NCBI RefSeq assembly: GCF_018282095.1
Contig: NZ_CP074126.1
Location: 248,001 to 312,000 of the forward strand
DNA length: 64,000 bases
Source of the DNA: Pseudovibrio brasiliensis
GTDB lineage: Bacteria; Pseudomonadota; Alphaproteobacteria; Rhizobiales; Stappiaceae
Direction: 5' to 3'
Shown here: positions 1 to 64,000 of the stretch, in pieces
How positions within the stretch are numbered: position 1 is the stretch's first letter
How the letters are laid out: the number at the start of each line of letters is the position of its first letter
Translations under genes and position numbers: made by a program
Notes under the pieces: generated by a model
What the model saw: only the letters and a program-made list of their open reading frames with translations
The model's database searches: none
What the model was told of the DNA's origin: nothing

Positions 1-2
1 AA

Positions 3-1817
3 GAAGAACAAGAGCGGGAAGACATCGAAGCTGCAGAGGCTTCTGAAACTCTTGATCCGCAACACACAGGTGCGTTCCGATGGTTGGGACGCAGGCAAGT
101 GCGCCAACGCGTCTTCACGCGCTGGATCTCGCTTGCAGGCACCTATGTCTTTTCTTCTTTGACCCGCCGTATTCTGGTGCTCAACCTCGTCGGTCTTCTG
201 GCGATGGTGATCTCCATTCTTTATTTGAACCAGTTTCAGGCCGGACTGATTGATGCACGCGTTCAGTCCCTGTTGGTTCAGGGTGAGATCATTGCAGGCG
301 CCATTGCGGCTTCGACGACAAGTGACGGTGATTCTCTCATGGTCGATCCGGAGCAGCTGCTGCGTCTGGAAGCCGGAGAATCAACCAGTGCCCGCTCTAC
401 GCTCGGAAGCCTCGACTTTCCAATCAATCCTGAGATCGTGGGACCAATCCTCAGGCGATTGATTTCGCCCACAAAGACACGAGCACGGATCTATGATCCT
501 GAGGGCATGTTGATGCTGGATTCTCGCCAGCTCCACGCCCAAAATCAGATTTTCCGCTTCGATCTGCCACCACCGGATGAAAGCACGGACCCCTTCTTCC
601 AGAAGATGTGGGAGGAGCTGAAGCTCTGGATTCGTCGTGGCGAATATCCGCCTTATAAAGAAGTCGGCCGCACCGAAGGCCGTGAGTACCCTGAAGTGGA
701 GGCCGCGCTGGCTGGTTCACCAGCTTCTGTGGTGCGCGTTGGCGCCAAAGGTGAGATGGTTGTCGCCGTTGCTGTGCCAATTCAGCGCTTCCGCGGTGTT
801 CTGGGCGCGCTCCTCCTGTCAACACAGGGCGGGGACATTGACGACATTGTTGCCGCAGAGCGCAACGCGATCCTGAAGATCTTTATCGTCGCCGCCGTTG
901 TGGTGATGATCCTCTCCGTTCTGCTCGCAGGCACCATTGCTGGCCCGGTTCGCCGTCTGTCAGAAGCCGCGCAGAAGGTGCAGTCCGCCATCAACACGCG
1001 TGAAGAGATCCCGGAATTCGAAGATCGTTACGACGAGATCGGTCATCTGGCGCGTGCACTGCGAAATATGACCAAGGCTCTGTATGGCCGCATGGACGCC
1101 ATCGAAAGCTTCGCTGCAGACGTTGCCCATGAGCTGAAGAACCCGCTCACCTCACTTCGTAGTGCGGTTGAAACGCTGCCTCTGGCGAAAACAGAACAAT
1201 CCCGCGAACGCTTGCTGGACGTCATCCAGCATGATGTGAAGCGACTGGATCGACTCATCACCGATATCTCCGAGGCCTCTCGTATCGATGCCGAGATGTC
1301 CCGCGCAGAATCCCATGATGTTGACATCGCAACCTTGCTGAATGCCGTTGTCTCCATCGCCAATGAACGCGCATGCGATGAAGTTGCCCATGTGGACCTG
1401 AAGTTCGATCCTGCCAAGCCAGAGAACAAGTTCCAGATGCATGGCAATGACCAGCGCCTCGGCCAGGTCATCAATAACCTGATCGACAACGCCCGTTCCT
1501 TCGCCCCAGAAGGTACGCCGGTCACGATTACAGCCAAGCGCAAGAGCAACCAGATCATCATCTGGGTTGAGGATTGCGGCCCAGGCATCAAGGAAGAGCT
1601 CCGCGAACGCGTGTTCGAGCGCTTCTATACAGATCGACCTGAAAACGAAGGCTTCGGCAATAATTCCGGTCTGGGGCTTTCAATTTGTCGCCAGATCATC
1701 GAAGCTCACAGAGGTGAGATCTCGGTGATGAACCGAACCTCTGAGGAAGCAGGGCAGGAGCAGAAAGTGCTTGGCGCCCGCTTCGTAATCAAGCTGAGGG
1801 CGAAAACAACCTCATGA
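3..1817 (+). CDS. chvG: ChvG/ExoS-type sensor histidine kinase (5' partial)
   Basis: Membrane sensor histidine kinase of the ChvG-ChvI (ExoS-ChvI) type, an alphaproteobacterial two-component system for acid and envelope signals. The frame is open to the window edge, so the true start lies upstream; a TTG at 84 is only an internal possibility. After an acidic leader there is a membrane segment (VLNLVGLLAMVISILYL), a periplasmic sensing region, a second membrane segment (IFIVAAVVVMILSVLLAGTI), a HAMP linker, an H-box with the phospho-accepting His (VAHELKNPLTSL) and an ATPase domain with N box (NNLIDNA), G1 (VEDCGPGI) and G2 (NSGLGLSI). Its stop overlaps the hprK start by 4 bases, as in other alphaproteobacteria. 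The family call is firm; ChvG rather than another kinase rests on synteny. Confidence 0.87.
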   Translation, partial: EEQEREDIEAAEASETLDPQHTGAFRWLGRRQVRQRVFTRWISLAGTYVFSSLTRRILVLNLVGLLAMVISILYLNQFQAGLIDARVQSLLVQGEIIAGAIAASTTSDGDSLMVDPEQLLRLEAGESTSARSTLGSLDFPINPEIVGPILRRLISPTKTRARIYDPEGMLMLDSRQLHAQNQIFRFDLPPPDESTDPFFQKMWEELKLWIRRGEYPPYKEVGRTEGREYPEVEAALAGSPASVVRVGAKGEMVVAVAVPIQRFRGVLGALLLSTQGGDIDDIVAAERNAILKIFIVAAVVVMILSVLLAGTIAGPVRRLSEAAQKVQSAINTREEIPEFEDRYDEIGHLARALRNMTKALYGRMDAIESFAADVAHELKNPLTSLRSAVETLPLAKTEQSRERLLDVIQHDVKRLDRLITDISEASRIDAEMSRAESHDVDIATLLNAVVSIANERACDEVAHVDLKFDPAKPENKFQMHGNDQRLGQVINNLIDNARSFAPEGTPVTITAKRKSNQIIIWVEDCGPGIKEELRERVFERFYTDRPENEGFGNNSGLGLSICRQIIEAHRGEISVMNRTSEEAGQEQKVLGARFVIKLRAKTTS

Positions 1818-2308
1818 CCACACTGGATCAGAAGCAAAGTGTACAGGCAGCAGAAGGTCAGGCGATACACGCCACCTGTCTGGTCGTTGGTACGAAAGGC
1901 ATTCTGATCCGTGGCCCTTCAGCAACCGGCAAGTCTGCTTTGGCGCTGGAGCTGATACAGCGTGCCCACCTGAAAGGCAGCTTTGCAGCCCTTGTTGCGG
2001 ATGATCGCGTCTATATTGCTGAGAAAAATGGTCGCTTAATAGGCTCTTGCCCAAATTCAATTAAGGGAAAGGCAGAGCTGCGTGGTTTCGGCATTGTCGA
2101 AGTTCCCTATCTTGATACGGCAATAATCCATATGGTTTTGGATCTGGAAGCCCGAGAGGAAATCGACAGATTGCCGGAGGAGCAGGCGCTAACCTGTGAA
2201 CTTTGCTCAGTCAAATTAATTCGACAGCAAGTACCGAAGGAAGATCATTTAGCGGCTCTTCGGCTCGCAAATGCACTTATTTTTACTAATCCAGTGCACA
2301 ACTATTAG
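1814..2308 (+). CDS. hprK: HPr kinase/phosphorylase, short alphaproteobacterial form
   Basis: 164 aa. Phosphorylates and dephosphorylates the regulatory Ser of HPr. The P-loop GPSATGKS lies at about residues 34-41, followed by a DDR-type segment (VADDRVYI) and the GFGIVEVPYL region. The protein consists only of the kinase domain and lacks the N-terminal half of Firmicute HprK (about 310 aa), as is usual in alphaproteobacteria. ATG overlaps the kinase stop (ATGA), so translation is probably coupled. Its substrate HPr is encoded two genes downstream. The short form is expected and is not a truncation here. Confidence 0.9.
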   Translation: MTTLDQKQSVQAAEGQAIHATCLVVGTKGILIRGPSATGKSALALELIQRAHLKGSFAALVADDRVYIAEKNGRLIGSCPNSIKGKAELRGFGIVEVPYLDTAIIHMVLDLEAREEIDRLPEEQALTCELCSVKLIRQQVPKEDHLAALRLANALIFTNPVHNY

Positions 2309-2416
2309 CCCTCTGTGTATGAGCATGCTGATTTTTCTTGCACTGCAGCGTGTCCTTCAACAAAGTAGGATTGGAATAACCATAGAGTAGACACTCTGTT
2401 AGTTCGCGGGAAATAT

Positions 2417-2821
2417 ATGATTGGTCTAGTTCTTGTCACCCATGGTCGGTTGGCAGAAGAGTTCAAATCGGCTCTTGAGCATGTTGTAGGTCCACAGGAC
2501 CGGGTAGCAACCATCTGCATCGGCCCAGATGACGATATGGAACAACGTCGTCAGGATATCCTGCGTTCAGTAGAGGCTGTCAACGATGGCTCTGGCGTCG
2601 TCCTTCTTACCGACATGTTTGGCGGTACACCTTCTAATCTTGCTATCTCTGTAATGGATGGTGGTAGCGTAGAGGTCGTAGCTGGTGTAAACCTGCCGAT
2701 GCTCATAAAACTGGCAAGCGTTCGCAACGAGAAATCGCTTGCCGAAGCGGTAGAAGAAGCCCGCAGCGCAGGACAGAAGTACATCTCCGTAGCTTCGCAG
2801 GTTCTGTCCGGGCAAGGCTAA
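2417..2821 (+). CDS. PTS EIIA component, mannose/fructose (Man) family
   Basis: 134 aa. EIIA-Man-type phosphocarrier. The start MIGLVLVTHGRLAEEF places the phosphorylated His at residue 9. The segment VVLLTDMFGGTPSNLA is the second family signature. No EIIB, EIIC or EIID follows, so this is likely a regulatory PTS protein (often called PtsM or EIIA-Man in alphaproteobacteria) and not part of a sugar importer. HPr follows after 6 bases. A 108-base gap separates it from hprK, so it may have its own promoter. Confidence 0.9.
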   Translation: MIGLVLVTHGRLAEEFKSALEHVVGPQDRVATICIGPDDDMEQRRQDILRSVEAVNDGSGVVLLTDMFGGTPSNLAISVMDGGSVEVVAGVNLPMLIKLASVRNEKSLAEAVEEARSAGQKYISVASQVLSGQG

Positions 2822-2827
2822 GAAAAT

Positions 2828-3112
2828 ATGGATGAATGCACAGTGCTAGCTCGCGACCTGACCATCGTGAACACCCGTGGTTTGCACGCGCGCGCCTCAG
2901 CCAAGCTGGTCAAGCTGGTTGAGACTTTTGATGCCGATGTTAAAGTCTCCAAAGACGGACAGACAGTAGGTGGAACCTCCATCATGGGCCTGATGATGCT
3001 TGCAGCCAGCCCGGGATGCTCCATCCACGTTGTCGTCACCGGCAATCAGAAAGAAGAAGCCCTCTCCGCGATCACGCATCTGGTAGAAGACGGCTTCGGC
3101 GAGAGAGACTAA
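2828..3112 (+). CDS. ptsH: HPr-family phosphocarrier protein
   Basis: 94 aa. HPr/NPr phosphocarrier. The active-site motif NTRGLHARASAKLV places the phospho-His at residue 20. The regulatory Ser site is GTSIMGLMML (Ser51, matching Ser46 of classical HPr), the expected target of the HprK encoded upstream. With EIIA-Man, HprK and the distant ptsN (about 45.5 kb) this makes a PTS-Ntr-type regulatory relay. Enzyme I is not in the window. It follows EIIA by 6 bases, so the two are co-transcribed. Confidence 0.92.
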   Translation: MDECTVLARDLTIVNTRGLHARASAKLVKLVETFDADVKVSKDGQTVGGTSIMGLMMLAASPGCSIHVVVTGNQKEEALSAITHLVEDGFGERD

Positions 3113-3137
3113 GCAATTCGAGCGTTTCGAGGGTCCG

Positions 3138-3590
3138 ATGAAAAAACGTCCAGCCGCACGTCTGTTGGTAGTTGATCCTCAAAACCGAATTCTGCTCTTC
3201 AATTTCAAGTTCGATAAAGGCCCTCTCAAAGGCCGGGACATTTGGGCCACCGTTGGCGGTGGTCTTGAGCCGGGCGAGAGCTTTGAAGAAGCCGCCCGCC
3301 GTGAGCTTTTGGAAGAAACCGGAATCACCGAGCCCGTCGGTGAGAGAGTTCATATCGGAAGGGCCATCTTCCAGTCGCCCTCCGGTGAAACTGTCGATGC
3401 CGAAGAGCATTTCTTCCTCGTCACCGTACCCCACTCAAAAATCGACTATTCCAATCATACTGAGTTGGAAACACAAGTGATGAGAAGCCATCGCTGGTGG
3501 ACGCGCGAAGAGTTGGAAACCACCTCTCTGACTGTATTCCCTGAAAATATCCTAGAAATTCTAGAGCCTTATCTTCCAGTGAAGGTTTGA
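3138..3590 (+). CDS. Nudix hydrolase
   Basis: 150 aa. Nudix-fold pyrophosphohydrolase. The Nudix box runs over residues about 40-63: GGGLEPGESFEEAARRELL followed by EETGI, matching GX5EX7REUXEEXGU. The substrate cannot be told from sequence. It begins 25 bases after ptsH and may be in the same transcript. The start ATG at 3138 is preceded by a GAGGG-like ribosome site. It is separate from the RppH-type Nudix enzyme at 61.3 kb. Confidence 0.88.
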   Translation: MKKRPAARLLVVDPQNRILLFNFKFDKGPLKGRDIWATVGGGLEPGESFEEAARRELLEETGITEPVGERVHIGRAIFQSPSGETVDAEEHFFLVTVPHSKIDYSNHTELETQVMRSHRWWTREELETTSLTVFPENILEILEPYLPVKV

Positions 3591-3629
3591 GCCTCTTTGC
3601 ACATCTGCAGGATGCTTGTATTTTAGTCG

Positions 3630-3651
3630 GATATAAAGAAACCTTTATATC
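3630..3651. promoter_or_regulatory. Perfect palindrome upstream of ahcY, candidate SahR-type operator
   Basis: Inverted repeat with 9-base arms GATATAAAG and CTTTATATC and a 4-base spacer, 117 bases upstream of the chosen ahcY start. In Proteobacteria ahcY is often controlled by SahR, an SAH-responsive ArsR-family repressor whose operators, as I recall, are AT-rich palindromes with ATAAAG/CTTTAT arms. The palindrome is seen; the regulator assignment is inference. Confidence 0.55.
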
Positions 3652-3767
3652 TTTATTGCTTTCTACTTCCTCTGTGATGTATAACTGCGTGCAGTGATCG
3701 CTCATTTTGCGAGCGCTCATCAACCATGCGGGAGGGGACTATGGGCCCGGGCATTCAGGAAGATTTA

Positions 3768-5168
3768 ATGACTGCGTCTAAAGATTACTACGTCAAAGAC
3801 ATCTCACTTGCAGAGTGGGGTCGTACTGAAATTGAAATTGCCGAAACCGAGATGCCGGGCCTGATGGCTTGCCGCGAGGAGTTTGGTGCAAGCAAGCCTC
3901 TCAAAGGCGCACGCATCGCTGGCTCCCTGCACATGACCATTCAGACCGCGGTTCTGATTGAAACCCTCGTTGCACTGGGTGCAGAAGTTCGCTGGGCGTC
4001 TTGTAACATCTTCTCCACGCAGGATCAGGCCGCTGCTGCAATCGCTGCTGCTGGTATTCCTGTCTTCGCTGAAAAAGGCGAAACCCTCGACGAATACTGG
4101 TCCTATGCCGACAAGATCTTCGACTGGGGCAACGGTGAAACCGCAAACCTCATCCTCGATGATGGCGGCGACGCAACGCTAATGATTCTTCTCGGTGCGA
4201 AAGCTGAGAAAGACCCATCCGTTCTCGATAATCCATCCAACGAAGAAGAAACCGCTCTCTTCGCTGCGATCAAGCGCCGCCTCGAAAAAGATCCGGGTTT
4301 CTACTCCAAAGTGAAAGGCAACATTCAGGGTGTTTCTGAAGAAACCACCACAGGCGTTCTGCGTCTTTACGAAATGCAGAAGAAGGGCGACCTGCCATTC
4401 CCTGCAATCAACGTGAACGACTCCGTCACCAAGTCCAAGTTTGACAACCGCTATGGCTGCCGTGAATCACTGGTAGACGGAATCCGCCGCGGTACCGATG
4501 TGATGATGGCTGGTAAAGTGGCAGTTGTTGCTGGTTACGGCGACGTTGGTAAAGGCTCTGCTCAGTCCCTGTCTGGCGCGGGCGCCCGCGTGATTGTCAC
4601 TGAGATCGACCCAATTTGCGCCCTGCAGGCTGCAATGGATGGCTTCGAAGTCAAAACCATGGAGCAGGCCATCGGCGAAGGCGACATCTTTGTAACCACC
4701 ACCGGCAACAAAGACGTCATCACCGCTGACCACATGCGCGACATGAAGGACATGGCGATCGTCTGTAACATCGGCCACTTCGACAACGAGATTCAGGTTG
4801 CTGCACTGCGTAACTTCAAGTGGCGCAATGTGAAGCCTCAGGTCGACATGATCGAGTATCCGGATGGCAAACGTCTGATCCTTCTCTCCGAAGGCCGTCT
4901 GGTAAACCTGGGCAATGCGACTGGTCACCCATCCTTCGTGATGTCCGCAAGCTTCACCAACCAGGTTCTGGCGCAGATTGAGCTGCACACCAAAGGCGAA
5001 GACTACAAGAACGAAGTTTACGTTCTGCCGAAGCATCTGGATGAGAAGGTTGCGCGCCTGCACCTTAAGAAACTCGGTGCAACCCTGTCTGAACTGACCG
5101 ATGATCAGGCCAACTACCTTGGCATCGACAAAACTGGCCCATTCAAGGCAGAGCACTACAAGTACTGA
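3768..5168 (+). CDS. ahcY: S-adenosylhomocysteine hydrolase
   Basis: 466 aa from ATG 3768; an in-frame ATG at 3726 would add 14 residues ([14 protein letters not shown]) not typical of the family. Splits S-adenosylhomocysteine into adenosine and homocysteine and so protects methylation reactions. Visible features: the substrate-binding stretch [20 protein letters not shown], the NAD-binding loop [15 protein letters not shown], and the C-terminal tail [12 protein letters not shown] that reaches the neighbouring subunit. Full length. Single gene behind its own palindromic operator, followed by a 12-bp hairpin. Confidence 0.97.
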
Positions 5169-5189
5169 TTCAGTCAGTCCGTATTTGCT

Positions 5190-5216
5190 GTTAACGCTAA
5201 GGGACTTAGCGTTAAC
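5190..5216. repeat. Perfect inverted repeat downstream of ahcY
   Basis: Arms GTTAACGCTAAG and CTTAGCGTTAAC with a 3-base loop, 22 bases after the ahcY stop. The 12-bp stem has no T-run on either side, so it is either a weak terminator, an mRNA 3'-end stabiliser or a protein site. The rest of the 317-base gap to divL is AT-rich and shows no gene. Confidence 0.6.
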
Positions 5217-5485
5217 AACTCCATGAATTCTACTAGGCCCAGTGAGCTCACTTTCAATATATTGGGGGTGCGCTTGCTGGGCTTACTATAAATTGTAGTG
5301 GATGATTATTTCGCCCACAGAATTTGTTTACTTTTTGTAAAGATCCTCTTCTTCCGAAAATTCAATCAGGTTACATTGATTGTCGAATCAGTCGTTAAGT
5401 TAGGCAGTTGAGCGACTTGTTCGCGATTCGTGACACCAATGCGGCGTGTGCCATGAATCTGAGGCGGCGAAGAAAGGGGCACAAC

Positions 5486-8002
5486 ATGCCAGCATCCTGG
5501 CATAAACACGCGCGTGTTAGCGTGCTGTGGCGGAGAAGGTTTAGGCTCGTGCTGAACCTGCTGGGCGTTGCTGTGTTTGCTCTTCTGGGTGCCGCTGGTT
5601 TTTCTCAGGCTATGGATATTCTGCCAGCTCTTTCAGGCAGTTCCGTTGACGCCTTCAAGGTTGTCTGGGTCGCGGCAACGGCCGGTATCGCCTTGTACGC
5701 TGTCGCAGCCTCCGTTGTGCTCGTTCGCATTCGCAGAAATGACTCATTGTCCATTCTGCAACTTCGCCAGGACAGAGCCGACGCAATGGCGCGCATCGAT
5801 CGCCTTGAAAGCTTGCTGGAGACCGAAGATAGCCTGCTACTGGTCTGGGATGGTGAGGCCAAACATCCCGGCGTTGCCGGACATCTGCCAGAAAATTTGG
5901 AACTCTCAGGCGGTCTTTCGCAACTGGTTGAGTTCGAAACCTGGCTTGATGTCAAATCTGCTGAGGCCCTGCGCGCTTTTCTCGAGCATTTGCGCGGTCA
6001 CGGCGAAGTCTTCCGGTTAACCTTAACAACCATAGATGGGGTTTATCTGGAAGCATCCGGTCACACAGCTGGTGGATTGGCAGTCCTCCGTCTGCGTGAT
6101 CTCACAGGAGATCGCCAACTCAGCGCGCGCCTTTCGGAGCAGAACAAAGAGCTGCGCGAACAGATCTCCTCGCTTCACAGCCTGTTGGACGCACTGCCGG
6201 GGCCTGCATGGCAGCGCGATCATCATGGCCAGCTTGTCTGGGTTAACACCGCTTATGTGGATGCCGTCGAGGCCGAAAGCACCCGCACAGTGGTTGATGA
6301 CCAGATTGAGCTGCTGGAAGCAAAAGGTCGCAACAAACTCAACATGATGCGCCAGACAGATGGTGTCTATCACTCACCAATGCCAGTTGTGGCAGCGGGC
6401 GAGCGGCGTGTCTTTGAGTTGACCGACGTAAACTCTGAGCACGGCAATGCCGGCCTTGCTCAGGATATTTCCGAGCTTGAACGCGTACAGGGCCAGCTTC
6501 GCCGCACACTTGAGTCCCATACGCGTACGCTCGATCAGCTTCAAACACCTGTGGCCGTGTTTGGCGCTGATCATCGTCTCCAGTTCTACAACGCAGCCTA
6601 TCGCTCCCTCTGGGATATCGATCAGAGCTTCCTGGAGACCAAGCCGGAAGAAGGCGAGCTGCTCGACGCCCTTCGCGCAGCTCGCAAACTGCCAGAGCAG
6701 GCAGATTATCGCGGTTGGAGAACCAAACATCTGGAATGTTATCAGGCCTTGGATGCACAGGCTTTCTGGTGGCACCTGCCGGATGGGCGGACCCTCCGCG
6801 TGATCGCCAGCCCGCATCCGCAAGGTGGTGTGACGTACTTCTACGAGAACGTCACTGAGCAGCTTGATCTGGAAAGCCGCTTCAACGCGCTCACCCGCGT
6901 CCAGCGTGAAACGCTCGACCACCTGACCGAAGCTGTCGCCGTGTTCGGCTCCAATGGACGCATGCGCCTCTCCAACCCGGCCTTTGCTGAGATTTGGGGA
7001 CTCTCTCAGGAGTTCTTGGAAGGTGCCCCACACGTCAATGACCTGCTGGACAATTGCAGAGAGTTGATGGGTGATTCCGATCGCTGGCAGGAGCTTGCGC
7101 GCGGTGTGACAGGTCTTTCTGACAATCGCACCAGCGTCTCGGGCCGGATGGAACGCATTGATGGCTCTGTCATCGACTACGTCACCGTACCACTGCCAGA
7201 CGGCGGCACACTGCTCACCTTCGTGAACGTCACCGACACCGTCAACGTAGAGCGCGCCCTGCATGCCACCAACGATGCGCTGCAGGAAGCAGACCAGCTC
7301 AAGAACGCGTTCATTCAGCACGTGTCCTACGAGCTGCGCTCTCCTCTGACCACCATCATCGGCTTTGCGCAGTTGCTGGGTGATGCCAAGTTTGGCGATC
7401 TGTCTCCAAAGCAGGAAGAATACACCGACTACATCCTGTCGTCCTCTTCCGCTCTGCTGCACATCATCAACGACATCCTCGATCTGGCGACCGTTGACGC
7501 AGGCATCATGGAACTGGAGATCTCCGAGGTAGATGTTGCGCAGACCGTGTCTGAGGCTGTCGAAGGCCTGAAAGATCGTCTGGTCGAGTCCGACATCACT
7601 CTGCGCACGCATATGCCGGAGGATATTGGCATCCTCAAAGCCGATGAGCGTCGTCTCCGTCAGGTCCTCTTCAACCTGCTCTCCAACGCGATCCGTTACT
7701 CTGACAAAGGCGGTCTGGTCGACATCAGCTGTCAGCGTGAAGAGAACGAAATCCGCTTCCGTATCAAAGACCATGGCGCTGGCATCCCTCAAGAGATGCT
7801 GGAGCAGGTCTTCTCCCGCTTTGTGGGTCGCGGAGCAGGCGGAAACCGTCAGGGCGTGGGCCTTGGTCTTTCCATCGTGAAGAGCTTCGTAGAGCTGCAC
7901 GGTGGTACGGTTGATATCACCTCTGAGGAAGGGCAGGGCACCACAGTGGATTGCACTTTCCCACTGGAGCCGCACATCCATTCGCTGGAAGCGGCGGAAT
8001 AA
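5486..8002 (+). CDS. divL: DivL-type PAS histidine pseudokinase (Tyr in place of phospho-His)
   Basis: 838 aa from ATG 5486, chosen because AAAGG lies 8 bases upstream; a TTG at 5408 and an ATG at 5453 are alternatives. Two membrane segments near the N-terminus (LVLNLLGVAVFALLGAAGF and VVWVAATAGIALYAVAASVVL), then several PAS-like repeats, then a DHp domain and an ATPase domain (NLLSNAIRYS, KDHGAGI, GVGLGLSIV). The H-box reads VSYELRSPLTTI: a Tyr (codon 7328-7330) replaces the conserved His. That is the hallmark of Caulobacter DivL, the cell-cycle protein that works with CckA and DivK to control CtrA. Position next to tsaE agrees. Kinase output through this residue is not expected; DivL identity is strong inference. 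Confidence 0.85.
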   Translation: MPASWHKHARVSVLWRRRFRLVLNLLGVAVFALLGAAGFSQAMDILPALSGSSVDAFKVVWVAATAGIALYAVAASVVLVRIRRNDSLSILQLRQDRADAMARIDRLESLLETEDSLLLVWDGEAKHPGVAGHLPENLELSGGLSQLVEFETWLDVKSAEALRAFLEHLRGHGEVFRLTLTTIDGVYLEASGHTAGGLAVLRLRDLTGDRQLSARLSEQNKELREQISSLHSLLDALPGPAWQRDHHGQLVWVNTAYVDAVEAESTRTVVDDQIELLEAKGRNKLNMMRQTDGVYHSPMPVVAAGERRVFELTDVNSEHGNAGLAQDISELERVQGQLRRTLESHTRTLDQLQTPVAVFGADHRLQFYNAAYRSLWDIDQSFLETKPEEGELLDALRAARKLPEQADYRGWRTKHLECYQALDAQAFWWHLPDGRTLRVIASPHPQGGVTYFYENVTEQLDLESRFNALTRVQRETLDHLTEAVAVFGSNGRMRLSNPAFAEIWGLSQEFLEGAPHVNDLLDNCRELMGDSDRWQELARGVTGLSDNRTSVSGRMERIDGSVIDYVTVPLPDGGTLLTFVNVTDTVNVERALHATNDALQEADQLKNAFIQHVSYELRSPLTTIIGFAQLLGDAKFGDLSPKQEEYTDYILSSSSALLHIINDILDLATVDAGIMELEISEVDVAQTVSEAVEGLKDRLVESDITLRTHMPEDIGILKADERRLRQVLFNLLSNAIRYSDKGGLVDISCQREENEIRFRIKDHGAGIPQEMLEQVFSRFVGRGAGGNRQGVGLGLSIVKSFVELHGGTVDITSEEGQGTTVDCTFPLEPHIHSLEAAE

Positions 8003-8252
8003 CTCATCCTTCAGTTTTCAGAAAGATAAAGGCCTCTGGGGCTTGAGTTCCCTTGCTGGTTTTGGCAAGTGCTTACTCTTGAAGAATTCCGGATGCGTCT
8101 CGCCTTTGCAGAAGGGCGTAGTGCATTCTATCAGATGACTACGTAATCTTGAGAGGTCGGCGCTAAAGCTCACTCAGGTGCATGCGTAAAGATAAAGGGT
8201 GAGAGCAGCCTGCGTGAACGTGATTGCTGCAGCTGCTCATGAGGCGAACTGA

Positions 8253-9764
8253 ATGAAGGTACTTCTCGAAGACCAGAGAGCGACTGAGCTTTTTGCTGCG
8301 GATCTGGCTGAGCTGCTGAAAGAGGGAGACGTGCTCGCTCTTTCCGGAGATCTGGGCACTGGCAAATCCACGCTCAGCAGGGCACTCCTGCGCCATCTGG
8401 CAGCTGATCCTCATCTGGAAGTCCCAAGCCCAACCTTTACGCTGGTCCAAACCTACGACCTCACCAGAATGCCCGTCGCGCATTTTGACCTCTACCGCAT
8501 TGAAGAGCCGGAAGAGCTGGAAGAGCTGGGCCTCGATGAATATCTGGAAACCGGCGTCGCGCTGATCGAATGGCCAGAGATGGGAGACCCATCCTACTGG
8601 CCGGAAGCGCTGGACCTGAAGCTGATTGAAGGCACTGAGCCAGATACCCGCGAAATCACCCTCACAGCCAACTCAGAAAGCTGGCAGAACCGCCTTGATC
8701 GCCTCGCCGCCCGCCGTGCCCTGTTGAAAGATGCAGGCTGGATTGATGCAGAGCGCGAGCATGTGCAGGGCGATGCCTCCATGCGCACCTATTTTCGCCT
8801 TCACAAAGAGGGTGAGACAGTCGTCTTTATGGATAGTCCGCCAACTGGGCCAGAGCCGCTTCTGCCCTCCGGCAAGACATACGGTGAAACCGTGCACCGC
8901 GCCAAGGATGTGACCGCATTCTTCGCCATTGGCAACGCCTTGGCCGAGCAAGGGTTTCGCGTTCCAAAGCGTCTGGCAGCTGATCCGGAAAACGGCCTGG
9001 CACTGCTGGAAGACTTTGGCGACCAGATCATCACCGAAAACGGTGAAGCCGTAAAAGAACGCTACGAGCTGGCCATCGACGACATCGCACGCCTCCACAG
9101 CTGCGATTGGAAGACAGAACTGCACGCTGATGGCAAAACCCATCAGCTTAAGCCCTGCGACTTTGAAGTGCTGATCACCGAAGCAGACCTCTATCTGCAA
9201 TGGTATCTGCCCTATGCCAACGGCAAACCTGCAACGGAGCAGGAAAGCAAAGACTACGTGGAAGCGTGGAAGGATCTATTGGAGCCAGTCCTCCAAAGTA
9301 AGCCAACATTGCTTCTGCGGGATTACCACAGCCCGAATATCATGTGGTTGCCAGAGGAAACCGGGCTCAATAAGCTAGGTTTAATTGACTACCAAGATGC
9401 AATGGTAGGCCCTGCTGCCTATGACGTTGCTTCTCTCGTATACGACGCCCGCGTTGATATGCCGGAGGACCTTCAGGAGCATTTGCTGCAACGATATTGC
9501 GACTTGGCAAGAAAGAATAAACCCATTTTTGATGAAATGGCGTTTCGGAATGCTGTTGCTGTGTTGGCCTTGCAGCGCAATGCCAAAATCCTCGGGGCTT
9601 TTGTACGTCTTGATAAGCAGCTCGGAAAACCTAAATACATGGAGATGCTTCCTCGCATCCGCAATTACGTGCGGCAGTGCTTTGCACAATTAGGGGAAGT
9701 AAACCTCAAACCAATGTTCAACGTCATACTCTCGTCAAAGGAGACGAGGCAAAGTGACAGCTGA
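8253..9764 (+). CDS. TsaE - AmgK fusion: tRNA t6A ATPase fused to an amino sugar kinase-like domain
   Basis: 503 aa with two domains. Residues 1 to about 150 are TsaE, the ATPase for t6A37 tRNA modification: P-loop GDLGTGKSTLSRALL, then SPTFTLVQTY and HFDLYRI. Residues about 170-490 are an APH/choline-kinase fold with catalytic loop LLLRDYHSPNIMW (Asp and Asn five apart, as in Brenner's motif) and metal site GLIDYQDA. The second domain resembles AmgK, the N-acetylmuramate/GlcNAc kinase, and the next gene is MurU, its pathway partner. The fusion is, to my knowledge, common in alphaproteobacteria. No frame break is seen between the domains. Confidence 0.88.
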   Translation: MKVLLEDQRATELFAADLAELLKEGDVLALSGDLGTGKSTLSRALLRHLAADPHLEVPSPTFTLVQTYDLTRMPVAHFDLYRIEEPEELEELGLDEYLETGVALIEWPEMGDPSYWPEALDLKLIEGTEPDTREITLTANSESWQNRLDRLAARRALLKDAGWIDAEREHVQGDASMRTYFRLHKEGETVVFMDSPPTGPEPLLPSGKTYGETVHRAKDVTAFFAIGNALAEQGFRVPKRLAADPENGLALLEDFGDQIITENGEAVKERYELAIDDIARLHSCDWKTELHADGKTHQLKPCDFEVLITEADLYLQWYLPYANGKPATEQESKDYVEAWKDLLEPVLQSKPTLLLRDYHSPNIMWLPEETGLNKLGLIDYQDAMVGPAAYDVASLVYDARVDMPEDLQEHLLQRYCDLARKNKPIFDEMAFRNAVAVLALQRNAKILGAFVRLDKQLGKPKYMEMLPRIRNYVRQCFAQLGEVNLKPMFNVILSSKETRQSDS

Positions 9765-10530
9765 TACAAGAGAACAAAACGACAGAGACAACTCGATGCC
9801 TAAAGAAATCTCCTTCCATCCTAAAGCGGCTATGGTTTTGTCCGCAGGGCTGGGCAAACGCATGCGGCCCCTGACGGCGACCACACCAAAACCCCTCATC
9901 GAGGTGGACGGTAAGTCGATGTTTGCGCGCGCAGCATCCCGTTTGAAGGAAGCTGGCCTCGAAACATGCGTTGTCAACGTGCACTATCTGGCAGATCTGG
10001 TCGAAAGCCACGCCCGCAAGTTTGAGGGCCTCAACGTCAAGATCTCCGATGAGCGCGAGGAGCTACTGGACACGGGCGGCGGCATCAAAAAAGCTCTGCC
10101 AATGCTCGGAACCGATCCGTTCATCCTCAAAAACTCCGACAGCTTCTGGCTGGAAGGCGTTAAGCCAAATCTCGACCTGCTGGTAGAGACCTGGGATGAC
10201 GAAAACATGGATATGCTGATGCTGCTTGCTCCAACAGTGAATGCTGTTGGCTATGACGGCAAAGGCGATTTCCTGATGGACAACGAAGGCAGACTGGAAC
10301 GCCGCGATGAGCGCTCCGTAGCACCGTTCATCTACTCCGGCACGGCCATGATCCATCCGCGCCTTTTCAAAAACACGCCGGAAGGCCCATTCTCCCTCAA
10401 TGTGCTGTTCGATAAAGCAATTGAGAGTGGCCGCCTCTTTGGTGTTGAAGGCGATGGCCTCTGGTTGCACGTTGGAACGCCTCAAGGCCTGGACGACGCT
10501 GAACGCGCAATCGCAAACAGCGCAAACTAA
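9754..10530 (+). CDS. murU: MurU-type nucleotidyltransferase
   Basis: 258 aa from GTG 9754, which has AAAGGAG 10 bases upstream; an ATG at 9796 would give 244 aa. Predicted N-acetylmuramate-1-phosphate uridylyltransferase, making UDP-MurNAc in the peptidoglycan recycling route that bypasses de novo synthesis and fosfomycin. The sugar-nucleotidyltransferase signature GLGKRMRPLTATTPKPL is followed by DTGGGIKKALP and KNSDSFW. It overlaps the TsaE-AmgK gene by 11 bases, so the two steps (AmgK kinase, MurU uridylyltransferase) are translationally coupled. Confidence 0.85.
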   Translation: MTADTREQNDRDNSMPKEISFHPKAAMVLSAGLGKRMRPLTATTPKPLIEVDGKSMFARAASRLKEAGLETCVVNVHYLADLVESHARKFEGLNVKISDEREELLDTGGGIKKALPMLGTDPFILKNSDSFWLEGVKPNLDLLVETWDDENMDMLMLLAPTVNAVGYDGKGDFLMDNEGRLERRDERSVAPFIYSGTAMIHPRLFKNTPEGPFSLNVLFDKAIESGRLFGVEGDGLWLHVGTPQGLDDAERAIANSAN

Positions 10531-10545
10531 CCTCATTACAGGATA

Positions 10546-10567
10546 GGCCCGCAACCCCACGCGGGCC
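10546..10567. terminator. GC-rich hairpin after murU
   Basis: GGCCCGC and GCGGGCC arms starting 16 bases after the murU stop. No T-run follows, so termination strength is uncertain. Confidence 0.4.
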
Positions 10568-10605
10568 GCCTCAGCTCACTTCCCAAAACTGAAGCAGTCC
10601 CAGCA

Positions 10606-10797
10606 CTGAATACCGGATCTCCACTCCACTCCGTCCGGCATGACGCAAAGCGCAGTCCTGAGCGACATCCACTCAGGAAAACGCCCCCTCTCTCTCGTCA
10701 TCCCGCACAAGCGCAGCGCGATGCGGGACCCAGAGCCCCACACTCAAACCTCTCATCTGGATACCGAATCTCCGCTTCGCTCCGTCCGGCATGACGA
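10606..10797. repeat. Mosaic extragenic repeat cluster
   Basis: This part of the 442-base gap after murU contains three repeat units. Unit A occurs at 10606-10646 and again at 10759-10797: both read TACCG(A/G)ATCTCC, a short variable part, then CTCCGTCCGGCATGACG. Unit B at 10696-10740 begins CGTCATCCCGCACAAG and holds the imperfect palindrome CCCGCAC...GATGCGGG. Unit B recurs at 11621-11674. Short open frames across the cluster are by-products of the repeats and are not annotated. Confidence 0.75.
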
Positions 10798-10972
10798 CGG
10801 GGGCACAGCTGACCACGTGAAGCAACCGGCAAGCACAGGCCATCCGACAGTCAAACACACAAAAGCGCTGGCCTGCGGGCAAGAGGCGCCCGGCCGCAGA
10901 CCAGCAGGACACTCATGAAGGGCTGTGCAAGGGTAGGTAGAGACCAGCCCTTGGAGTGCCGATCACAGTGAT

Positions 10973-11299
10973 CTAATCCAGAGACACAATATTGGTGTTG
11001 ACCGGTGTTGGAGAGGCGACGCTGCGTGTCGCGCTGTCGGAAGCTCCTCTAGGGGAGAAGGTGCCGAACAACGCATCAGTCAAAATTCCGCAGGTCTTAT
11101 CAAGTGCCTCTAGGCGGTCAGAGAGTGCATAGTGCAAGGTGATCAAAGCATCACGCTCACTGCTGTTCTTCATCCGCTCGCTCAGCACCAGATGCTGAAC
11201 GTAAACAAGGTTCTGGAGTTCAGAAACAGAAACGTTCACTTCGTCAATTTCATTTTGAAGAGTATTCGTGGCGCCACAGGCGCATGCAGTGTCGTCCAT
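10973..11299 (-). CDS. Uncharacterised 108-aa protein with Cys-rich N-terminus
   Basis: I do not recognise this protein. The start at 11299 (MDDTACACGATN) is chosen because AGAAAGG sits 8 bases upstream on the minus strand; an upstream in-frame start at 11344 is less likely. The N-terminus carries three closely spaced Ala/Cys repeats (TACACGA). Residues about 18-85 form a predicted amphipathic helix (NEIDEVNVSVSELQNLVYVQ, then RMKNSSERDALITLHYAL), and the tail is Ser/Thr-rich and disordered. No membrane segment or signal peptide. It stands alone between repeat elements, which suggests an accessory gene. Confidence 0.5.
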   Translation of the reverse strand: MDDTACACGATNTLQNEIDEVNVSVSELQNLVYVQHLVLSERMKNSSERDALITLHYALSDRLEALDKTCGILTDALFGTFSPRGASDSATRSVASPTPVNTNIVSLD

Positions 11300-11367
11300 A
11301 ATCAAAGCCTTTCTGACTTGGCTGTTGAATGAACCGCACGACATTGAGCTTTCGACGGCCCGCTGGC

Positions 11368-11449
11368 GAGCGGGAGGTTCGAAACCTGAGTCAGACAGGC
11401 GAGTTTATTCCCCCCCGAAGGAGGTGTTGTATTCACCGCCCTCCCGCTC
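11368..11449. repeat. Long-range perfect inverted repeat, possible structured RNA
   Basis: Arms GAGCGGGAGG (11368-11377) and CCTCCCGCTC (11440-11449) enclose 62 bases that include a small hairpin around TTCGAAA and a CCCCCCC/GGAGG pairing option. It lies in the 473-base gap 11300-11772 that otherwise holds only a copy of repeat unit B. No coding sequence is convincing here. RNA or recombination site cannot be decided. Confidence 0.45.
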
Positions 11450-11620
11450 ATAGCAAAGGGTTTGCGCCCTCAGAAAAAAGGCACAAAAAATCCGCTAGTT
11501 ACGGGAGCGGCTACCGCGTGGAAAGGAGGTTTCGACGCCTCACATATGAATGTGGAATGGAACGCCCCACCTGTCAACGAAAAGTTGCAGGATGATAAGA
11601 AGGTGTTGCCGCAGGGATAC

Positions 11621-11674
11621 GTCATCCCACACAAGCAAAGCGCGATGCGGAACCCTGAGCCCACCCAACAGTAC
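11621..11674. repeat. Third location of the extragenic repeat (unit B)
   Basis: Begins CGTCATCCCACACAAG and continues AAAGCGCGATGCGGAACCC, a diverged copy of the unit at 10696-10740. The inner palindrome is eroded (CCCACAC against GATGCGG), so this copy looks older. Confidence 0.65.
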
Positions 11675-11772
11675 CGATAATTGCGAGATCAGAGCAAAGA
11701 GAGAGAGTACCCGCCGGTGCCCTCCCTGTTTGTAAATCAGCTCATTTTCCCAAAAAGCAGCGATCGTCGGTA

Positions 11773-12150
11773 TCACGCAGGTACAGTCAGGTCCTGTGCC
11801 AACATCATCGCGTTGCCGTCTGGATCATAGAAAGTGGCAGTGCTCACCATGCCTTCGATGGTTTGGGTTTCGCCGTCAAACTTTACGCCAGCCGCTTCCA
11901 AAGCACCGCGAGCACTCTCAATATCGCCAATACCAAACACTGGAACCGTATTGCCCGGAGACGGCTCAGCCTGCTCGCCAAGACCAAGAGTAACGCCTTC
12001 TGTCCTGGTCTTCATCTCGCTCCAGCCCGCCTCATCAATGTGATGAATCAGCTCAAAACCAAGCATGGAGGTGTACCACTCCGCGCTCACATGGCGGTCA
12101 CGAACAGAAATGGCCAGAGTGATCGTATTTTCCAAAGAAACAAGCGACAT
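11773..12150 (-). CDS. VOC/glyoxalase superfamily protein
   Basis: 125 aa from ATG 12150, with AAGGGA 7 bases upstream. Single-domain vicinal oxygen chelate protein: N-terminal ITLAISVRDRHVSAEWYTSM, middle GVTLGLGEQ, C-terminal TFYDPDGNAMMLAQ. Such proteins include lactoylglutathione lyases, antibiotic-binding proteins and dioxygenases; the substrate is not predictable. It is divergent from an HxlR-like regulator with 40 bases between starts and a shared palindrome, so it is probably the regulator's target. Confidence 0.82.
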   Translation of the reverse strand: MSLVSLENTITLAISVRDRHVSAEWYTSMLGFELIHHIDEAGWSEMKTRTEGVTLGLGEQAEPSPGNTVPVFGIGDIESARGALEAAGVKFDGETQTIEGMVSTATFYDPDGNAMMLAQDLTVPA

Positions 12151-12172
12151 CAAACTTCCCTTTCAATAAAAA

Positions 12173-12192
12173 ATAAAGTAACTATACTTTAT
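12173..12192. promoter_or_regulatory. Operator-like palindrome between the VOC gene and its divergent regulator
   Basis: Inverted repeat with 8-base arms ATAAAGTA and TACTTTAT and a 4-base spacer. The right arm runs into the ATG (12191) of the regulator gene. The position suggests a binding site at which the regulator represses its own gene and the VOC gene. Confidence 0.6.
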
Positions 12193-12727
12193 GGACATTG
12201 CGACGCTTGTCAAGCTCACATCTCGGGCTTGGTCTCTAAATATTCTGGCTCACTTGCACGCTGGTGTTCCCGGCAGGCAGGCTCCGCTGCTGGCTGCATC
12301 AGGGGCAAGCCGTACATCGTTCGCTGCAAGTCTGGAGCATCTTGTTGAGCTCAAACTTCTGGAGCGAAATCCGGGCCATGGCCATCCGCTGCGCCCGGAA
12401 TTTCGCTTGACGCCAAAAGGTGTTCGGGCAGCTGAAATTGCCAGCAGGATCGTGAGTGCTGTCCCCAATGACACTGAGTTCTCCCTGCTGCGCAAAAGCT
12501 GGACAGTGCCAATTCTGGCCCTGACAGCCACACCGCAACGCTTCTCATCAATCCGAACAGATCTGGCAACGATCACGGACCGAGCTTTGTCAGCATCGCT
12601 GGTCAGGCTGGAAGAGCGGGAATGGATCAGGCGAGACATCAACACAACCCAACGCGTCCCATTCCCCACCTACTGCGCCGCTAACACCGGCATCCAAATC
12701 AACAGAGCAATTGATTTGCGGGTGTGA
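12191..12727 (+). CDS. HxlR-like winged-helix transcriptional regulator (two HTH halves)
   Basis: 178 aa. The first half (WSLNILAHLHAG, then ASRTSFAASLEHLVELKLLERNPG, then RPEFRLTPKGVRAAEIA) and the second half (WTVPILALTATPQRFSSIRT, then ITDRALSASLVRLEEREWI) each look like an HxlR/MarR winged helix, so the protein appears to be an internal duplication. No ribosome site precedes the ATG; the upstream bases are taken up by a palindrome, so the mRNA may be leaderless. Likely a repressor of itself and of the VOC gene. The effector is unknown. Confidence 0.72.
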   Translation: MDIATLVKLTSRAWSLNILAHLHAGVPGRQAPLLAASGASRTSFAASLEHLVELKLLERNPGHGHPLRPEFRLTPKGVRAAEIASRIVSAVPNDTEFSLLRKSWTVPILALTATPQRFSSIRTDLATITDRALSASLVRLEEREWIRRDINTTQRVPFPTYCAANTGIQINRAIDLRV

Positions 12728-12732
12728 GTGCG

Positions 12733-12775
12733 GCGGGGATATAAAATCACACTGTGCTTTTTGTTGTCTGCTACG
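12733..12775 (+). repeat. Direct repeat copy 1 upstream of the GNAT gene
   Basis: Starts GCGGGGATATAAAA and continues through GCTTTTTGTTGTCTGCTACG. A second imperfect copy lies at 13307-13349 upstream of addB. Each copy sits about 25-50 bases before a ribosome site and may carry a promoter (ATATAAAA). Confidence 0.55.
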
Positions 12776-12801
12776 CATCATGAACCTCATCGGAGACATA
12801 A

Positions 12802-13248
12802 ATGACCTTGATCCTGAGTTCCGATGATGCACCCCATTTTCTGGCTCAGCTGTGCGATTGGTTTGCTCAGGAATGGGGGGAGATGGACCCGGTTGACCTC
12901 AGGCAGAACGATCTTGAAGCTCCAGCCCCCTTGCTGGCTATAAGCGAGGGGGGGAAGCTCATCGGTGGACTGGCGTTTACAATAGCCCCAGAACCTCAGA
13001 GCACGACGAACTCTATCTGGATCAATGCGTTGCTGGTTGCTCCAGAACACCGGGGGAAAGGCGTTGCTTCAACACTGATAAGAGCAGGCGAAAAGGCAGC
13101 TGCTTTGAAGAACATAACCAAGCTGTTTGTTTATACAGAATACGCAGCCCTTTACACCGGCTGTTCCTGGGAACTTCTCGAAACAAAAGAAGGCAACTCA
13201 GTTCTGAGCAAAGCATTGGAGCCACTGGTTCAGGAAGACCAGCTTTGA
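12802..13248 (+). CDS. GNAT-family N-acetyltransferase
   Basis: 148 aa. The acetyl-CoA binding motif A is visible as INALLVAPEHRGKGVASTLI (about residues 74-93) with FVYTEYAALYTGCSWELLET following. A CGGAG ribosome site lies 7 bases before ATG. The acceptor is unknown. It sits between the VOC/HxlR pair and addB and shares an upstream repeat with addB. Confidence 0.8.
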   Translation: MTLILSSDDAPHFLAQLCDWFAQEWGEMDPVDLRQNDLEAPAPLLAISEGGKLIGGLAFTIAPEPQSTTNSIWINALLVAPEHRGKGVASTLIRAGEKAAALKNITKLFVYTEYAALYTGCSWELLETKEGNSVLSKALEPLVQEDQL

Positions 13249-13306
13249 GATGATGCAAGCGGATGCACCGTCAAAAACAAAAGCAGTCAGGTTCATCACC
13301 AATCTC

Positions 13307-13349
13307 GCGGGGATATAAAAACTCACCACGCTTTTTGCTGTGTGCTCCG
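13307..13349 (+). repeat. Direct repeat copy 2 upstream of addB
   Basis: Starts GCGGGGATATAAAA and continues through GCTTTTTGCTGTGTGCTCCG; the first 14 bases match copy 1 exactly, the rest with a few changes. Lies 50 bases before the addB start. Confidence 0.55.
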
Positions 13350-13398
13350 TGAAAAACTCCATTAAAAAGGAGCATTCGGTTCTTTTCAGGAGGCTCCG

Positions 13399-16300
13399 GT
13401 GGCGGCCACCCCAAATATTTTCAGCGTTTCTCCATCCACGCCATTTCTGCAGGCAACAGTGGAAGCCTTGCTCTCTGGTCAGTTGATCCCGGGTTTTCAG
13501 GCGGATGACGACCCGCTGGCGCTGGCCGACGTCACCATCTATGTGCCCACCCGCCGCGCCGCCAGAACCCTGCCGGATGTCCTGCGCAGAGCCTTGGGTT
13601 CCAAAGCTGCGTTGCTGCCCAAAATCCTGCCACTTGGCGACGTGGACGAGGAAGAGCATATCCTGAAAGGCCACGGAGACGGTGAGGCACTGCCGCCCGC
13701 CATGTCCACCATGGAACGCAAGCTGGCCATGACCCGCCTTGTCTGGGCATGGAAGGGCCAGCTCCGCCGTCAGATCCTACAGCTCAAAGAAGATGACCCA
13801 GCACGCGTTCCAGCGTCCTCCGCGGATGCCGCATGGCTTGCTGGCAACCTGCTCACACTCATGGATGAGGTACAGACAGAAGAGGCCAGCTGGACAGAGC
13901 TGGGCAGCCTCGTTCCGGAAGATCACGCCGAATACTGGAAAATCACGCTTGAATTCCTGAAGATCGTCACCGACCTGTGGCCCGAGCACCTGAAGGCCAT
14001 CGGCATGATGGACCCAAATGAGCGCCGCTCAGCCCTCATCCGCGCCGAAGCCGCCCGCCTGCGCACCACCCCGCCACGCGGTCCGGTGATTGTGGCGGGT
14101 GCAACCGGTTCCTTCCCAGCCACTGCTGAGCTGATGAAAGCCGTACTAAGCTTGGAGAATGGCGCGCTTGTCCTTCCAGCGCTCGACATGGGCATGGATG
14201 CCGAAAGTTGGCAGGCACTTGGCAGCCCAACAGAACCTCAACGCGTTCCTGGCCATCCCCAATACAGCCTCCGCCAATTGCTGCTGGCGCTCGGCGTGAA
14301 GCGTGAAGACGTCACCCAACTGGGGGCACCACAAAGCGAAGCCCTACGCCTGCGCTGTGAGATCGTGAACGAAGCACTCCGCCCGGCAGAAACGACCGAA
14401 GAATGGCAGAACTTCTTCACGTCAGAGCTGGCAGAACACCGAGAAACCGCCTTCGCAGGCACACAGCTGATTACAGCGCGCAACGAAGCAGAAGAAGCGC
14501 TCTCCATCGCCCTGCTGCTGCGCGAAGCCGTGGAAGCAGGCAAAACAACTGCACTGATCTCACCAGACAGAACACTGGCCCGCCGCGTGGCATCTGAGCT
14601 GACCCGCTGGGGCATCATTGTTGATGACACCGCAGGTCGCCCGTTGGAGCAAACACCACCCATGGTGCTTGCCATCCTCACGGCAAAGCTCGCTCTGCAA
14701 GGCCTCGATCCGGTTAACCTGCTAGCCCTGCTCAAACACCCGCTCGCCTTCCTTGGCATGAAAGCCAAAGAAGTCCGCTCTGCCGCCCGTGCTCTGGAAC
14801 GCGGCGTGCTGCGCGGCCCACATCCAAGACCGGGCCTCAGCGGCCTGCGTGAAGCGGTGGCAGCTGCGCATGATCTGGCTATGGAAAAGGCGGATCGACC
14901 CGTCTCCCGCTGGCGCAAGCTGGTGGAAGAAGACTGGGACGCCATCAACACCCTGCTGGACCGTCTGGAGCAAGCCCTCGGCCCACTGGAAGCCCTGCTG
15001 CAAAATCCCAACGAAATCCCGGTTGAAGACATCATCAAGACCCATGTGGATGCAGTCCTGCTGCTTGGTGCTGATGAAAACGGCTCTACAGAAGAGCTGT
15101 TCAGCGGCGAAAACGGTAAGGCGCTTGCCGAAACCCTGACGTCCTTGCTGGAAGCGGATGCCGCTGGCCTCTGCGTGCCTGCCAACGAATGGCCCGGCGT
15201 GTTCGGCGCGCTCATCACCGGCGGCGCCGTTCGCTCCCGCACGCCCGCAGATCCGCGCATCCATCTGCTCGGCCCAATGGAAGCCCGTTTGCAGCGGTAT
15301 GACCTCGTTGTCCTCGGCGGACTGAACGAAGGCACTTGGCCACAGCGTACCCGCAATGATCCGTGGCTCAACCGTCCGATGAAAGGCCAGATCGGCCTTG
15401 ACCCGCCAGAGCGTAAAATAGGCACCTCCGCCCACGATTTCCTCTGGAACCTTGGCGCGCCAGAAGTGGTGCTTTCCCGTTCTGAGCGTGTGGATGGCTC
15501 CCCAACAGTGGCCTCCCGCTGGCTCCAGCGCATCGTGACACTCGCAGGCCAAAACGTTGAGCAGCAGATGCGCGCCAAAGGCAAGCGCTACACCGAGCTG
15601 GCTCTCGTGCTCGACCGTTCAGAAACACCAGTCCGCCCAGCCAAGCGCCCGGAACCAAAGCCACCAGTGGAAGCCCGACCAGTCCAGCTTTCTGTCACAG
15701 CAATCGAAAACCTGATCCGCGATCCGTACCTCATCTACGCCAAAAACGTGCTGAAGCTGGATGAAGTTGACCCGATTGGCGGGGAGCCAGGAGCCGCTGA
15801 CAAAGGCAACATTATCCACGATGCACTCGCAAACTTCCTTGAGGATTGGGATGGGCCGTTTGATGAGAAAGCCGTCCGTGCCCTGCTGACCGAAGGGGGC
15901 CGCCTGTTCCGCCCGCTTGATGCCTTCCCCGCCATCCGCGCCCTGTGGTGGCCGCGCTTTGAGCGCATCGCAGAAGAGTTCGTGGCCTATGAAGGCGAAG
16001 TCGCGCCCAAGATCTATGACCGCTTTCTGGAAGAGTACGGCAAAGTGGAAATGCCGCGCCCGGAACGCAACTTCACCCTCACAGGCCGGGCTGACCGCAT
16101 CGACCAGATGAAAGACAACACCCTGCGCGTCGTGGATTACAAAACCGGCCAGCCACCCTCCGCCAAACAGGTGGAAGCGCTGCTCTCACCGCAGTTGCCG
16201 CTGGAAGTTGCCATGATCCGCCGCAAAGGCTTTGAGGATCTGCCCCACGACATGCCAATCTCCGACATGCTCTACATTCAGCTCAAAGGCGGTAGCGATG

Positions 16301-16521
16301 CCGTGAAGCTGGAAAGCCGTGTGCCAAAGGAAAGCACTGCCGAAGAACTCTCAGAAGAAGCATGGAAACGTCTGGAACAGCTGGTCGCCGCCTATGAGAA
16401 CCCACGCAAAGGCTACCTCTCCAGAGCGCGCGTGCTGAAGGAGAGGGAATGGGCTGCCTCCTATGATCATCTTGCCCGTGTGCAGGAATGGTCCCTCGGA
16501 GAAGACGGGGAGGACGCATAA
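13399..16521 (+). CDS. addB: AddB subunit of the AddAB helicase-nuclease
   Basis: 1040 aa from GTG 13399, with CAGGAGGC 4 bases upstream. Works with AddA in double-strand break resection (the RecBCD counterpart). N-terminal inactive-helicase-like region (VTIYVPTRRAARTLPDVL), middle LLGPMEARLQRYDLVVLGGLNEGTWP, C-terminal PD-(D/E)XK nuclease with LTGRADRIDQ and VVDYKTGQPPSAKQVEALL. Length matches alphaproteobacterial AddB. The stop TAA overlaps the addA ATG by one base. Confidence 0.95.
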   Translation: MAATPNIFSVSPSTPFLQATVEALLSGQLIPGFQADDDPLALADVTIYVPTRRAARTLPDVLRRALGSKAALLPKILPLGDVDEEEHILKGHGDGEALPPAMSTMERKLAMTRLVWAWKGQLRRQILQLKEDDPARVPASSADAAWLAGNLLTLMDEVQTEEASWTELGSLVPEDHAEYWKITLEFLKIVTDLWPEHLKAIGMMDPNERRSALIRAEAARLRTTPPRGPVIVAGATGSFPATAELMKAVLSLENGALVLPALDMGMDAESWQALGSPTEPQRVPGHPQYSLRQLLLALGVKREDVTQLGAPQSEALRLRCEIVNEALRPAETTEEWQNFFTSELAEHRETAFAGTQLITARNEAEEALSIALLLREAVEAGKTTALISPDRTLARRVASELTRWGIIVDDTAGRPLEQTPPMVLAILTAKLALQGLDPVNLLALLKHPLAFLGMKAKEVRSAARALERGVLRGPHPRPGLSGLREAVAAAHDLAMEKADRPVSRWRKLVEEDWDAINTLLDRLEQALGPLEALLQNPNEIPVEDIIKTHVDAVLLLGADENGSTEELFSGENGKALAETLTSLLEADAAGLCVPANEWPGVFGALITGGAVRSRTPADPRIHLLGPMEARLQRYDLVVLGGLNEGTWPQRTRNDPWLNRPMKGQIGLDPPERKIGTSAHDFLWNLGAPEVVLSRSERVDGSPTVASRWLQRIVTLAGQNVEQQMRAKGKRYTELALVLDRSETPVRPAKRPEPKPPVEARPVQLSVTAIENLIRDPYLIYAKNVLKLDEVDPIGGEPGAADKGNIIHDALANFLEDWDGPFDEKAVRALLTEGGRLFRPLDAFPAIRALWWPRFERIAEEFVAYEGEVAPKIYDRFLEEYGKVEMPRPERNFTLTGRADRIDQMKDNTLRVVDYKTGQPPSAKQVEALLSPQLPLEVAMIRRKGFEDLPHDMPISDMLYIQLKGGSDAVKLESRVPKESTAEELSEEAWKRLEQLVAAYENPRKGYLSRARVLKEREWAASYDHLARVQEWSLGEDGEDA

Positions 16522-19500
16522 TGGATATTCCAGCAAAAACCCTCGATAGCCAGCAACGCGCCGCGCATCCTGAAAACTCAGCATGGGTGAGCGCCAACGC
16601 AGGCTCCGGCAAAACCTTCGTGCTGGCCCGCCGTGTGGTCCGCCTGCTCTTGTCCGGCACCGACCCATCCCGCATCCTCTGCCTCACCTTCACCAAGGCT
16701 GCAGCGGCGGAGATGGCAACCCGTGTGTTCGATTCCCTCGCCAAGTGGACACAGCTGAGCGATGCAGAGCTGGCTGCCGAGATTGAGGATATCGAAGGCC
16801 GCCCAACTTCGACCAAGCAACTAGCCAACGCCCGCCGCCTCTTCGCCAAAGCGCTGGAAACACCCGGCGGTCTGAAGATCCAGACTATCCACGCCTTCTG
16901 TGAGGCGCTGCTCCACCAGTTCCCACTGGAAGCCAACGTGGCAGGCCACTTCTCTGTGCTGGATGACCGCTTGGCTGAAGAGCTGCTTAATGAGGCCCGC
17001 GCCAGCATCCTGCACCGCGCAGAGATTGAGCCGGAGTCCGATATCGGGTCAGCCCTGTCCCAGCTTATCGAGCTATTACCGGATTCTGGCGTCGAGAAAG
17101 CCCTCTCAGAGCTGATCAGCCGCCGTGATGCGTTCTACCGCTGGGTTGCTCCTTATGGGGACCTGGAGAGCGCTATTTCCGCGCTTTACGCTGATTTCTC
17201 CGTCATGCCGGAGGATGATATATCTGGCTTTGCTTCCGCGTTGCGACGGAATTGTTCTCTTACCGACGACGAAGTAAAAGCGTTTGCAGAGGCCTTGCGC
17301 GTCGGCTCCAAGACAGATCAGGACCGAGCCGCTGCTCTAGATCAGGCAATCACGCTCAAAAGCGACGAAGCCTGGCGCATTGCATGGTTGAAGATCTTCC
17401 TCACGGGCACTCTCGGTCCTCGCAAATCCCTCGCCACCAAGAAGGTACAAACCGCCTTCCCGGAAGTTGTCGAGCGTCTGTTCGCTGAGCAACTGCGTGT
17501 GCTGGAAGCTCTGCAGCACCTGAATGCCGTCATAACGGTTTCTGGTACAAAAGCGATCCTCACTCTCTCAGATGCGGTTTTGCGTTATTACGAGACGGAA
17601 AAACTCCGTCGCGGTTACCTCGATTTTGAAGATCTGGTGGTTAAATCTGCGCAGCTCTTGTCCCGAGCTGAAGCCGCCCAATGGGTGCAGTACAAACTGG
17701 ATCAGGGCCTCGACCACATCCTCGTGGATGAAGCGCAGGACACCAGCCCGCGCCAGTGGGAAGTGATCCGCGCACTGGCAGAAGAATTCTTCGCTGGCGA
17801 TGGCGCACGAGAGAAAGTCCGCACCATCTTCGCAGTGGGTGATGAGAAGCAGTCCATCTACTCCTTCCAGGGCGCTGTCCCGGCCTATTTCGCCGAAATG
17901 CGCAAGTTCTTCGCCCGCAGAGCAGAGGAAGCGCAGAAAAACTTTGAAGGCATCGAGCTCAACCTCTCCTTCCGCTCCACACCGGATGTGCTGGGCGCGG
18001 TCGATAAAGTATTCGACACGCCGGAAACCTATAAAGGTCTGTCACAGGACAATGTTGCACCGGTACACGAAGCGATCCGTCACAACGATCCGGGGCGTGT
18101 TGAAATCTGGCCACTGGAAGAAGCCGTAGAAACGCTGGAACCAGACGATTGGACCCAGCCGATTGACGCCATCGGCACAGGCAACCCCATGCTGCGCCTC
18201 GCCACCCGCATTGCTGAGCAGATCAAAGACTGGGACCAACGTAAAATAGCAGGCCCGGGGGATGTTCTGGTACTCGTCCGCAAACGAGGCCAGTTTGTGG
18301 AAGCGCTCAACCGTGAACTCAAACGCCTCGATGTACCTGCCGCTGGCTCTGACCGCCTTGTCCTCACAGACCACATCGCCGTCAAAGACCTTGTCGCGCT
18401 GGGCCGCTTTATCCTGCTGCCAGAAGATGACCTGTCTCTCGCCTGCGTCCTCAAGAGCCCGCTCTTTGGCTTGTTGGATGATGACCTCTTTGAAATTGCC
18501 CACGAAACACCGGGTGTTCCAAGACCTGGGACTCTCTGGCATGAGCTGCTGAGAAAGTCAGAGAACAGCGAGAAGTGGCAAGAAATTCGCAAGCAGCTGG
18601 TTGTCTGGCGTGATCGGGCTGACTTCGTGCCGCCCTTCGAGTTTTTTGCCAAGATCATGGGAACCGACGGCTATCGCCAGAAGTTCCGTGAGCGCCTCGG
18701 CACAGAAGTGGATGACGTGCTTGATGAGTTCCTTTCATTGACGCTCACCTATGAAAAGAGCGGCACCCCCGGCATGGAAGGCTTCCTTGCATGGCTTGCA
18801 GAAGCGCCAACCGAGATCAAACGAGAGCTTAACGCCGCTAAAGGCATGGTCCGTATTATGACCGTCCATGGTTCCAAAGGGCTGGAAGCTCCTTATGTTA
18901 TCCTTGCTGATGGCTGTAACGCACCCGTCTCCAGCCTGCATGCGCCGGTGATGGTTGAAAAGCAGCGGGCAGGGGATACGGAAGCAGCGCCCGCTCTTGT
19001 CTGGCTGCCCAACAAAGCACAGCGCACCGAATGGCATGAAGAAGCGCTGGAACTGCTGGCCGAAGAGCAGAAAGAAGAATATCGCCGCTTGCTCTATGTA
19101 GCTCTCACCCGCGCCAAGGATCGGCTTGTCGTGTGTGGCTGGTCACCAAAGCGTGGCCCGCATGATGAATGTTGGTACACACTCACCCGCAACGGGTTGA
19201 TTGAAGAGGCGCGCGAGCAAACAGATGCCAATGGCGAAGTGTCGGCATGGGTCTGGACCAAAGGTGGCATTGAAAAGCCAGAGCCGGTCCTGCCGCAATC
19301 TGAAAAGATTGAGAGCCGGAAACAGGCTGTTATGCCAGACTGGGTCTCAACAAACGTCAGCACGCCTGAGCGTATCCGCCGCGTAAAACCATCTGCCGCC
19401 TTTGAGGAGATGGAAGCAAAAGAGAATATCGAGCAGCAAGATCCGAAAGATGCTCTCGAAGCAGCGCGCCAACCAGAAGACTGGCCGCTGGTCCGTGGCC

Positions 19501-19991
19501 GCATCGTTCACCGCCTGCTGGAGTTCCTACCTGATCTGTCCGAAGAACAACGTATGGTATCTGCCGAAAGGTTCCTTGCCAGTTCCTTGCCGGAGCGCTT
19601 TGCGGACAAGAAGGAACGCCTGCTGGATGATGTGTTGGGTACGCTGGGCAATCCTGAGTTTGGAGAGCTGTTCAGCGACAACGGCAGAGCTGAAGTTCCA
19701 ATTCAGGGCATGCTCACGGGAGAGGACGGCAAACCGGTCGAAGTCTTCGGCCTGATCGACCGATTGCTGGTCAATGACGAAGAAGTGATCATTCTCGACT
19801 TCAAGACAAATGCCTATGTGCCAAGAAGCGTGCACGACGTCTCCGAAACTTATGTTGCGCAGCTGGCAGTTTATAGAAAACTGCTTTCTGAGCTTTATCC
19901 TGATAAGAGAATAAGAGCGCTGCTCCTCTATACGTCAGGTCCACATTTGGTAGAAATACCAGTGGAACTGATGAAATCTTTTAAATTCTAG
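16521..19991 (+). CDS. addA: AddA subunit: UvrD-type helicase and nuclease
   Basis: 1156 aa from ATG 16521, which overlaps the addB stop and has GGGGAGG upstream. DNA helicase-nuclease. Walker A ANAGSGKTFVLARRV, motif II region HILVDEAQDTSPRQWEVI, motif III GDEKQSIYSFQGA, motif IV NLSFRSTPDVL, motif V TVHGSKGLEAPYVILAD, motif VI YVALTRAKDRLVV, and a C-terminal nuclease with IILDFKTNAYVP. All expected motifs are intact. Confidence 0.96.
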   Translation: MDIPAKTLDSQQRAAHPENSAWVSANAGSGKTFVLARRVVRLLLSGTDPSRILCLTFTKAAAAEMATRVFDSLAKWTQLSDAELAAEIEDIEGRPTSTKQLANARRLFAKALETPGGLKIQTIHAFCEALLHQFPLEANVAGHFSVLDDRLAEELLNEARASILHRAEIEPESDIGSALSQLIELLPDSGVEKALSELISRRDAFYRWVAPYGDLESAISALYADFSVMPEDDISGFASALRRNCSLTDDEVKAFAEALRVGSKTDQDRAAALDQAITLKSDEAWRIAWLKIFLTGTLGPRKSLATKKVQTAFPEVVERLFAEQLRVLEALQHLNAVITVSGTKAILTLSDAVLRYYETEKLRRGYLDFEDLVVKSAQLLSRAEAAQWVQYKLDQGLDHILVDEAQDTSPRQWEVIRALAEEFFAGDGAREKVRTIFAVGDEKQSIYSFQGAVPAYFAEMRKFFARRAEEAQKNFEGIELNLSFRSTPDVLGAVDKVFDTPETYKGLSQDNVAPVHEAIRHNDPGRVEIWPLEEAVETLEPDDWTQPIDAIGTGNPMLRLATRIAEQIKDWDQRKIAGPGDVLVLVRKRGQFVEALNRELKRLDVPAAGSDRLVLTDHIAVKDLVALGRFILLPEDDLSLACVLKSPLFGLLDDDLFEIAHETPGVPRPGTLWHELLRKSENSEKWQEIRKQLVVWRDRADFVPPFEFFAKIMGTDGYRQKFRERLGTEVDDVLDEFLSLTLTYEKSGTPGMEGFLAWLAEAPTEIKRELNAAKGMVRIMTVHGSKGLEAPYVILADGCNAPVSSLHAPVMVEKQRAGDTEAAPALVWLPNKAQRTEWHEEALELLAEEQKEEYRRLLYVALTRAKDRLVVCGWSPKRGPHDECWYTLTRNGLIEEAREQTDANGEVSAWVWTKGGIEKPEPVLPQSEKIESRKQAVMPDWVSTNVSTPERIRRVKPSAAFEEMEAKENIEQQDPKDALEAARQPEDWPLVRGRIVHRLLEFLPDLSEEQRMVSAERFLASSLPERFADKKERLLDDVLGTLGNPEFGELFSDNGRAEVPIQGMLTGEDGKPVEVFGLIDRLLVNDEEVIILDFKTNAYVPRSVHDVSETYVAQLAVYRKLLSELYPDKRIRALLLYTSGPHLVEIPVELMKSFKF

Positions 19992-20104
19992 TCGAATGTT
20001 GAGAATTCGTTCGCTTGACGCTCGGCACTTGCGTTCTTACTTTCAGGGCAACAGAGTTTGCTCAGTTGGGGGCGACTCAAACTGAATTACGAAAAGAGGC
20101 AAAA

Positions 20105-20425
20105 ATGGCCACTGTGAATGTTGAAGACGGTAACTTCGAAGCTGAAGTACTTCAGAGCTCTACCCCTGTTCTCGTAGACTTCTGGGCGACCTGGTGTGGT
20201 CCTTGTAAGATGATTGCGCCTTCTCTGGAAGAAATCTCCGAGGAAATGGCTGGTGAGGTTAAGATTGCTAAGCTGGACATCGACAGCAACCAGCAGAGCG
20301 CTATGAACTACGGCGTTCGTTCAATCCCAACCATGATCCTTTTCAAGGATGGTCAGCCTGCAGCAACCCTCGTTGGCGCACAGCCAAAGGGTAAAATTGC
20401 TGATTGGATCAAGCAGTACTCATAA
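20105..20425 (+). CDS. trxA: Thioredoxin 1
   Basis: 106 aa from ATG 20105, preceded by AAGAGG. Cytoplasmic disulfide reductase. Active site [10 protein letters not shown], cis-Pro loop SIPTMILF, full length. Downstream of addA as in other alphaproteobacteria, with a good terminator after it. The 113-base gap after addA suggests its own promoter. Confidence 0.97.
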
Positions 20426-20474
20426 TTTTGAGGGTATCTGCAACGAAATGCTGAGTAAAATCGGGCATTCTGAG

Positions 20475-20514
20475 GATCTCCGGTCACTGAAGTGGCCGGA
20501 GGTCTTTTGTTTTT
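20475..20514 (+). terminator. Rho-independent terminator after trxA
   Basis: 13-bp stem, 5' arm GATCTCCGGTCAC and 3' arm GTGGCCGGAGGTC with two G-U pairs, 4-base loop TGAA, followed by TTTTGTTTTT. Confidence 0.88.
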
Positions 20515-20623
20515 GGCAAACAGTGACTAAATAAGGACCGAATAAAGTTTTGGCACGGGCGCCTGTTGGCAGCCCTGCTTTGCTCTTCGGTGATTAAGAG
20601 CAAGTTTGAAAGACGGGATGACG

Positions 20624-21268
20624 ATGAGCGATCAAGACAAAACTCCGCAGGCAGAAGAGCAGATGAATCCGGAAGCTGTGGTTGAGGAAGCTGCGAGTGC
20701 CAATGGTGCTGAGCAGGCAGAAGCTGCTGTGGAAGTAGATCCAATCGAAGCACTGCAGGCTGAAAACGCTGCCCTGAAAGACCGCGCTCTGCGCACCATG
20801 GCGGAAATGGAAAACCTACGCCGCCGGACTGAAAAAGAAGTCAAAGACGCAAAAGCATACGCTGTCGCTGGTTTTGCCCGCGATATGCTGGTTGTGAACG
20901 ACAACCTTGGTCGTGCAATCGAAGCGCTGCCTGATGATGCGCGTGAGAACGACGATAACCTGAAGGCGCTGGTGGAAGGCGTTGAAATGGTCGAGCGCGA
21001 AATGCTCAACCACCTGGAAAAGCACGGCGTGAAGCGCCTGTCTCCAGAAGGTGAAAAGTTCAACCCACACTTCCATCAGGCGATGTTTGAAGTGCCGAAC
21101 ACCGAAGTTCCAAACAACACCGTTGTTCAGGTTGTTCAGGCTGGCTACGTCATCGGCGAGCGCGTCCTGCGCCCTGCAATGGTCGGCGTTTCCAAAGGCG
21201 GCCCAAAAGTAGCTCCAGTTGCCGACAAAGCAGCAGAGCCAGGCTCCACAATCGACAAAGAAGCCTAA
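20624..21268 (+). CDS. grpE: GrpE nucleotide exchange factor
   Basis: 214 aa from ATG 20624; an ATG at 20618 is equally near the ribosome site. Nucleotide exchange factor for DnaK. Acidic disordered N-terminus, long coiled helix ([20 protein letters not shown], then [13 protein letters not shown]), then the beta domain with [35 protein letters not shown] and MVGVSKGG. dnaK, dnaJ and hrcA are not in the window. Followed by two hairpins. Confidence 0.95.
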
Positions 21269-21272
21269 AAAG

Positions 21273-21300
21273 AAAGCCCTCACACAAATGAGGGCTTCTC
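21273..21300 (+). terminator. Hairpin directly after grpE
   Basis: Arms AGCCCTCA and TGAGGGCT around a short loop, 4 bases after the grpE stop, followed by TCTC and not a clean T-run. It probably works together with the stronger hairpin at 21313. Confidence 0.6.
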
Positions 21301-21312
21301 AAAAGAATTCCA

Positions 21313-21346
21313 AAACGGAGGTCGATGTTCGGCCTCCGTTTTTTTG
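21313..21346 (+). terminator. Rho-independent terminator downstream of grpE
   Basis: 11-bp stem with left arm AAACGGAGGTC and right arm GGCCTCCGTTT (one G-U), 7-base loop, and a run of seven or more T. Confidence 0.88.
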
Positions 21347-21538
21347 TTTGACTCACCCAAAGCTCTGCAAGAAACGCAGGGCTGATCTGAAGTTCTCGGC
21401 GCTGTCCCCAAAACCTTCACAGGATCTCGGGCTATTTAAATCCAACAAATGAAGTAGTGTAGTTCTCCGGTTGCTTTTTTAAGATGGCTGACTAAAACCA
21501 CCAATCTTGAAACCAACGAATTTGCGGGCATGACGTAG

Positions 21539-22177
21539 ATGCATTCTGAGATCTGGCAGTATCTGGACTTTTTGGGCGTGGCCGTGTTCGCCGTAACGGG
21601 CGGACTGGTTGCTGCACGTCTGCGTCAGGATTTTATCGCGTTTCTGTTCTTCTGCTCCTTAACGGGCATCGGTGGTGGAACCCTGCGCGATACGCTTCTG
21701 GATGTGCCAGTTTTCTGGATCGAAGACGAGAGCTACCTCTATGTCTGCCTTATCGTTTCCATCGGTATGTGGTTCTTTGCTCATAGAGTTGAAGCATGGG
21801 GCCGCCCGTTGCGTTGGCTTGATGCGGTGGGTGTTGCTGCCTACTCTGTGATGGGCGCTGCGAAGGCAATCTCACTGGGTGATACGGCTGCTATTGCTGT
21901 TCTCATGGGGGTTGCGAGCGCCACATTTGGTGGAATCCTGCGAGATATCATCGCCGGTCAACCCTCCGCGCTCCTGCAAAGAGAGATCTATCTCGCAGCT
22001 GCCCTTGCTGGCGCGACCACGTACACCGCTGTGCTGATGGTAACAGGAGGTAGCAATCTTGCAGCTGCTCTTGGCTTCGCTGTTGCGATGATCTTACGTG
22101 GTGGTGCTATCGCGAGAGACTGGCACCTGCCGAGCTACGCACCGCCAAGAAAGAAAGACCTTGAGGATCTCGACTAA
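21539..22177 (+). CDS. TRIC/UPF0126-family cation channel-like membrane protein
   Basis: 212 aa, about seven membrane segments in two homologous halves. The first half has FAVTGGLVAARLRQDF and TGIGGGTLRDTLLD; the second has YSVMGAAKAISLGD and ATFGGILRDIIAG. The repeated GG(G/I)xLRD motifs are the signature of the YicG/TRIC family, whose bacterial members form trimeric K+-permeable channels. Single gene with no operon partner. A physiological role is not known from context. Confidence 0.88.
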   Translation: MHSEIWQYLDFLGVAVFAVTGGLVAARLRQDFIAFLFFCSLTGIGGGTLRDTLLDVPVFWIEDESYLYVCLIVSIGMWFFAHRVEAWGRPLRWLDAVGVAAYSVMGAAKAISLGDTAAIAVLMGVASATFGGILRDIIAGQPSALLQREIYLAAALAGATTYTAVLMVTGGSNLAAALGFAVAMILRGGAIARDWHLPSYAPPRKKDLEDLD

Positions 22178-22197
22178 GCTCTGGCAGCTAACCCGGA

Positions 22198-23160
22198 TTA
22201 AACGCGCAGATAAACGTGCCCCGCGGCGGCCAGATCAGCCAGCGCGGTGCCCGTGGATTTGAACAGCGTGATCTGTTCGTAGAAGCGACGCCCCGCCCGG
22301 TCTCCCTGACACAGCTCCGCCAGATCAGACGCAATGTCTTGCAGGCTCAACACCCCATCCGCCAGCGGCTCCTGCAGCTCTCCGGCAGTCGTCGGTGTCG
22401 TGTCATAGCTATCGAGGAACAGTCGCGCCTGCGAAATCACCTCATTATCGCACTCCCGCTGATCCGCATGGGTGGAGCCTACCAGATCCAGATGCGTGCC
22501 TTCCTGAAGCCATTCGCCTTTGATGAGCGGCGTATGCGTGCTGGTCGCACAGCAAACGATATCAGCCCCACGAACAGCCCCTCCCAGATCCGTTGTGGCT
22601 GAAATCGTAAAGGCTTGGCCCTGCATGGCCTCCACCAGCTGCTGAGCCCCGGCAGGACTCCGGTTCCACACCAGAACCTCCTTGATAGACCGCACAGAAG
22701 CGTGCGCTTCAATCAGATACGGTGCAAGACTGCCAGCCCCCACCATCAGCAGGCGAGAGGAATCTTCACGAGACAGGTAGGAAGAAGCCAGCGCCGATGT
22801 GGCCGCCGTACGCCAGTTCACCAGCGCTTTGCCATCGAGCAACGCAAGTGGAGTTCCGGTCTTGCCGGACTGCAAGAGGTAAACACCTGCAACACTGGGG
22901 GATTGATGTTCCTGAGAGCCCGGAAGCGAGCTTTCGATCCGCGTTCCAATAAACCCGCGCTCAATGGTGTCCTGAGCTGCAAAGTCATGCCATGCGGAGG
23001 AAATGGTGAGAGAGCCGTCGTCAAAGCCGGTAGGACGTGCAATTCTTTGTGTGAGCGGGGAAGGGGCCACCGCACCAACACGAAAAGCACGTCTCAGCGT
23101 TTCAAGAAGATCACGAAAGTTCATCACCTCCTCAATTTCCTGAGCAGTGATGATCCGCAT
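22198..23160 (-). CDS. Ornithine cyclodeaminase / mu-crystallin family protein
   Basis: 320 aa from ATG 23160, with GGGG 8 bases upstream. NAD(P)-dependent family that includes ornithine cyclodeaminase, alanine dehydrogenase and ketimine reductases. Visible: N-terminal ITAQEIEEVMNFRDLLETL, catalytic-region GKALVNWRTAATSALASSYL, Rossmann stretch RLLMVGAGSLAPYLIEAHAS and the aspartate region DLVGSTHADQRECDNEVI. The exact substrate cannot be read. It ends 20 bases from the end of the convergent TRIC gene. Confidence 0.85.
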   Translation of the reverse strand: MRIITAQEIEEVMNFRDLLETLRRAFRVGAVAPSPLTQRIARPTGFDDGSLTISSAWHDFAAQDTIERGFIGTRIESSLPGSQEHQSPSVAGVYLLQSGKTGTPLALLDGKALVNWRTAATSALASSYLSREDSSRLLMVGAGSLAPYLIEAHASVRSIKEVLVWNRSPAGAQQLVEAMQGQAFTISATTDLGGAVRGADIVCCATSTHTPLIKGEWLQEGTHLDLVGSTHADQRECDNEVISQARLFLDSYDTTPTTAGELQEPLADGVLSLQDIASDLAELCQGDRAGRRFYEQITLFKSTGTALADLAAAGHVYLRV

Positions 23161-23204
23161 TCGCAATCCCCGTTTTCAGCGTTCAGGGCAGAGTTATAAA
23201 GCGG

Positions 23205-23555
23205 TTAGGCTGCCTTTTTATGGTCTGGTGATGGCAGGCCAGGTGCAATGTCACCCTGTGCCACCTTACGCAGTGAATCCGCTTCATGTTTAAGCTGGTT
23301 CGCTTCCCGCCGCTGTACGCGAGCTTCCTTGCGGAAACGGCCTTGTCGCATCCAGGTCGCCACACCACCAAGCATCACGCCCAGTCCAACAGCGCCAAAC
23401 AGTAACCAGAACACCGGGATGTTGAAGGTCAACATCGGATCCTCTGGATTAAAGGGGTTAAGCGAAATCAGCGTGGAATGCCGGTTCGCAACCGCGAGTA
23501 CAACAAGTAGAGCTGCTATAGGGATAAGCAGCAGGTTCCGAAGGAAACGAGCCAA
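23205..23555 (-). CDS. lapA: LapA-domain (DUF1049) membrane protein
   Basis: 116 aa from TTG 23555, with GGAG 8 bases upstream. Two membrane segments (LLLIPIAALLVVLAVANR and IPVFWLLFGAVGLGVMLGGVATW), then a basic coiled-coil tail (RKEARVQRREANQLKHEADSL). LapA works with LapB (YciM) in control of lipopolysaccharide synthesis through LpxC. Position directly after ihfB is the usual one. No lapB in the window. Confidence 0.83.
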   Translation of the reverse strand: MARFLRNLLLIPIAALLVVLAVANRHSTLISLNPFNPEDPMLTFNIPVFWLLFGAVGLGVMLGGVATWMRQGRFRKEARVQRREANQLKHEADSLRKVAQGDIAPGLPSPDHKKAA

Positions 23556-23570
23556 TTTATTACTCCAGGA

Positions 23571-23870
23571 TCAGTCTTCGCCGTGATCCGTGCCGTCGTT
23601 CAGCCGTTCGCGCATTTCTTTGCCGGTTTTGAAGAACGGAACGAACTTTTCGCCAACTTCAACTTTCTGGCCAGTTCTTGGGTTGCGTCCCACGCGAGCA
23701 GGGCGGTTCTTCACGGAGAACGCACCAAAGCCACGCAGCTCAACGCGGTCACCGCGCATCAGCGCTTCGGTAACTTCATCAAGAATGGCGTTTACGATAT
23801 TCTCTACATCACGCTGATAGAGATGCGGATTACGCTCCGCAATAGTCTGTACTAATTCCGATTTAATCAT
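23571..23870 (-). CDS. ihfB: Integration host factor subunit beta
   Basis: 99 aa from ATG 23870 ([19 protein letters not shown]). DNA-bending protein, heterodimer with IhfA. The HU/IHF signature [21 protein letters not shown] with the DNA-intercalating Pro arm is intact. The start overlaps the sppA stop by 8 bases. IHF is also a cofactor for RpoN-dependent promoters, and rpoN lies in the same window. Confidence 0.95.
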
Positions 23871-24870
23871 GCTTTGCCCCCCCAAGTGCTGAGACTGTTG
23901 CCGCATCCGGAGCCTGCCAAACAGACACGAGACCGTCAAGCGGTAGGCTTGAATCTACGACACTTTTTGCTGTTTTGAGAAGTGAGACTATCAAATTCTG
24001 GTTCTCACTACCCAAAAAGCCTAATAAATTTGCAGGGAACGGGAGTGTCCGTTCGTCTGATTCTGGTTTCCAGTCGATAATTTTCAAATCACTGGAAAGC
24101 CCTTTTTTCTCAATAAGCCACTGATGCGCAGCCTGTTCGCCGCCAATCTCGTCGATCAGCTCCAGCCCTTTTGCCTGGTGTCCGGTGTAAACCTGACCAT
24201 TGGCGAGCTGAAGCGCACGCTCCTGGGAAAGGCCTCTGCGTTCTGCAACCAGCCCAACGAACCACATATAAGTATCGTCGATCAGGTCTTGCAAGGCTTC
24301 CTTCACTTCTGGCGTGGCTGGCTCATAAAAGTTTGGTTCAGCTTTCAATGGCGCGCTTTTGATCGCATCCATCTCAACACCAATCTTGTCGAGCAGGCCC
24401 TTCGCGTTACCGTATTGGAAGAGAACACCAATTGAGCCGGTCAAAGAGGTGTATTGAGCAACAAGGTGGTCACTGGCGATAGCAGAAAGATAAGCAGCGG
24501 AAGCGCCAAGCGTCGTGATGGACGCTGTCACAGGCTTCTTCTCAGCAATCTTGCGCAGCGCGTTATACAGCGCTTCACCGCCGGATGTGGTGCCACCTGG
24601 GGAATTAATGGAAACGATGACGCCCTGCACGGTGTCATCCTTGGCAATTGCTTCAAGCATTTCCAACTGGCGGCGATCATAGGTGATCGGTCCGCTGATT
24701 TCGATGCGAGCAATATGTTTTTCGGATCGGGCAAGCTCTCCAAGGCCGGTTGCCTCAGCGCCACCCCACAACAGCAATGCTGCCAGTGCTAAAAAACTAA
24801 CGACACGCCAGAATGAAACTTTACGTCTCAGGCGCCTACGATCAATAAGAACGTCACTGTCTAGACTCAT
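23863..24870 (-). CDS. sppA: Signal peptide peptidase SppA
   Basis: 335 aa from ATG 24870 ([20 protein letters not shown]); an upstream in-frame start at 24915 adds 15 unlikely residues. Membrane-anchored ([19 protein letters not shown]) periplasmic serine protease that clears cleaved signal peptides. [19 protein letters not shown] is the family motif, the nucleophile Ser is in [14 protein letters not shown], and the catalytic Lys is expected in the preceding strand. Short form, one protease domain. Operon sppA-ihfB-lapA. Confidence 0.92.
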
Positions 24871-25092
24871 GGGGTCTTCCCGGTCAAACTCAATTAAGCG
24901 ACTATAGGGAAACAATACCTAAGCTTTTGAATAAGCCAAGTGTTCTTTCTCTGCAGGCGGTAAAAACACGACCATAAATTAGGCTTTGTCACTGCCAAAC
25001 GGTTAATTTGGGGGACACAGCCTGTCAAATCTCCGAAATTTCTGGTTGCAATGCTAATCGACTAAGATGCCAGAGAAAATGGCGATACTATG

Positions 25093-25404
25093 TTATTTTA
25101 CGTTTTCCTCTGCTTCCATCAGGTCTTCTTCGTGCGCAATCGCACTTTCCATCAGGTGCCGCCACATCGTCTCGTAGGTTTTCTCGTTCAGTCCGGCTTC
25201 GCGGGCATGCGCCTTCACATTGCTGGCCACCTCTTCAACGCGGCTTTCAATGCGGGCAGCAAGGCCAATCGGTTTTTTGATTTCCGCAGCGCGGGTAATG
25301 TACGTCCAGCGCTCTGCAAACAGGGTGATAAGCTCGGAATCCAGGCGATCAATTTCAGCGCGGATCTGAGCCATGTTCTGACATTCACGAGCAGAGGTTT
25401 TCAT
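25093..25404 (-). CDS. Chorismate mutase (AroQ type)
   Basis: 103 aa, all-helical. MAQIRAEIDRLDSELITLFAERW contains the substrate-binding Arg and matches AroQ; KKPIGLAARIESRVEEV carries the second conserved Arg/Glu region. Converts chorismate to prephenate (Phe/Tyr branch), or may act as an isochorismate-pyruvate lyase-like enzyme. The ATG at 25374 would give 93 aa. It is downstream of a minus-strand terminator at 25514-25565 and stands alone. Confidence 0.85.
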   Translation of the reverse strand: MKTSARECQNMAQIRAEIDRLDSELITLFAERWTYITRAAEIKKPIGLAARIESRVEEVASNVKAHAREAGLNEKTYETMWRHLMESAIAHEEDLMEAEENVK

Positions 25405-25513
25405 TAGTTTTTTGCTGCCTATCGAATTGAATGAAGCGGCTGGGAAATGCCACCTTTTGAAATGTCATACCCGAAATAATTGCCGGGTCGCAACCGGCAT
25501 ATGATTATCGCAT

Positions 25514-25565
25514 AAAAAATCCGTTCCGTTCATCAGGAGGTGGGGGGGAGCTGAGAACGGAACGG
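25514..25565 (-). terminator. Strong minus-strand terminator with a C-rich, anti-Shine-Dalgarno-like loop
   Basis: On the minus strand an 11-bp perfect stem (CCGTTCCGTTC with GAACGGAACGG) is followed by ATTTTTTATG. The 23-base loop contains CCCCCCCACCTCC, which is complementary to ribosome-binding sites. Large CU-rich terminator loops are known from alphaproteobacterial small RNAs with CCUCCUCCC motifs; that comparison is inference. Confidence 0.75.
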
Positions 25566-25569
25566 GATC

Positions 25570-25623
25570 TTATCGGCCATGGGGCCAGTTGGACTTTTCG
25601 TCTTTTTTGGGCCACTGTTTCAT
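25570..25623 (-). CDS. Possible 17-codon small ORF
   Basis: Minus-strand ATG 25623 to TAA 25570 encodes MKQWPKKDEKSNWPHGR, very hydrophilic with two Trp. It lies between the structured RNA at 25639-25809 and the terminator at 25514-25565, inside one apparent transcription unit. No clear ribosome site precedes it, so translation is doubtful. It could be a leader peptide, but its two Trp are separated and the next gene is a chorismate mutase about 165 bases on. Confidence 0.28.
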   Translation of the reverse strand: MKQWPKKDEKSNWPHGR

Positions 25624-25638
25624 CGGTTGCTCTGAAAA

Positions 25639-25815
25639 CCGACAGGTTCAGTGATCTTAATTCTTGACGCGAGAACTAGGGGCATAGTTCATCGCGCGCT
25701 GTTGGAAACCCAAAGCCGATTGCTGCAAGGACGGCGTAAAACGGGTTTCCAGTTAGCCCTGCGGTTTCGGGCGGACCGCGAGGGCATTCCGAAGTTCTGA
25801 ACCTGTCGGACCTTA
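25639..25815 (-). ncRNA. Candidate structured RNA, junction of several hairpins closed by a 13-bp stem
   Basis: A perfect 13-bp stem (CCGACAGGTTCAG at 25639-25651 with CTGAACCTGTCGG at 25797-25809) closes about 145 bases that fold into further hairpins. On the minus strand these are GCCCT-GCGGT/ACCGC-AGGGC, TGGAAACCC/GGGTTTCCA with an inner GCCG/CGGC, and GAACTA/TAGTTC with the loop TGCCCC. A -10-like TAATAA (minus, 25822-25827) would start a transcript at about 25815, just before the stem. It does not match my knowledge of tmRNA, SRP RNA, RNase P RNA or riboswitches. 6S RNA has a similar size and end pairing but is rod-shaped. Strand is likely minus, not certain. Confidence 0.55.
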
Positions 25816-25821
25816 TTTTTG

Positions 25822-25848
25822 TTATTAGCCTCGACAGTTTCAAAACAA
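25822..25848 (-). promoter_or_regulatory. Candidate promoter for the structured RNA
   Basis: Minus strand: TAATAA at 25827-25822 as -10 and a weak TTGTTT/TTTGTT at about 25849-25843 as -35 (15-16 base spacing). Confidence 0.35.
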
Positions 25849-25899
25849 ACAGCACAGTTGAGTTTGAGAGAATGGGATACTCTCTTGCTCGCTGTGTAA

Positions 25900-26100
25900 A
25901 GTAATATACAGACGTTACTTGAAGATAAATAGAAATTAGAAATAGAAAATTTCGAAATATGACTCGATCTTAGGTGGTATATAGCAAATTAAAAGTTGAT
26001 GCTAAAAATACTCATCAATTTACTATTGCTTATCTATTGTATTTATTTTGATTAAAGTGAATTCATATTTACATTAATTAAAATTGAAGCCTTGTAAATG
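25900..26100. other. Strongly AT-rich non-coding stretch
   Basis: About 200 bases dominated by A and T (for example the stretches around 25930 and 26040) within the gap 25816-26155. No open frame of note and no clear repeat. It contrasts with the moderate GC of the neighbours and fits an accessory or regulatory region such as a promoter bound by a xenogeneic silencer. Confidence 0.5.
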
Positions 26101-26155
26101 CTGTAGATCACAGAATTTGCTTTATTCTTACCTTAGGGGAATGCGTTGCCGCATT

Positions 26156-26182
26156 AAAAAAGGGGCGTTTCCGCCCCTTTTA
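26156..26182. terminator. Bidirectional terminator after the SDR gene
   Basis: Stem AAAAGGGGCG (26158-26167) with CGCCCCTTTT (26172-26181), loop TTTC. On the minus strand it is followed by a T-run (forward AAAAA), so it serves the SDR gene; the plus-strand side also ends in T. Confidence 0.85.
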
Positions 26183-26270
26183 GGTCTCGCTACTTTAAGA
26201 CCTTCCTGCTTAATCATCGCAAAGTCAGTCTCCGCAAAATGCGAAGCCAGCCCTGATAAAATTATCCAAC

Positions 26271-26975
26271 CTAGATTGAACGCGTAATTCCGCCATCAAT
26301 GCGGATATTTTGCCCTGTCATGTAGCTGGAGGTGTCTCCGGCAAGGAAAGAAATCAGATCTGCCACTTCCTGAGAAGTGCCATAGCGGCCCATCGGAATG
26401 CGATTCCGGCGCTCTTCTTTCTCTGGCAAACTATCAATGAAGCCTGGCAGTACATTGTTCATACGGATGTTTGAAGCCGCATACTTGTCCGCAAACAGCT
26501 TCGTGAAAGCAGCAAGGCCCGCTCTGAACACGCCAGAGGTTGGGAACAGTTCTTCAGGCTCAAACAGCGCATAGGTGGAAATGTTGACAAAGCTGCCTTT
26601 GCCCTGTGCTTCCATGATTGGCGTTACAAGGCGGGTGATGCGGACAACGTTCATCAGATAGAAGTCCATGCCTCTGGCCCAGTCTTCATCTGTCAGCTCA
26701 AGGATTGGTCCTTTAGGGCCATGGCCAGCACTGCTCACAACAGTATCGATGCGGCCCCATTTTTCCATGGCTGCATCAACAAGGCGCTGCAGGTCGGCCG
26801 TTTCAAGGTTGGAGCCGGTTACGCCAACACCGCCCAGCTCTTCAGCCAGCTTCTCGCCTTTGCCTGAGGAGGAGAGGATAGCAACCTTGTATCCGTCCTC
26901 TGCCAGCTTGCGTGCAGCTGCAGCCCCCATGCCACTGCCACCAGCAACAACAAGCGCGACTTTCAAATCACTCAT
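26271..26975 (-). CDS. Short-chain dehydrogenase/reductase
   Basis: 234 aa from ATG 26975, with CAGGAGG upstream. Classical SDR size. Cofactor loop VVAGGSGMGAAAARKLAEDG, a Ser region (FVNISTYALFEPEELFPTSG) where the usual YxxxK is not obvious: after the Ser the sequence reads FRAGLAAFTKLFADKYA, so the catalytic Tyr appears replaced by Phe with no Lys four residues on. C-terminus PMGRYGTSQEVADLISFLAG and GQNIRIDGGIT are typical. The altered active site may mean an unusual substrate or a non-catalytic role. Confidence 0.82.
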   Translation of the reverse strand: MSDLKVALVVAGGSGMGAAAARKLAEDGYKVAILSSSGKGEKLAEELGGVGVTGSNLETADLQRLVDAAMEKWGRIDTVVSSAGHGPKGPILELTDEDWARGMDFYLMNVVRITRLVTPIMEAQGKGSFVNISTYALFEPEELFPTSGVFRAGLAAFTKLFADKYAASNIRMNNVLPGFIDSLPEKEERRNRIPMGRYGTSQEVADLISFLAGDTSSYMTGQNIRIDGGITRSI

Positions 26976-27315
26976 GAAACCCTCCTGAATCTAATCAGGA
27001 CCATTCCATTTTCTGCGGGGCAAGAAATCAAGTGGTGATTTGTCATCACCCTGAGAGAAACCGGGCGGACGAGACAGTAATTCTGTCATTTACGCTCCTA
27101 ACGGAAACGTGAGGAACTCAATTGCTCTGATTTCAATAAAATACTTCTACTTTTAACTGGTTGAAAATAACTATGTATAAAAATCGCGAGTACAGGCACA
27201 TGCCGTGAGATTCAGTGATTTAAAGCCTATCGCCGAAAACAGGACACGGGTCTTCGGATGAGGCTACGCAAACTGCTTGAGTTAAAGTCGTTTTATGCAT
27301 CGGTAAGGGAGAAAT

Positions 27316-28521
27316 TTGTTGCAGGCAGATGTTGTCACATCGGAAGAGCTTGCTGCTGTAAAGCAAAGCTCAGCAACAAAAGCACTCCAGAACCCATCGG
27401 TGCGCGTGCTGCAGTCTCCTGTTGAAGTCGCTGACATCCAGCAGCACTGGCGCAAACTGGAGCAATCCGCCAAGGGCAATGCGGTCTTCCAAAGCTATGC
27501 CTGGACCATGGCGATGCTTGAAAATCCTTCAGCGGTTCAGTCCGCCAAGATCTTCGCGGTCTATGATCAGCAAAACCTGATCGCGGTTTTGCCGCTGCGC
27601 ATTGAAAAGCAAAAGTCCCTGAAAGCACTGACAGGCCTGGGCGAACCCTTCCAACAGTACTCCGAGATGCTGCTGGAACCCGGTTACAAACCAGCTGAAG
27701 TGCTCAACCTCCTGAAGCCACATCTGCAAAAGGCCGGAGCGGATATCATCCACCTACGCCAGATCAGAGAAGGTGGCGCTCTCTATGATTTTGCCAGCGC
27801 TCAGTTCACTGAAGTTGGCGAAACAGACGGCGCGCCATGGCTGGAGCTAAACCAGTGGGACAGCTTCGAGGATTATCTCAAGTCCATCTCCGCCCGGTCC
27901 CGCAAAACCATCCGCAACCAGCGTAACCGCCTACACAAATCAGCAGGCTTGACGCATCGCGTGATCCGTCAGGGAGACCCTGAACTGGAAACCATGGTTC
28001 TGCGCACTCTGAAGGGCCGTGAGAACTGGGTCGAAGCCATGGGATACTCTTCCCGCGCTTTGGAAGGTGATGGCCTGCAGCAACTCCTGCTGTCGTTGAG
28101 CAAAGGCCCCGCAAAAGGCTGCGAGCTCATTGCATTCGAGCTGAAACACGGTGATCTCCCAATCTCAACCGAATGGGGCTTCCTGTTCGAAGGCTGCTAC
28201 TCCGCCTACATGGCAGACTGGAATCCGGACTACGAACAATCCAGCCCCGGCAAACTCCATCAGATGGATGTCATCGAAGCCTGCTTTGCACTTGGGATTG
28301 ATAAGATCGACTTCCTCAAGCCAGCCTCCCGCTACAAGATGACATGGACCTTAGAAGTCGCCAGCGTCTTCGATGCCGTCAGCCCGCTCTCCTTCAAAGG
28401 CCAACTCTACGCCAGCCTCTGGCTCAAGAACCTGCGCCCTCTGGCAAAACGCATCATCCTCACCCTGCCCAAAGGCCCACGAGCCCTCCTGATGAGCACC
28501 GTCAAGAAAATCATCGGTTAA
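27316..28521 (+). CDS. FemAB/CelD-like GNAT-fold acyltransferase
   Basis: 401 aa from TTG 27316 or 27319, with GGGAG just upstream. GNAT-fold protein of the BcsL/CelD (acetyltransferase_6) group often linked to exopolysaccharide. SRKTIRNQRNRLHKSAG is the characteristic basic stretch before the second GNAT half; KYYMxDWNPDYE-like YSAYMADWNPDYEQSSPGKL and CFALGIDKIDFLKPASRYK are conserved. N-terminal 40 residues look disordered. No polysaccharide genes are nearby, so the acceptor is unknown. The 340-base gap upstream (26976-27315) holds only a small GACAG/CTGTC hairpin near 27075. Confidence 0.78.
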   Translation: MLQADVVTSEELAAVKQSSATKALQNPSVRVLQSPVEVADIQQHWRKLEQSAKGNAVFQSYAWTMAMLENPSAVQSAKIFAVYDQQNLIAVLPLRIEKQKSLKALTGLGEPFQQYSEMLLEPGYKPAEVLNLLKPHLQKAGADIIHLRQIREGGALYDFASAQFTEVGETDGAPWLELNQWDSFEDYLKSISARSRKTIRNQRNRLHKSAGLTHRVIRQGDPELETMVLRTLKGRENWVEAMGYSSRALEGDGLQQLLLSLSKGPAKGCELIAFELKHGDLPISTEWGFLFEGCYSAYMADWNPDYEQSSPGKLHQMDVIEACFALGIDKIDFLKPASRYKMTWTLEVASVFDAVSPLSFKGQLYASLWLKNLRPLAKRIILTLPKGPRALLMSTVKKIIG

Positions 28522-28631
28522 CGCTGCTTAGAGGCGGAGTTCTCCGAAACACGTCGCTCCCAAGCTCTTCTCAGACATAAGCGCGCAAAAAAATACGAAG
28601 TAACGCAAACGAACGCATTCATCAGCGCAAC

Positions 28632-28657
28632 AAAAAAACCCGCTCAAATGAGCGGGC
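28632..28657 (-). terminator. Rho-independent terminator of rpsA
   Basis: Minus strand: CCCGCTCA/TGAGCGGG 8-bp stem followed by seven T (forward 28632-28638 A-run). Confidence 0.9.
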
Positions 28658-28683
28658 TTCTTCGTAAAATCTATTGCTAGATC

Positions 28684-30378
28684 TTATTCGTCGTCGGACT
28701 GCTTCTTCATAGCTGCAGCGAGGATGTCGCCGAGAGAAGAGGAAGCGTCGGAAGAACCGTACTGTGCAACTGCTTCTTTTTCTTCAGCAATTTCCAGTGC
28801 CTTGATGGATACACCAACGCGGCGGGTCTTCTTGTCGAACTGAGTAACGCGAGCTTCGATTACGTCGCCAACGTTAAAGCGTGTTGGATCCTGCTCACCG
28901 CGTTCACGGGACAGGTCAGCGCGACGGATGAATGCAGAGAGGTCGCCGTCTACGAGTTTAACGTCGAGACCACCGTCTTTGATTTCAGTCACTTCACACT
29001 TAACGATTGCGCCCTTGCGAACGTCGCCAGCGGATTCGAACGGATCAGCGTCGAGCTGTTTGATGCCGAGAGAGATGCGCTCTTTCTCAACGTCAACGTC
29101 AAGAACGACTGCTTTAACAACGTCGCCCTTCTTGTACTCTTCGATGACCTGCTCGCCCGGACGGTTCCAGTCCAGATCGGACAGGTGAACCATGCCGTCA
29201 ACATCGCCTTCGAGACCGATGAACAGACCGAATTCGGTCTTGTTCTTAACTTCACCTTCAACGGTTGCGTTAATTGGGTACTGCTGAGCGAATGCTTCCC
29301 ATGGGTTCTGCAGAGTCTGCTTGAGGCCCAGGGAGATACGGCGCTTAGAAGCGTCAACTTCCAGGATAACCACTTCAACTTCCTGAGAAGTAGAAACGAT
29401 CTTGCCTGGGTGTACGTTCTTCTTGGTCCAGGACATTTCGGAGACGTGGATCAGGCCTTCGATACCTGGCTCCAGTTCTACGAATGCACCGTAGTCGGTG
29501 ATGTTGGTAACACGACCGGAGAACTTCGCGTCCAGTGGGTACTTGGCTTCGATGCCATCCCATGGATCGGTTTCCAGCTGCTTCATGCCGAGGCTGATGC
29601 GGTGTGTTTCCTGGTTCACACGAACGATCTGCACCTTCACGGTCTGACCGATGGTCAGTACTTCGCTTGGGTGGTTGATACGACGCCATGCAATGTCGGT
29701 AACGTGCAGGAGGCCGTCGATGCCGCCCAGGTCAACGAATGCACCGTAGTCGGTGATGTTCTTAACAACACCCTCAACGGTCTGACCTTCTTCCAGGCTC
29801 TGAACGAGTTCAGAGCGCTGTTCTGCGCGTGTTTCTTCCAGAACGGTACGGCGAGATACAACGATGTTACCACGACGCTTGTCCATTTTCAGGATCTGGA
29901 AAGGCTGTGGAGTGTGCATCAGAGGAGTAACGTCGCGTACTGGACGGATGTCTACCTGAGAGCGTGGCAGGAATGCTACTGCGCCATCCAGATCGACGGT
30001 GAAGCCACCTTTGACCTGGTTGAAGATCTGACCAGTAACTTTTTCGCCAGCTTCGAAAGCAACTTCCAGGCGAACCCAGCTTTCTTCGCGGCGTGCTTTG
30101 TCGCGGGACAGAACAGCTTCACCCATCGCGTTTTCAACGCGCTCAAGGTAAACTTCTACTTCGTCACCAACGGACATTTCGCCGTCACGGCCTTTAGCGC
30201 CGAATTCCTTCAGAGGAACGCGACCTTCAACCTTCAGACCTACGTCGATAACTGCGAGGTCTTTTTCGATAGCAACAACGGTGCCTTTTACAACGGTGCC
30301 TTCGTAAAGGTCGGAAGTCGCAAAAGATTCTTCCAACAGAGCTGCAAAGTCTTCAGCAGCAAAGTTCTGATTTTCCAT
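28684..30378 (-). CDS. rpsA: 30S ribosomal protein S1
   Basis: 564 aa from ATG 30378 (MENQNFAAEDFAALLEESF), with AGGAG 6 bases upstream; the reading frame extends further upstream without use. Six S1 repeats; the RNA-binding ones show GAFVDLGGIDGLLHVTDIAW, GAFVELEPGIEGLIHVSEMSW and GLFIGLEGDVDGMVHLSDLDW. Full length for proteobacterial S1. Follows cmk, the usual order aroA-cmk-rpsA. Confidence 0.97.
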   Translation of the reverse strand: MENQNFAAEDFAALLEESFATSDLYEGTVVKGTVVAIEKDLAVIDVGLKVEGRVPLKEFGAKGRDGEMSVGDEVEVYLERVENAMGEAVLSRDKARREESWVRLEVAFEAGEKVTGQIFNQVKGGFTVDLDGAVAFLPRSQVDIRPVRDVTPLMHTPQPFQILKMDKRRGNIVVSRRTVLEETRAEQRSELVQSLEEGQTVEGVVKNITDYGAFVDLGGIDGLLHVTDIAWRRINHPSEVLTIGQTVKVQIVRVNQETHRISLGMKQLETDPWDGIEAKYPLDAKFSGRVTNITDYGAFVELEPGIEGLIHVSEMSWTKKNVHPGKIVSTSQEVEVVILEVDASKRRISLGLKQTLQNPWEAFAQQYPINATVEGEVKNKTEFGLFIGLEGDVDGMVHLSDLDWNRPGEQVIEEYKKGDVVKAVVLDVDVEKERISLGIKQLDADPFESAGDVRKGAIVKCEVTEIKDGGLDVKLVDGDLSAFIRRADLSRERGEQDPTRFNVGDVIEARVTQFDKKTRRVGVSIKALEIAEEKEAVAQYGSSDASSSLGDILAAAMKKQSDDE

Positions 30379-30573
30379 GAAATCTCCTGGTGCCATAAGA
30401 ATGGCGCTCGCCGGCGGGTTTGTGTTAACACTAAAGGACAAGAGCTCCCGGTTCCCAACTCGCGTTGAAAAACAACCACTTACAAGTAAGTGGGCCGGCG
30501 AAAGCGGTCGCACTTGTCCAAATTTGGTATCGTGACAGTCGCTAGAAACGACAAACGCGAACTCCAGAAGCTG

Positions 30574-32624
<2,051 letters not shown>

Positions 32625-32766
32625 TCACCCTAGGGCGCATTGAACTATTGCGAAATTTCAGCAGTGAATGTACGACTTCGGGTAGATTTCTAAGATTTAT
32701 CTTTGACATGATGGCCAACCTGAGGCTAAGGGGGCCGTCAACGAGATACAAACAAAGGTGAGAACC

Positions 32767-33144
32767 GTGGCAAGACCGGAACTCGGAACCAAGCGCCTGT
32801 GCGCGGCGTGTGGCGCTAAATACTATGATTTGAACCGTGACCCAATCATCTGCCCTAAGTGTGGCGATATGTTTGATCTGGGCATGACAGCGAAGACCGC
32901 AAAAGCTGTAAAAGCTGTTCAGAAAGAAGAAGCTGAGGAAGCATTGGTCAAAGACGATGCAGAATTGGTATCTCTGGAAGAAGCTGATGCAGAGGCATCT
33001 GGCGAAGATATTCCTGATCTGGATGAAGATGGTATCAGCGATGACATCTCTGGCGATGACTCCGATGTATTCCTGGATGATGAAGACGACGAAGACGCTT
33101 CCGTTCCAGGTATCGTAGTAAGCCGCGACGACGACGAAAGCTAA
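32767..33144 (+). CDS. FYDLN acid domain protein (TIGR02300 family)
   Basis: 125 aa from GTG 32767 (MARPELGTKRLC), with AAAGG 9 bases upstream. N-terminal zinc-ribbon-like region with CxxC pairs: LCAACGAKYYDLNR and IICPKCGDMF. The rest is a long acidic, disordered tail (DEDGISDDISGDDSDVFLDD). Alphaproteobacterium-specific family of unknown function. Divergent from aroA and followed by tRNA-Ala, which is the usual place. Confidence 0.9.
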   Translation: MARPELGTKRLCAACGAKYYDLNRDPIICPKCGDMFDLGMTAKTAKAVKAVQKEEAEEALVKDDAELVSLEEADAEASGEDIPDLDEDGISDDISGDDSDVFLDDEDDEDASVPGIVVSRDDDES

Positions 33145-33275
33145 AATTTCCACAGCCTGTGAAACCGCAGGCTGTTATGAGAGTATTCTCTTGAAATGTG
33201 GGGGCGGCCCATCTATGTTCCGCCTCCATCGGCATCAAAACTTCATAGAAGTTTCAGTGCCTAAAGAAGAAATGT

Positions 33276-33351
33276 GGGGCCTTAGCTCAGCTGGGAGAGC
33301 GCTTCGCTGGCAGCGAAGAGGTCAGGAGTTCGATCCTCCTAGGCTCCACCA
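33276..33351 (+). tRNA. tRNA-Ala (GGC), copy 1
   Basis: 76 nt with encoded CCA. Acceptor GGGGCCT with AGGCTCC (one G-U), D arm GCTCAGCTGGGAGAGC, anticodon arm CTTCG-CTGGCAG-CGAAG with anticodon GGC, T arm AGGAG-TTCGATC-CTCCT. Confidence 0.95.
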
Positions 33352-33412
33352 TTCTTTCTTGAAATTGCACAGCTTGTGTTTACCCAAGACACAGCCAAAG
33401 CTGCTTCGGTAT

Positions 33413-33488
33413 GGGGCCTTAGCTCAGCTGGGAGAGCGCTTCGCTGGCAGCGAAGAGGTCAGGGGTTCGATCCCCCTAGGCTCCACCA
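33413..33488 (+). tRNA. tRNA-Ala (GGC), copy 2
   Basis: 76 nt, identical to copy 1 except in the T stem, which reads AGGGG-TTCGATC-CCCCT: one base pair changed from A-T to G-C on both sides. Lies 61 bases after copy 1; a tandem duplication. Confidence 0.95.
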
Positions 33489-33537
33489 ACTTCCCTTGGA
33501 AGTAATAGTCCTCCCAAAATATTTTGTTTTCTATAGC

Positions 33538-34062
33538 TTAAGCAACTTCTGCCGCGTTCATCAGGGCCTTTGCCTTGCGTATCCGTACGCGAACAGAGCC
33601 ACCTGTTTCTGTTTCAGCACGTTCCTTAAGCAGAGCTTCAATCTTGTGATGTTTTGTTGGAAACCGTTTGGCAAGAAGTGCCAAGCCGAAGTAACTCCAT
33701 GCGCGAACAAGAGTTTTTCGGTCGTTTATGCCCATCATGAGAAAACCCTCCATCGCATTTTCTTGAATGGATGGGATCGAGAGGTGAGGTATGATCTGGA
33801 GGACATGAAGCTTTGCTTCCCAATGAGTGAGCGAAGAAAGGGAGCTCCAGATGCCCGCTTCGAGTGCATCAGAAAGTGCTGTGCCTTTGCAGTCAAAATG
33901 GTGTTTCAATAGCCAGCTGGCACCGCGCTCAGTATCTTCATTTGAGAGGAGCTTGATCAAAACACTTAGGAAATCAGTGGTTTCGCAGTGCTTTTGATAA
34001 ATCGTAGTAATAGCCTGTTTGCTCTTGCAATCCCACTCTTCTATCTCGTGTTTGAGTCCCAT
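33538..34062 (-). CDS. Uncharacterised helical protein, HEAT-like
   Basis: 174 aa. I do not recognise a specific family. Predicted all-helical; repeated units such as FLSVLIKLLSNEDTERGASW, HWEAKLHVLQIIPHLSIP, and LVRAWSYFGLALLAKRFP suggest HEAT/ARM-type repeats. No signal peptide or membrane segment. Divergent from the photolyase gene, with 134 bases between them. Function unknown. Confidence 0.6.
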   Translation of the reverse strand: MGLKHEIEEWDCKSKQAITTIYQKHCETTDFLSVLIKLLSNEDTERGASWLLKHHFDCKGTALSDALEAGIWSSLSSLTHWEAKLHVLQIIPHLSIPSIQENAMEGFLMMGINDRKTLVRAWSYFGLALLAKRFPTKHHKIEALLKERAETETGGSVRVRIRKAKALMNAAEVA

Positions 34063-34196
34063 TTAAAACCTCGTCAGCTAAGTCTGCCGTAGCCCATATT
34101 TCGCGCTATGAGGGAATTGAAGCTCTATTGCCATTGATATGCAAGGAAGTTGCTATACATCTGCCGCAACAGGTTCTTTTTGCGCAGAGGTAGTCG

Positions 34197-35612
34197 ATGA
34201 CCGCACCCGTCGTAATCCATTGGTTTCGCCAGGATCTCCGTTTGAGCGATAACCCAGCGCTGTCTGTGGCCTGTGAGGCAGGAGAGGTTATCCCTCTCTA
34301 TATCCTGAATGAGGGCGAGTATGAGGCGCGTGAACTGGGTGGTGCCTCCAAAAACTGGCTGCACTATTCTTTAAAAGCTCTCAATGAAAGCTTGAAAGGG
34401 CAACTGTTGATAATGCGGGGTGACCCCACCGTAATCATCAACTCGCTCATTCAAGAGGCCGGCGCTGCGGGTGTTTTTTGGAACCGATGCTATGAGCCAT
34501 GGCGTGTAGAGCACGATGCTCAGCTGAAATCTGATCTTGAAGAAAACGGCATAACAGCCAAGAGCTTCAACGGCTCACTCCTCTGGGAACCCTGGCAGGT
34601 AGGTAAACCGGATGGCAGCCCGTATAAGGTGTTCACTCCCTTCTATCGCAAAGGCTGTCTTCAGGCGCAGGAGCCCAGAAAACCTTTGCCTGTTCCTGAT
34701 CAATTGCGCATTCATTCGTTGAGTTCGAAAGGGGCTCTCTCAATAGATGAGCTCAACTTGCTTGAAGACAGGCCGTGGTCAGCTCAAGTGAACAGTCATT
34801 GGGAGCATGGCGAAAAAGCCGCCCAAGAGCGGCTCTATGCATTTTTTGAAGATGGGCTCTCAAATTACAAAGATGGCAGAAACTTCCCCGCCCTGACCCA
34901 TACCTCGCGATTGTCACCCCATCTGCACTTCGGTGAGATCTCGCCCAACCAAATCTGGTGGGCGCTTGGCTCGCATGAGGAAACACGAGACATCGACCAT
35001 TTCCGCAGTGAGCTGGGCTGGCGTGAGTTCTCCTATTCTCTGCTATTCAACAACCCGAGTCTTCCAAAGAGCAATCTGAACGAAAAGTTCGACAACTTCC
35101 CATGGCTCTCAGATGATCAGCGCCTTCTCGCATGGCAGAAAGGGCAAACAGGCATTCCTATTGTCGATGCAGGTATGCGAGAACTCTGGCAGACCGGTTA
35201 CATGCACAATCGCCTGCGCATGATCGTCGGATCGTTTCTCGTCAAAAACTTGCTGCTGGATTGGCGATTGGGAGAAGAGTGGTTTTGGGATTGTCTGGTC
35301 GATGCTGATCTCGCCAACAACAGCGCCAGTTGGCAATGGATCGCAGGATGTGGCGCAGATGCAGCTCCTTACTTCCGCATCTTCAATCCGATCCTGCAGG
35401 GCGAAAAGTTTGACGCTCATGGTGAATACACACGCCGTTTCCTGCCTGAACTAAAGGATCTGCCAGATAAGTATCTCTTCAAACCTTGGGAAGCACCCAA
35501 GGACATTCTGCAGAGTGCTGGTGTCACGCTGGGAGAAAACTACCCGCTGCCAATCGTAAACCTCAAAAAATCTCGAGATGAAGCACTTCGTGCCTTTGAG
35601 GAAATGAAATAA
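34197..35612 (+). CDS. phrB: Deoxyribodipyrimidine photolyase (class I CPD type)
   Basis: 471 aa. Light-driven repair of pyrimidine dimers. N-terminal antenna domain (VIHWFRQDLRLSDNPALS), C-terminal FAD domain with LGWREFSYSLLFNNP, GIPIVDAGMRELWQTGYMHN and RMIVGSFLVKNLLLDWRLGE, and the FAD/Trp tail ANNSASWQWIAGCGADAAPY. All motifs intact. Single gene with a GAGG ribosome site. Confidence 0.95.
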   Translation: MTAPVVIHWFRQDLRLSDNPALSVACEAGEVIPLYILNEGEYEARELGGASKNWLHYSLKALNESLKGQLLIMRGDPTVIINSLIQEAGAAGVFWNRCYEPWRVEHDAQLKSDLEENGITAKSFNGSLLWEPWQVGKPDGSPYKVFTPFYRKGCLQAQEPRKPLPVPDQLRIHSLSSKGALSIDELNLLEDRPWSAQVNSHWEHGEKAAQERLYAFFEDGLSNYKDGRNFPALTHTSRLSPHLHFGEISPNQIWWALGSHEETRDIDHFRSELGWREFSYSLLFNNPSLPKSNLNEKFDNFPWLSDDQRLLAWQKGQTGIPIVDAGMRELWQTGYMHNRLRMIVGSFLVKNLLLDWRLGEEWFWDCLVDADLANNSASWQWIAGCGADAAPYFRIFNPILQGEKFDAHGEYTRRFLPELKDLPDKYLFKPWEAPKDILQSAGVTLGENYPLPIVNLKKSRDEALRAFEEMK

Positions 35613-35732
35613 AATTTGCACTCAGGTGATCTGCCTTCAGGCCTGATCAGTATAAGGCTTTGTGCGCGGCAGTCTGTCGCAGTCAATCCTTATGTAATTC
35701 CCTCGTTACATCTCTGGGGAGTGGAGGCTTCT

Positions 35733-36221
35733 ATGCGTTTATCTATGATTTCACTTGTAAGTTCACTCGTTCTTGCTGGTTCGGTAAGTGCAAATGCAGG
35801 AACTATTGTAGAAGTAGCTCAAGGGGCAGGGCAGTTTAACACCCTTATTGCCGCCGCTCAGGCTGCGGGTTTGGACGGAGCACTGGCAAATGGTGAAAAC
35901 CTCACCGTGTTCGCTCCGACTGATGAAGCCTTTGCAGAGCTTCCGGACGGAACGGTCGAAACGCTCCTGAAGCCAGAGAACAAAGATCAGCTCGTTGCCG
36001 TACTTAGTTATCACGTGCTCCCACGCAAGCTGGCATCCACTGACCTTCCGGGCCGTACCATTCACGTGAAGACGATTAAGGGATCAGGAGATAAGACACT
36101 TTCCGTTTCGAAAAACACGTCTGGCGTGACTGTAGATAATGCAAGTGTCATCAGCGCGGACATTCCAGCTGATAACGGGATCATTCATGTCGTCGATAAA
36201 GTGTTGCTGCCCTCAAACTAA
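35733..36221 (+). CDS. Secreted fasciclin-domain protein
   Basis: 162 aa from ATG 35733, with GTGGAGG 7 bases upstream. Signal peptide MRLSMISLVSSLVLAGSVSA with likely cleavage after NA. One FAS1 domain: FNTLIAAAQAAGLDGAL, NLTVFAPTDEAFAELPDGTV, YHVLPRKL (H motif) and DNGIIHVVDKVLLPSN. Periplasmic or extracellular adhesion-type domain; partner unknown. Confidence 0.9.
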   Translation: MRLSMISLVSSLVLAGSVSANAGTIVEVAQGAGQFNTLIAAAQAAGLDGALANGENLTVFAPTDEAFAELPDGTVETLLKPENKDQLVAVLSYHVLPRKLASTDLPGRTIHVKTIKGSGDKTLSVSKNTSGVTVDNASVISADIPADNGIIHVVDKVLLPSN

Positions 36222-36407
36222 ACGGAGAGCAGCATAACTCATTATGAGTTTCTGCCAGAGGGCGTGGAGCATCCGATCTGCGCCCTCTGAGCTGTCATAA
36301 AACAGAGTCGGGTGGCTCTATTTGATTGAAATGAATGCATTTCAGCTGCTCAAGAATGCAAGTTTTTGCATTAGAAGTTGTATTTCGAGAGTTGCACACA
36401 GTGCGCC

Positions 36408-36416
36408 TGTGGATAA
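36408..36416 (-). promoter_or_regulatory. Single perfect DnaA-box-like 9-mer
   Basis: TTATCCACA on the minus strand, in the 685-base gap 36222-36906. Only one box was found, with no cluster, so it is not evidence of an origin. Confidence 0.3.
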
Positions 36417-36581
36417 GTTTAGGCCTGTTTTGTCTTCGAAAATTTGCGCGTGCAAGCATTAGGACAGCTCATCAGGATAAACGTGCAAGGTGCAAAATTT
36501 GAATTTGTTCGCCGTCTAGGTATTTCCCCGATATATCAAGTGATTAGCCGCCAAATCTTTCTGTAAATCTCAATGTTCGTA

Positions 36582-36610
36582 TTATTTCGTATCGAATTTT
36601 TACGAAATAA
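36582..36610. repeat. AT-rich inverted repeat upstream of ugpB
   Basis: Arms TTATTTCGTA and TACGAAATAA with a 9-base loop. Neither end has a terminator T-run. Possible regulator site. Confidence 0.45.
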
Positions 36611-36702
36611 AACTTCCAATTTTAGACACTTCAACCATGCTGAAAGGTCGAAAATTTGGCATAAAAAACAGTTGGCTTAGGTGGGTTTCGTTTTTCCGAA
36701 AC

Positions 36703-36720
36703 ATGACAATCTCATGATAA
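36703..36720 (-). promoter_or_regulatory. Candidate Pho box (minus orientation) upstream of ugpB
   Basis: Read on the minus strand: TTATCAT, 4 bases, TTGTCAT, two half-sites with the 11-base period of PhoB boxes (CTGTCAT N4 CTGTCAT). 11 of 14 half-site bases match. The ugp genes are classical PhoB targets. Confidence 0.45.
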
Positions 36721-36770
36721 TTATGAAAAAAAACGAAGATCCAATTGCAATTCATCGAAACTTCAAGAAA

Positions 36771-36788
36771 CTGTCATCCTAGTGTGAA
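36771..36788 (+). promoter_or_regulatory. Candidate Pho box (plus orientation) upstream of ugpB
   Basis: Perfect half-site CTGTCAT, 4 bases, then a weak half GTGTGAA, again with 11-base spacing. Lies about 119 bases before the ugpB start. Confidence 0.45.
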
Positions 36789-36906
36789 ACACCTAAGTGA
36801 TATCGCAGATGAGGCGTAGGGGATGGATCGCCAAGGCGATGGATCAGGTGTTCACTCCGCTTCGCATGTTAGATTTTTTCAACTTTCCCACTGGGGGGCA
36901 ACAAAA

Positions 36907-38214
36907 ATGACTCTTCGTAAAGCAGCTGGTGTCGCAACCTTTGCAGCACTCGCAATGTCTTCAACAGCGTCTTTCGCTGCGACAGAAATCAACTGGTGGC
37001 ACGCAATGGGCGGCCGTCTGGGTGAAGTTGTCAACGAAATCTCCACCAAATACAATGCATCTCAGGATGTCTGTAACCTGACCCCGGTTTACAAAGGTAA
37101 CTACGAAGAAACCTTGACCGCAGGTATCGCAGCATTCCGCGCTGGCGAACAGCCAAACATCTTGCAGGTATTTGATGCAGGTTCCGCTACCATCATCGGT
37201 GCAAAGGGCGCAGTTGTTCCAGCTGAAGACCTTCTGAAAGATGCAGGTGTTGAGTTCAACATCGAAGACTACATTGCTGGCGTGCGCTACTTCTATGCAG
37301 ACGCTGCTGGCAAAATGATCGGCATGCCGTTCAACTCCTCCACTCCAATCCTCTACTACAACGTAGAAGCACTGGCGAAAGCAGGCGTTGAAGCTCCTAA
37401 GACTTGGGAAGAGTTCGAAGCAATCGCTCCTAAGCTGAAAGCAGCTGGTTACGTTCCACTGGCACAGTCTCATCTGCCATGGATCTTCACTGAAAACTTC
37501 ATGTCCCGCCACAACCTGCCATTCGCAACCAACAACAATGGTTACGACGGCGCGAAAGGCACCAAGATCCTCGTAAACAACGATGCGATCAAAATGCACT
37601 TCACAAAGGTTAAAGGTTGGCTTGATGCTGAGCTGTTTGGCTACTACGGCACTGGCTGGGGTGACAACCAGAAGGTATTCCAGGACGGTTCCGCTGCAAT
37701 GTGGCTCGGTTCTTCAGGTTCCTTCGGTGGTCTGATGAAGTCCACGGACTTCAAATTCTCTGCAACCAACCTACCTTACTGGGCTTCTGTTAACGAAACC
37801 GGTACCAACACCTTCATCGGTGGTGCAGCGCTCTTCGCAATGGCTGGCAAGCCAAAAGGCGAGAACGACTGTGTTGCAAACTTCTACTCCTTCCTGACTT
37901 CCTCTGAGATGCAGTACTACTGGCACAAAGAAACCGGTTATGTGCCAATCACAAACGCTGCATACGACTTGGCGAAGAAAGATGGCCACTACGACCGTCT
38001 TCCAGCAGCTGAAGTTGGAATTAAGCAGCTGACACTGCCAGGTGGCGACAACACCAAAGGTTACCGCATGGGCTTCTACGTTCAGGTGCGTGACGTAATG
38101 AACCGTGAATACGGCAAAATCTTCTCCGGTGAAAAGTCTGTAGACGACGCGTTCCAGACCATCGAAGACGAAGCAAACAAGCTTCTGGCTCGTTTTGCTA
38201 AGACTTCTAACTAA
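36907..38214 (+). CDS. ugpB: sn-Glycerol-3-phosphate ABC transporter, periplasmic binding protein
   Basis: 435 aa from ATG 36907 with a signal peptide (MTLRKAAGVATFAALAMSST, cleaved near SFA-AT). Binds glycerol-3-phosphate or its diesters in the periplasm. TEINWWHAMGGRLGEVVNEI is the typical UgpB N-terminus; GQKVFQDGSAAMWLGSSGSF-like DNQKVFQDGSAAMWLGSSGS and the C-terminal NREYGKIFSGEKSVDDAFQ support the assignment. Heads ugpBAEC. Confidence 0.94.
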   Translation: MTLRKAAGVATFAALAMSSTASFAATEINWWHAMGGRLGEVVNEISTKYNASQDVCNLTPVYKGNYEETLTAGIAAFRAGEQPNILQVFDAGSATIIGAKGAVVPAEDLLKDAGVEFNIEDYIAGVRYFYADAAGKMIGMPFNSSTPILYYNVEALAKAGVEAPKTWEEFEAIAPKLKAAGYVPLAQSHLPWIFTENFMSRHNLPFATNNNGYDGAKGTKILVNNDAIKMHFTKVKGWLDAELFGYYGTGWGDNQKVFQDGSAAMWLGSSGSFGGLMKSTDFKFSATNLPYWASVNETGTNTFIGGAALFAMAGKPKGENDCVANFYSFLTSSEMQYYWHKETGYVPITNAAYDLAKKDGHYDRLPAAEVGIKQLTLPGGDNTKGYRMGFYVQVRDVMNREYGKIFSGEKSVDDAFQTIEDEANKLLARFAKTSN

Positions 38215-38239
38215 GACTTAGCACTTAGATTTTCGCTAG

Positions 38240-38269
38240 GACCGGAGACGCTATTAAGTGCCTCCGGTC
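38240..38269 (+). terminator. Hairpin between ugpB and ugpA
   Basis: Stem GACCGGAG with CTCCGGTC, 14-base loop, followed by TCAGGTTGTTTT. Likely a partial terminator or mRNA stabiliser that keeps the binding protein more abundant than the permeases. Confidence 0.6.
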
Positions 38270-38392
38270 TCAGGTTGTTTTAGAAATAAAATGTTCCCGA
38301 ACGGCAGATTGTTCGAGCAGCATTTTTAAAACAAGCGGTCAGGCTTGCTAGGCAACCGGCCACCACAACGAAAACAGCGACTAGGCCAGTCC

Positions 38393-39274
38393 ATGAAACG
38401 AGTTCAATTCTCACATCCATTGATGCCTTACATGCTGCTGCTTCCGCAGCTGCTGATTGTTGGCGTCTTCTTTCTGTGGCCAGCGGCAGAAGCAATCAGA
38501 GCGTCTTTTTATCTTGAAGACCCGTTTGGTTTCGGTTCGACATTTGTTGGCCTGGATAACTTCAAAGATGTTGTCACTGCGAGTGAATACGGCAGAACTG
38601 CCTGGTTCACGCTCATCTTCTCCGCTGCAGTTACTTTCTTTTCTCTCAGCATCGCTCTTTTGCTGGCAGTAAAAGCCGATAACGTTATCAAGGGTGCCTC
38701 CACTTACCGCACCTTGCTGATGTGGGTTTATGCGATCGCCCCTCCCGTCGCAGGCCTTGTAGGCGTTATGCTGTTTGACCAGCACATTGGTCCACTCAAC
38801 GATCTGGCACATGCCCTCGGCTGGAACATGCAGATCGGTGTGAACTACTTTGATACTGCATTTGCTATGACCGTGATTGCGGTCTGGAAGCAAATCCCGA
38901 TCAACTTTATCTTCTTCCTCTCTGGCCTCCAGAGCGTTCCGAAATCCGTTCAGGAAGCAGCTGCGGTCGATTGTAGATCTTCATCCCGTCGTTTCTGGAC
39001 TGTAACATTCCCACTGCTGGCTCCAACCAGCTTCTTCCTGCTGATCATCAACATCACTTACGCACTCTTCGATACCTTCGGTATTATCGATCTGGTGCTT
39101 AAGGGTGAGCCAGGCAACAACCCTGTAACTCTCGTTTACAAGGTGTTCCTCGATGGCTTCCGCGGAAACGACCTTGGTGGGTCTTCAGCACAGTCTGTGA
39201 TCCTTATGATCCTCGTGTTCGCTCTCACGGTCTTCCAGTTCCGTATGATCGAACGTCGCGTGCACTACAATTAA
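38393..39274 (+). CDS. ugpA: Glycerol-3-phosphate ABC transporter permease UgpA
   Basis: 293 aa from ATG 38393. Six membrane segments (for example YMLLLPQLLIVGVFFLWPA). The EAA loop is VQEAAAVDCRSSSRRFWTVTFPLL, slightly unusual with Cys in the DG position (family usually has DGA). Inner-membrane partner of UgpE. Confidence 0.94.
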   Translation: MKRVQFSHPLMPYMLLLPQLLIVGVFFLWPAAEAIRASFYLEDPFGFGSTFVGLDNFKDVVTASEYGRTAWFTLIFSAAVTFFSLSIALLLAVKADNVIKGASTYRTLLMWVYAIAPPVAGLVGVMLFDQHIGPLNDLAHALGWNMQIGVNYFDTAFAMTVIAVWKQIPINFIFFLSGLQSVPKSVQEAAAVDCRSSSRRFWTVTFPLLAPTSFFLLIINITYALFDTFGIIDLVLKGEPGNNPVTLVYKVFLDGFRGNDLGGSSAQSVILMILVFALTVFQFRMIERRVHYN

Positions 39275-39284
39275 GGAGGGATCA

Positions 39285-40127
39285 ATGAAACGCTCACAGT
39301 TTTGGGATCATACGATCCTCGTCCTCGGCGCTCTCTTTATGCTGGTGCCAGTCGTTTACGCACTCATGACCTCTAGTCATGATGCAGTGTCCATTTACAA
39401 GCATGGTCTGCAGTTGACCCCGGGTGGTCACTTCACAGATACCTATAAGCAGGTTCTGACTGAAGCGGGTGGTTTCACCAAGTCCGTGACCGGCTTGACC
39501 ATGCTGTGGAACTCTTTGATCCTCGGCCTTGGCTTCGCCATTGGTAAGATCGTAATTTCCATGCTGGCGGCTTACGCAATCGTGTACTTCCGCTTCCCGC
39601 TTGGAACGTTCTTCTTCTGGATCATCTTCTCCACGCTCCTACTTCCACTGGAAGTGCGTATTCTGCCATCCTACGAGATCGTGCAGGGACTGGGCATGGC
39701 GAACACCTACACCGGTTTGATCGTACCGCTGATTGCGTCTGCTACAGGCACTTTCTACTTCCGTCAGTTCTTCAAGTCCGTACCGGATGAACTGGTTGAA
39801 GCAGCGCGTATCGATGGTGCAGGACCGCTGAAGTTCTTCATCGACATTCTTGTTCCACTCTCCAAAACCATGATTGCTGCAATCTTCATCATCATGTTTG
39901 TTTTCGGTTGGAACCAATACCTCTGGCCAACACTCATCACCACAGATGAAAGCCTCTTCACGCTGGTGCGTGGTATGAAGCAGATTCTTCAGGTGTGGAT
40001 TGGAGCTCAGATCCCGGATACGAACCAGGCAATGGCGCTTGCAGTTCTCGCAATGCTTCCACCGGTTCTCATCGTGGTGATCTTCCAGTCTTGGTTTGTA
40101 AAAGGGCTCGTGGAAAGCGAGAAATAA
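39285..40127 (+). CDS. ugpE: Glycerol-3-phosphate ABC transporter permease UgpE
   Basis: 280 aa, with AAGGAGG 8 bases upstream, 10 bases after ugpA. Six membrane segments and a normal EAA loop, [22 protein letters not shown]. Second permease of the importer. Confidence 0.94.
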
Positions 40128-40129
40128 AA

Positions 40130-41233
40130 ATGGCAGGCATTCAACTTAACACCCTTCGCAAGATCTACGCAGGCAACGTAGAAGCGGTTAAAGGCATCTC
40201 CATCGACATTCAGGATGGTGAGTTCATTGTTCTCGTCGGCCCTTCTGGTTGCGGTAAGTCCACTCTGCTGCGCATGGTGGCTGGTCTCGAAACCATCACC
40301 GACGGTGAGCTGTTCATCGGCGACCGCCTTGTAAACAACGTAGAGCCAGCAGACCGTGACATCGCGATGGTGTTCCAGAACTATGCGCTCTACCCGCACA
40401 TGAGTGTTTACAACAACCTCGCGTACGGCCTGAAGAACCGCAACATCCCTAAGGATGAGATCGAAAAGCGCGTTCGCAAAGCCGCTGAGATCCTTGAGAT
40501 CGGCGACTTTCTTGACCGTAAGCCACGTCAGCTATCTGGTGGTCAGCGTCAGCGTGTTGCAATGGGTCGTGCGATTGTTCGCGAGCCTGCTGCGTTCCTG
40601 TTCGATGAGCCTCTGTCCAACCTCGATGCAAAACTGCGTGTGCAGATGCGCATGGAGATTAAGAAGCTTCAGAAAGAACTAGGCACCACCAGCCTTTACG
40701 TGACCCACGATCAGCTGGAAGCGATGACACTGGCAGACCGCCTGGTCGTTCTCAGTGGTGGTGTTGTGGAGCAGATCGGTTCTCCGATCGATGTCTACGA
40801 GAAGCCAGCATCCACCTTCGTTGCGACCTTCATCGGTTCTCCAGCAATGAACCTGCTGCCATTGACCAAACAGGGCGGCGACTGGAAACTCGACAACGGC
40901 GCAACTGTTGACGTGAAGCTGAACACCGATCTGTCTGATCTGATCCTCGGCGTGCGTCCGGAAGATCTGGTGATCGAAGAGCTCAGCGAGAAGTTCGACA
41001 CCGGCCTTCATACGGCTCTGACTGTGAATGTCGTGGAGCCTGTTGGTGCTGAGAGCTATGTTCACGGCACCATCGGTGAAGGCAGCGTAGACGTTGTTGT
41101 GCGTGCGCCTGGCAAGCTGCACTTCGAACCAGGCCAGATCCTGAAAGTGACTGCAAAGCCTGAGAAACTGCATACGTTTGACACCAAAACAGGCAAGCGT
41201 ATCGAAGTGCAGGGCGCATTCGAAGCAGCTTAG
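40130..41233 (+). CDS. ugpC: Glycerol-3-phosphate ABC transporter ATPase UgpC
   Basis: 367 aa from ATG 40130, 2 bases after ugpE. Walker [12 protein letters not shown], signature [16 protein letters not shown], Walker [18 protein letters not shown], and a C-terminal TOBE/MalK-like regulatory region ([14 protein letters not shown]). Energises UgpAE. An independent terminator follows. Confidence 0.95.
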
Positions 41234-41256
41234 AGCCTGCTCTGACAAAGCTTTAG

Positions 41257-41283
41257 AAGGCCCGGCATTGCCGGGCCTTTTTT
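41257..41283 (+). terminator. Rho-independent terminator of the ugp operon
   Basis: 10-bp stem AAGGCCCGGC with GCCGGGCCTT, loop ATT, then a T-run. Confidence 0.92.
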
Positions 41284-41370
41284 GTTGGAACTGTACACGG
41301 ATACAGCTCAAAAGCTGTGCCATTTTATCGCAGCTGGGCGTTCAGCTCTTCCCAAGATTTAAACTTGATG

Positions 41371-41386
41371 TAAATACTCATATTTA
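41371..41386. promoter_or_regulatory. AT-rich palindrome upstream of hutW
   Basis: Arms TAAATA and TATTTA, 4-base spacer, 47 bases before the hutW start. Heme genes are usually under Fur, RirA or Irr; this site does not fit any consensus I can name exactly. Confidence 0.35.
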
Positions 41387-41432
41387 GCCAGCGCAGAGCA
41401 AGCCAACCACGAATTCAAAACTAGGTTGACCG

Positions 41433-42782
41433 ATGCAAGTAGCAGCGCTGGAGCAATTCTTCGCTCAGGAAACAGATGATCCCCTCCGTTACGCTTTTCA
41501 GCGACGGGGTGCACATATGCCCGGATCAGCTGGAGAAGCTGTCGCTGAAGACACTCAACAGCAAGTCTGGCAAGAAATCCAACGATCCAGCCGCTCCGGC
41601 ATGGCGGTCATGTACTTGCATGTTCCGTTCTGCGCCAATCATTGCTTGTTCTGCGGCTTCTATCGCAACAAATGGCAGGAAGAGCACTCCGCTCCTTATG
41701 CTGATGCGCTGATCAAAGAGTTGGAGCTGGAAGCGTCTTCCCCTGCTTCCCAAAGTGCACCAATCAACGCAGTTTATTTCGGCGGCGGCACTCCAACAGC
41801 GCTTCACGCAAATGACCTTGCCCGCGTCATCCGCCGCATCCGCGAGTTATATCCACTCTCAGCTGATTGTGAGATCACTGTCGAAGGCCGCATCTTCCAT
41901 TTCGATGATGAAAAGATTGATGCTTGTCTGGATGCCGGTGCGAACCGCTTCTCTACTGGTGTCCAGTCCTTCAACACTAAAGTCCGCAAACGGCAGGGGC
42001 GCAAAGCAACTGGCGAAGAAGCCATTCGCTTCTTTGAGGGGCTTAGAGATAGAAATCGTGCTGCCGTTGTTTGTGATCTGATATTGGGTTTGCCGTATCA
42101 AAGCGAAGAAGTTTGGCGACAGGACCTCAAAACCGTGGTGGATCTAGAGCTTGATGGCGTTGATCTTTACACACTCGCCGTGTTCCCCGGCAGTCTCCTC
42201 TCAAAAGCTATCGAAAAAGGCTCCTGCGACCCAGCAGCGCCGCTTCCGCAACAGGGAGGTATGTATGGCGAGGGACTGGAGTATATGCGTCAGTACGGCT
42301 GGAAACAGATCTCTTCCAGTCACTGGGGACGACAAACCCGCGAGCGTAATCTTTATAACACGCTGATTAAGTCCGGTGCAGACTGTCTGGCCTTTGGATC
42401 TGGGGCGGGCGGAAACATCAATGGTTATTCCTACGGCATCCATGGAGGAATCGTGGACTACATGAGATGCCTGGAGGATGGGGAGAAGCCTCTGTCGCGG
42501 TTACACAGAACCGACCCATTGTCTTCTCCCCTCAATTTCCTGGCTGCCGGCATTGAGGAGATGCGCCTCGACCTTGCTCGTCTGGAGCGCGCAGATCCCA
42601 AGGCAAACGGCTTCCGAAGCTCAATCGACCCACTTTTAAGCAATTGGCGCAGAACGGGCCTGATTGCGGGTGAAGAGATCATCTCGCTCACAACGGCAGG
42701 CCGTTTCTGGCACCAGACCTTGCTCACTTATCTCAAGGCTGCCTTTAAGCTGCACTCCGCCAGCTTGCAGCCAGTAACCTGA
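41433..42782 (+). CDS. hutW: Radical SAM heme-utilisation enzyme HutW/ChuW
   Basis: 449 aa. Homologue of coproporphyrinogen III oxidase-type radical SAM enzymes (HutW/ChuW). ChuW opens heme without oxygen to release iron. VPFCANHCLFCGFYRNKW carries the CxxxCxxC cluster site; NAVYFGGGTPTALHANDL, NRFSTGVQSFNTKVRKRQGR and VVCDLILGLPYQ follow. Operon with hutX; not a HemN because of the neighbour and the altered N-terminus. Confidence 0.88.
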   Translation: MQVAALEQFFAQETDDPLRYAFQRRGAHMPGSAGEAVAEDTQQQVWQEIQRSSRSGMAVMYLHVPFCANHCLFCGFYRNKWQEEHSAPYADALIKELELEASSPASQSAPINAVYFGGGTPTALHANDLARVIRRIRELYPLSADCEITVEGRIFHFDDEKIDACLDAGANRFSTGVQSFNTKVRKRQGRKATGEEAIRFFEGLRDRNRAAVVCDLILGLPYQSEEVWRQDLKTVVDLELDGVDLYTLAVFPGSLLSKAIEKGSCDPAAPLPQQGGMYGEGLEYMRQYGWKQISSSHWGRQTRERNLYNTLIKSGADCLAFGSGAGGNINGYSYGIHGGIVDYMRCLEDGEKPLSRLHRTDPLSSPLNFLAAGIEEMRLDLARLERADPKANGFRSSIDPLLSNWRRTGLIAGEEIISLTTAGRFWHQTLLTYLKAAFKLHSASLQPVT

Positions 42783-42802
42783 AACCATCAAGAAGAGACA
42801 GC

Positions 42803-43297
42803 ATGACCGAACAAATCACAGAGCTGAAAGAGAAACTCGCAGAAAACCCAGCTGGTATTCTGGATAGCATTGCCAAGGAGCATGGTCTCTCAATGGCTGA
42901 CACAATCCGTTGCCTGCCGGAAGAAATGTGGCGTGAGCATTCTGGTGAGCGTTTTGACGAGGTGATCAAAGCGATCCCGTCATGGGGCAACGTCACCAGC
43001 ATCGCAAACACTGGCGACATGATCTTCGAAGTGAAAGGTCCATTCCCGGAAGGTTCTTACGCGCGTGGCTTCTACAATCTCAAACAGACGGAAGGTGGCT
43101 TCTCTGGTCACATCAAAGCCGATGCGTGCCATTCCATCCTGTTCCTGAAGCGCCCATTCTTCTCCAAGCTGGCAGTTTCCATCAACTTCCTGAATGTGGA
43201 TGGCGATTGCTACCTGAAGATCTTCCTTGGCCGTGATGAGGAAGGTCAGATCAAAAAAGATCAGCTTGAAAAATTTGATGAACTCGCGAGCTGGTGA
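42803..43297 (+). CDS. hutX: Heme utilisation cytosolic carrier HutX
   Basis: 164 aa, 20 bases after hutW. Single-domain HutX/HuvX family: SMADTIRCLPEEMWREHSGE, WGNVTSIANTGDMIFEVKGP and CHSILFLKRPFFSKLAVSIN. Carries heme to the degrading enzyme. hutZ, usually the third gene, is not found in the window; convergent MAPEG gene follows after a terminator. Confidence 0.9.
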   Translation: MTEQITELKEKLAENPAGILDSIAKEHGLSMADTIRCLPEEMWREHSGERFDEVIKAIPSWGNVTSIANTGDMIFEVKGPFPEGSYARGFYNLKQTEGGFSGHIKADACHSILFLKRPFFSKLAVSINFLNVDGDCYLKIFLGRDEEGQIKKDQLEKFDELASW

Positions 43298-43359
43298 ACC
43301 TGCGAGACATCTAAGTCACAGGTCCACGACCTCTTTCACTGTGAGCCTATGACAAGTAG

Positions 43360-43384
43360 AAGCCGGGGCATTGCTCCGGCTTTT
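43360..43384. terminator. Terminator between hutX and the convergent MAPEG gene
   Basis: AAGCCGG/CCGGCTT stem extended by GC pairs to about 10 bp, loop ATT, then TTTTCTGTTT on the plus side. Confidence 0.8.
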
Positions 43385-43388
43385 CTGT

Positions 43389-43955
43389 TTATACAAACAT
43401 CGCGACCACCAAATAACTCGCCATTCCATACAAGCACAGTAAACTCAGGCTCATGAACAGGCCCCGTAATCCGGTTTGTGCAGAAAGGTAGCTGTAGGTG
43501 TAGCCAAGGCGAGAAATCGCAAAGCCAACAATCCAGATCTGTGCCATCAGCGTGGCCGGTGAAACCATTGCAGCAACAGCAGCCAGAAGCACGAAGTAGA
43601 TGGAGTTCTCGGTCGTGTTTCGATGCGCATTGTGCCGCCGCTCCAATGCATCACGAGCTTCCTGCGCAATAGATTGAGGGCGCCCACCTTTCTCTTCCCA
43701 CTCTTCAGGCGTCGCTGCCAGATCATGCTTGGCTCGCGTAAGTTCGGTCACAGTCATCAGCCAACTGTGGTTACCGAGAAGCAGCACTGCAGCAATGATC
43801 AATGCATCAACGACTTCAGGGGAGGGTAGCGCAATGACAAGCGGCTCAACGCCAAAAACGAGTAGATTGATGAGCAAACTGAAACAGACCAACGCAAAGG
43901 GGTAGGCTTTCACCATCAACGTTGCCCGCGAGTTATTCACCTCAGCAATGTCCAT
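43389..43955 (-). CDS. MAPEG-family membrane protein
   Basis: 188 aa from ATG 43955 (MDIAEVNNSRATLMVKAYP), with AGGGGGAG upstream; the longer frame to 44069 is not needed. Four membrane segments (FALVCFSLLINLLVFGVEPL, SIYFVLLAAVAAMVSPATLM and others). The motif ERRHNAHRNTTENSIYF resembles the RxHxNxxEN glutathione-binding motif of MAPEG proteins (membrane-associated eicosanoid/glutathione metabolism). Substrate unknown. Confidence 0.75.
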   Translation of the reverse strand: MDIAEVNNSRATLMVKAYPFALVCFSLLINLLVFGVEPLVIALPSPEVVDALIIAAVLLLGNHSWLMTVTELTRAKHDLAATPEEWEEKGGRPQSIAQEARDALERRHNAHRNTTENSIYFVLLAAVAAMVSPATLMAQIWIVGFAISRLGYTYSYLSAQTGLRGLFMSLSLLCLYGMASYLVVAMFV

Positions 43956-44172
43956 AGTATCGCTCCCCCTAGCGCATTCCTTGAAAGTTACCCTAGGGCA
44001 AACGTTACGATTTTTGAGGGAAACCGTAAACCTGCCATTCTCAACACGTGGTGATAGGCTGGACTGCAATGGCGGACTATTGAAAATTCTGCGGGTTTAC
44101 CACCCCTGCTTGTTTTGAGGTCTGCAAAACTTGTCAGTACCAGAGAGAATTAATTGAGTATCATTAAGTTAA

Positions 44173-44201
44173 CTTGAAACCTTCGCCGCTAACCGCCATA
44201 T
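44173..44201 (+). promoter_or_regulatory. RpoH-like heat-shock promoter of hsp20
   Basis: CTTGAAA at 44173-44179, then CCGCCATAT ending at 44201, close to the sigma-32 pattern CTTGAAA - 11-16 bases - CCCCATNT. Lies about 90 bases before the Hsp20 start. The remaining gap 43956-44172 shows no gene. Confidence 0.5.
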
Positions 44202-44290
44202 TCCAGAGGAAAGACCGAGGGCGAGATGCCTTCCCACCGGATGCCTATTGAGGGTCTGGAGCTGGGTCGCTTTGAAGAAGGACTTGGATT

Positions 44291-44719
44291 ATGACGCGAG
44301 TATCTGCGTTTTCGAGCCCATTTATGTTGGGTTTCGACGATATCGAGCGTGTATTGGATAGGGTGAGCAAAGCAGCCAACGACGGCTACCCGCCCTACAA
44401 TATTGAACGCTTAGCTGCTACCGACGAAAAAGGTGAAGTCATCCGCATTACGCTCGCCGTAGCGGGTTTCACACGTGACCAACTGGATGTTTCTGTTGAG
44501 GAAAGCCAGCTGGTAATCCGTGGTCGCCAACAAGAAGACAAAACTCGCCAATACCTTCACAGGGGTATAGCTGCACGTCAGTTCCAACGCGCTTTTGTTT
44601 TGGCTGAGGGCATTGAGATTTTGGGGGCAGACCTGCGTGATGGTCTGTTGTCTATTGATCTTGCTCGTCCAGAGCCAGAGCGCATCGTTCGCCGAATTGA
44701 AATCTCGGCGGGGGACTGA
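44291..44719 (+). CDS. Small heat-shock protein (Hsp20/alpha-crystallin)
   Basis: 142 aa. ATP-independent holdase. Alpha-crystallin domain about residues 35-130: RITLAVAGFTRDQLDVSVEE, LVIRGRQQEDKTRQYLHRGI, AARQFQRAFVLAEGIEI, and GLLSIDL, the family's GxL core. Resembles IbpA/HspD types of rhizobia. Followed by a DUF1150 gene, its usual companion. Confidence 0.92.
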   Translation: MTRVSAFSSPFMLGFDDIERVLDRVSKAANDGYPPYNIERLAATDEKGEVIRITLAVAGFTRDQLDVSVEESQLVIRGRQQEDKTRQYLHRGIAARQFQRAFVLAEGIEILGADLRDGLLSIDLARPEPERIVRRIEISAGD

Positions 44720-44887
44720 GGTAAAGGAACATTTCCTACCTTCGCGCTGATCTGAATATTGAAGCGTATCGCTGAAGTCTGATCTTTCAGTTTTCGGGTA
44801 AAGATGCGTGATAAAATAAAGACTTAGAGCCTGACACGTGATTGCAAAAGACCGTGACATGCTCTGATAACTTCCAAGGAGAAGGCG

Positions 44888-45148
44888 ATGACACGCGCCC
44901 CTTCTGTGCTGGCCGACGACCCGTACGAAAATTTTGAAGAACTTGGAGCTGGCGAAGTCGCTTATGTAAGGCGCGTTTCTCCAAATGACCTTAAGAAGAT
45001 GTTCCCGGATGCTGAGCTGCAGGATGCTGATTTGCCAGCATGGGCACTTCTCGCTGCTGATGGAACGCCGCTGGTTCTGACAGACACCCGCAACGCCGCA
45101 ATTGCAAACGCGATTGAGAACGATCTGGAAGCTCTGAGCGTCCACTAA
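44888..45148 (+). CDS. DUF1150 family protein
   Basis: 86 aa, AAGGAGAAGG upstream. Small acidic alphaproteobacterial family of unknown function: YVRRVSPNDLKKMFPDAELQ and PAWALLAADGTPLVLTDTRNAA. Co-located with Hsp20, so probably in the heat-shock regulon; a 168-base gap separates them. Confidence 0.85.
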   Translation: MTRAPSVLADDPYENFEELGAGEVAYVRRVSPNDLKKMFPDAELQDADLPAWALLAADGTPLVLTDTRNAAIANAIENDLEALSVH

Positions 45149-45257
45149 CCCTGTTCCTGCACTCACCGAAGGGTGAGATCAAAAGAAGAGGCATACGCGC
45201 AGAATAGCTGCTGCGGCGCATAGAAATACTCTTCAAAACCAGTGAGTTAGGCAAAGA

Positions 45258-45294
45258 AAAAGCCTGGATTGGAATGCGTCCGATCCAGGCTTTT
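45258..45294. terminator. Bidirectional terminator between DUF1150 and ptsN
   Basis: 12-bp perfect stem AAAAGCCTGGAT with ATCCAGGCTTTT and a 13-base loop; T-runs on both strands. Confidence 0.88.
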
Positions 45295-45317
45295 CTGTTT
45301 TTAAGAGCCAACCGGCC

Positions 45318-45785
45318 TCAAGCTGCGCTTGGCGAAGCCTGCGGGTGGGTCAGAATTGAGTAAATCGCAGCAGCATCTGTGGTCGCGCGCAGCTTGCTCG
45401 CAACATCAGCATCTCTCAGAAGTCGTGCAACACGAGCCAGAGCTTTCAGATGGTCCGCTCCAGCGCCTTCCGGGGCCAGTAATACAAAGATCAGATCAAC
45501 AGGCTGGTCATCCAAGCTGTCGAACTCGATCGGTTTGTCCAGTCGCGCAAACAAACCGTGTAACCCATCGAGGTCCACGATTTTTCCATGCGGAATTGCA
45601 ATGCCGTTTCCGACACCTGTAGAGCCGAGACGTTCGCGTTGCAGCAGCGTATCAAAGATATCGCGCTCAGTTTCTCCGCAAATCTCAGAGGCCCGTTCTG
45701 CAAGTTCCTGCAGGGCTTGTTTCTTGCTGTTTGCCTTAAGATTGGCAATGACAGCTTCAGGACGAAGAAGTTCGTTCAGATCCAT
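45318..45785 (-). CDS. ptsN: PTS IIA-like nitrogen regulatory protein (EIIA-Ntr)
   Basis: 155 aa from ATG 45785 (MDLNELLRPEAV), the family's usual N-terminus; an ATG at 45803 gives 161 aa. EIIA of the fructose/mannitol type. The phospho-His is in GNGIAIPHGKI; DQPVDLIFVLLAPEGAGADHLK is conserved. End of the rpoN-hpf-ptsN cluster. It likely receives phosphate from the HPr-type protein encoded at 2828 in this window. Confidence 0.93.
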   Translation of the reverse strand: MDLNELLRPEAVIANLKANSKKQALQELAERASEICGETERDIFDTLLQRERLGSTGVGNGIAIPHGKIVDLDGLHGLFARLDKPIEFDSLDDQPVDLIFVLLAPEGAGADHLKALARVARLLRDADVASKLRATTDAAAIYSILTHPQASPSAA

Positions 45786-45810
45786 TCCTTGATCCGTGTT
45801 CATGCAAAAT

Positions 45811-45836
45811 ACAAAGCCGGTTAACACCGGCTTTGT
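45811..45836 (-). terminator. Hairpin between hpf and ptsN
   Basis: 11-bp perfect stem ACAAAGCCGGT/ACCGGCTTTGT, loop TAAC; minus-strand continuation ATTTTGC gives a short T-run. Partial terminator or attenuator for ptsN. Confidence 0.6.
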
Positions 45837-45860
45837 ACAGGGTCACGATGACCATGATTA

Positions 45861-46451
45861 TTAGTTAGGGGCAGCCCCGTTGGTAAGATTTGGATCAATC
45901 CAGCCAACGTTTCCATCGTGACGACGGAATACGACATTTACCTCACCATTACCAGCGTTGCGGAACACTACAACGGGAGCTTCACTTAAATCTAGCTCCA
46001 TAACTGCCATACCAACAGTCAGTGTTTTCACCTTTGCTTCGGTTTCTGCAACCACAAGTGGGCTGTAGTCGGCGGGTACCTCTTCTTCCTGCTCTGGATC
46101 GGCAAGAACATACGATGTTGCACCGTATGTTTCCCACTCAGCAGGGAGACCATTTGTGTGGTGGTCGTTTAACTTTCTGTTATAGCGCCTTAGCCTTTTC
46201 TCAATGCGTTCGGCTGCTTTGTCGAAACTTTGGCGTGGATCCTGGCTATCGCCCGAAACCTGAAGCACCACACCTGTACTGAGGTGGACTGTGCATTCGG
46301 AACGGAAGCCAGAGCCTTCGCGCGCGATTGTCACATGACCCGTATATGCGCCTGGGAAATATTTATCCAGTGCATCGGAAATCCGGTCTTCAACGTGAGT
46401 TCTGGTTGCATCACCAATGTCCACGTTCCTCCCCGAAATTCTAATTGTCAT
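45861..46451 (-). CDS. hpf: Ribosome hibernation-promoting factor, long form
   Basis: 196 aa with AGAGG upstream. N-terminal RaiA/HPF fold (MTIRISGRNVDIGDATRTHV, KAAERIEKRLRRYNRKLNDH) and C-terminal dimerisation domain (VKTLTVGMAVMELDLSEAPV, NGEVNVVFRRHDGNVGWIDP), so it can form 100S ribosomes alone. Located between rpoN and ptsN as usual. Confidence 0.95.
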   Translation of the reverse strand: MTIRISGRNVDIGDATRTHVEDRISDALDKYFPGAYTGHVTIAREGSGFRSECTVHLSTGVVLQVSGDSQDPRQSFDKAAERIEKRLRRYNRKLNDHHTNGLPAEWETYGATSYVLADPEQEEEVPADYSPLVVAETEAKVKTLTVGMAVMELDLSEAPVVVFRNAGNGEVNVVFRRHDGNVGWIDPNLTNGAAPN

Positions 46452-46669
46452 GGGAACCTCTTATGTTGTGTCGACTTAATCGCTGACAGGTTCTTCAGCT
46501 AAAGAGCAAAGAACCCTTCAACACATGTAGTTTGGACCAGCTAAGTTTAAAGTGCTACTGTTTTCGAGTTCTTAGAAAAATCTATGAGAACAGAAAAACA
46601 TCCTATAGAGGTTATTAACCGATACGGGCCCTATTATCTCTCTTTGAAACTATGAGAAATATCAGTGGT

Positions 46670-48208
46670 TTAGGTGAGGCTTTTCTTTTCTCTGCGTCGC
46701 TGCACGGAGCTGGGAATCCTTAATGCTTCCCGATACTTAGCTACAGTTCGTCGCGCTATATCCACACCGTCATCTTTCAGAATTTTCACAAGAGCGTCAT
46801 CTGAGAGAATCTTCTTGGGATCTTCGGCATCAATCAGCTGCTTTATCCGGTAGCGTACTGATTCCGCTGAGTGCGACTCACCACCTTCAGAAGACGCAAT
46901 TGCGGCAGAAAAGAAGTACTTAAGCTCAAAAATTCCGCGCGGTGTGGCGATGTATTTATTGGAGGTCACACGGCTTACAGTGGATTCATGCATGCCAATG
47001 GCGTCTGCGACCACACGCAGATTCATCGGACGCAGATGTTGTACACCATAAGTTAGAAAACCATCCTGCTGCCGCACAATTTCCGAAGAGACCTTCAGGA
47101 TTGTCCGCGCTCGCTGATCCAGGCTCTTCACAAGCCAGTTTGCGGTTTGCAGGCTATCCGTGAAGTACGCCAGCTCCTTGTCCTTTTTGGAGCTCTGGGA
47201 GATCTCGGAGTAATAGCTCTGGTTTACCAGAACCTTCGGCAAACTTTCAGTGTTAAGTTCTACAATCCAGCCGCCATCAGAAGCGGGGCGAACAAACGCA
47301 TCAGGAACAATCGGTTGGGTAACTTCAGTGTTGAATGCTGCACCGGGTTTAGGATTGAGCTCTTTAATCTCAAGGATCATGTCCTTGAGATCTTCATCAT
47401 CCACTCTACAAAGCCGCTTTAGCTTTGTCAGATCATGCAGTGCCAGCAACTCAATGTTCTCGACCAGAGCCTGCATAGCAGGATCATATCGGTCTTTTTC
47501 CTTAAGCTGCAGTTTCAGACACTCAGAAAGGTCGCGTGCAAATACTCCAACAGGATCAAGGCCTTGCAGTGCGAGAATAACCCGTTCCAGATCTTGTTCG
47601 GTAACGCCTAGGCGCGCAGACATTTCGTCAGCATCAATGCGCAGATATCCGCTCTCATCAAGGCAATCGATGAGCTGTTGCGCAATCAGAATGTCAGTAG
47701 GGTTGGAAACGGCAAAACCCAGCTGCTCCTGCAGGTGCTCGCTGAGTGAAACTTCTGCAGCAACAAAGGCTTCCAGATTGTAATCAGAAGTGCCTGAGGA
47801 TGCGTTGTGGCTAGGCGCTTGCCAGTTGTCGGCCTTTTGCTGAACAGGATCAACGGACTGGCTTTCGCCATTGTCATCAGGAAAAACGTTAGAGAGCTCG
47901 GAGTCCAGATTGCTTGAAATGGCTTCAGGTGTCGTCTCAAGCTCATTGTTGAGCCAATCCCCTTCCTGCATCTCAGCAGAACCGGCATCGTTATCGGAAG
48001 AATTCTCAGAAGCGGAGGTTTCAGCAGCTGGACCAGCTCCATCTGGGCTGTCATCCCGTTCCAGAAAGGGGTTACTCTCCAGCTCGCTATTGATATGTGC
48101 AATCAGGTCCACATTCGACAGCTGTAACAGCTTGATCGCCTGCATCAGTTGCGGCGTCATGACAAGCTGTTGGCTTTGTCTGAATTCTAATTTTGGACCG
48201 ATTGCCAT
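46670..48208 (-). CDS. rpoN: RNA polymerase sigma-54 factor
   Basis: 512 aa. Region I Gln-rich activator-contact segment (KLEFRQSQQLVMTPQLMQA), acidic region II (about 50-130), core-binding region, HTH (VVADAIGMHESTVSRVTSNK) and RpoN box ARRTVAKYREALRIP near the C-terminus that reads the -24 element. Downstream of lptB as in most Proteobacteria. Confidence 0.97.
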   Translation of the reverse strand: MAIGPKLEFRQSQQLVMTPQLMQAIKLLQLSNVDLIAHINSELESNPFLERDDSPDGAGPAAETSASENSSDNDAGSAEMQEGDWLNNELETTPEAISSNLDSELSNVFPDDNGESQSVDPVQQKADNWQAPSHNASSGTSDYNLEAFVAAEVSLSEHLQEQLGFAVSNPTDILIAQQLIDCLDESGYLRIDADEMSARLGVTEQDLERVILALQGLDPVGVFARDLSECLKLQLKEKDRYDPAMQALVENIELLALHDLTKLKRLCRVDDEDLKDMILEIKELNPKPGAAFNTEVTQPIVPDAFVRPASDGGWIVELNTESLPKVLVNQSYYSEISQSSKKDKELAYFTDSLQTANWLVKSLDQRARTILKVSSEIVRQQDGFLTYGVQHLRPMNLRVVADAIGMHESTVSRVTSNKYIATPRGIFELKYFFSAAIASSEGGESHSAESVRYRIKQLIDAEDPKKILSDDALVKILKDDGVDIARRTVAKYREALRIPSSVQRRREKKSLT

Positions 48209-48282
48209 AGAGTTATTTCATCCTCCAAGTGCTGCAAGCTAACTTGCAACACTCTTCTACGCAATTCGGCATAGGTTGGAAA

Positions 48283-49077
48283 TCAAAGAGTGAACTGTTC
48301 CCCGAGATACAGACGCCTTACATCCGGATCAGCAACGATCTGATGTGGCTTGCCTTCAGTCAGAACTTCACCTGCCGCGATAATGTAAGCGCGGTCAATC
48401 AGGCCAAGCGTTTCCCGCACGTTATGGTCTGTGATGAGGACCCCAATGCCACGCTGTGTCAGATGGCGGACAAGCTGCTGAATGTCACCCACAGCAATCG
48501 GGTCAATACCCGCAAATGGCTCATCAAGCAGCATAAATGATGGACGAGACGCAAGAGCGCGCGCAATCTCCACGCGGCGACGCTCACCACCACTGAGTGC
48601 GATACTTGGTGATTTGCGAAGATGCGTAACACCAAACTCAGTCAGCAGGGAATCCAGATCCTCTTCACGGCGCTTCTTGTTTGGTTCCACCACTTCCAGT
48701 ACGGCACGAATGTTGTCTTCAACAGACAGGCCGCGGAAAATGGAAGCTTCCTGAGGAAGGTAGCCAACGCCCAAACGTGCACGACGATACATCGGCAGCT
48801 GTGTCATATCGAAGTTATCGAGACGAATAGCGCCGTGATCCGGACGGATAAGACCCGTGATCATGTAAAAGCAGGTGGTTTTACCAGCACCGTTTGGTCC
48901 CAGCAGTCCAACAGCTTCGCCGCGACGCACATTCAGGCTGACGTGTTTTACAACCTGACGACGTCCATAACTTTTGCCGATGCCATCAACTTCCAGCACC
49001 GCTTCGGAAGGATCAGCATATTTGATGCCTTCTGGCTGATGCGTTGGGATCTGAGGATCAATTGGGTGTGCACTCAA
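48283..49077 (-). CDS. lptB: LPS export ABC transporter ATPase LptB
   Basis: 264 aa from TTG 49077 (no nearer start). Drives lipopolysaccharide extraction with LptFG. Walker A LLGPNGAGKTTCFYMITGL, signature IALSGGERRRVEIARALAS, Walker B FMLLDEPFAGIDPIAV. About 20 residues longer at the N-terminus than E. coli LptB. lptF and lptG are not in the window. Confidence 0.95.
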   Translation of the reverse strand: MSAHPIDPQIPTHQPEGIKYADPSEAVLEVDGIGKSYGRRQVVKHVSLNVRRGEAVGLLGPNGAGKTTCFYMITGLIRPDHGAIRLDNFDMTQLPMYRRARLGVGYLPQEASIFRGLSVEDNIRAVLEVVEPNKKRREEDLDSLLTEFGVTHLRKSPSIALSGGERRRVEIARALASRPSFMLLDEPFAGIDPIAVGDIQQLVRHLTQRGIGVLITDHNVRETLGLIDRAYIIAAGEVLTEGKPHQIVADPDVRRLYLGEQFTL

Positions 49078-49096
49078 GGGCGTGGCCTATTTTGCT

Positions 49097-49666
49097 TTAG
49101 TTCTTATTTTCAAGGCTGTTTGGCTGCAAAAGCATCCGCACACGACCGGTGTTGCCGCCGGTTCCACTGGAATCCAGATTTGCTTTGCCGGTTTCCAAGT
49201 TGATCACAAGGCGCTTGCCAACAATCACGTTTGGTCCCTGGCTCAGGGTCACGCGCTTACCGGTCATCACCACGACCTGCTTTTCCATGTCAAAGCTGGC
49301 ATCATCACCTGTGGCAACCTGATCCTTGGAGGAAACAAGCACATCGCCTTTAGCTTCAAGGCGGGAGATGGACTGCTGAACAGGCTGTCCGTCTGCGTTG
49401 CCATTGGCCATGGAGCCGCTGTAAAACACGATCAACCGCTGAGCTTCCAGCTTCGCTTCACCCTGGGTGACGACAACATTGCCGCTGAAAATAGCGCTTT
49501 TGTCTTTGTCACGAACCTGAAGGTTAGCTGCTTCAATCTCGATAGGTTCTTTGTTGTCAGAACCGAAACCTGCAAATGAATCGGAGAACGTTTGTGCATG
49601 GGCCATTCCAGCCAGCCCGAGTGCCATAATACAAGATAGAGAGAATATCCTCATCCGGTTAATCAT
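49097..49666 (-). CDS. lptA: LPS transport periplasmic protein LptA
   Basis: 189 aa with signal peptide MRIFSLSCIMALGLAGMAHA (from the fifth residue). Periplasmic bridge of Lpt. OstA domain: PIEIEAANLQVRDKDKSAIF, GNVVVTQGEAKLEAQRLIVF. Its ATG overlaps the lptC stop by 4 bases. Confidence 0.92.
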   Translation of the reverse strand: MINRMRIFSLSCIMALGLAGMAHAQTFSDSFAGFGSDNKEPIEIEAANLQVRDKDKSAIFSGNVVVTQGEAKLEAQRLIVFYSGSMANGNADGQPVQQSISRLEAKGDVLVSSKDQVATGDDASFDMEKQVVVMTGKRVTLSQGPNVIVGKRLVINLETGKANLDSSGTGGNTGRVRMLLQPNSLENKN

Positions 49667-50325
49667 TGACCGTTCTCCAGTGCCCAGGGCAGAAGCTTCA
49701 TCTTTACGCCCCGGCGAAAATTCAAAACATTGTTTTTCTGATCAAATTCCATAGATCCAGCATCGATATAGCCACCTTCAGATGTGACATCAACTGTATC
49801 GTTGGTCTGGATTGTACCTGTCTTCATATCGATATCGAGATACTCAAATTCTGCGGAATAACCTTTGCTGTATGCGACCGTGATCCCGTTGGTCAGATTC
49901 AGGGTTTCCATCTCGGTATCAAACGTCCCGTTTCGGGAGGTGATACTAACAGTTTCCCCGGGAGCTATTGTGATTTCAGCCACAATATTCTCCAAATCAA
50001 TAACTTGCGGGTTCGTAATGCGCTGAATAGCCCGATCTGCCTGAACGTTGTATGAACGATCACCATCGTTACCCGACAGGTGCGGGTTGGACATCACAAG
50101 CCCTTCGGTGGTCAGGCTGATATCCCCGATGCTCAGTCCGGCAAGAATATTCTGGAACACGACCATGGCAATCACGCCGGCGGCGATCAGCAGTCCGCCG
50201 GCTGGAAGTGCAAACCGTAGCAACCGAACAAGAATGGAATGTCGACGCGCAGCTTTACGCGCTTTCTCCAGCCGTGTTTGCGCTTCATTCGCAAACTCTT
50301 TTGGCATGTTCTCCATTGTTGTCAT
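49663..50325 (-). CDS. lptC: LPS export protein LptC
   Basis: 220 aa from ATG 50325, with CAGGA 7 bases upstream; a longer frame starts at 50358. One N-terminal membrane anchor (LLRFALPAGGLLIAAGVIAMVVF) and a periplasmic beta-fold (YNVQADRAIQRITNPQVIDL, FDTEMETLNLTNGITV). Passes LPS from LptBFG to LptA. lptC-lptA-lptB are consecutive. Confidence 0.9.
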   Translation of the reverse strand: MTTMENMPKEFANEAQTRLEKARKAARRHSILVRLLRFALPAGGLLIAAGVIAMVVFQNILAGLSIGDISLTTEGLVMSNPHLSGNDGDRSYNVQADRAIQRITNPQVIDLENIVAEITIAPGETVSITSRNGTFDTEMETLNLTNGITVAYSKGYSAEFEYLDIDMKTGTIQTNDTVDVTSEGGYIDAGSMEFDQKNNVLNFRRGVKMKLLPWALENGQ

Positions 50326-50430
50326 TCGTAGTCCTGGAACATTCTGGAAGCGATACACATGGGGGATCGCAATCCGGTTGCCATTTTCCGGTCTGTCTCA
50401 CAGTGAGTAACCAGTATCTTAAAGGCACAA

Positions 50431-50482
50431 ACCGCTTCCGTTGATACGCAAATTTTCAGGTAAAACCTGAAAAGGAAGCGGT
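50431..50482. repeat. Nested perfect hairpins upstream of lptC
   Basis: Outer 9-bp stem ACCGCTTCC/GGAAGCGGT, inner 9-bp stem TTTTCAGGT/ACCTGAAAA with loop AAA; only a 13-base bulge separates them. In the gap between rnd and lptC. No clear T-run, so a structured leader or bidirectional terminator are both possible. Confidence 0.65.
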
Positions 50483-50509
50483 AAGCACACACTAGCTGCC
50501 TAAATGGGG

Positions 50510-50540
50510 GTGCTTCAACAAATTACAAATGTTGAAGCAC
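50510..50540. repeat. Second hairpin between rnd and lptC
   Basis: 11-bp perfect stem GTGCTTCAACA/TGTTGAAGCAC, 9-base AT loop, 40 bases after the rnd stop. No T-run on either side. Confidence 0.65.
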
Positions 50541-50579
50541 AATAAACCGCAAATACTGGTAGAAAACTCGAGTTTTCGC

Positions 50580-51200
50580 TTAAGAATGTGCGAAAATGTC
50601 AGTTTCAGGCCATCCTGCAAGGTCAAGCTGCGCACGCGTCGGCAGAAAATCGAAGCACTTCTGTGCAATCTCAGTACGTTCTTCGCGCTCAAGCATAAAT
50701 TCAAGACGCTCTTTAAGCTTATGAAGATGAAGAACATCTGATGCAGCGTAGGCAAGCTGTGCATCTGTCAGTTTTTCAGCTGCCCAATCAGAGCTTTGCT
50801 GCTGTTTGGAAAGGTCAACACCAATCAGTTCGCGGCAAATGTCTTTAAGTCCGTGACGATCTGTATAGGTGCGCACAAGCTTGGACGCAATTTTGGTGCA
50901 CCAGACCGGCGAAACGGAAATGTCCAAATACTCTTTCAATATGGCAACATCAAAGCGGGCAAAGTGAAAAATCTTTGGCTTGCTTGCATCTTCAAACAGT
51001 GCTTGCAGGTTAGGTGCAGCCAGCTGGCCGCGTTCAATCTGCACAACGTCAGCAGAACCATCACCAGAAGAAAGCTGTACAACACACAACCGATCACGGT
51101 GTGGGTTCAGACCTAAAGTTTCAGTGTCCACTGCAACTGCATCAGCAGAAGAGTAGTTGGAAAGGTCCGGAAGATCGTTTTTGTGATATCTGATTGTCAT
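50580..51200 (-). CDS. rnd: Ribonuclease D
   Basis: 206 aa, shorter than E. coli RNase D (375) because HRDC domains are lacking, as is normal for the alphaproteobacterial small form. 3'-5' exonuclease domain with DEDD residues: VAVDTETLGLNPHRDRLCVV, FHFARFDVAIL, and YAASDVLHLHKLKERL. tRNA 3' processing. A tRNA-Leu gene lies just upstream. Confidence 0.9.
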   Translation of the reverse strand: MTIRYHKNDLPDLSNYSSADAVAVDTETLGLNPHRDRLCVVQLSSGDGSADVVQIERGQLAAPNLQALFEDASKPKIFHFARFDVAILKEYLDISVSPVWCTKIASKLVRTYTDRHGLKDICRELIGVDLSKQQQSSDWAAEKLTDAQLAYAASDVLHLHKLKERLEFMLEREERTEIAQKCFDFLPTRAQLDLAGWPETDIFAHS

Positions 51201-51315
51201 TGTCGCTCTCGAAGAAGTATACGCGCGGTTTGGTATATGAGACGTGTTTTGTCGCGTCTACACCAACCGGTCAAGTTACTCTGCAATTTTTAGGGAGAGC
51301 TTTGTGAAGAAAAGA

Positions 51316-51402
51316 TGGTGCCCAGAAGAGGACTCGAACCTCCACGCCCATGCGGGCACTAGCACCTGAAGCTAGCGCGTCTACCAATTCCGCCATCTGG
51401 GC
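51316..51402 (-). tRNA. tRNA-Leu (CAG)
   Basis: 87 nt on the minus strand with encoded CCA. Acceptor GCCCAGA/TCTGGGC, anticodon arm CTAGC-TTCAGGT-GCTAG with anticodon CAG, long variable arm (TGCCCGCATGGGCGT), T arm GAGG-TTCGAGT-CCTC. Class II shape fits Leu. Confidence 0.96.
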
Positions 51403-51641
51403 ACATATTCATCTTTTTCTTTCAGAGGGTTGCTGCTTGGCAGCGCCGCTCTGTGAGGAGGGGTTCTAGTGACCCGGGCGGGGATTGTCAATCACACATT
51501 TGCAAAGAGTTTTAATTTCTCCACAGAGCGCCTTCACAACCCCAAACCTTGGGCGTATTAACGTCCCATGAATTATAGCTTTTTTGAGGGTTATGCGCAC
51601 TAATACGCGTACCTGCAAAAATTTGGCAAAGGTGGATGAAA

Positions 51642-52622
51642 ATGGCGCAAGCGCTTAACGGGAAACTTATAACCGTTTTCGGCGGGTCAGGATTTATTGG
51701 TCGTCACGTCATCAGGATCTTAGCAGAACGTGGATACAGCATCCGCGCAGCTGTACGTCGTCCTGAACTTGCAGAGCATTTGCAGCCGTTGGGGGCTGTG
51801 GGCCAGATCATGCCTGTGGCAGCAAGCGTGCGAAACAAAAAATCTGTAGAACGCGCTGTAGAAGGCGCATGTGCAGTCATCAACCTTGTGGGTATTCTTT
51901 ACGAGACTGGCGCCCAGAAGTTTGACAGCGTGCAGGCAAAAGGCCCGGGTGTTGTTGCTGAAGTCTGTAAAGAGCAGGGCATCGACACGTTTGTGCATGT
52001 TTCTGCAATTGGTGCAGACGAAAACAGCCCAGCTGTTTACGCTAAAACCAAAGCTGCTGGTGAAAAAGCTGTTCTGGAAGCGATGCCAAACGCAGTGATC
52101 TTCCGCCCATCCATCGTGTTCGGTCCTGATGATGATTTCTTCAACCGCTTCGGAAGCATGGCTCAGCTCTTCCCAGCTCTGCCGCTCATTGGTGGTGGCC
52201 ACACCAAGTTCCAGCCAGTCTATGTTGGTGATGTTGCGCTTGCGATTGCAAATGCTGCTGAAAACAAGGTTGAAACCGGCAAAATCTACGAGTTGGGCGG
52301 ACCTCAGGTTGCGACCTTCAAGGAATGTTTGCAGCTGATGATGAATGTTATCCTCCGCAAGCGCATGCTGGTTTCCTTACCATTCTTGATGGCCCGCATT
52401 CAGGCCAAGTTCCTGCAGATGCTGCCTAAGCCAATGCTGACTGTCGATCAGGTGAACCTGCTCAAGAGCGACAACATAGTGAGCAAGGAAGCTCAGGCTG
52501 AAAAGCGGACATTCGAAGGCTTGGGTATTGAGCCGCATTCAATGGAAGCAATCCTGCCAACCTATCTCGATAAGTTCCGTCCGCGCGGACAGTACGATTC
52601 CCAAAACGCAGCGAAGTCATAA
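51642..52622 (+). CDS. NDUFA9-like complex I-associated NAD(P)-binding protein
   Basis: 326 aa from ATG 51642, where AAAGG is 9 bases upstream; the ATG at 51636 is too close. Extended-SDR (atypical) family related to mitochondrial NDUFA9. Rossmann motif GGSGFIGRHVIRILAERGY, VINLVGILYETGAQKFDSVQ, FVHVSAIGADENSPAVYAKT with YxxxK-like YAKTK, IFRPSIVFGPDDDFFNRF. Role in complex I assembly or quinone binding is inferred from the family. Confidence 0.88.
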   Translation: MAQALNGKLITVFGGSGFIGRHVIRILAERGYSIRAAVRRPELAEHLQPLGAVGQIMPVAASVRNKKSVERAVEGACAVINLVGILYETGAQKFDSVQAKGPGVVAEVCKEQGIDTFVHVSAIGADENSPAVYAKTKAAGEKAVLEAMPNAVIFRPSIVFGPDDDFFNRFGSMAQLFPALPLIGGGHTKFQPVYVGDVALAIANAAENKVETGKIYELGGPQVATFKECLQLMMNVILRKRMLVSLPFLMARIQAKFLQMLPKPMLTVDQVNLLKSDNIVSKEAQAEKRTFEGLGIEPHSMEAILPTYLDKFRPRGQYDSQNAAKS

Positions 52623-52649
52623 CCTCTTCGCAGTTATTGAGAGATAAAG

Positions 52650-52672
52650 CCCCGCTTCTGGCGGGGTTTTTT
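52650..52672 (+). terminator. Rho-independent terminator
   Basis: CCCCGC/GCGGGG stem, loop TTCTG, six T. Confidence 0.9.
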
Positions 52673-52813
52673 GTTTCTACAGCTCCCACGCAATCTATAA
52701 GGCGGGGTGCCGTAAAAGCTCATTCAAGTTTGATCTAAGCTCACTTGCTTTGTATAAGCGTATGTTCACCACCAGTTTTAAAAGCCCTCCTGCCTTCATC
52801 AGAGTAACGCATA

Positions 52814-54052
52814 ATGCTCGATAATGAGGCGTCCCCGTGGAAGCTGAGCCTTCAAGACTGGAATGAGACCATGCCACTGACCGATTTGACCAAAGAAGAG
52901 CACCAATGGGCAGATGATATGTTCAAGCTCCTTCACATTAGTGCAGATGGCGAGGAGGGGGCTGAGAACGGAGCTGCATCAGCTGGAACGCCCACGGACT
53001 TCACCCATCTTGAGCAGTCTATTTCAGAGCTCAATGCCAAAAGTGACATTCTGAGAAACTACAAGGCTCTTAGCTCAAGCTTCAAAAAGATTGAGAAGGC
53101 CACACAATCCGCACTCAAGGCAGCTCTAGCGGCGATCCATGAAAAGAATGAGCAAGCCGTCGGTTCAACTGTTTCTGCTTTGCAAAAGTGCACGTCAGAG
53201 CATGCTGGATTGATCAACGATGCTGAAAGAACGCTTGCAGAGCTCTCAGATGAAGTTGGGGGCCTTCGGGCAGAGTACGAAGAACATTCTGCCCGCAAAA
53301 CAGAGTTTGTGAAGCGTGCGTACTTCAGCAAAGCCAACGCGAAGAAGCTCAACAAGTACACATCTGCGTGTGAGGATGTGGACAAGGAACTGAACCAGGC
53401 TGAAGCGAGCGTTCAGGCACGCAATATCGATGATGTGAACAAAGCCCTCAAATCCAGCACCAAGAGCCTCCAGAAACTTCGCAAGGAAATGGATTGGCTG
53501 GATTCAGCTGAAGCTAGTAAACCTGAAAGCAAGCGTATGGATGAGGAAAAGCTTCAAGGCAGCTTGACCGCAGATTATGAAAAGAAGAGAGAAAATTGGC
53601 GCCCGCAGGTTTGCTACAATGCAGCGATGAGAGTAGGCGTTATTGAAGGCAATCTACCAGAGTTTATGCGCACCAGCCTGATGGGGGAAACCAAAGTCAA
53701 TGGTTATCCGGAAGGGTATCCTGAGTTGATGGGCGTAACTCCCGAAACTGTCGAAAAAGAGTTTGATTACACCAAAGTGGAAGAATCCGGTGTCCTCAAC
53801 TTCGTAGATGATAAAACCGGCCATATTTCGCATACGGCTTATCTGCAAAAAACAGATAAGGGCTCTATCGAACTGTACCACACCAATTGCCAGACGCTTG
53901 ACATGGCTCTGTTAGCGAAGGGGCAGGCCATTCCTAAGTCTGGGCTGGTAACGCACTATGAACTTAGCGATCCTGAGAGGCAGGGTAGATTTCAGGAGTG
54001 GTTGAATAAAGGGTACAGCTTCAAGCACACCCCAGCTTCAGACCTGAAATAA
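52814..54052 (+). CDS. Uncharacterised 412-aa coiled-coil protein with a possible Cys-His protease-like C-terminus
   Basis: Not recognised. Start is uncertain: ATG 52814 lacks a ribosome site; ATG 52871 would give 393 aa. Residues about 65-230 are long charged helices (HLEQSISELNAKSDILRNYK, ELNQAEASVQARNIDDVNKA), a coiled coil. Residues about 250-412 look globular: PQVCYNAAMRVGVIEGN (Cys267), VLNFVDDKTGHISHTAYLQK (His337, His340) and IELYHTNCQTLDMA (Asn358, Asp363). Order Cys, His, Asn/Asp with a small residue-rich helix after Cys recalls papain-like, NlpC/P60-like or transglutaminase folds. No signal peptide or membrane segment. Flanked by terminators, so an isolated accessory gene, possibly a secreted effector. 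This function is a guess. Confidence 0.55.
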   Translation: MLDNEASPWKLSLQDWNETMPLTDLTKEEHQWADDMFKLLHISADGEEGAENGAASAGTPTDFTHLEQSISELNAKSDILRNYKALSSSFKKIEKATQSALKAALAAIHEKNEQAVGSTVSALQKCTSEHAGLINDAERTLAELSDEVGGLRAEYEEHSARKTEFVKRAYFSKANAKKLNKYTSACEDVDKELNQAEASVQARNIDDVNKALKSSTKSLQKLRKEMDWLDSAEASKPESKRMDEEKLQGSLTADYEKKRENWRPQVCYNAAMRVGVIEGNLPEFMRTSLMGETKVNGYPEGYPELMGVTPETVEKEFDYTKVEESGVLNFVDDKTGHISHTAYLQKTDKGSIELYHTNCQTLDMALLAKGQAIPKSGLVTHYELSDPERQGRFQEWLNKGYSFKHTPASDLK

Positions 54053-54078
54053 AAAAGCGCCGCATGTCTGCGACGCTT
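54050..54078 (-). terminator. Terminator of uppP
   Basis: Interrupted stem AAGCG-GCA/TGC-CGCTT; on the minus strand followed by TTTTTTAT. Convergent with the 412-aa gene. Confidence 0.7.
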
Positions 54079-54104
54079 CAAAGTTGAACTGTGCGCTGTG
54101 CTGA

Positions 54105-54914
54105 TTAGCTCTGTGTCAGAATTAGGCCCAACAGCCCAAGCCCGCCAACGATAATGCGCCACCAGCCGAACAGGGCAAAGCCGTGTTTGGAGACGTAATC
54201 CAGCAAGCTGCGCACCACAAAGAAGCCCGCAATGAAGGACGACACCAGCCCGATGATAATCAGGGTCCAGTCATCTTGCCCCAACGCATCTTTGTTCTTC
54301 AGGAAGTCAAAAACAAACGCCCCAACCATAGTTGGCATGGCAAGAAAGAATGAAAACTCCGCCGCGGATCGTTTGTCTGTTCCCATCAACAAAGAAGCAA
54401 CGATCGTTGCACCGCTGCGGGAAACACCCGGGATCATGGCCATGCACTGAGCAAAGCCGATCTTGATGTAAAGCGACAGCGGATAGTCTTCCACGTTGGT
54501 GTACCGCGCCTGTAAAGGCATTTTATCAACCAACAGCATAATGATGCCGCCAAAGATGAGCGTGACACAAACGAGGGCTGGGGTTTCAAACAACACAGCC
54601 TTGATAAAATCATAGGCCAGTGCGCCAATCGCTGCTGCAGGCAGGAAGGCAAGCAAAACGCCAATCGTGAAATGCCGCGCTTTTGCACTTGTAGGAAGTG
54701 CGACCGCAATTCTGGTGAGCCGTGTGAAGTAGACACTCAGGATCGCGGCAATAGCTCCAAGCTGGATCATAACCTCAAAGGCGCGACCCTCACTTTTAAA
54801 CCCGATGAAATGCCCGATTAGCAGCAGGTGGCCCGTTGAGGAAACTGGAATAAATTCAGTCAGGCCTTCAATGATGCCGAGCACGAGAGCGCCGACGATA
54901 CTATCAGTTGTCAT
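54105..54914 (-). CDS. uppP: Undecaprenyl-diphosphatase (BacA/UppP)
   Basis: 269 aa integral membrane enzyme that recycles undecaprenyl pyrophosphate for cell-wall synthesis. [19 protein letters not shown] near the N-terminus and [18 protein letters not shown] in the second half carry the catalytic Glu, Ser/His and Arg. Single gene. Confidence 0.96.
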
Positions 54915-55063
54915 TAAACAGTTGTCTCCACGAATTTTCCCCAGATGTCATTGGTGAGGTTGTCCCCGTGTTTTCGTATGGTTTACGGTCTCAAGACTCT
55001 TTTGAGACAAATTACATTCCTATAGCAACCTTTTGGTTACAGGTTTGCTCATAAATCAGAACA

Positions 55064-55756
55064 ATGCTCAAGCTCTATCATCATCCTTTCTCTCCTGAAT
55101 CGCGCTTCGTTCGCTTGGCGCTCGGAGAATATGGAACCCCGTTTGAAACCCAGACGGAGTACCCTTGGGCACGCCGCCATGACTTCCTTATGATGAACCC
55201 AGCGGGCACACTTCCCGTTCTGAAGGAAAATGATGGCCCTGCTGTGTGCGGAGCCACCGTTATCATGGAATACTTGGACGAAACTCGCGGCTATGCGATC
55301 CCCAACAACCGTTTGCTACCGGATCATCCCGAAGCACGTGCAGAAACTCGTCGTCTCGTCTCTTGGTTTTTGCAAAAATTCCTCTCTGAGGTTATTGGCT
55401 ACATCGTGCAAGAACGCATTTACAAACAGGAGATGCCGGATAGCCAGGGTGGCGGACAGCCAGACTCAAGCATCCTTCGGGTTGCTCGTGCCAATATGCT
55501 GAACCACATGCGCTACATCGGATACCTTGCTGCCACACGAAAGTGGCTGGCTGGTGATCGGCTCACATTCGCTGATCTGGCAGCAGCAAGTCTTCTCTCC
55601 TGTGCAGACTATCTTGGTGAAGTTCCATGGTCCGAGGACGAAAACGTGAAGAGCTGGTACGCGCGTATGAAATCTCGTCCGAGCTTCCGCCCAATTCTGA
55701 CGGACAAGATGCTCGGCATGCCAGCGGCAAAGACCTACGCGGATCTCGACTTCTAA
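55064..55756 (+). CDS. Glutathione S-transferase family protein
   Basis: 230 aa. N-terminal thioredoxin-fold (LKLYHHPFSPESRFVRLALG; Ser in SPES as likely catalytic residue; NPAGTLPVLKENDG is the cis-Pro and gamma-Glu site) and helical C-terminal domain (LAGDRLTFADLAAASLLSCA). Substrate unknown. Its 3' end overlaps the queG frame. Confidence 0.9.
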   Translation: MLKLYHHPFSPESRFVRLALGEYGTPFETQTEYPWARRHDFLMMNPAGTLPVLKENDGPAVCGATVIMEYLDETRGYAIPNNRLLPDHPEARAETRRLVSWFLQKFLSEVIGYIVQERIYKQEMPDSQGGGQPDSSILRVARANMLNHMRYIGYLAATRKWLAGDRLTFADLAAASLLSCADYLGEVPWSEDENVKSWYARMKSRPSFRPILTDKMLGMPAAKTYADLDF

Positions 55757-56913
55757 AGCCTCACTCAGACACACAGCTGACGGAAAAACAGGCTGCGCGT
55801 GTTAAGGCAGATCTGATTAAACGCGCGCGCGCAATCGGCTTTGATGACATCCGCATCACCACAGCGGATGCAATCCCGCTGGCACCGGAACGCCTGCACC
55901 ACTTCATCGAGCAAGGCTATCACGCCACCATGGAGTGGATGCCAGAAACAGAAGTTCGGCGCTCAAGTCCATTGGAACTCTGGCCAGAAGCCCGGTCTGT
56001 CGTCATGCTGGCCATGAACTACGGGCCGGATATCGACCCAATGGAGATGCGCGAAAAGCCGGATAAGGCGCACATTTCTGTTTACGCCCGTAATCGCGAT
56101 TACCACGACATCATGAAAGGCAAGATGAAGGAACTTGCCAGTCTGTTGGTCTCTAAAGGCGGCGGGGATGTAAAGGTGTTTGTCGACACTGCGCCGGTTA
56201 TGGAAAAGCCATTGGCATATTCCGCTGGGCTTGGTTGGCAGGGCAAGCACTCCAATCTCGTTTCACGGGAGCTGGGATCCTGGTTCTTTCTTGCTGCAAT
56301 CTTCTCTACACTGGACCTGCCGCTGGATAAGCCGGAAGTAGATCATTGTGGCAACTGCAAACGTTGCCTCACGGTTTGCCCAACCAAAGCGTTTCCCGCT
56401 CCCTATCAGGTGGATGCAAACCGCTGTATCTCCTACTTGACCATTGAGCATCATGGTCCAATTCCGCTTGAGTTCCGTAAGCCAATGGGCAACCGCATCT
56501 ATGGCTGTGATGATTGCCTCTCAGTTTGCCCATGGAACAAGTTCGCCCAAACCGCCAGTGAAGCCAAGCTACAGGCTCGCGAAGATCTGATGGAACCAGC
56601 CCTCGCAGATCTGTTGCAAATGGATGATCCAACCTTCCGCAAGTTCTTCTCAGGTTCACCAGTAAAACGCATTGGCCGCAACCGCTTCATCCGCAACTGC
56701 CTCATCGCAGCAGGCAACAGTGCAGAAGAAAAGCTCATTCCTCGTGTGCTGGAACACTTGCAAGATGAAGACGAAACCGTCCGCGCCACCGCCGTTTGGG
56801 CCTTGGCCCAACTCGTCTCTGAAGCTGATTTCGAAAAGCACAAATCAGCAGCGTTCAAAAATGAGCAGAGTGAAACGGTCCGTACTGAATGGGAGCAGGG
56901 CGCCTCATCTTAA
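55627..56913 (+). CDS. queG: Epoxyqueuosine reductase
   Basis: Up to 428 aa. Last step of queuosine tRNA modification. GFDDIRITTADAIPLAPERL starts the conserved part; CGNCKRCLTVCPTKAF and CDDCLSVCPWNKFAQ bind two 4Fe-4S clusters; a HEAT-like tail follows. Conserved homology begins near 55780, but the only ATG/GTG/TTG in frame before it is ATG 55627, inside the GST gene, giving about 48 unusual N-terminal residues. A CTG at 55779 is another option. Overlaps gst by 130 bases, so the true start is open. Confidence 0.88.
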   Translation: MVRGRKREELVRAYEISSELPPNSDGQDARHASGKDLRGSRLLKPHSDTQLTEKQAARVKADLIKRARAIGFDDIRITTADAIPLAPERLHHFIEQGYHATMEWMPETEVRRSSPLELWPEARSVVMLAMNYGPDIDPMEMREKPDKAHISVYARNRDYHDIMKGKMKELASLLVSKGGGDVKVFVDTAPVMEKPLAYSAGLGWQGKHSNLVSRELGSWFFLAAIFSTLDLPLDKPEVDHCGNCKRCLTVCPTKAFPAPYQVDANRCISYLTIEHHGPIPLEFRKPMGNRIYGCDDCLSVCPWNKFAQTASEAKLQAREDLMEPALADLLQMDDPTFRKFFSGSPVKRIGRNRFIRNCLIAAGNSAEEKLIPRVLEHLQDEDETVRATAVWALAQLVSEADFEKHKSAAFKNEQSETVRTEWEQGASS

Positions 56914-56925
56914 GGTGCCGACCAA

Positions 56926-57840
56926 TCAAGCTGCTTTTTCTGTCTGCGGATACTGAAAGCCAGTCAGCTCTTCAGAAACAGCCCAAAGCTTCTCCTGCAC
57001 ACCCTCATCAACTGCCAGCCCGGAAAGTTTGATCGGGCTTGGATTACCCCAAATGCCAAAGCGTGGCCCCAGGAAGGAGCAGGCAGGTAGGCTTGTGTCT
57101 GTTGCTGCCATCATCTGAGGTCGTGCACCAAACTCGACCGGTCGTGCCATCATGCGAGACAGCCAGCCACCAATGCCGATAGACTGCTGCCGCTCCGTTG
57201 CCGCAAGGCCAGGATGGGCTGACATGGACTTGGTGGAAGAGCCAGCAGCATCAAATCTGCGCTGCAATGCGAACATAAACAGCAGATTTGCAAGCTTGCT
57301 TTCAGCATAGCTGCCGACGCGAGCATACGGGCGCTTTTCCCAGTGTAAGTCGTCAAAGTTCATCTTTGCAGCTTTGTAAGCGCCACTGGAAACCGTCACC
57401 ACACGAGCATCTGGCGTTGCCACCAGCGTTTCAAACAGCAGTCCGGTTAAAAGAAAATGCCCCAGATGGTTGGTTGCCATATGCATTTCCCAACCCTCTT
57501 TGGTACGCTCTAACTCCTTCAGGTTCACCACACCAGCATTGCTGAGCAGAATATCCAGTCGCTGATGCTTTGCTGTAAAGCTCTGAGCAAACCGGTGAAT
57601 GCTGTCGCGTTCAGTCAGATCCAGAGGGAGTACCTCCAGCGATGCAGAGCTGACCTGTTGGCGCACACGTGCCATCGCGGCTTCACCCTTCTCGGCGGAT
57701 CGGCAGGCAATCACCACGCGCGCGCCACGCTGTGCCAGTTCCAGCGTGGATTGAAAACCAAGGCCGACGTTTCCGCCTGTAACCACAGCCGTTTTTCCTG
57801 CAAGGTCTTGACTGTTTTTATTATTTGGCTGCTGTTGCAA
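56926..57840 (-). CDS. Short-chain dehydrogenase (retinol dehydrogenase-like)
   Basis: 304 aa from TTG 57840, chosen because AGGAG lies 7 bases upstream; the frame is open to 57909. Cofactor site AVVTGGNVGLGFQSTLELAQ, LLSNAGVVN, catalytic SSGAYKAAKMNFDDLHW and YAESKLANLLF (YxxxK). Resembles light-dependent protochlorophyllide reductase-like/WWOX-like SDRs. Divergent from a TetR gene that probably represses it. Confidence 0.86.
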   Translation of the reverse strand: MQQQPNNKNSQDLAGKTAVVTGGNVGLGFQSTLELAQRGARVVIACRSAEKGEAAMARVRQQVSSASLEVLPLDLTERDSIHRFAQSFTAKHQRLDILLSNAGVVNLKELERTKEGWEMHMATNHLGHFLLTGLLFETLVATPDARVVTVSSGAYKAAKMNFDDLHWEKRPYARVGSYAESKLANLLFMFALQRRFDAAGSSTKSMSAHPGLAATERQQSIGIGGWLSRMMARPVEFGARPQMMAATDTSLPACSFLGPRFGIWGNPSPIKLSGLAVDEGVQEKLWAVSEELTGFQYPQTEKAA

Positions 57841-57958
57841 AGCGTCTCTCCTGAGATTGTCAAAATAACAGAACGGCGGTAGTTTATTTGCAGGTTTCTG
57901 GAGAGTCAATAACCGACTAGTGGACGTTTATGTGATGTGCGGAAAGGTGAGAAGTAAT

Positions 57959-58648
57959 ATGAGCGAAAAAACAAAAGCTTATCAGCGTGCGAGAACCGCA
58001 GAACATTTTGCGGAGCGCGAAAAGATGATCCTGACTGCCACACGAACATTGATGGATAGGGAAGGTATTGAGAACACAAGCCTTTCCGCTGTCGCGCGGG
58101 AAGTTGGCCTCGCAAAGTCTAGCCTCTACCGATACTACGAAAGCCGCGAGCAAATCTTAGTCGCTCTACTGCTGGAAGATGCTGACCATATGCTCGTAAG
58201 CCTCCAGAAAGCTTTGGGCACACTGAACGGCGACGCAGATCTGAAGACCATCGCAGGCATCTGGGCAAAGGTCTGTTGCAATCATCCGCGCCTCTGCCTT
58301 CTGGTCAGTCAGCTTTCACCTATTCTGGAACATAACCTTTCAACCGAACGCATTGTTGAGGCCAAGCAGGAGTTTCTGCGCCGTCACCGAAAAATGGCAG
58401 GGATACTGGGCACTGTGCTACCCAAGCTAAGCGAAGCTGGCGCACTTACAGCTGTTCAGTTCGTATTCACGGTGATTGCTGGGCTTTGGCCGATGAAGGC
58501 GGAAAGAAAAAACACGCGGGCAGCTCTGGAACATCCTGATCTCAGCCATCTGAAGGTGAACTTCGAGGACAGTCTGGCAGGCTCAATCGAGCTCTGTCTG
58601 CTGGGTGTTCTGGCAAAAGAGCAAAACTGGGTGCCTGAGCTGAAATAG
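57959..58648 (+). CDS. TetR-family transcriptional regulator
   Basis: 229 aa from ATG 57959, with AAAGGTGAG upstream. HTH: ILTATRTLMDREGIENTSLS then REVGLAKSSLYRYYESREQI. C-terminal ligand domain is unassigned. Divergent neighbour of the SDR, 118 bases between starts. Confidence 0.9.
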   Translation: MSEKTKAYQRARTAEHFAEREKMILTATRTLMDREGIENTSLSAVAREVGLAKSSLYRYYESREQILVALLLEDADHMLVSLQKALGTLNGDADLKTIAGIWAKVCCNHPRLCLLVSQLSPILEHNLSTERIVEAKQEFLRRHRKMAGILGTVLPKLSEAGALTAVQFVFTVIAGLWPMKAERKNTRAALEHPDLSHLKVNFEDSLAGSIELCLLGVLAKEQNWVPELK

Positions 58649-58657
58649 CAGCGGCAG

Positions 58658-59140
58658 TTAGTGCCGCCTGCCCATCCGCTTTTCGATCTGACGTTTCTCC
58701 CAATCATCACCAAACGGATTGAATATCTCAAACACGCTCAGACCGTGGCCAACGACACCAATGCCCCAGCCTGCAGCAACCCAGAGAAACCAGAGATACC
58801 CCGGTGAGGTGAATAGGTTCAGCACCGCCAGCGCCGTAATGACCACGGCGTACTGGATGAGGTTCATGTAAAAGCCTCGTATGTCCCTCACATACTCCAT
58901 GGCTTCCTGCTCCTTGGCGGAAAGGTCCGGCAAAATCCCGTGTGTTCCTGATGGCATGTCCTGGTCCTTCCTGAGATCACTAAAATCCGTGTCCAGAGCA
59001 GATGCAATGCATTTCAGAGTTTCAGGGCTAGCGTTCGCACCACGTTCAATGCGCTGCAATGTGCGTGTGCTGATCCCAGCCATATGCGCGAGCTGCTCTT
59101 GAGAAAGCCCTTTTTCAATGCGTAGTTTTCTGACAATCAC
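58658..59140 (-). CDS. XRE-family HTH protein with 2TM domain
   Basis: 160 aa from GTG 59140, with AGGA 8 bases upstream. HTH: LRIEKGLSQEQLAHMAGIST, RTLQRIERGANASPETLKCI. Then a 2TM domain: NLIQYAVVITALAVLNLFTS and YLWFLWVAAGWGIGVVGHGL, with an RGFY motif. Possibly a membrane-attached regulator. Convergent with the TetR gene, 9 bases apart. Confidence 0.88.
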   Translation of the reverse strand: MIVRKLRIEKGLSQEQLAHMAGISTRTLQRIERGANASPETLKCIASALDTDFSDLRKDQDMPSGTHGILPDLSAKEQEAMEYVRDIRGFYMNLIQYAVVITALAVLNLFTSPGYLWFLWVAAGWGIGVVGHGLSVFEIFNPFGDDWEKRQIEKRMGRRH

Positions 59141-59273
59141 GGACAAATTCCTGTTTTTCAATAGGAAGCAATCTGGAAGTTTCTTAAATAAAACACCACG
59201 ACAGCAAGCCGACACCCGCACGACATCGCCGTGACAGGCCAGCCAATCAACCGGATAAATGCCGGTATTTTTG

Positions 59274-60329
59274 TCAGAGTAGCGCCTCAAGCGCGTTTAG
59301 CAAAGCATCACACTCTTCAGTGGTTCCGATGGAAATACGCAGCCAGTTGCGGATGCGCTCTTTCTTGAAATGCCGAACCAGAATGCCTTTCTCCCGAAGC
59401 CCAGCCAATAGGCGCTCTGCAGGAACGCTCTCATGAGAGGCAAAGATGAAGTTGGTGGAGGAGGGTAGTACCGTAAACCCAAGTCCCTGCATCCTTTCAG
59501 AAAGCCGTTCGCGATTAGCCACAATTTGATCACGCGTTTTCTCAAACCATGCTGTATCTTCCCAAGCGGCTAGAGCCCCCGCCAGAGAGAGGCGCCCAAG
59601 CGGATAGGAGTTAAAACTATCTTTGACGCGGTTCAGCCCCTCAATCAGATGCGGCTGCCCAACAGCAAAGCCAACACGCATTCCTGCAAGACTACGCGAC
59701 TTTGAAAAGGTCTGCACCACCAGCAAGTTGTCATATTGCGGCACCAATGTAACGGCACTCTCAGCACCAAAGTCGACATAAGCCTCATCAATCAGAACCA
59801 CCACATCGGGGTTGGCTTTCAGAACGCGCTCAATATCCTCAAGCGGCAGCGCGATTCCGGTCGGCGCATTCGGGTTGGCAATGATAACGCCACCACAAGG
59901 CCCCTGAAGCTCATCGAGGTTGATGCGGAAGTCATCTGTCAGCGCTACCATCCGGTGCTCAATAGAATAGAGCTTGCAGTAGGTTGGGTAGAATGCATAG
60001 GTGATCTCGGGGAACAGCACCGGCTCTTTGCCGCAGAAAAACGCATTAAACGCATGCGCCAGCACCTCATCGCTGCCATTACCTGCGAAGATGTGGTCCG
60101 CACTCAGCTGGAAGGTAGAAGCAATGCTTTCCCGAAGATCAGAAGCAATAGGGTCCGGATAGAGCCGCAGGGCATCTCCCGAAGCATCCTTGATCGCTTC
60201 TAGTGCGCGTGGAGAAGGTCCCCATGGATTCTCATTGGTATTCAGCTTGATAAAGGATTGATGCTTTGGCTGCTCACCCGGTGTGTAAGGCTCCAACGCG
60301 TGGACAATAGGGCTCCAAAACCTGCTCAT
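59274..60329 (-). CDS. hisC: Histidinol-phosphate aminotransferase
   Basis: 351 aa. PLP enzyme of His biosynthesis; may also act on aromatic amino acids. NTNENPWGPSPRAL, GNGSDEVLAHAFNAFF, ANPNAPTGIALPL, LIDEAYVDFG and the PLP Lys in TFSKSRSLAGMRVGFAVG. Full length, alone. Confidence 0.94.
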   Translation of the reverse strand: MSRFWSPIVHALEPYTPGEQPKHQSFIKLNTNENPWGPSPRALEAIKDASGDALRLYPDPIASDLRESIASTFQLSADHIFAGNGSDEVLAHAFNAFFCGKEPVLFPEITYAFYPTYCKLYSIEHRMVALTDDFRINLDELQGPCGGVIIANPNAPTGIALPLEDIERVLKANPDVVVLIDEAYVDFGAESAVTLVPQYDNLLVVQTFSKSRSLAGMRVGFAVGQPHLIEGLNRVKDSFNSYPLGRLSLAGALAAWEDTAWFEKTRDQIVANRERLSERMQGLGFTVLPSSTNFIFASHESVPAERLLAGLREKGILVRHFKKERIRNWLRISIGTTEECDALLNALEALL

Positions 60330-60379
60330 TTCTCAATCCAATCTCATGCAAAAACAACGGCAATCGTTAAAGAGCGAAC

Positions 60380-60832
60380 CTATGACCGTTTAGCCAATGC
60401 GTCATTCAGCACGCATTGCATACGGTAGTAAGTCTCAACTTCTTCGTCAGAAAATGACTGCGCGAACTCTTCTACCTTGTTCATCTCAGCGGTGCGAACT
60501 TTTTTAATCAGCGCTTTGCCTCCAGGTGTCAGGCGATAAAACACCGAGCGTTTGTGCCGAGGGTTGCTCAGCTGCTCCACCATCTTCTTGTCCAGCAACT
60601 CTTTGAGCATCTTGGCCACAAATTGCCGCTTCAACTGCAAAAAGTCGGTCAGTTCAGGTGCCGTTGCCTGTTCAAGCACCAAAGCTGCTTCCATCACAGC
60701 CCGTTGTCCGAGGGTAAGATCTGTGCCCTCCAGATCTGCTTCCACACGCATGCTGATCGTCCGCAGCAACGGTCGGGTCATTTGAATGCCCGCATAGAGC
60801 AGCTCGGTCTTTGATTCTGGTTTCTTAAGCAT
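60380..60832 (-). CDS. MarR-family transcriptional regulator
   Basis: 150 aa. Winged helix: LTLGQRAVMEAALVLEQATA, ELTDFLQLKRQFVAKMLKEL, with wing NPRHKRSVFYRLTPGGKAL. Divergent from the DUF1992 gene with a palindrome in the intergenic region, so it is likely autoregulated. Confidence 0.88.
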   Translation of the reverse strand: MLKKPESKTELLYAGIQMTRPLLRTISMRVEADLEGTDLTLGQRAVMEAALVLEQATAPELTDFLQLKRQFVAKMLKELLDKKMVEQLSNPRHKRSVFYRLTPGGKALIKKVRTAEMNKVEEFAQSFSDEEVETYYRMQCVLNDALAKRS

Positions 60833-60859
60833 ATGATTTATCTTGCTTAATATCTGTTA

Positions 60860-60878
60860 TTGTCAATTATGTTGACAA
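60860..60878. promoter_or_regulatory. MarR-type operator palindrome
   Basis: TTGTCAA, 5 bases, TTGACAA, between the divergent marR and DUF1992 genes. A second inverted pair, TTAAGCA (60825-60831) with TGCTTAA (60844-60850), spans the regulator's start codon. Confidence 0.55.
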
Positions 60879-60948
60879 ATTAAAGGTCATCATTTAGGCC
60901 TAACCTACACTTTTTCAGTCAGTCCGACAGAAAAATAGGGTGAGAACA

Positions 60949-61266
60949 ATGAGTTTTAAAAGTCTTGCTGAGCGTCAGATCCTGAAAGCACAAGCTGAGG
61001 GGCAGATGAGCAATCTGGAAGGGGAAGGCAAACCACTTCCAGCCCGTGCGCCGGGGGCCTATGACACCGCAGCTGGCATGCGGATCATGGCAGATGCTGG
61101 CGCTGTTCCGAAAGAGATTGAGCTGAAGAAGGAAATCGACATTCAGCGTAAGGTGGTTCAGGAAGCTGAAGGCACGCCGAACTGGAAAAAAGAAATGGCG
61201 AAGCTTGCAGACCTGCAACTCCGCCATGCCATTGAGCAAGAAGCCAGAAGACGGTTCTTCACCTGA
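60949..61266 (+). CDS. DUF1992 (DnaJ C28-like) protein
   Basis: 105 aa from ATG 60949. FKSLAERQILKAQAEGQMSN, LEGEGKPLP, then LKKEIDIQRKVVQEAEGTPN. The family is shared with DNAJC28 but this protein has no J domain. Function unknown; divergent from marR. Confidence 0.88.
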   Translation: MSFKSLAERQILKAQAEGQMSNLEGEGKPLPARAPGAYDTAAGMRIMADAGAVPKEIELKKEIDIQRKVVQEAEGTPNWKKEMAKLADLQLRHAIEQEARRRFFT

Positions 61267-61298
61267 TCGCGGCTACGACCGTGATCGCTAAAACCCGC

Positions 61299-61799
61299 TT
61301 AAGCCGTAAACTCAGAAAATGCCTCAACAACATCAACATAAACCTGATGCTTGAAGGGGATCACCAGTCCCGGCAGGTTTTCGGCCTTCTCCCAGCGCCA
61401 TTCACAAAACTCCTGCGCATGGCCATCCGGAGGAGTGAGAATGTTGATCTCACTGTCGTCTCCATCAAAGCGGAAAGCAAACCAGCGCTGGGTCTGACCG
61501 CGATACTTCGCCTTGCGCACCTTGCGCTGAATCTCCTCAGGAAAATCATAGGAGAACCAGTCAGGCGCTTCTGCGAGCAGGCTGATGGAGTTTACGGATG
61601 TCTCTTCAAAAAGCTCGCGTTTGGCAGCCTCTAAAGGGTCTTCTCCCTTATCCAGTCCACCCTGCGGCATCTGCCAGGCATACTCTTCAGGAATAGGCTG
61701 CTTGTCGCCATAACGTTTACCGGCCCAGACAAGCCCATCCCGGTTGATAAGCATGATGCCAACGCAAGGGCGAAAAGGAAGAGAACTATAATCAGTCAT
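61299..61799 (-). CDS. rppH: RNA pyrophosphohydrolase
   Basis: 166 aa from ATG 61799 (MTDYSSLPFRPCVGIMLINR). Removes 5' pyrophosphate from RNA to trigger decay; formerly IalA/NudH. PQGGLDKGEDPLEAAKREL and EETS form the Nudix box. Follows the polysaccharide deacetylase gene, a conserved alphaproteobacterial order after ctpA. Confidence 0.94.
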   Translation of the reverse strand: MTDYSSLPFRPCVGIMLINRDGLVWAGKRYGDKQPIPEEYAWQMPQGGLDKGEDPLEAAKRELFEETSVNSISLLAEAPDWFSYDFPEEIQRKVRKAKYRGQTQRWFAFRFDGDDSEINILTPPDGHAQEFCEWRWEKAENLPGLVIPFKHQVYVDVVEAFSEFTA

Positions 61800-62002
61800 G
61801 TCCGGTCCAATATGCGAATATCTTTGGGCCGTCTCCAGATGCAAACAGTGCAAGCAAAGAGAGGCGGTAGATGAGGAATGAGCATAAACCACGTTCAGGC
61901 CTCAGCGCAGCCTGCTCGATGGTGTATCCCCGAAAAGTGATCTTGGTTTGCTGTATGATACGCCCTCAAAGCTGTGTTTGAGGGAGCAACAACGCTGCAG
62001 AT

Positions 62003-63226
62003 TTAACGTGTTGAATTGATGGCAGAGCTAACCGGTATGAGAGAAAGTCCACGCTCTTCCAGCCGTTGAGACCACGCTTCCAACGCATTCAATGTCACCG
62101 GAAAGGCCGTCGCAGTCGCAACAGCAATGCCCCGCTGGCGTGCAATGGTCTCCAACTCCAGCAGCTGCGTGCCAATGGCTTCAGCGCTCAGGTTCTGGTC
62201 CAACACCAGATCAGCTTGAACAAACGGCACTTTTTGCGTTCCAGCCACTTGGCCAGCTTTGGAACGAGGGGAGGAGCCATCGTCAACATACATCAGGCCT
62301 CGGTCCCGCACCTTGCTCAAAAACTCGCTCATGCGGGTCTCATTCGAGGTGAAGCGATCGCCCATGAAGTTCACAAGCCCAACATAGTTGCTGGTCTGCC
62401 CAAGAACCCACGAGAGGCGCTCATCATTCTGCTTCTGGTCCAGATTGGTTAGCAAGCTCTGCGGTCCGGCATCATTATCCGGATAATCAAAGGGCTCCAT
62501 CGGGGCCTGAAGCAGCACTTCATGGCCGGAAAGGCGTGCAGATTCCATCCAGCTGTTAACGTCGTCCCCATAAGGAGAGAGCCCCAGTGAGATGTCAGCA
62601 GGAAGATCCTCAATAGCCTTGATCGTCATATCGGAGTTGAGGCCGATACCGTTGATCAGAATAGCAATCCGCGCCTGCGTAAGCGTCGCCGGATTAGGCC
62701 GCCGCGCATAAGCATCCAGCGGACGAACCCCTTCCGGAGAGATCTTTGGAAGTGATCCGAATTTATTCGGTTCCAAAAGCTGTTCGATCGGTTCGGTAGA
62801 AAGCGACTCACTGGAGAAACCACCATCCAGCCCCTCATAATCAACGCGGCGTGCCAGATCGACGAGAGACGTCGGCCCACTGGCCTGATCTTTCAGTGCA
62901 GATCCAAGCTGGCGGGAAGGGCGATAGCTGCCGTCAGGGCCAACACCGTTGGCGTCAAACTGTTCCGCTTCAATCAGATCCAGCTGGGAGCCATCAGGAA
63001 GGTCGACAATTTCAATGTCGCTGGGAGCAACGCCGTCAAGCGCACTGGAAAGCTCGATGGTTGCCATTGGCTCGCCGCCATTGGGATCATCAACAATGCC
63101 AATCCAGATGAAGCCGGTGGTGAAAATGACAGTCATGATGGCGACACCAATCAGGCCGAGCGGCAATCGCCCGATGCTCCGACGCTTGTTCATTCCAAGC
63201 GGAGCTGTCAAATCGCTCCTAACCAT
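62003..63226 (-). CDS. Divergent polysaccharide deacetylase family protein
   Basis: 407 aa from ATG 63226; a GTG at 63238 is an alternative. One N-terminal membrane anchor (LPLGLIGVAIMTVIFTTGFI), a variable linker, then the DUF610/YibQ-type deacetylase domain (IAILINGIGLNSDMTIKAIE, LPADISLGLSPYGDDV, HEVLLQAPMEPFDYP, MYVDDGSSPRS). Periplasmic. The N-glycan or peptidoglycan substrate is unknown. Between ctpA and rppH. Confidence 0.9.
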   Translation of the reverse strand: MVRSDLTAPLGMNKRRSIGRLPLGLIGVAIMTVIFTTGFIWIGIVDDPNGGEPMATIELSSALDGVAPSDIEIVDLPDGSQLDLIEAEQFDANGVGPDGSYRPSRQLGSALKDQASGPTSLVDLARRVDYEGLDGGFSSESLSTEPIEQLLEPNKFGSLPKISPEGVRPLDAYARRPNPATLTQARIAILINGIGLNSDMTIKAIEDLPADISLGLSPYGDDVNSWMESARLSGHEVLLQAPMEPFDYPDNDAGPQSLLTNLDQKQNDERLSWVLGQTSNYVGLVNFMGDRFTSNETRMSEFLSKVRDRGLMYVDDGSSPRSKAGQVAGTQKVPFVQADLVLDQNLSAEAIGTQLLELETIARQRGIAVATATAFPVTLNALEAWSQRLEERGLSLIPVSSAINSTR

Positions 63227-63401
63227 TGGTGCCCCCACCCTGTCATAAAATTCCGCCGCGCCAAACGAAGGTTCAGCGCGGCGTACAATATCACTTTATA
63301 GCATATCCCTGAAATGTAGCTACCGGTTTTCGGAGCGTCATATGCCTGAAAACAAACAGTTAGACCCCGAGCAATCCGGATGAACTGCTCGGGGCACTAA
63401 A

Positions 63402-64000
63402 TCATTTAGATGTGTTTGCTGCACTATCTGCACTTGGTGGGAAGGCTGCATCAGTCTTCTCACCGCGGAGCAGGGCTTTCGCCAGGTTCAGCTGCACGTC
63501 TTTGTCTTTGTCCTGTGGCACATAAGCCTGGCTACCGGAACCTTCATCGCCTTCTTCAGCCTGAAGGTGACCACGAAGACCAGCCTCGCCTTTGGTTTCC
63601 GCACGGCCCTTCAGCTCATCTGGCAGTTCCTGCAAGGAGACGATGTCAGGGCGGATGCCCTTCGCCTGAATGGAGTTGCCGGAAGGTGTGTAGTAGCGCG
63701 CAGTTGTCAGGCGGATAGCACCATTTGCACCCAGTGGAATAATGGTCTGAACAGAACCCTTACCGAAGGAGCGGGTACCCAGAATGGTCGCGCGGCGATG
63801 ATCCTGCAGCGCACCAGCCACAATCTCGGAAGCCGAGGCAGAACCGCCGTTTACCAGAACGATCACAGGTGCACCTTCAGTCAGGTCTCCATTGCGAGCA
63901 TTATAGCGCTGGGTTTCTTCAGCATTACGGCCACGGGTAGAAACGATTTCACCACGGTTCAGGAACGCGTCAGAAACAGCAATCGCCTGATCCAGTAGAC
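63402..64000 (-). CDS. ctpA: Carboxy-terminal processing protease, S41 family (5' partial)
   Basis: The last 199 codons; the frame runs off the window edge. Periplasmic C-terminal peptidase. Nucleophile Ser in VLVNGGSASASEIVAGALQD and general-base Lys in LGTRSFGKGSVQTIIP. C-terminal tail acidic/polar, ending SADSAANTSK. The PDZ domain would lie outside the window. Confidence 0.93.
   Translation of the reverse strand, partial: LLDQAIAVSDAFLNRGEIVSTRGRNAEETQRYNARNGDLTEGAPVIVLVNGGSASASEIVAGALQDHRRATILGTRSFGKGSVQTIIPLGANGAIRLTTARYYTPSGNSIQAKGIRPDIVSLQELPDELKGRAETKGEAGLRGHLQAEEGDEGSGSQAYVPQDKDKDVQLNLAKALLRGEKTDAAFPPSADSAANTSK

Follow-up and report, generated by a model that had tools for sequence, protein, structure and literature searches.

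The window analysed here is a 64,000-nt stretch of Pseudovibrio brasiliensis DNA (G000:C1:248001-312000 of the 6.03-Mb genome). It contains a real structured RNA gene of about 300 nt, encoded on the minus strand from 25785 to 25514 and comprising seven hairpins, the last of which is a terminator (Table 1). A single strong copy is present per Pseudovibrio genome. A reading of the letters of the window (the sequence-only reading) had proposed a gene for a structured, terminator-ended RNA on the minus strand, matching no known class compared, and this description holds. The "first fold" and the "terminator" of that reading are conserved jointly and form one unit.

In all 16 Pseudovibrio loci sppA lies downstream of the RNA on the same strand. 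The gene directly 3' of the RNA is chorismate mutase in 14 loci, where it lies between the RNA and sppA, and sppA itself in the two loci (L012 and L014) in which no chorismate mutase gene was found. The next start codon in the window is about 110 nt from the RNA. Another small hairpin, followed by a T-rich tail, is located between the RNA terminator and the chorismate mutase gene (25499-25481, minus strand). On the other side, a GGGGCG hairpin with a T-run at 26155-26182 is probably the terminator of the upstream short-chain dehydrogenase gene (judged by eye). In L015 and L016, the upstream sequence consists of the rpsA end and then a terminator (read by eye and compared with the rpsA end of the window), and among 14 loci from other genera, six have the rpsA end no more than 1.5 kb upstream of sppA. 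Therefore, the older order may be rpsA - RNA - sppA.

Table 1. Features of the RNA locus in window coordinates, listed along the minus strand
Feature	Position	Strand	Remarks
Conserved AT-rich upstream block	25895..25954	-	candidate promoter region
5' leader of putative transcript	25786..25905	-	5' end assumed; no membrane-peptide ORF in the window species
Hairpin 1	25756..25785	-	loop CCGCCCGAA at 25774-25766
Hairpin 2	25704..25750	-	variable outer stem; invariant inner GCCG-UCCUUGCAGCAAU-CGGC at 25735-25715
Hairpin 3	25667..25697	-	loop UGCCCC
A-rich single-stranded linker CAAGAATTAAGA	25655..25666	-	seen in alignments; candidate chaperone site
Hairpin P4 (UCACUG...CAGUGG and inner stem)	25612..25654	-	competes with the 13-bp stem
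17-codon ORF	25570..25623	-	not conserved; excluded from the RNA
Hairpin P5 (GAC-GAAAA-GUC)	25592..25602	-	weakly supported
Hairpin P6 (GGCC-CCAU-GGCC)	25575..25586	-	weakly supported
Terminator unit	25514..25565	-	hairpin 25565-25521, loop CUCCCCCCCACCUC, U-tract 25519-25514
Chorismate mutase type II gene	25093..25404	-	downstream of RNA; Pfam CM_2, E 3e-18
sppA-like S49 peptidase gene	23863..24915	-	downstream of RNA; Peptidase_S49, E 4.5e-39

The fold is far more stable than those of shuffled sequences (z -5.57, 0/200; z -5.59, 0/100 in a second test), and the longer span 25905-25508 is also more stable (z -5.93). Single-sequence folds, from which the structure for the covariance models was taken, displayed hairpins 1 to 3 in all seven divergent sequences, and folds of the 3' halves displayed the terminator hairpin together with the P4 helix in 16 of 16 (both by eye). 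For hairpins 1-3, the alignment fitted to the model has 92.8% paired cells, and both-side changes occur in 24 of the 34 pairs. Against shuffle controls, which ignore relatedness although 10 of these 16 genomes are closely related, 57 cells with both-side changes were counted versus 20.4 (0/500 as high), and slid controls gave no more than 12. For the 3' half, the model-fitted alignment yielded 94.5% paired cells, both-side changes in 11/33 pairs and 31 such cells versus 8.5 in shuffles (0/500). The corresponding values from an unfitted MAFFT alignment of ten sequences were 89.0%, 9/33 pairs (1/500 shuffles) and 22 versus 7.4 cells (0/500). The number of further pair types was not above that of shuffles, 78, 261 and 464 of 500 being as high for hairpins 1-3, the fitted 3' half and the unfitted 3' half, respectively. 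Stem-preserving compensatory changes, which are the general criterion for a structured RNA gene and which had been set beforehand as the test across relatives, are thus plentiful here. RNAalifold on MAFFT alignments recovers hairpins 1, 3, P4 and the terminator but fails to find P6 and the hairpin 2 outer stem; one run joins hairpin 1 to hairpin 2 differently. We put the misses and the alternative joining down to shifted alignment registers.

The three internal hairpins of the sequence-only reading are present in the sequence, as is its terminator stem with a T-run and the loop CCCCCCCACCTCC. In the fitted alignment, hairpin 1 has both-side changes in 11/11 pairs and the outer stem of hairpin 2 in 6/8, while four of the five pairs of the hairpin 2 inner stem never vary; GCCGTCCTTGCAGCA is found in hairpin 2 of all 16 genomes. 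Hairpin 3 displays both-side changes in 6/10 pairs and TAYGCCCCTA in 16/16. For P4, 97.4 and 98.3% of cells are paired and 5 of 11 pairs have both-side changes; its loop motif YUCAGAGCA occurs in 14/16, and identity over the whole P4 loop is 0.83. P5 (82.1% of cells paired) and P6 (87.8%) have zero both-side changes and are the weakest parts of the structure. In the terminator hairpin, 96.4% of cells are paired and 6/15 pairs have both-side changes.

The loops are almost fixed. Among ten representatives, loop identity is 0.98 for CCGCCCGAA in hairpin 1, 0.96 for UCCUUGCAGCAAU, 0.94 for UGCCCC and 1.00 for CUCCCCCCCACCUC, the last over 13 columns, with one C present only in some species. Stem identity is 0.65 in hairpins 1-3 and 0.76 in the 3' half, and other unpaired positions have 0.60 and 0.65, respectively. 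Near-fixed loops on drifting stems are the pattern expected if the loops contact something else. Such a contrast, 0.94-1.00 in these four loops versus 0.65-0.76 in the stems, would be expected if the loops are the working parts.

Not every element of the sequence-only reading is upheld. It had described a fold closed by a perfect 13-bp stem, and this stem is present (25797-25809 with 25639-25651). As a closing helix it did not hold up, with 59.3% of cells pairing in relatives versus 59.7% in shuffles (MAFFT alignment). The covarying helix P4 shares positions with this stem, its own 5' arm (25654-25649) overlapping the 3' arm of the stem (25639-25651). The minimum-energy fold from the assumed start at 25905 uses P4 and lacks the 13-bp stem, and RNAalifold on a MAFFT alignment of 15 sequences gave 52 pairs, 23 with both-side changes, without the 13-bp stem among them. 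Considering the chance-level pairing in relatives, the overlap with P4 and the longer fold, the closed fold is most likely an artefact of the RNA ends that were chosen, reflecting where the RNA was cut. The 17-codon ORF exists, but as part of the RNA it was not retained: it is intact in 2 of 16 genomes only, the window's own and its nearest relative. Elsewhere the frame has a start codon in three genomes (lengths of 29, 28 and 20 codons), has none in ten and could not be placed in one.

The 5' end was approached through upstream conservation, expressed as mean pairwise identity among seven representatives of ten close species. A block at 25954-25895 displayed identities of 0.77-0.97 per 10-column bin, compared with 0.53 and 0.64 in the flanking bins, and a second conserved stretch was found at 26084-26045 (bins of 0.95, 0.75, 0.76 and 0.87). 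A promoter pattern scan scored none in either stretch. The -10-like TAATAA noted earlier is present on the minus strand (25827-25822), but its role as a promoter was not substantiated: the one weak promoter match near it (25843-25815) was not above chance (2.4 and 1.8 expected). The transcript may be about 390 nt if the nearer conserved block is the promoter, or about 280 nt if its start lies directly before hairpin 1.

Among 61 genomes searched by blastn, the RNA was detected in all 16 Pseudovibrio; the 45 genomes outside the genus gave only one 20-base match, within a coding region of G051 (by eye). Seven of the 16 sequences were used to build a covariance model of hairpins 1-3. Across 87 genomes of the family Stappiaceae, this model scored 102-161 bits in 16/16 Pseudovibrio and at most 26.3 bits in the other 71. 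Fourteen of these 71 had a match at E up to 1, and of the three matches inspected none was convincing. The 3'-half model matched 16 of the same 87 genomes at E up to 0.1, all of them Pseudovibrio, with 91-181 bits. In samples of the larger groups, searched with the stricter filters of Infernal by which weak matches may be lost, the hairpins 1-3 model found four Pseudovibrio and one other genome at 24.9 bits among 397 genomes of the order, and at E 1e-4 only the own genome among 385 of the class. When the surroundings of sppA were searched in 14 loci from other genera, the best match (14.8 bits, E 0.009) was on the opposite strand to that of sppA, lacked the fixed loops and is not convincing. 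A pattern scan of contigs detected 19 stretches, 12 from Pseudovibrio and seven from other bacteria. The latter were judged to be chance: the terminator loop is missing within 260 bases of all seven, most of which are situated in open frames. The hairpin-1 loop pattern occurred at 8 sites in the 45 genomes outside the genus versus 10 for the reversed control, and zero matches were obtained in the plasmids and phages searched. Across the genomes searched, the RNA is present throughout the genus Pseudovibrio and not convincingly in the sampled outgroups. In another genus of Stappiaceae, a strong hairpin that shares the loop UCCGCCCGAA was seen just before a truB-like gene, named by eye (L066 of G072, about 1501-1629).

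In four species (G008, G010, G011 and G012), the leader contains an ORF of 49, 46, 49 and 46 codons, respectively, which ends in VRPKP-stop within hairpin 1. The predicted peptides have a hydrophobic segment (Kyte-Doolittle 2.38, 2.06, 2.07 and 2.17) and no Pfam match at E 0.1. A ribosome-site match precedes all four, although the test for this site is loose and that of G010 is a weak AGGA; shuffled upstream regions passed the test for an ORF with all these features in 0, 0, 0 and 1 of 2000. By the same test the ORF is absent in 12/16 genomes, including that of the window. The four species group together in the sppA tree with a support of 94/85, just under the mark of the tool, and the branch of one of them is long. 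The ORF was therefore counted as one event, not four. Pairing is possible between the start regions of the ORF and the terminator loop of the same RNA (-15.8, -7.9, -12.1 and -18.0 kcal/mol), energies that stand without a shuffled control, and any ribosome site pairs to some degree. The RNA perhaps doubles as an mRNA in this clade. Upstream of the ORF in L011-L014, the loci of this clade, repeated motifs such as TTGCATATTGC and GTTGCAGATTGC have an operator-like appearance.

We think it moderately probable that the locus encodes a stand-alone trans-acting regulatory RNA of the genus, whose C-rich loops pair with mRNAs. A stand-alone gene is suggested because the gene directly downstream differs between loci, and because the search for an antiterminator partner gave none above chance in all 16 loci. 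Transcription would start from a minus-strand promoter upstream of 25786, perhaps near 25900, and would end at the intrinsic terminator 25565-25514. The seven hairpins would then present the nearly fixed loops CCGCCCGAA, UCCUUGCAGCAAU, UGCCCC and CUCCCCCCACCUC. The C-rich loops are able to pair with ribosome sites, as had been proposed from the letters, and above all the terminator loop would pair with purine-rich start regions of mRNAs and block ribosome binding. The A-rich linker and the U-tail, the only features relevant to Hfq, would serve an RNA chaperone. In the one clade of four species, the same stretch may in addition serve as mRNA for a small membrane peptide ending in hairpin 1. The genome comparison shows the conserved structure, the near-fixed loops, the terminator and the genus-wide presence, whereas the step from structure to antisense action is our inference, as are transcription, targets, mechanism and peptide synthesis.

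Candidate targets were sought as exact complements of the loops. Sites complementary to the terminator loop show no enrichment across the 16 genomes: among 121 sites, 16 are the RNA itself and 105 lie outside it, versus 97 for the reversed control. Those examined were the nine of the own genome, and none of the nine lies at a convincing translation start. For loop 2, 37 sites were detected, 16 of them in the RNA, leaving 21 versus 10 for the reversed control. Among the 15 of these 21 sites that were examined, the case picked for follow-up is a site in three close species that covers the ribosome site, 6 bases before the GTG of a 383-codon frame. The encoded protein resembles the 3-hydroxy-D-aspartate aldolase BhcC (606.5 bits, under the family cut-off of 690). 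In the own genome this gene is at L222 (G000:C3), with the loop-2 complement upstream of 211263. The gene was identified in nine of the 16 Pseudovibrio at E 1e-60, and seven are without it. Loop 2 pairs over 12 unbroken bases with its start region in five of the nine, the own genome included, with energies of -22.8 in three and -20.4, with a G-U, in two; pairing is nearly unbroken in one (-19.8) and poor in three (-14.9, -10.8 and -8.1), all given without a shuffled control, and the five pairing genomes are close kin. We regard the predicted pairing of loop 2 with the aldolase-like mRNA as a lead to a candidate target. Since seven of 16 genomes lack the gene and the match is weaker or lost in four of nine, this pairing cannot explain why loop 2 is fixed in 16/16.

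That no genus-wide conserved target emerged among the complement sites searched would also suit an RNA that serves as a platform or sponge to which an RNA-binding protein or the ribosome binds, the fixed loops being the protein sites. The invariance of loop 2 together with its four-pair stem goes beyond what mRNA pairing needs and points the same way. However, the loops differ from one another instead of repeating one motif, and the terminator loop is complementary to ribosome sites, so we consider such a platform unlikely.

The main cis-acting rival is a leader or attenuator of the chorismate mutase/sppA genes, in which the structure senses something and the terminator is the switch. The constant position of the RNA upstream of sppA, on the same strand and with the terminator between them in 16/16 loci, agrees with a cis leader for sppA genes, and so does the distance of about 110 nt to the next start codon in the window. 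However, the next gene is not constant, the best upstream partner of the terminator 5' arm is no better than in shuffles in 16/16 (35 to 100 of 100 as good), and the terminator loop is invariant although termination would not require this. An attenuator is therefore disfavoured, and we rate it as quite improbable. Least probable of all seems a primary role as an mRNA with a structured 3' end, coding for a small membrane peptide (a stress peptide or one resembling type I toxins) that has been lost in most species: the ORF, ribosome-site match and hydrophobic segment of the four grouped species are rare in shuffles, but the 12 genomes without the ORF still keep the RNA structure and loops, and the product has no Pfam counterpart.

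Within the preferred reading of a trans-acting RNA, the mode of action is most likely RNAIII-like, by analogy. A bolder version, which we hold possible but rather doubtful, is a master regulator of the RNAIII kind, confined to this genus of marine animal associates; Pseudovibrio have repeatedly been isolated from marine sponges (PMC11796379). Its four different near-fixed loops would each have their own target set, and in one clade the stop of the membrane peptide would lie inside hairpin 1 and its ribosome site would pair with the RNA's own terminator loop. If true, translation and riboregulation would be coupled within one molecule. A genus-wide RNA with four near-fixed loops points to a regulator needed by all these bacteria, and the membrane-peptide ORF, present in 4 species and absent in 12, would offer a view of the gain or loss of a dual-function RNA.

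No paper on such an RNA of Pseudovibrio was found by title in a literature search, most subscription journals lying outside it. The words sRNA, small RNA and non-coding are absent from the main text of an RNA-seq paper on P. brasiliensis (PMC11796379), and a word search of a paper on CCUCC-loop sRNAs of Rhizobiales gave no mention of Pseudovibrio (PMC3927594).

Judged by sequence, the RNA matches no described family among those compared, and no Rfam family reaches its cut-off at the locus. 6S RNA, which is similar in length to the first fold, had been named as a class to check: RF00013 has no match here at E 10, and the one 6S match of the genome sits elsewhere, at G000:C1:4006927-4007086. Atu_C10 (RF02497), with a C-rich loop in a terminator-like hairpin, gives a sub-threshold match at the 3' end of the RNA (27.3 bits versus a gathering score of 60 bits), which is the best Atu_C10 place in the whole genome (E 0.0074). 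This likeness is most likely chance. Sub-threshold matches also occur in four unrelated control genomes, and in a scan of the loci of 11 relatives, the own included, only the own reached E 0.5.

RNAIII of Staphylococcus aureus is about 510 nt long, is quorum-controlled and also carries a short ORF (delta-hemolysin). Compared only in how it works, the Pseudovibrio RNA resembles it as a long multi-hairpin RNA with C-rich loops, and in part of the text of PMC3927594 RNAIII is counted among the RNAs with at least partial anti-Shine-Dalgarno loops. Unlike Pseudovibrio, the host of RNAIII is a Firmicute, and the likeness is a functional analogy with no sequence relation claimed.

The alpha-r14 or cuckoo RNAs (NfeR1 of Sinorhizobium and the CcsR type of Rhodobacter) are likewise alphaproteobacterial and have several hairpins. 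Their loops, in the sections of PMC10746234 and PMC3927594 concerned, hold fixed anti-Shine-Dalgarno motifs on variable stems, and three fixed CCUCCUCCC loops of NfeR1 silence ntrB according to a passage of the former. In the Pseudovibrio RNA, by contrast, each loop has its own sequence and there are seven hairpins; CCUCCUCCC occurs 0 times in the window and in 0/16 RNA loci, so that membership in the CCUCC-type group, suggested by the sequence-only reading, is not upheld. The CcsR RNAs lie on one transcript together with the gene of a small protein, as an excerpt of PMC10253847 has it, whereas the ORF of the one Pseudovibrio clade is membrane-peptide-like, has no Pfam match and is not DUF1127. 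Fixed anti-Shine-Dalgarno loops on variable stems are the alpha-r14 pattern as outlined in part of PMC10746234, and this shared pattern is one of the points in favour of an antisense role of the Pseudovibrio RNA.
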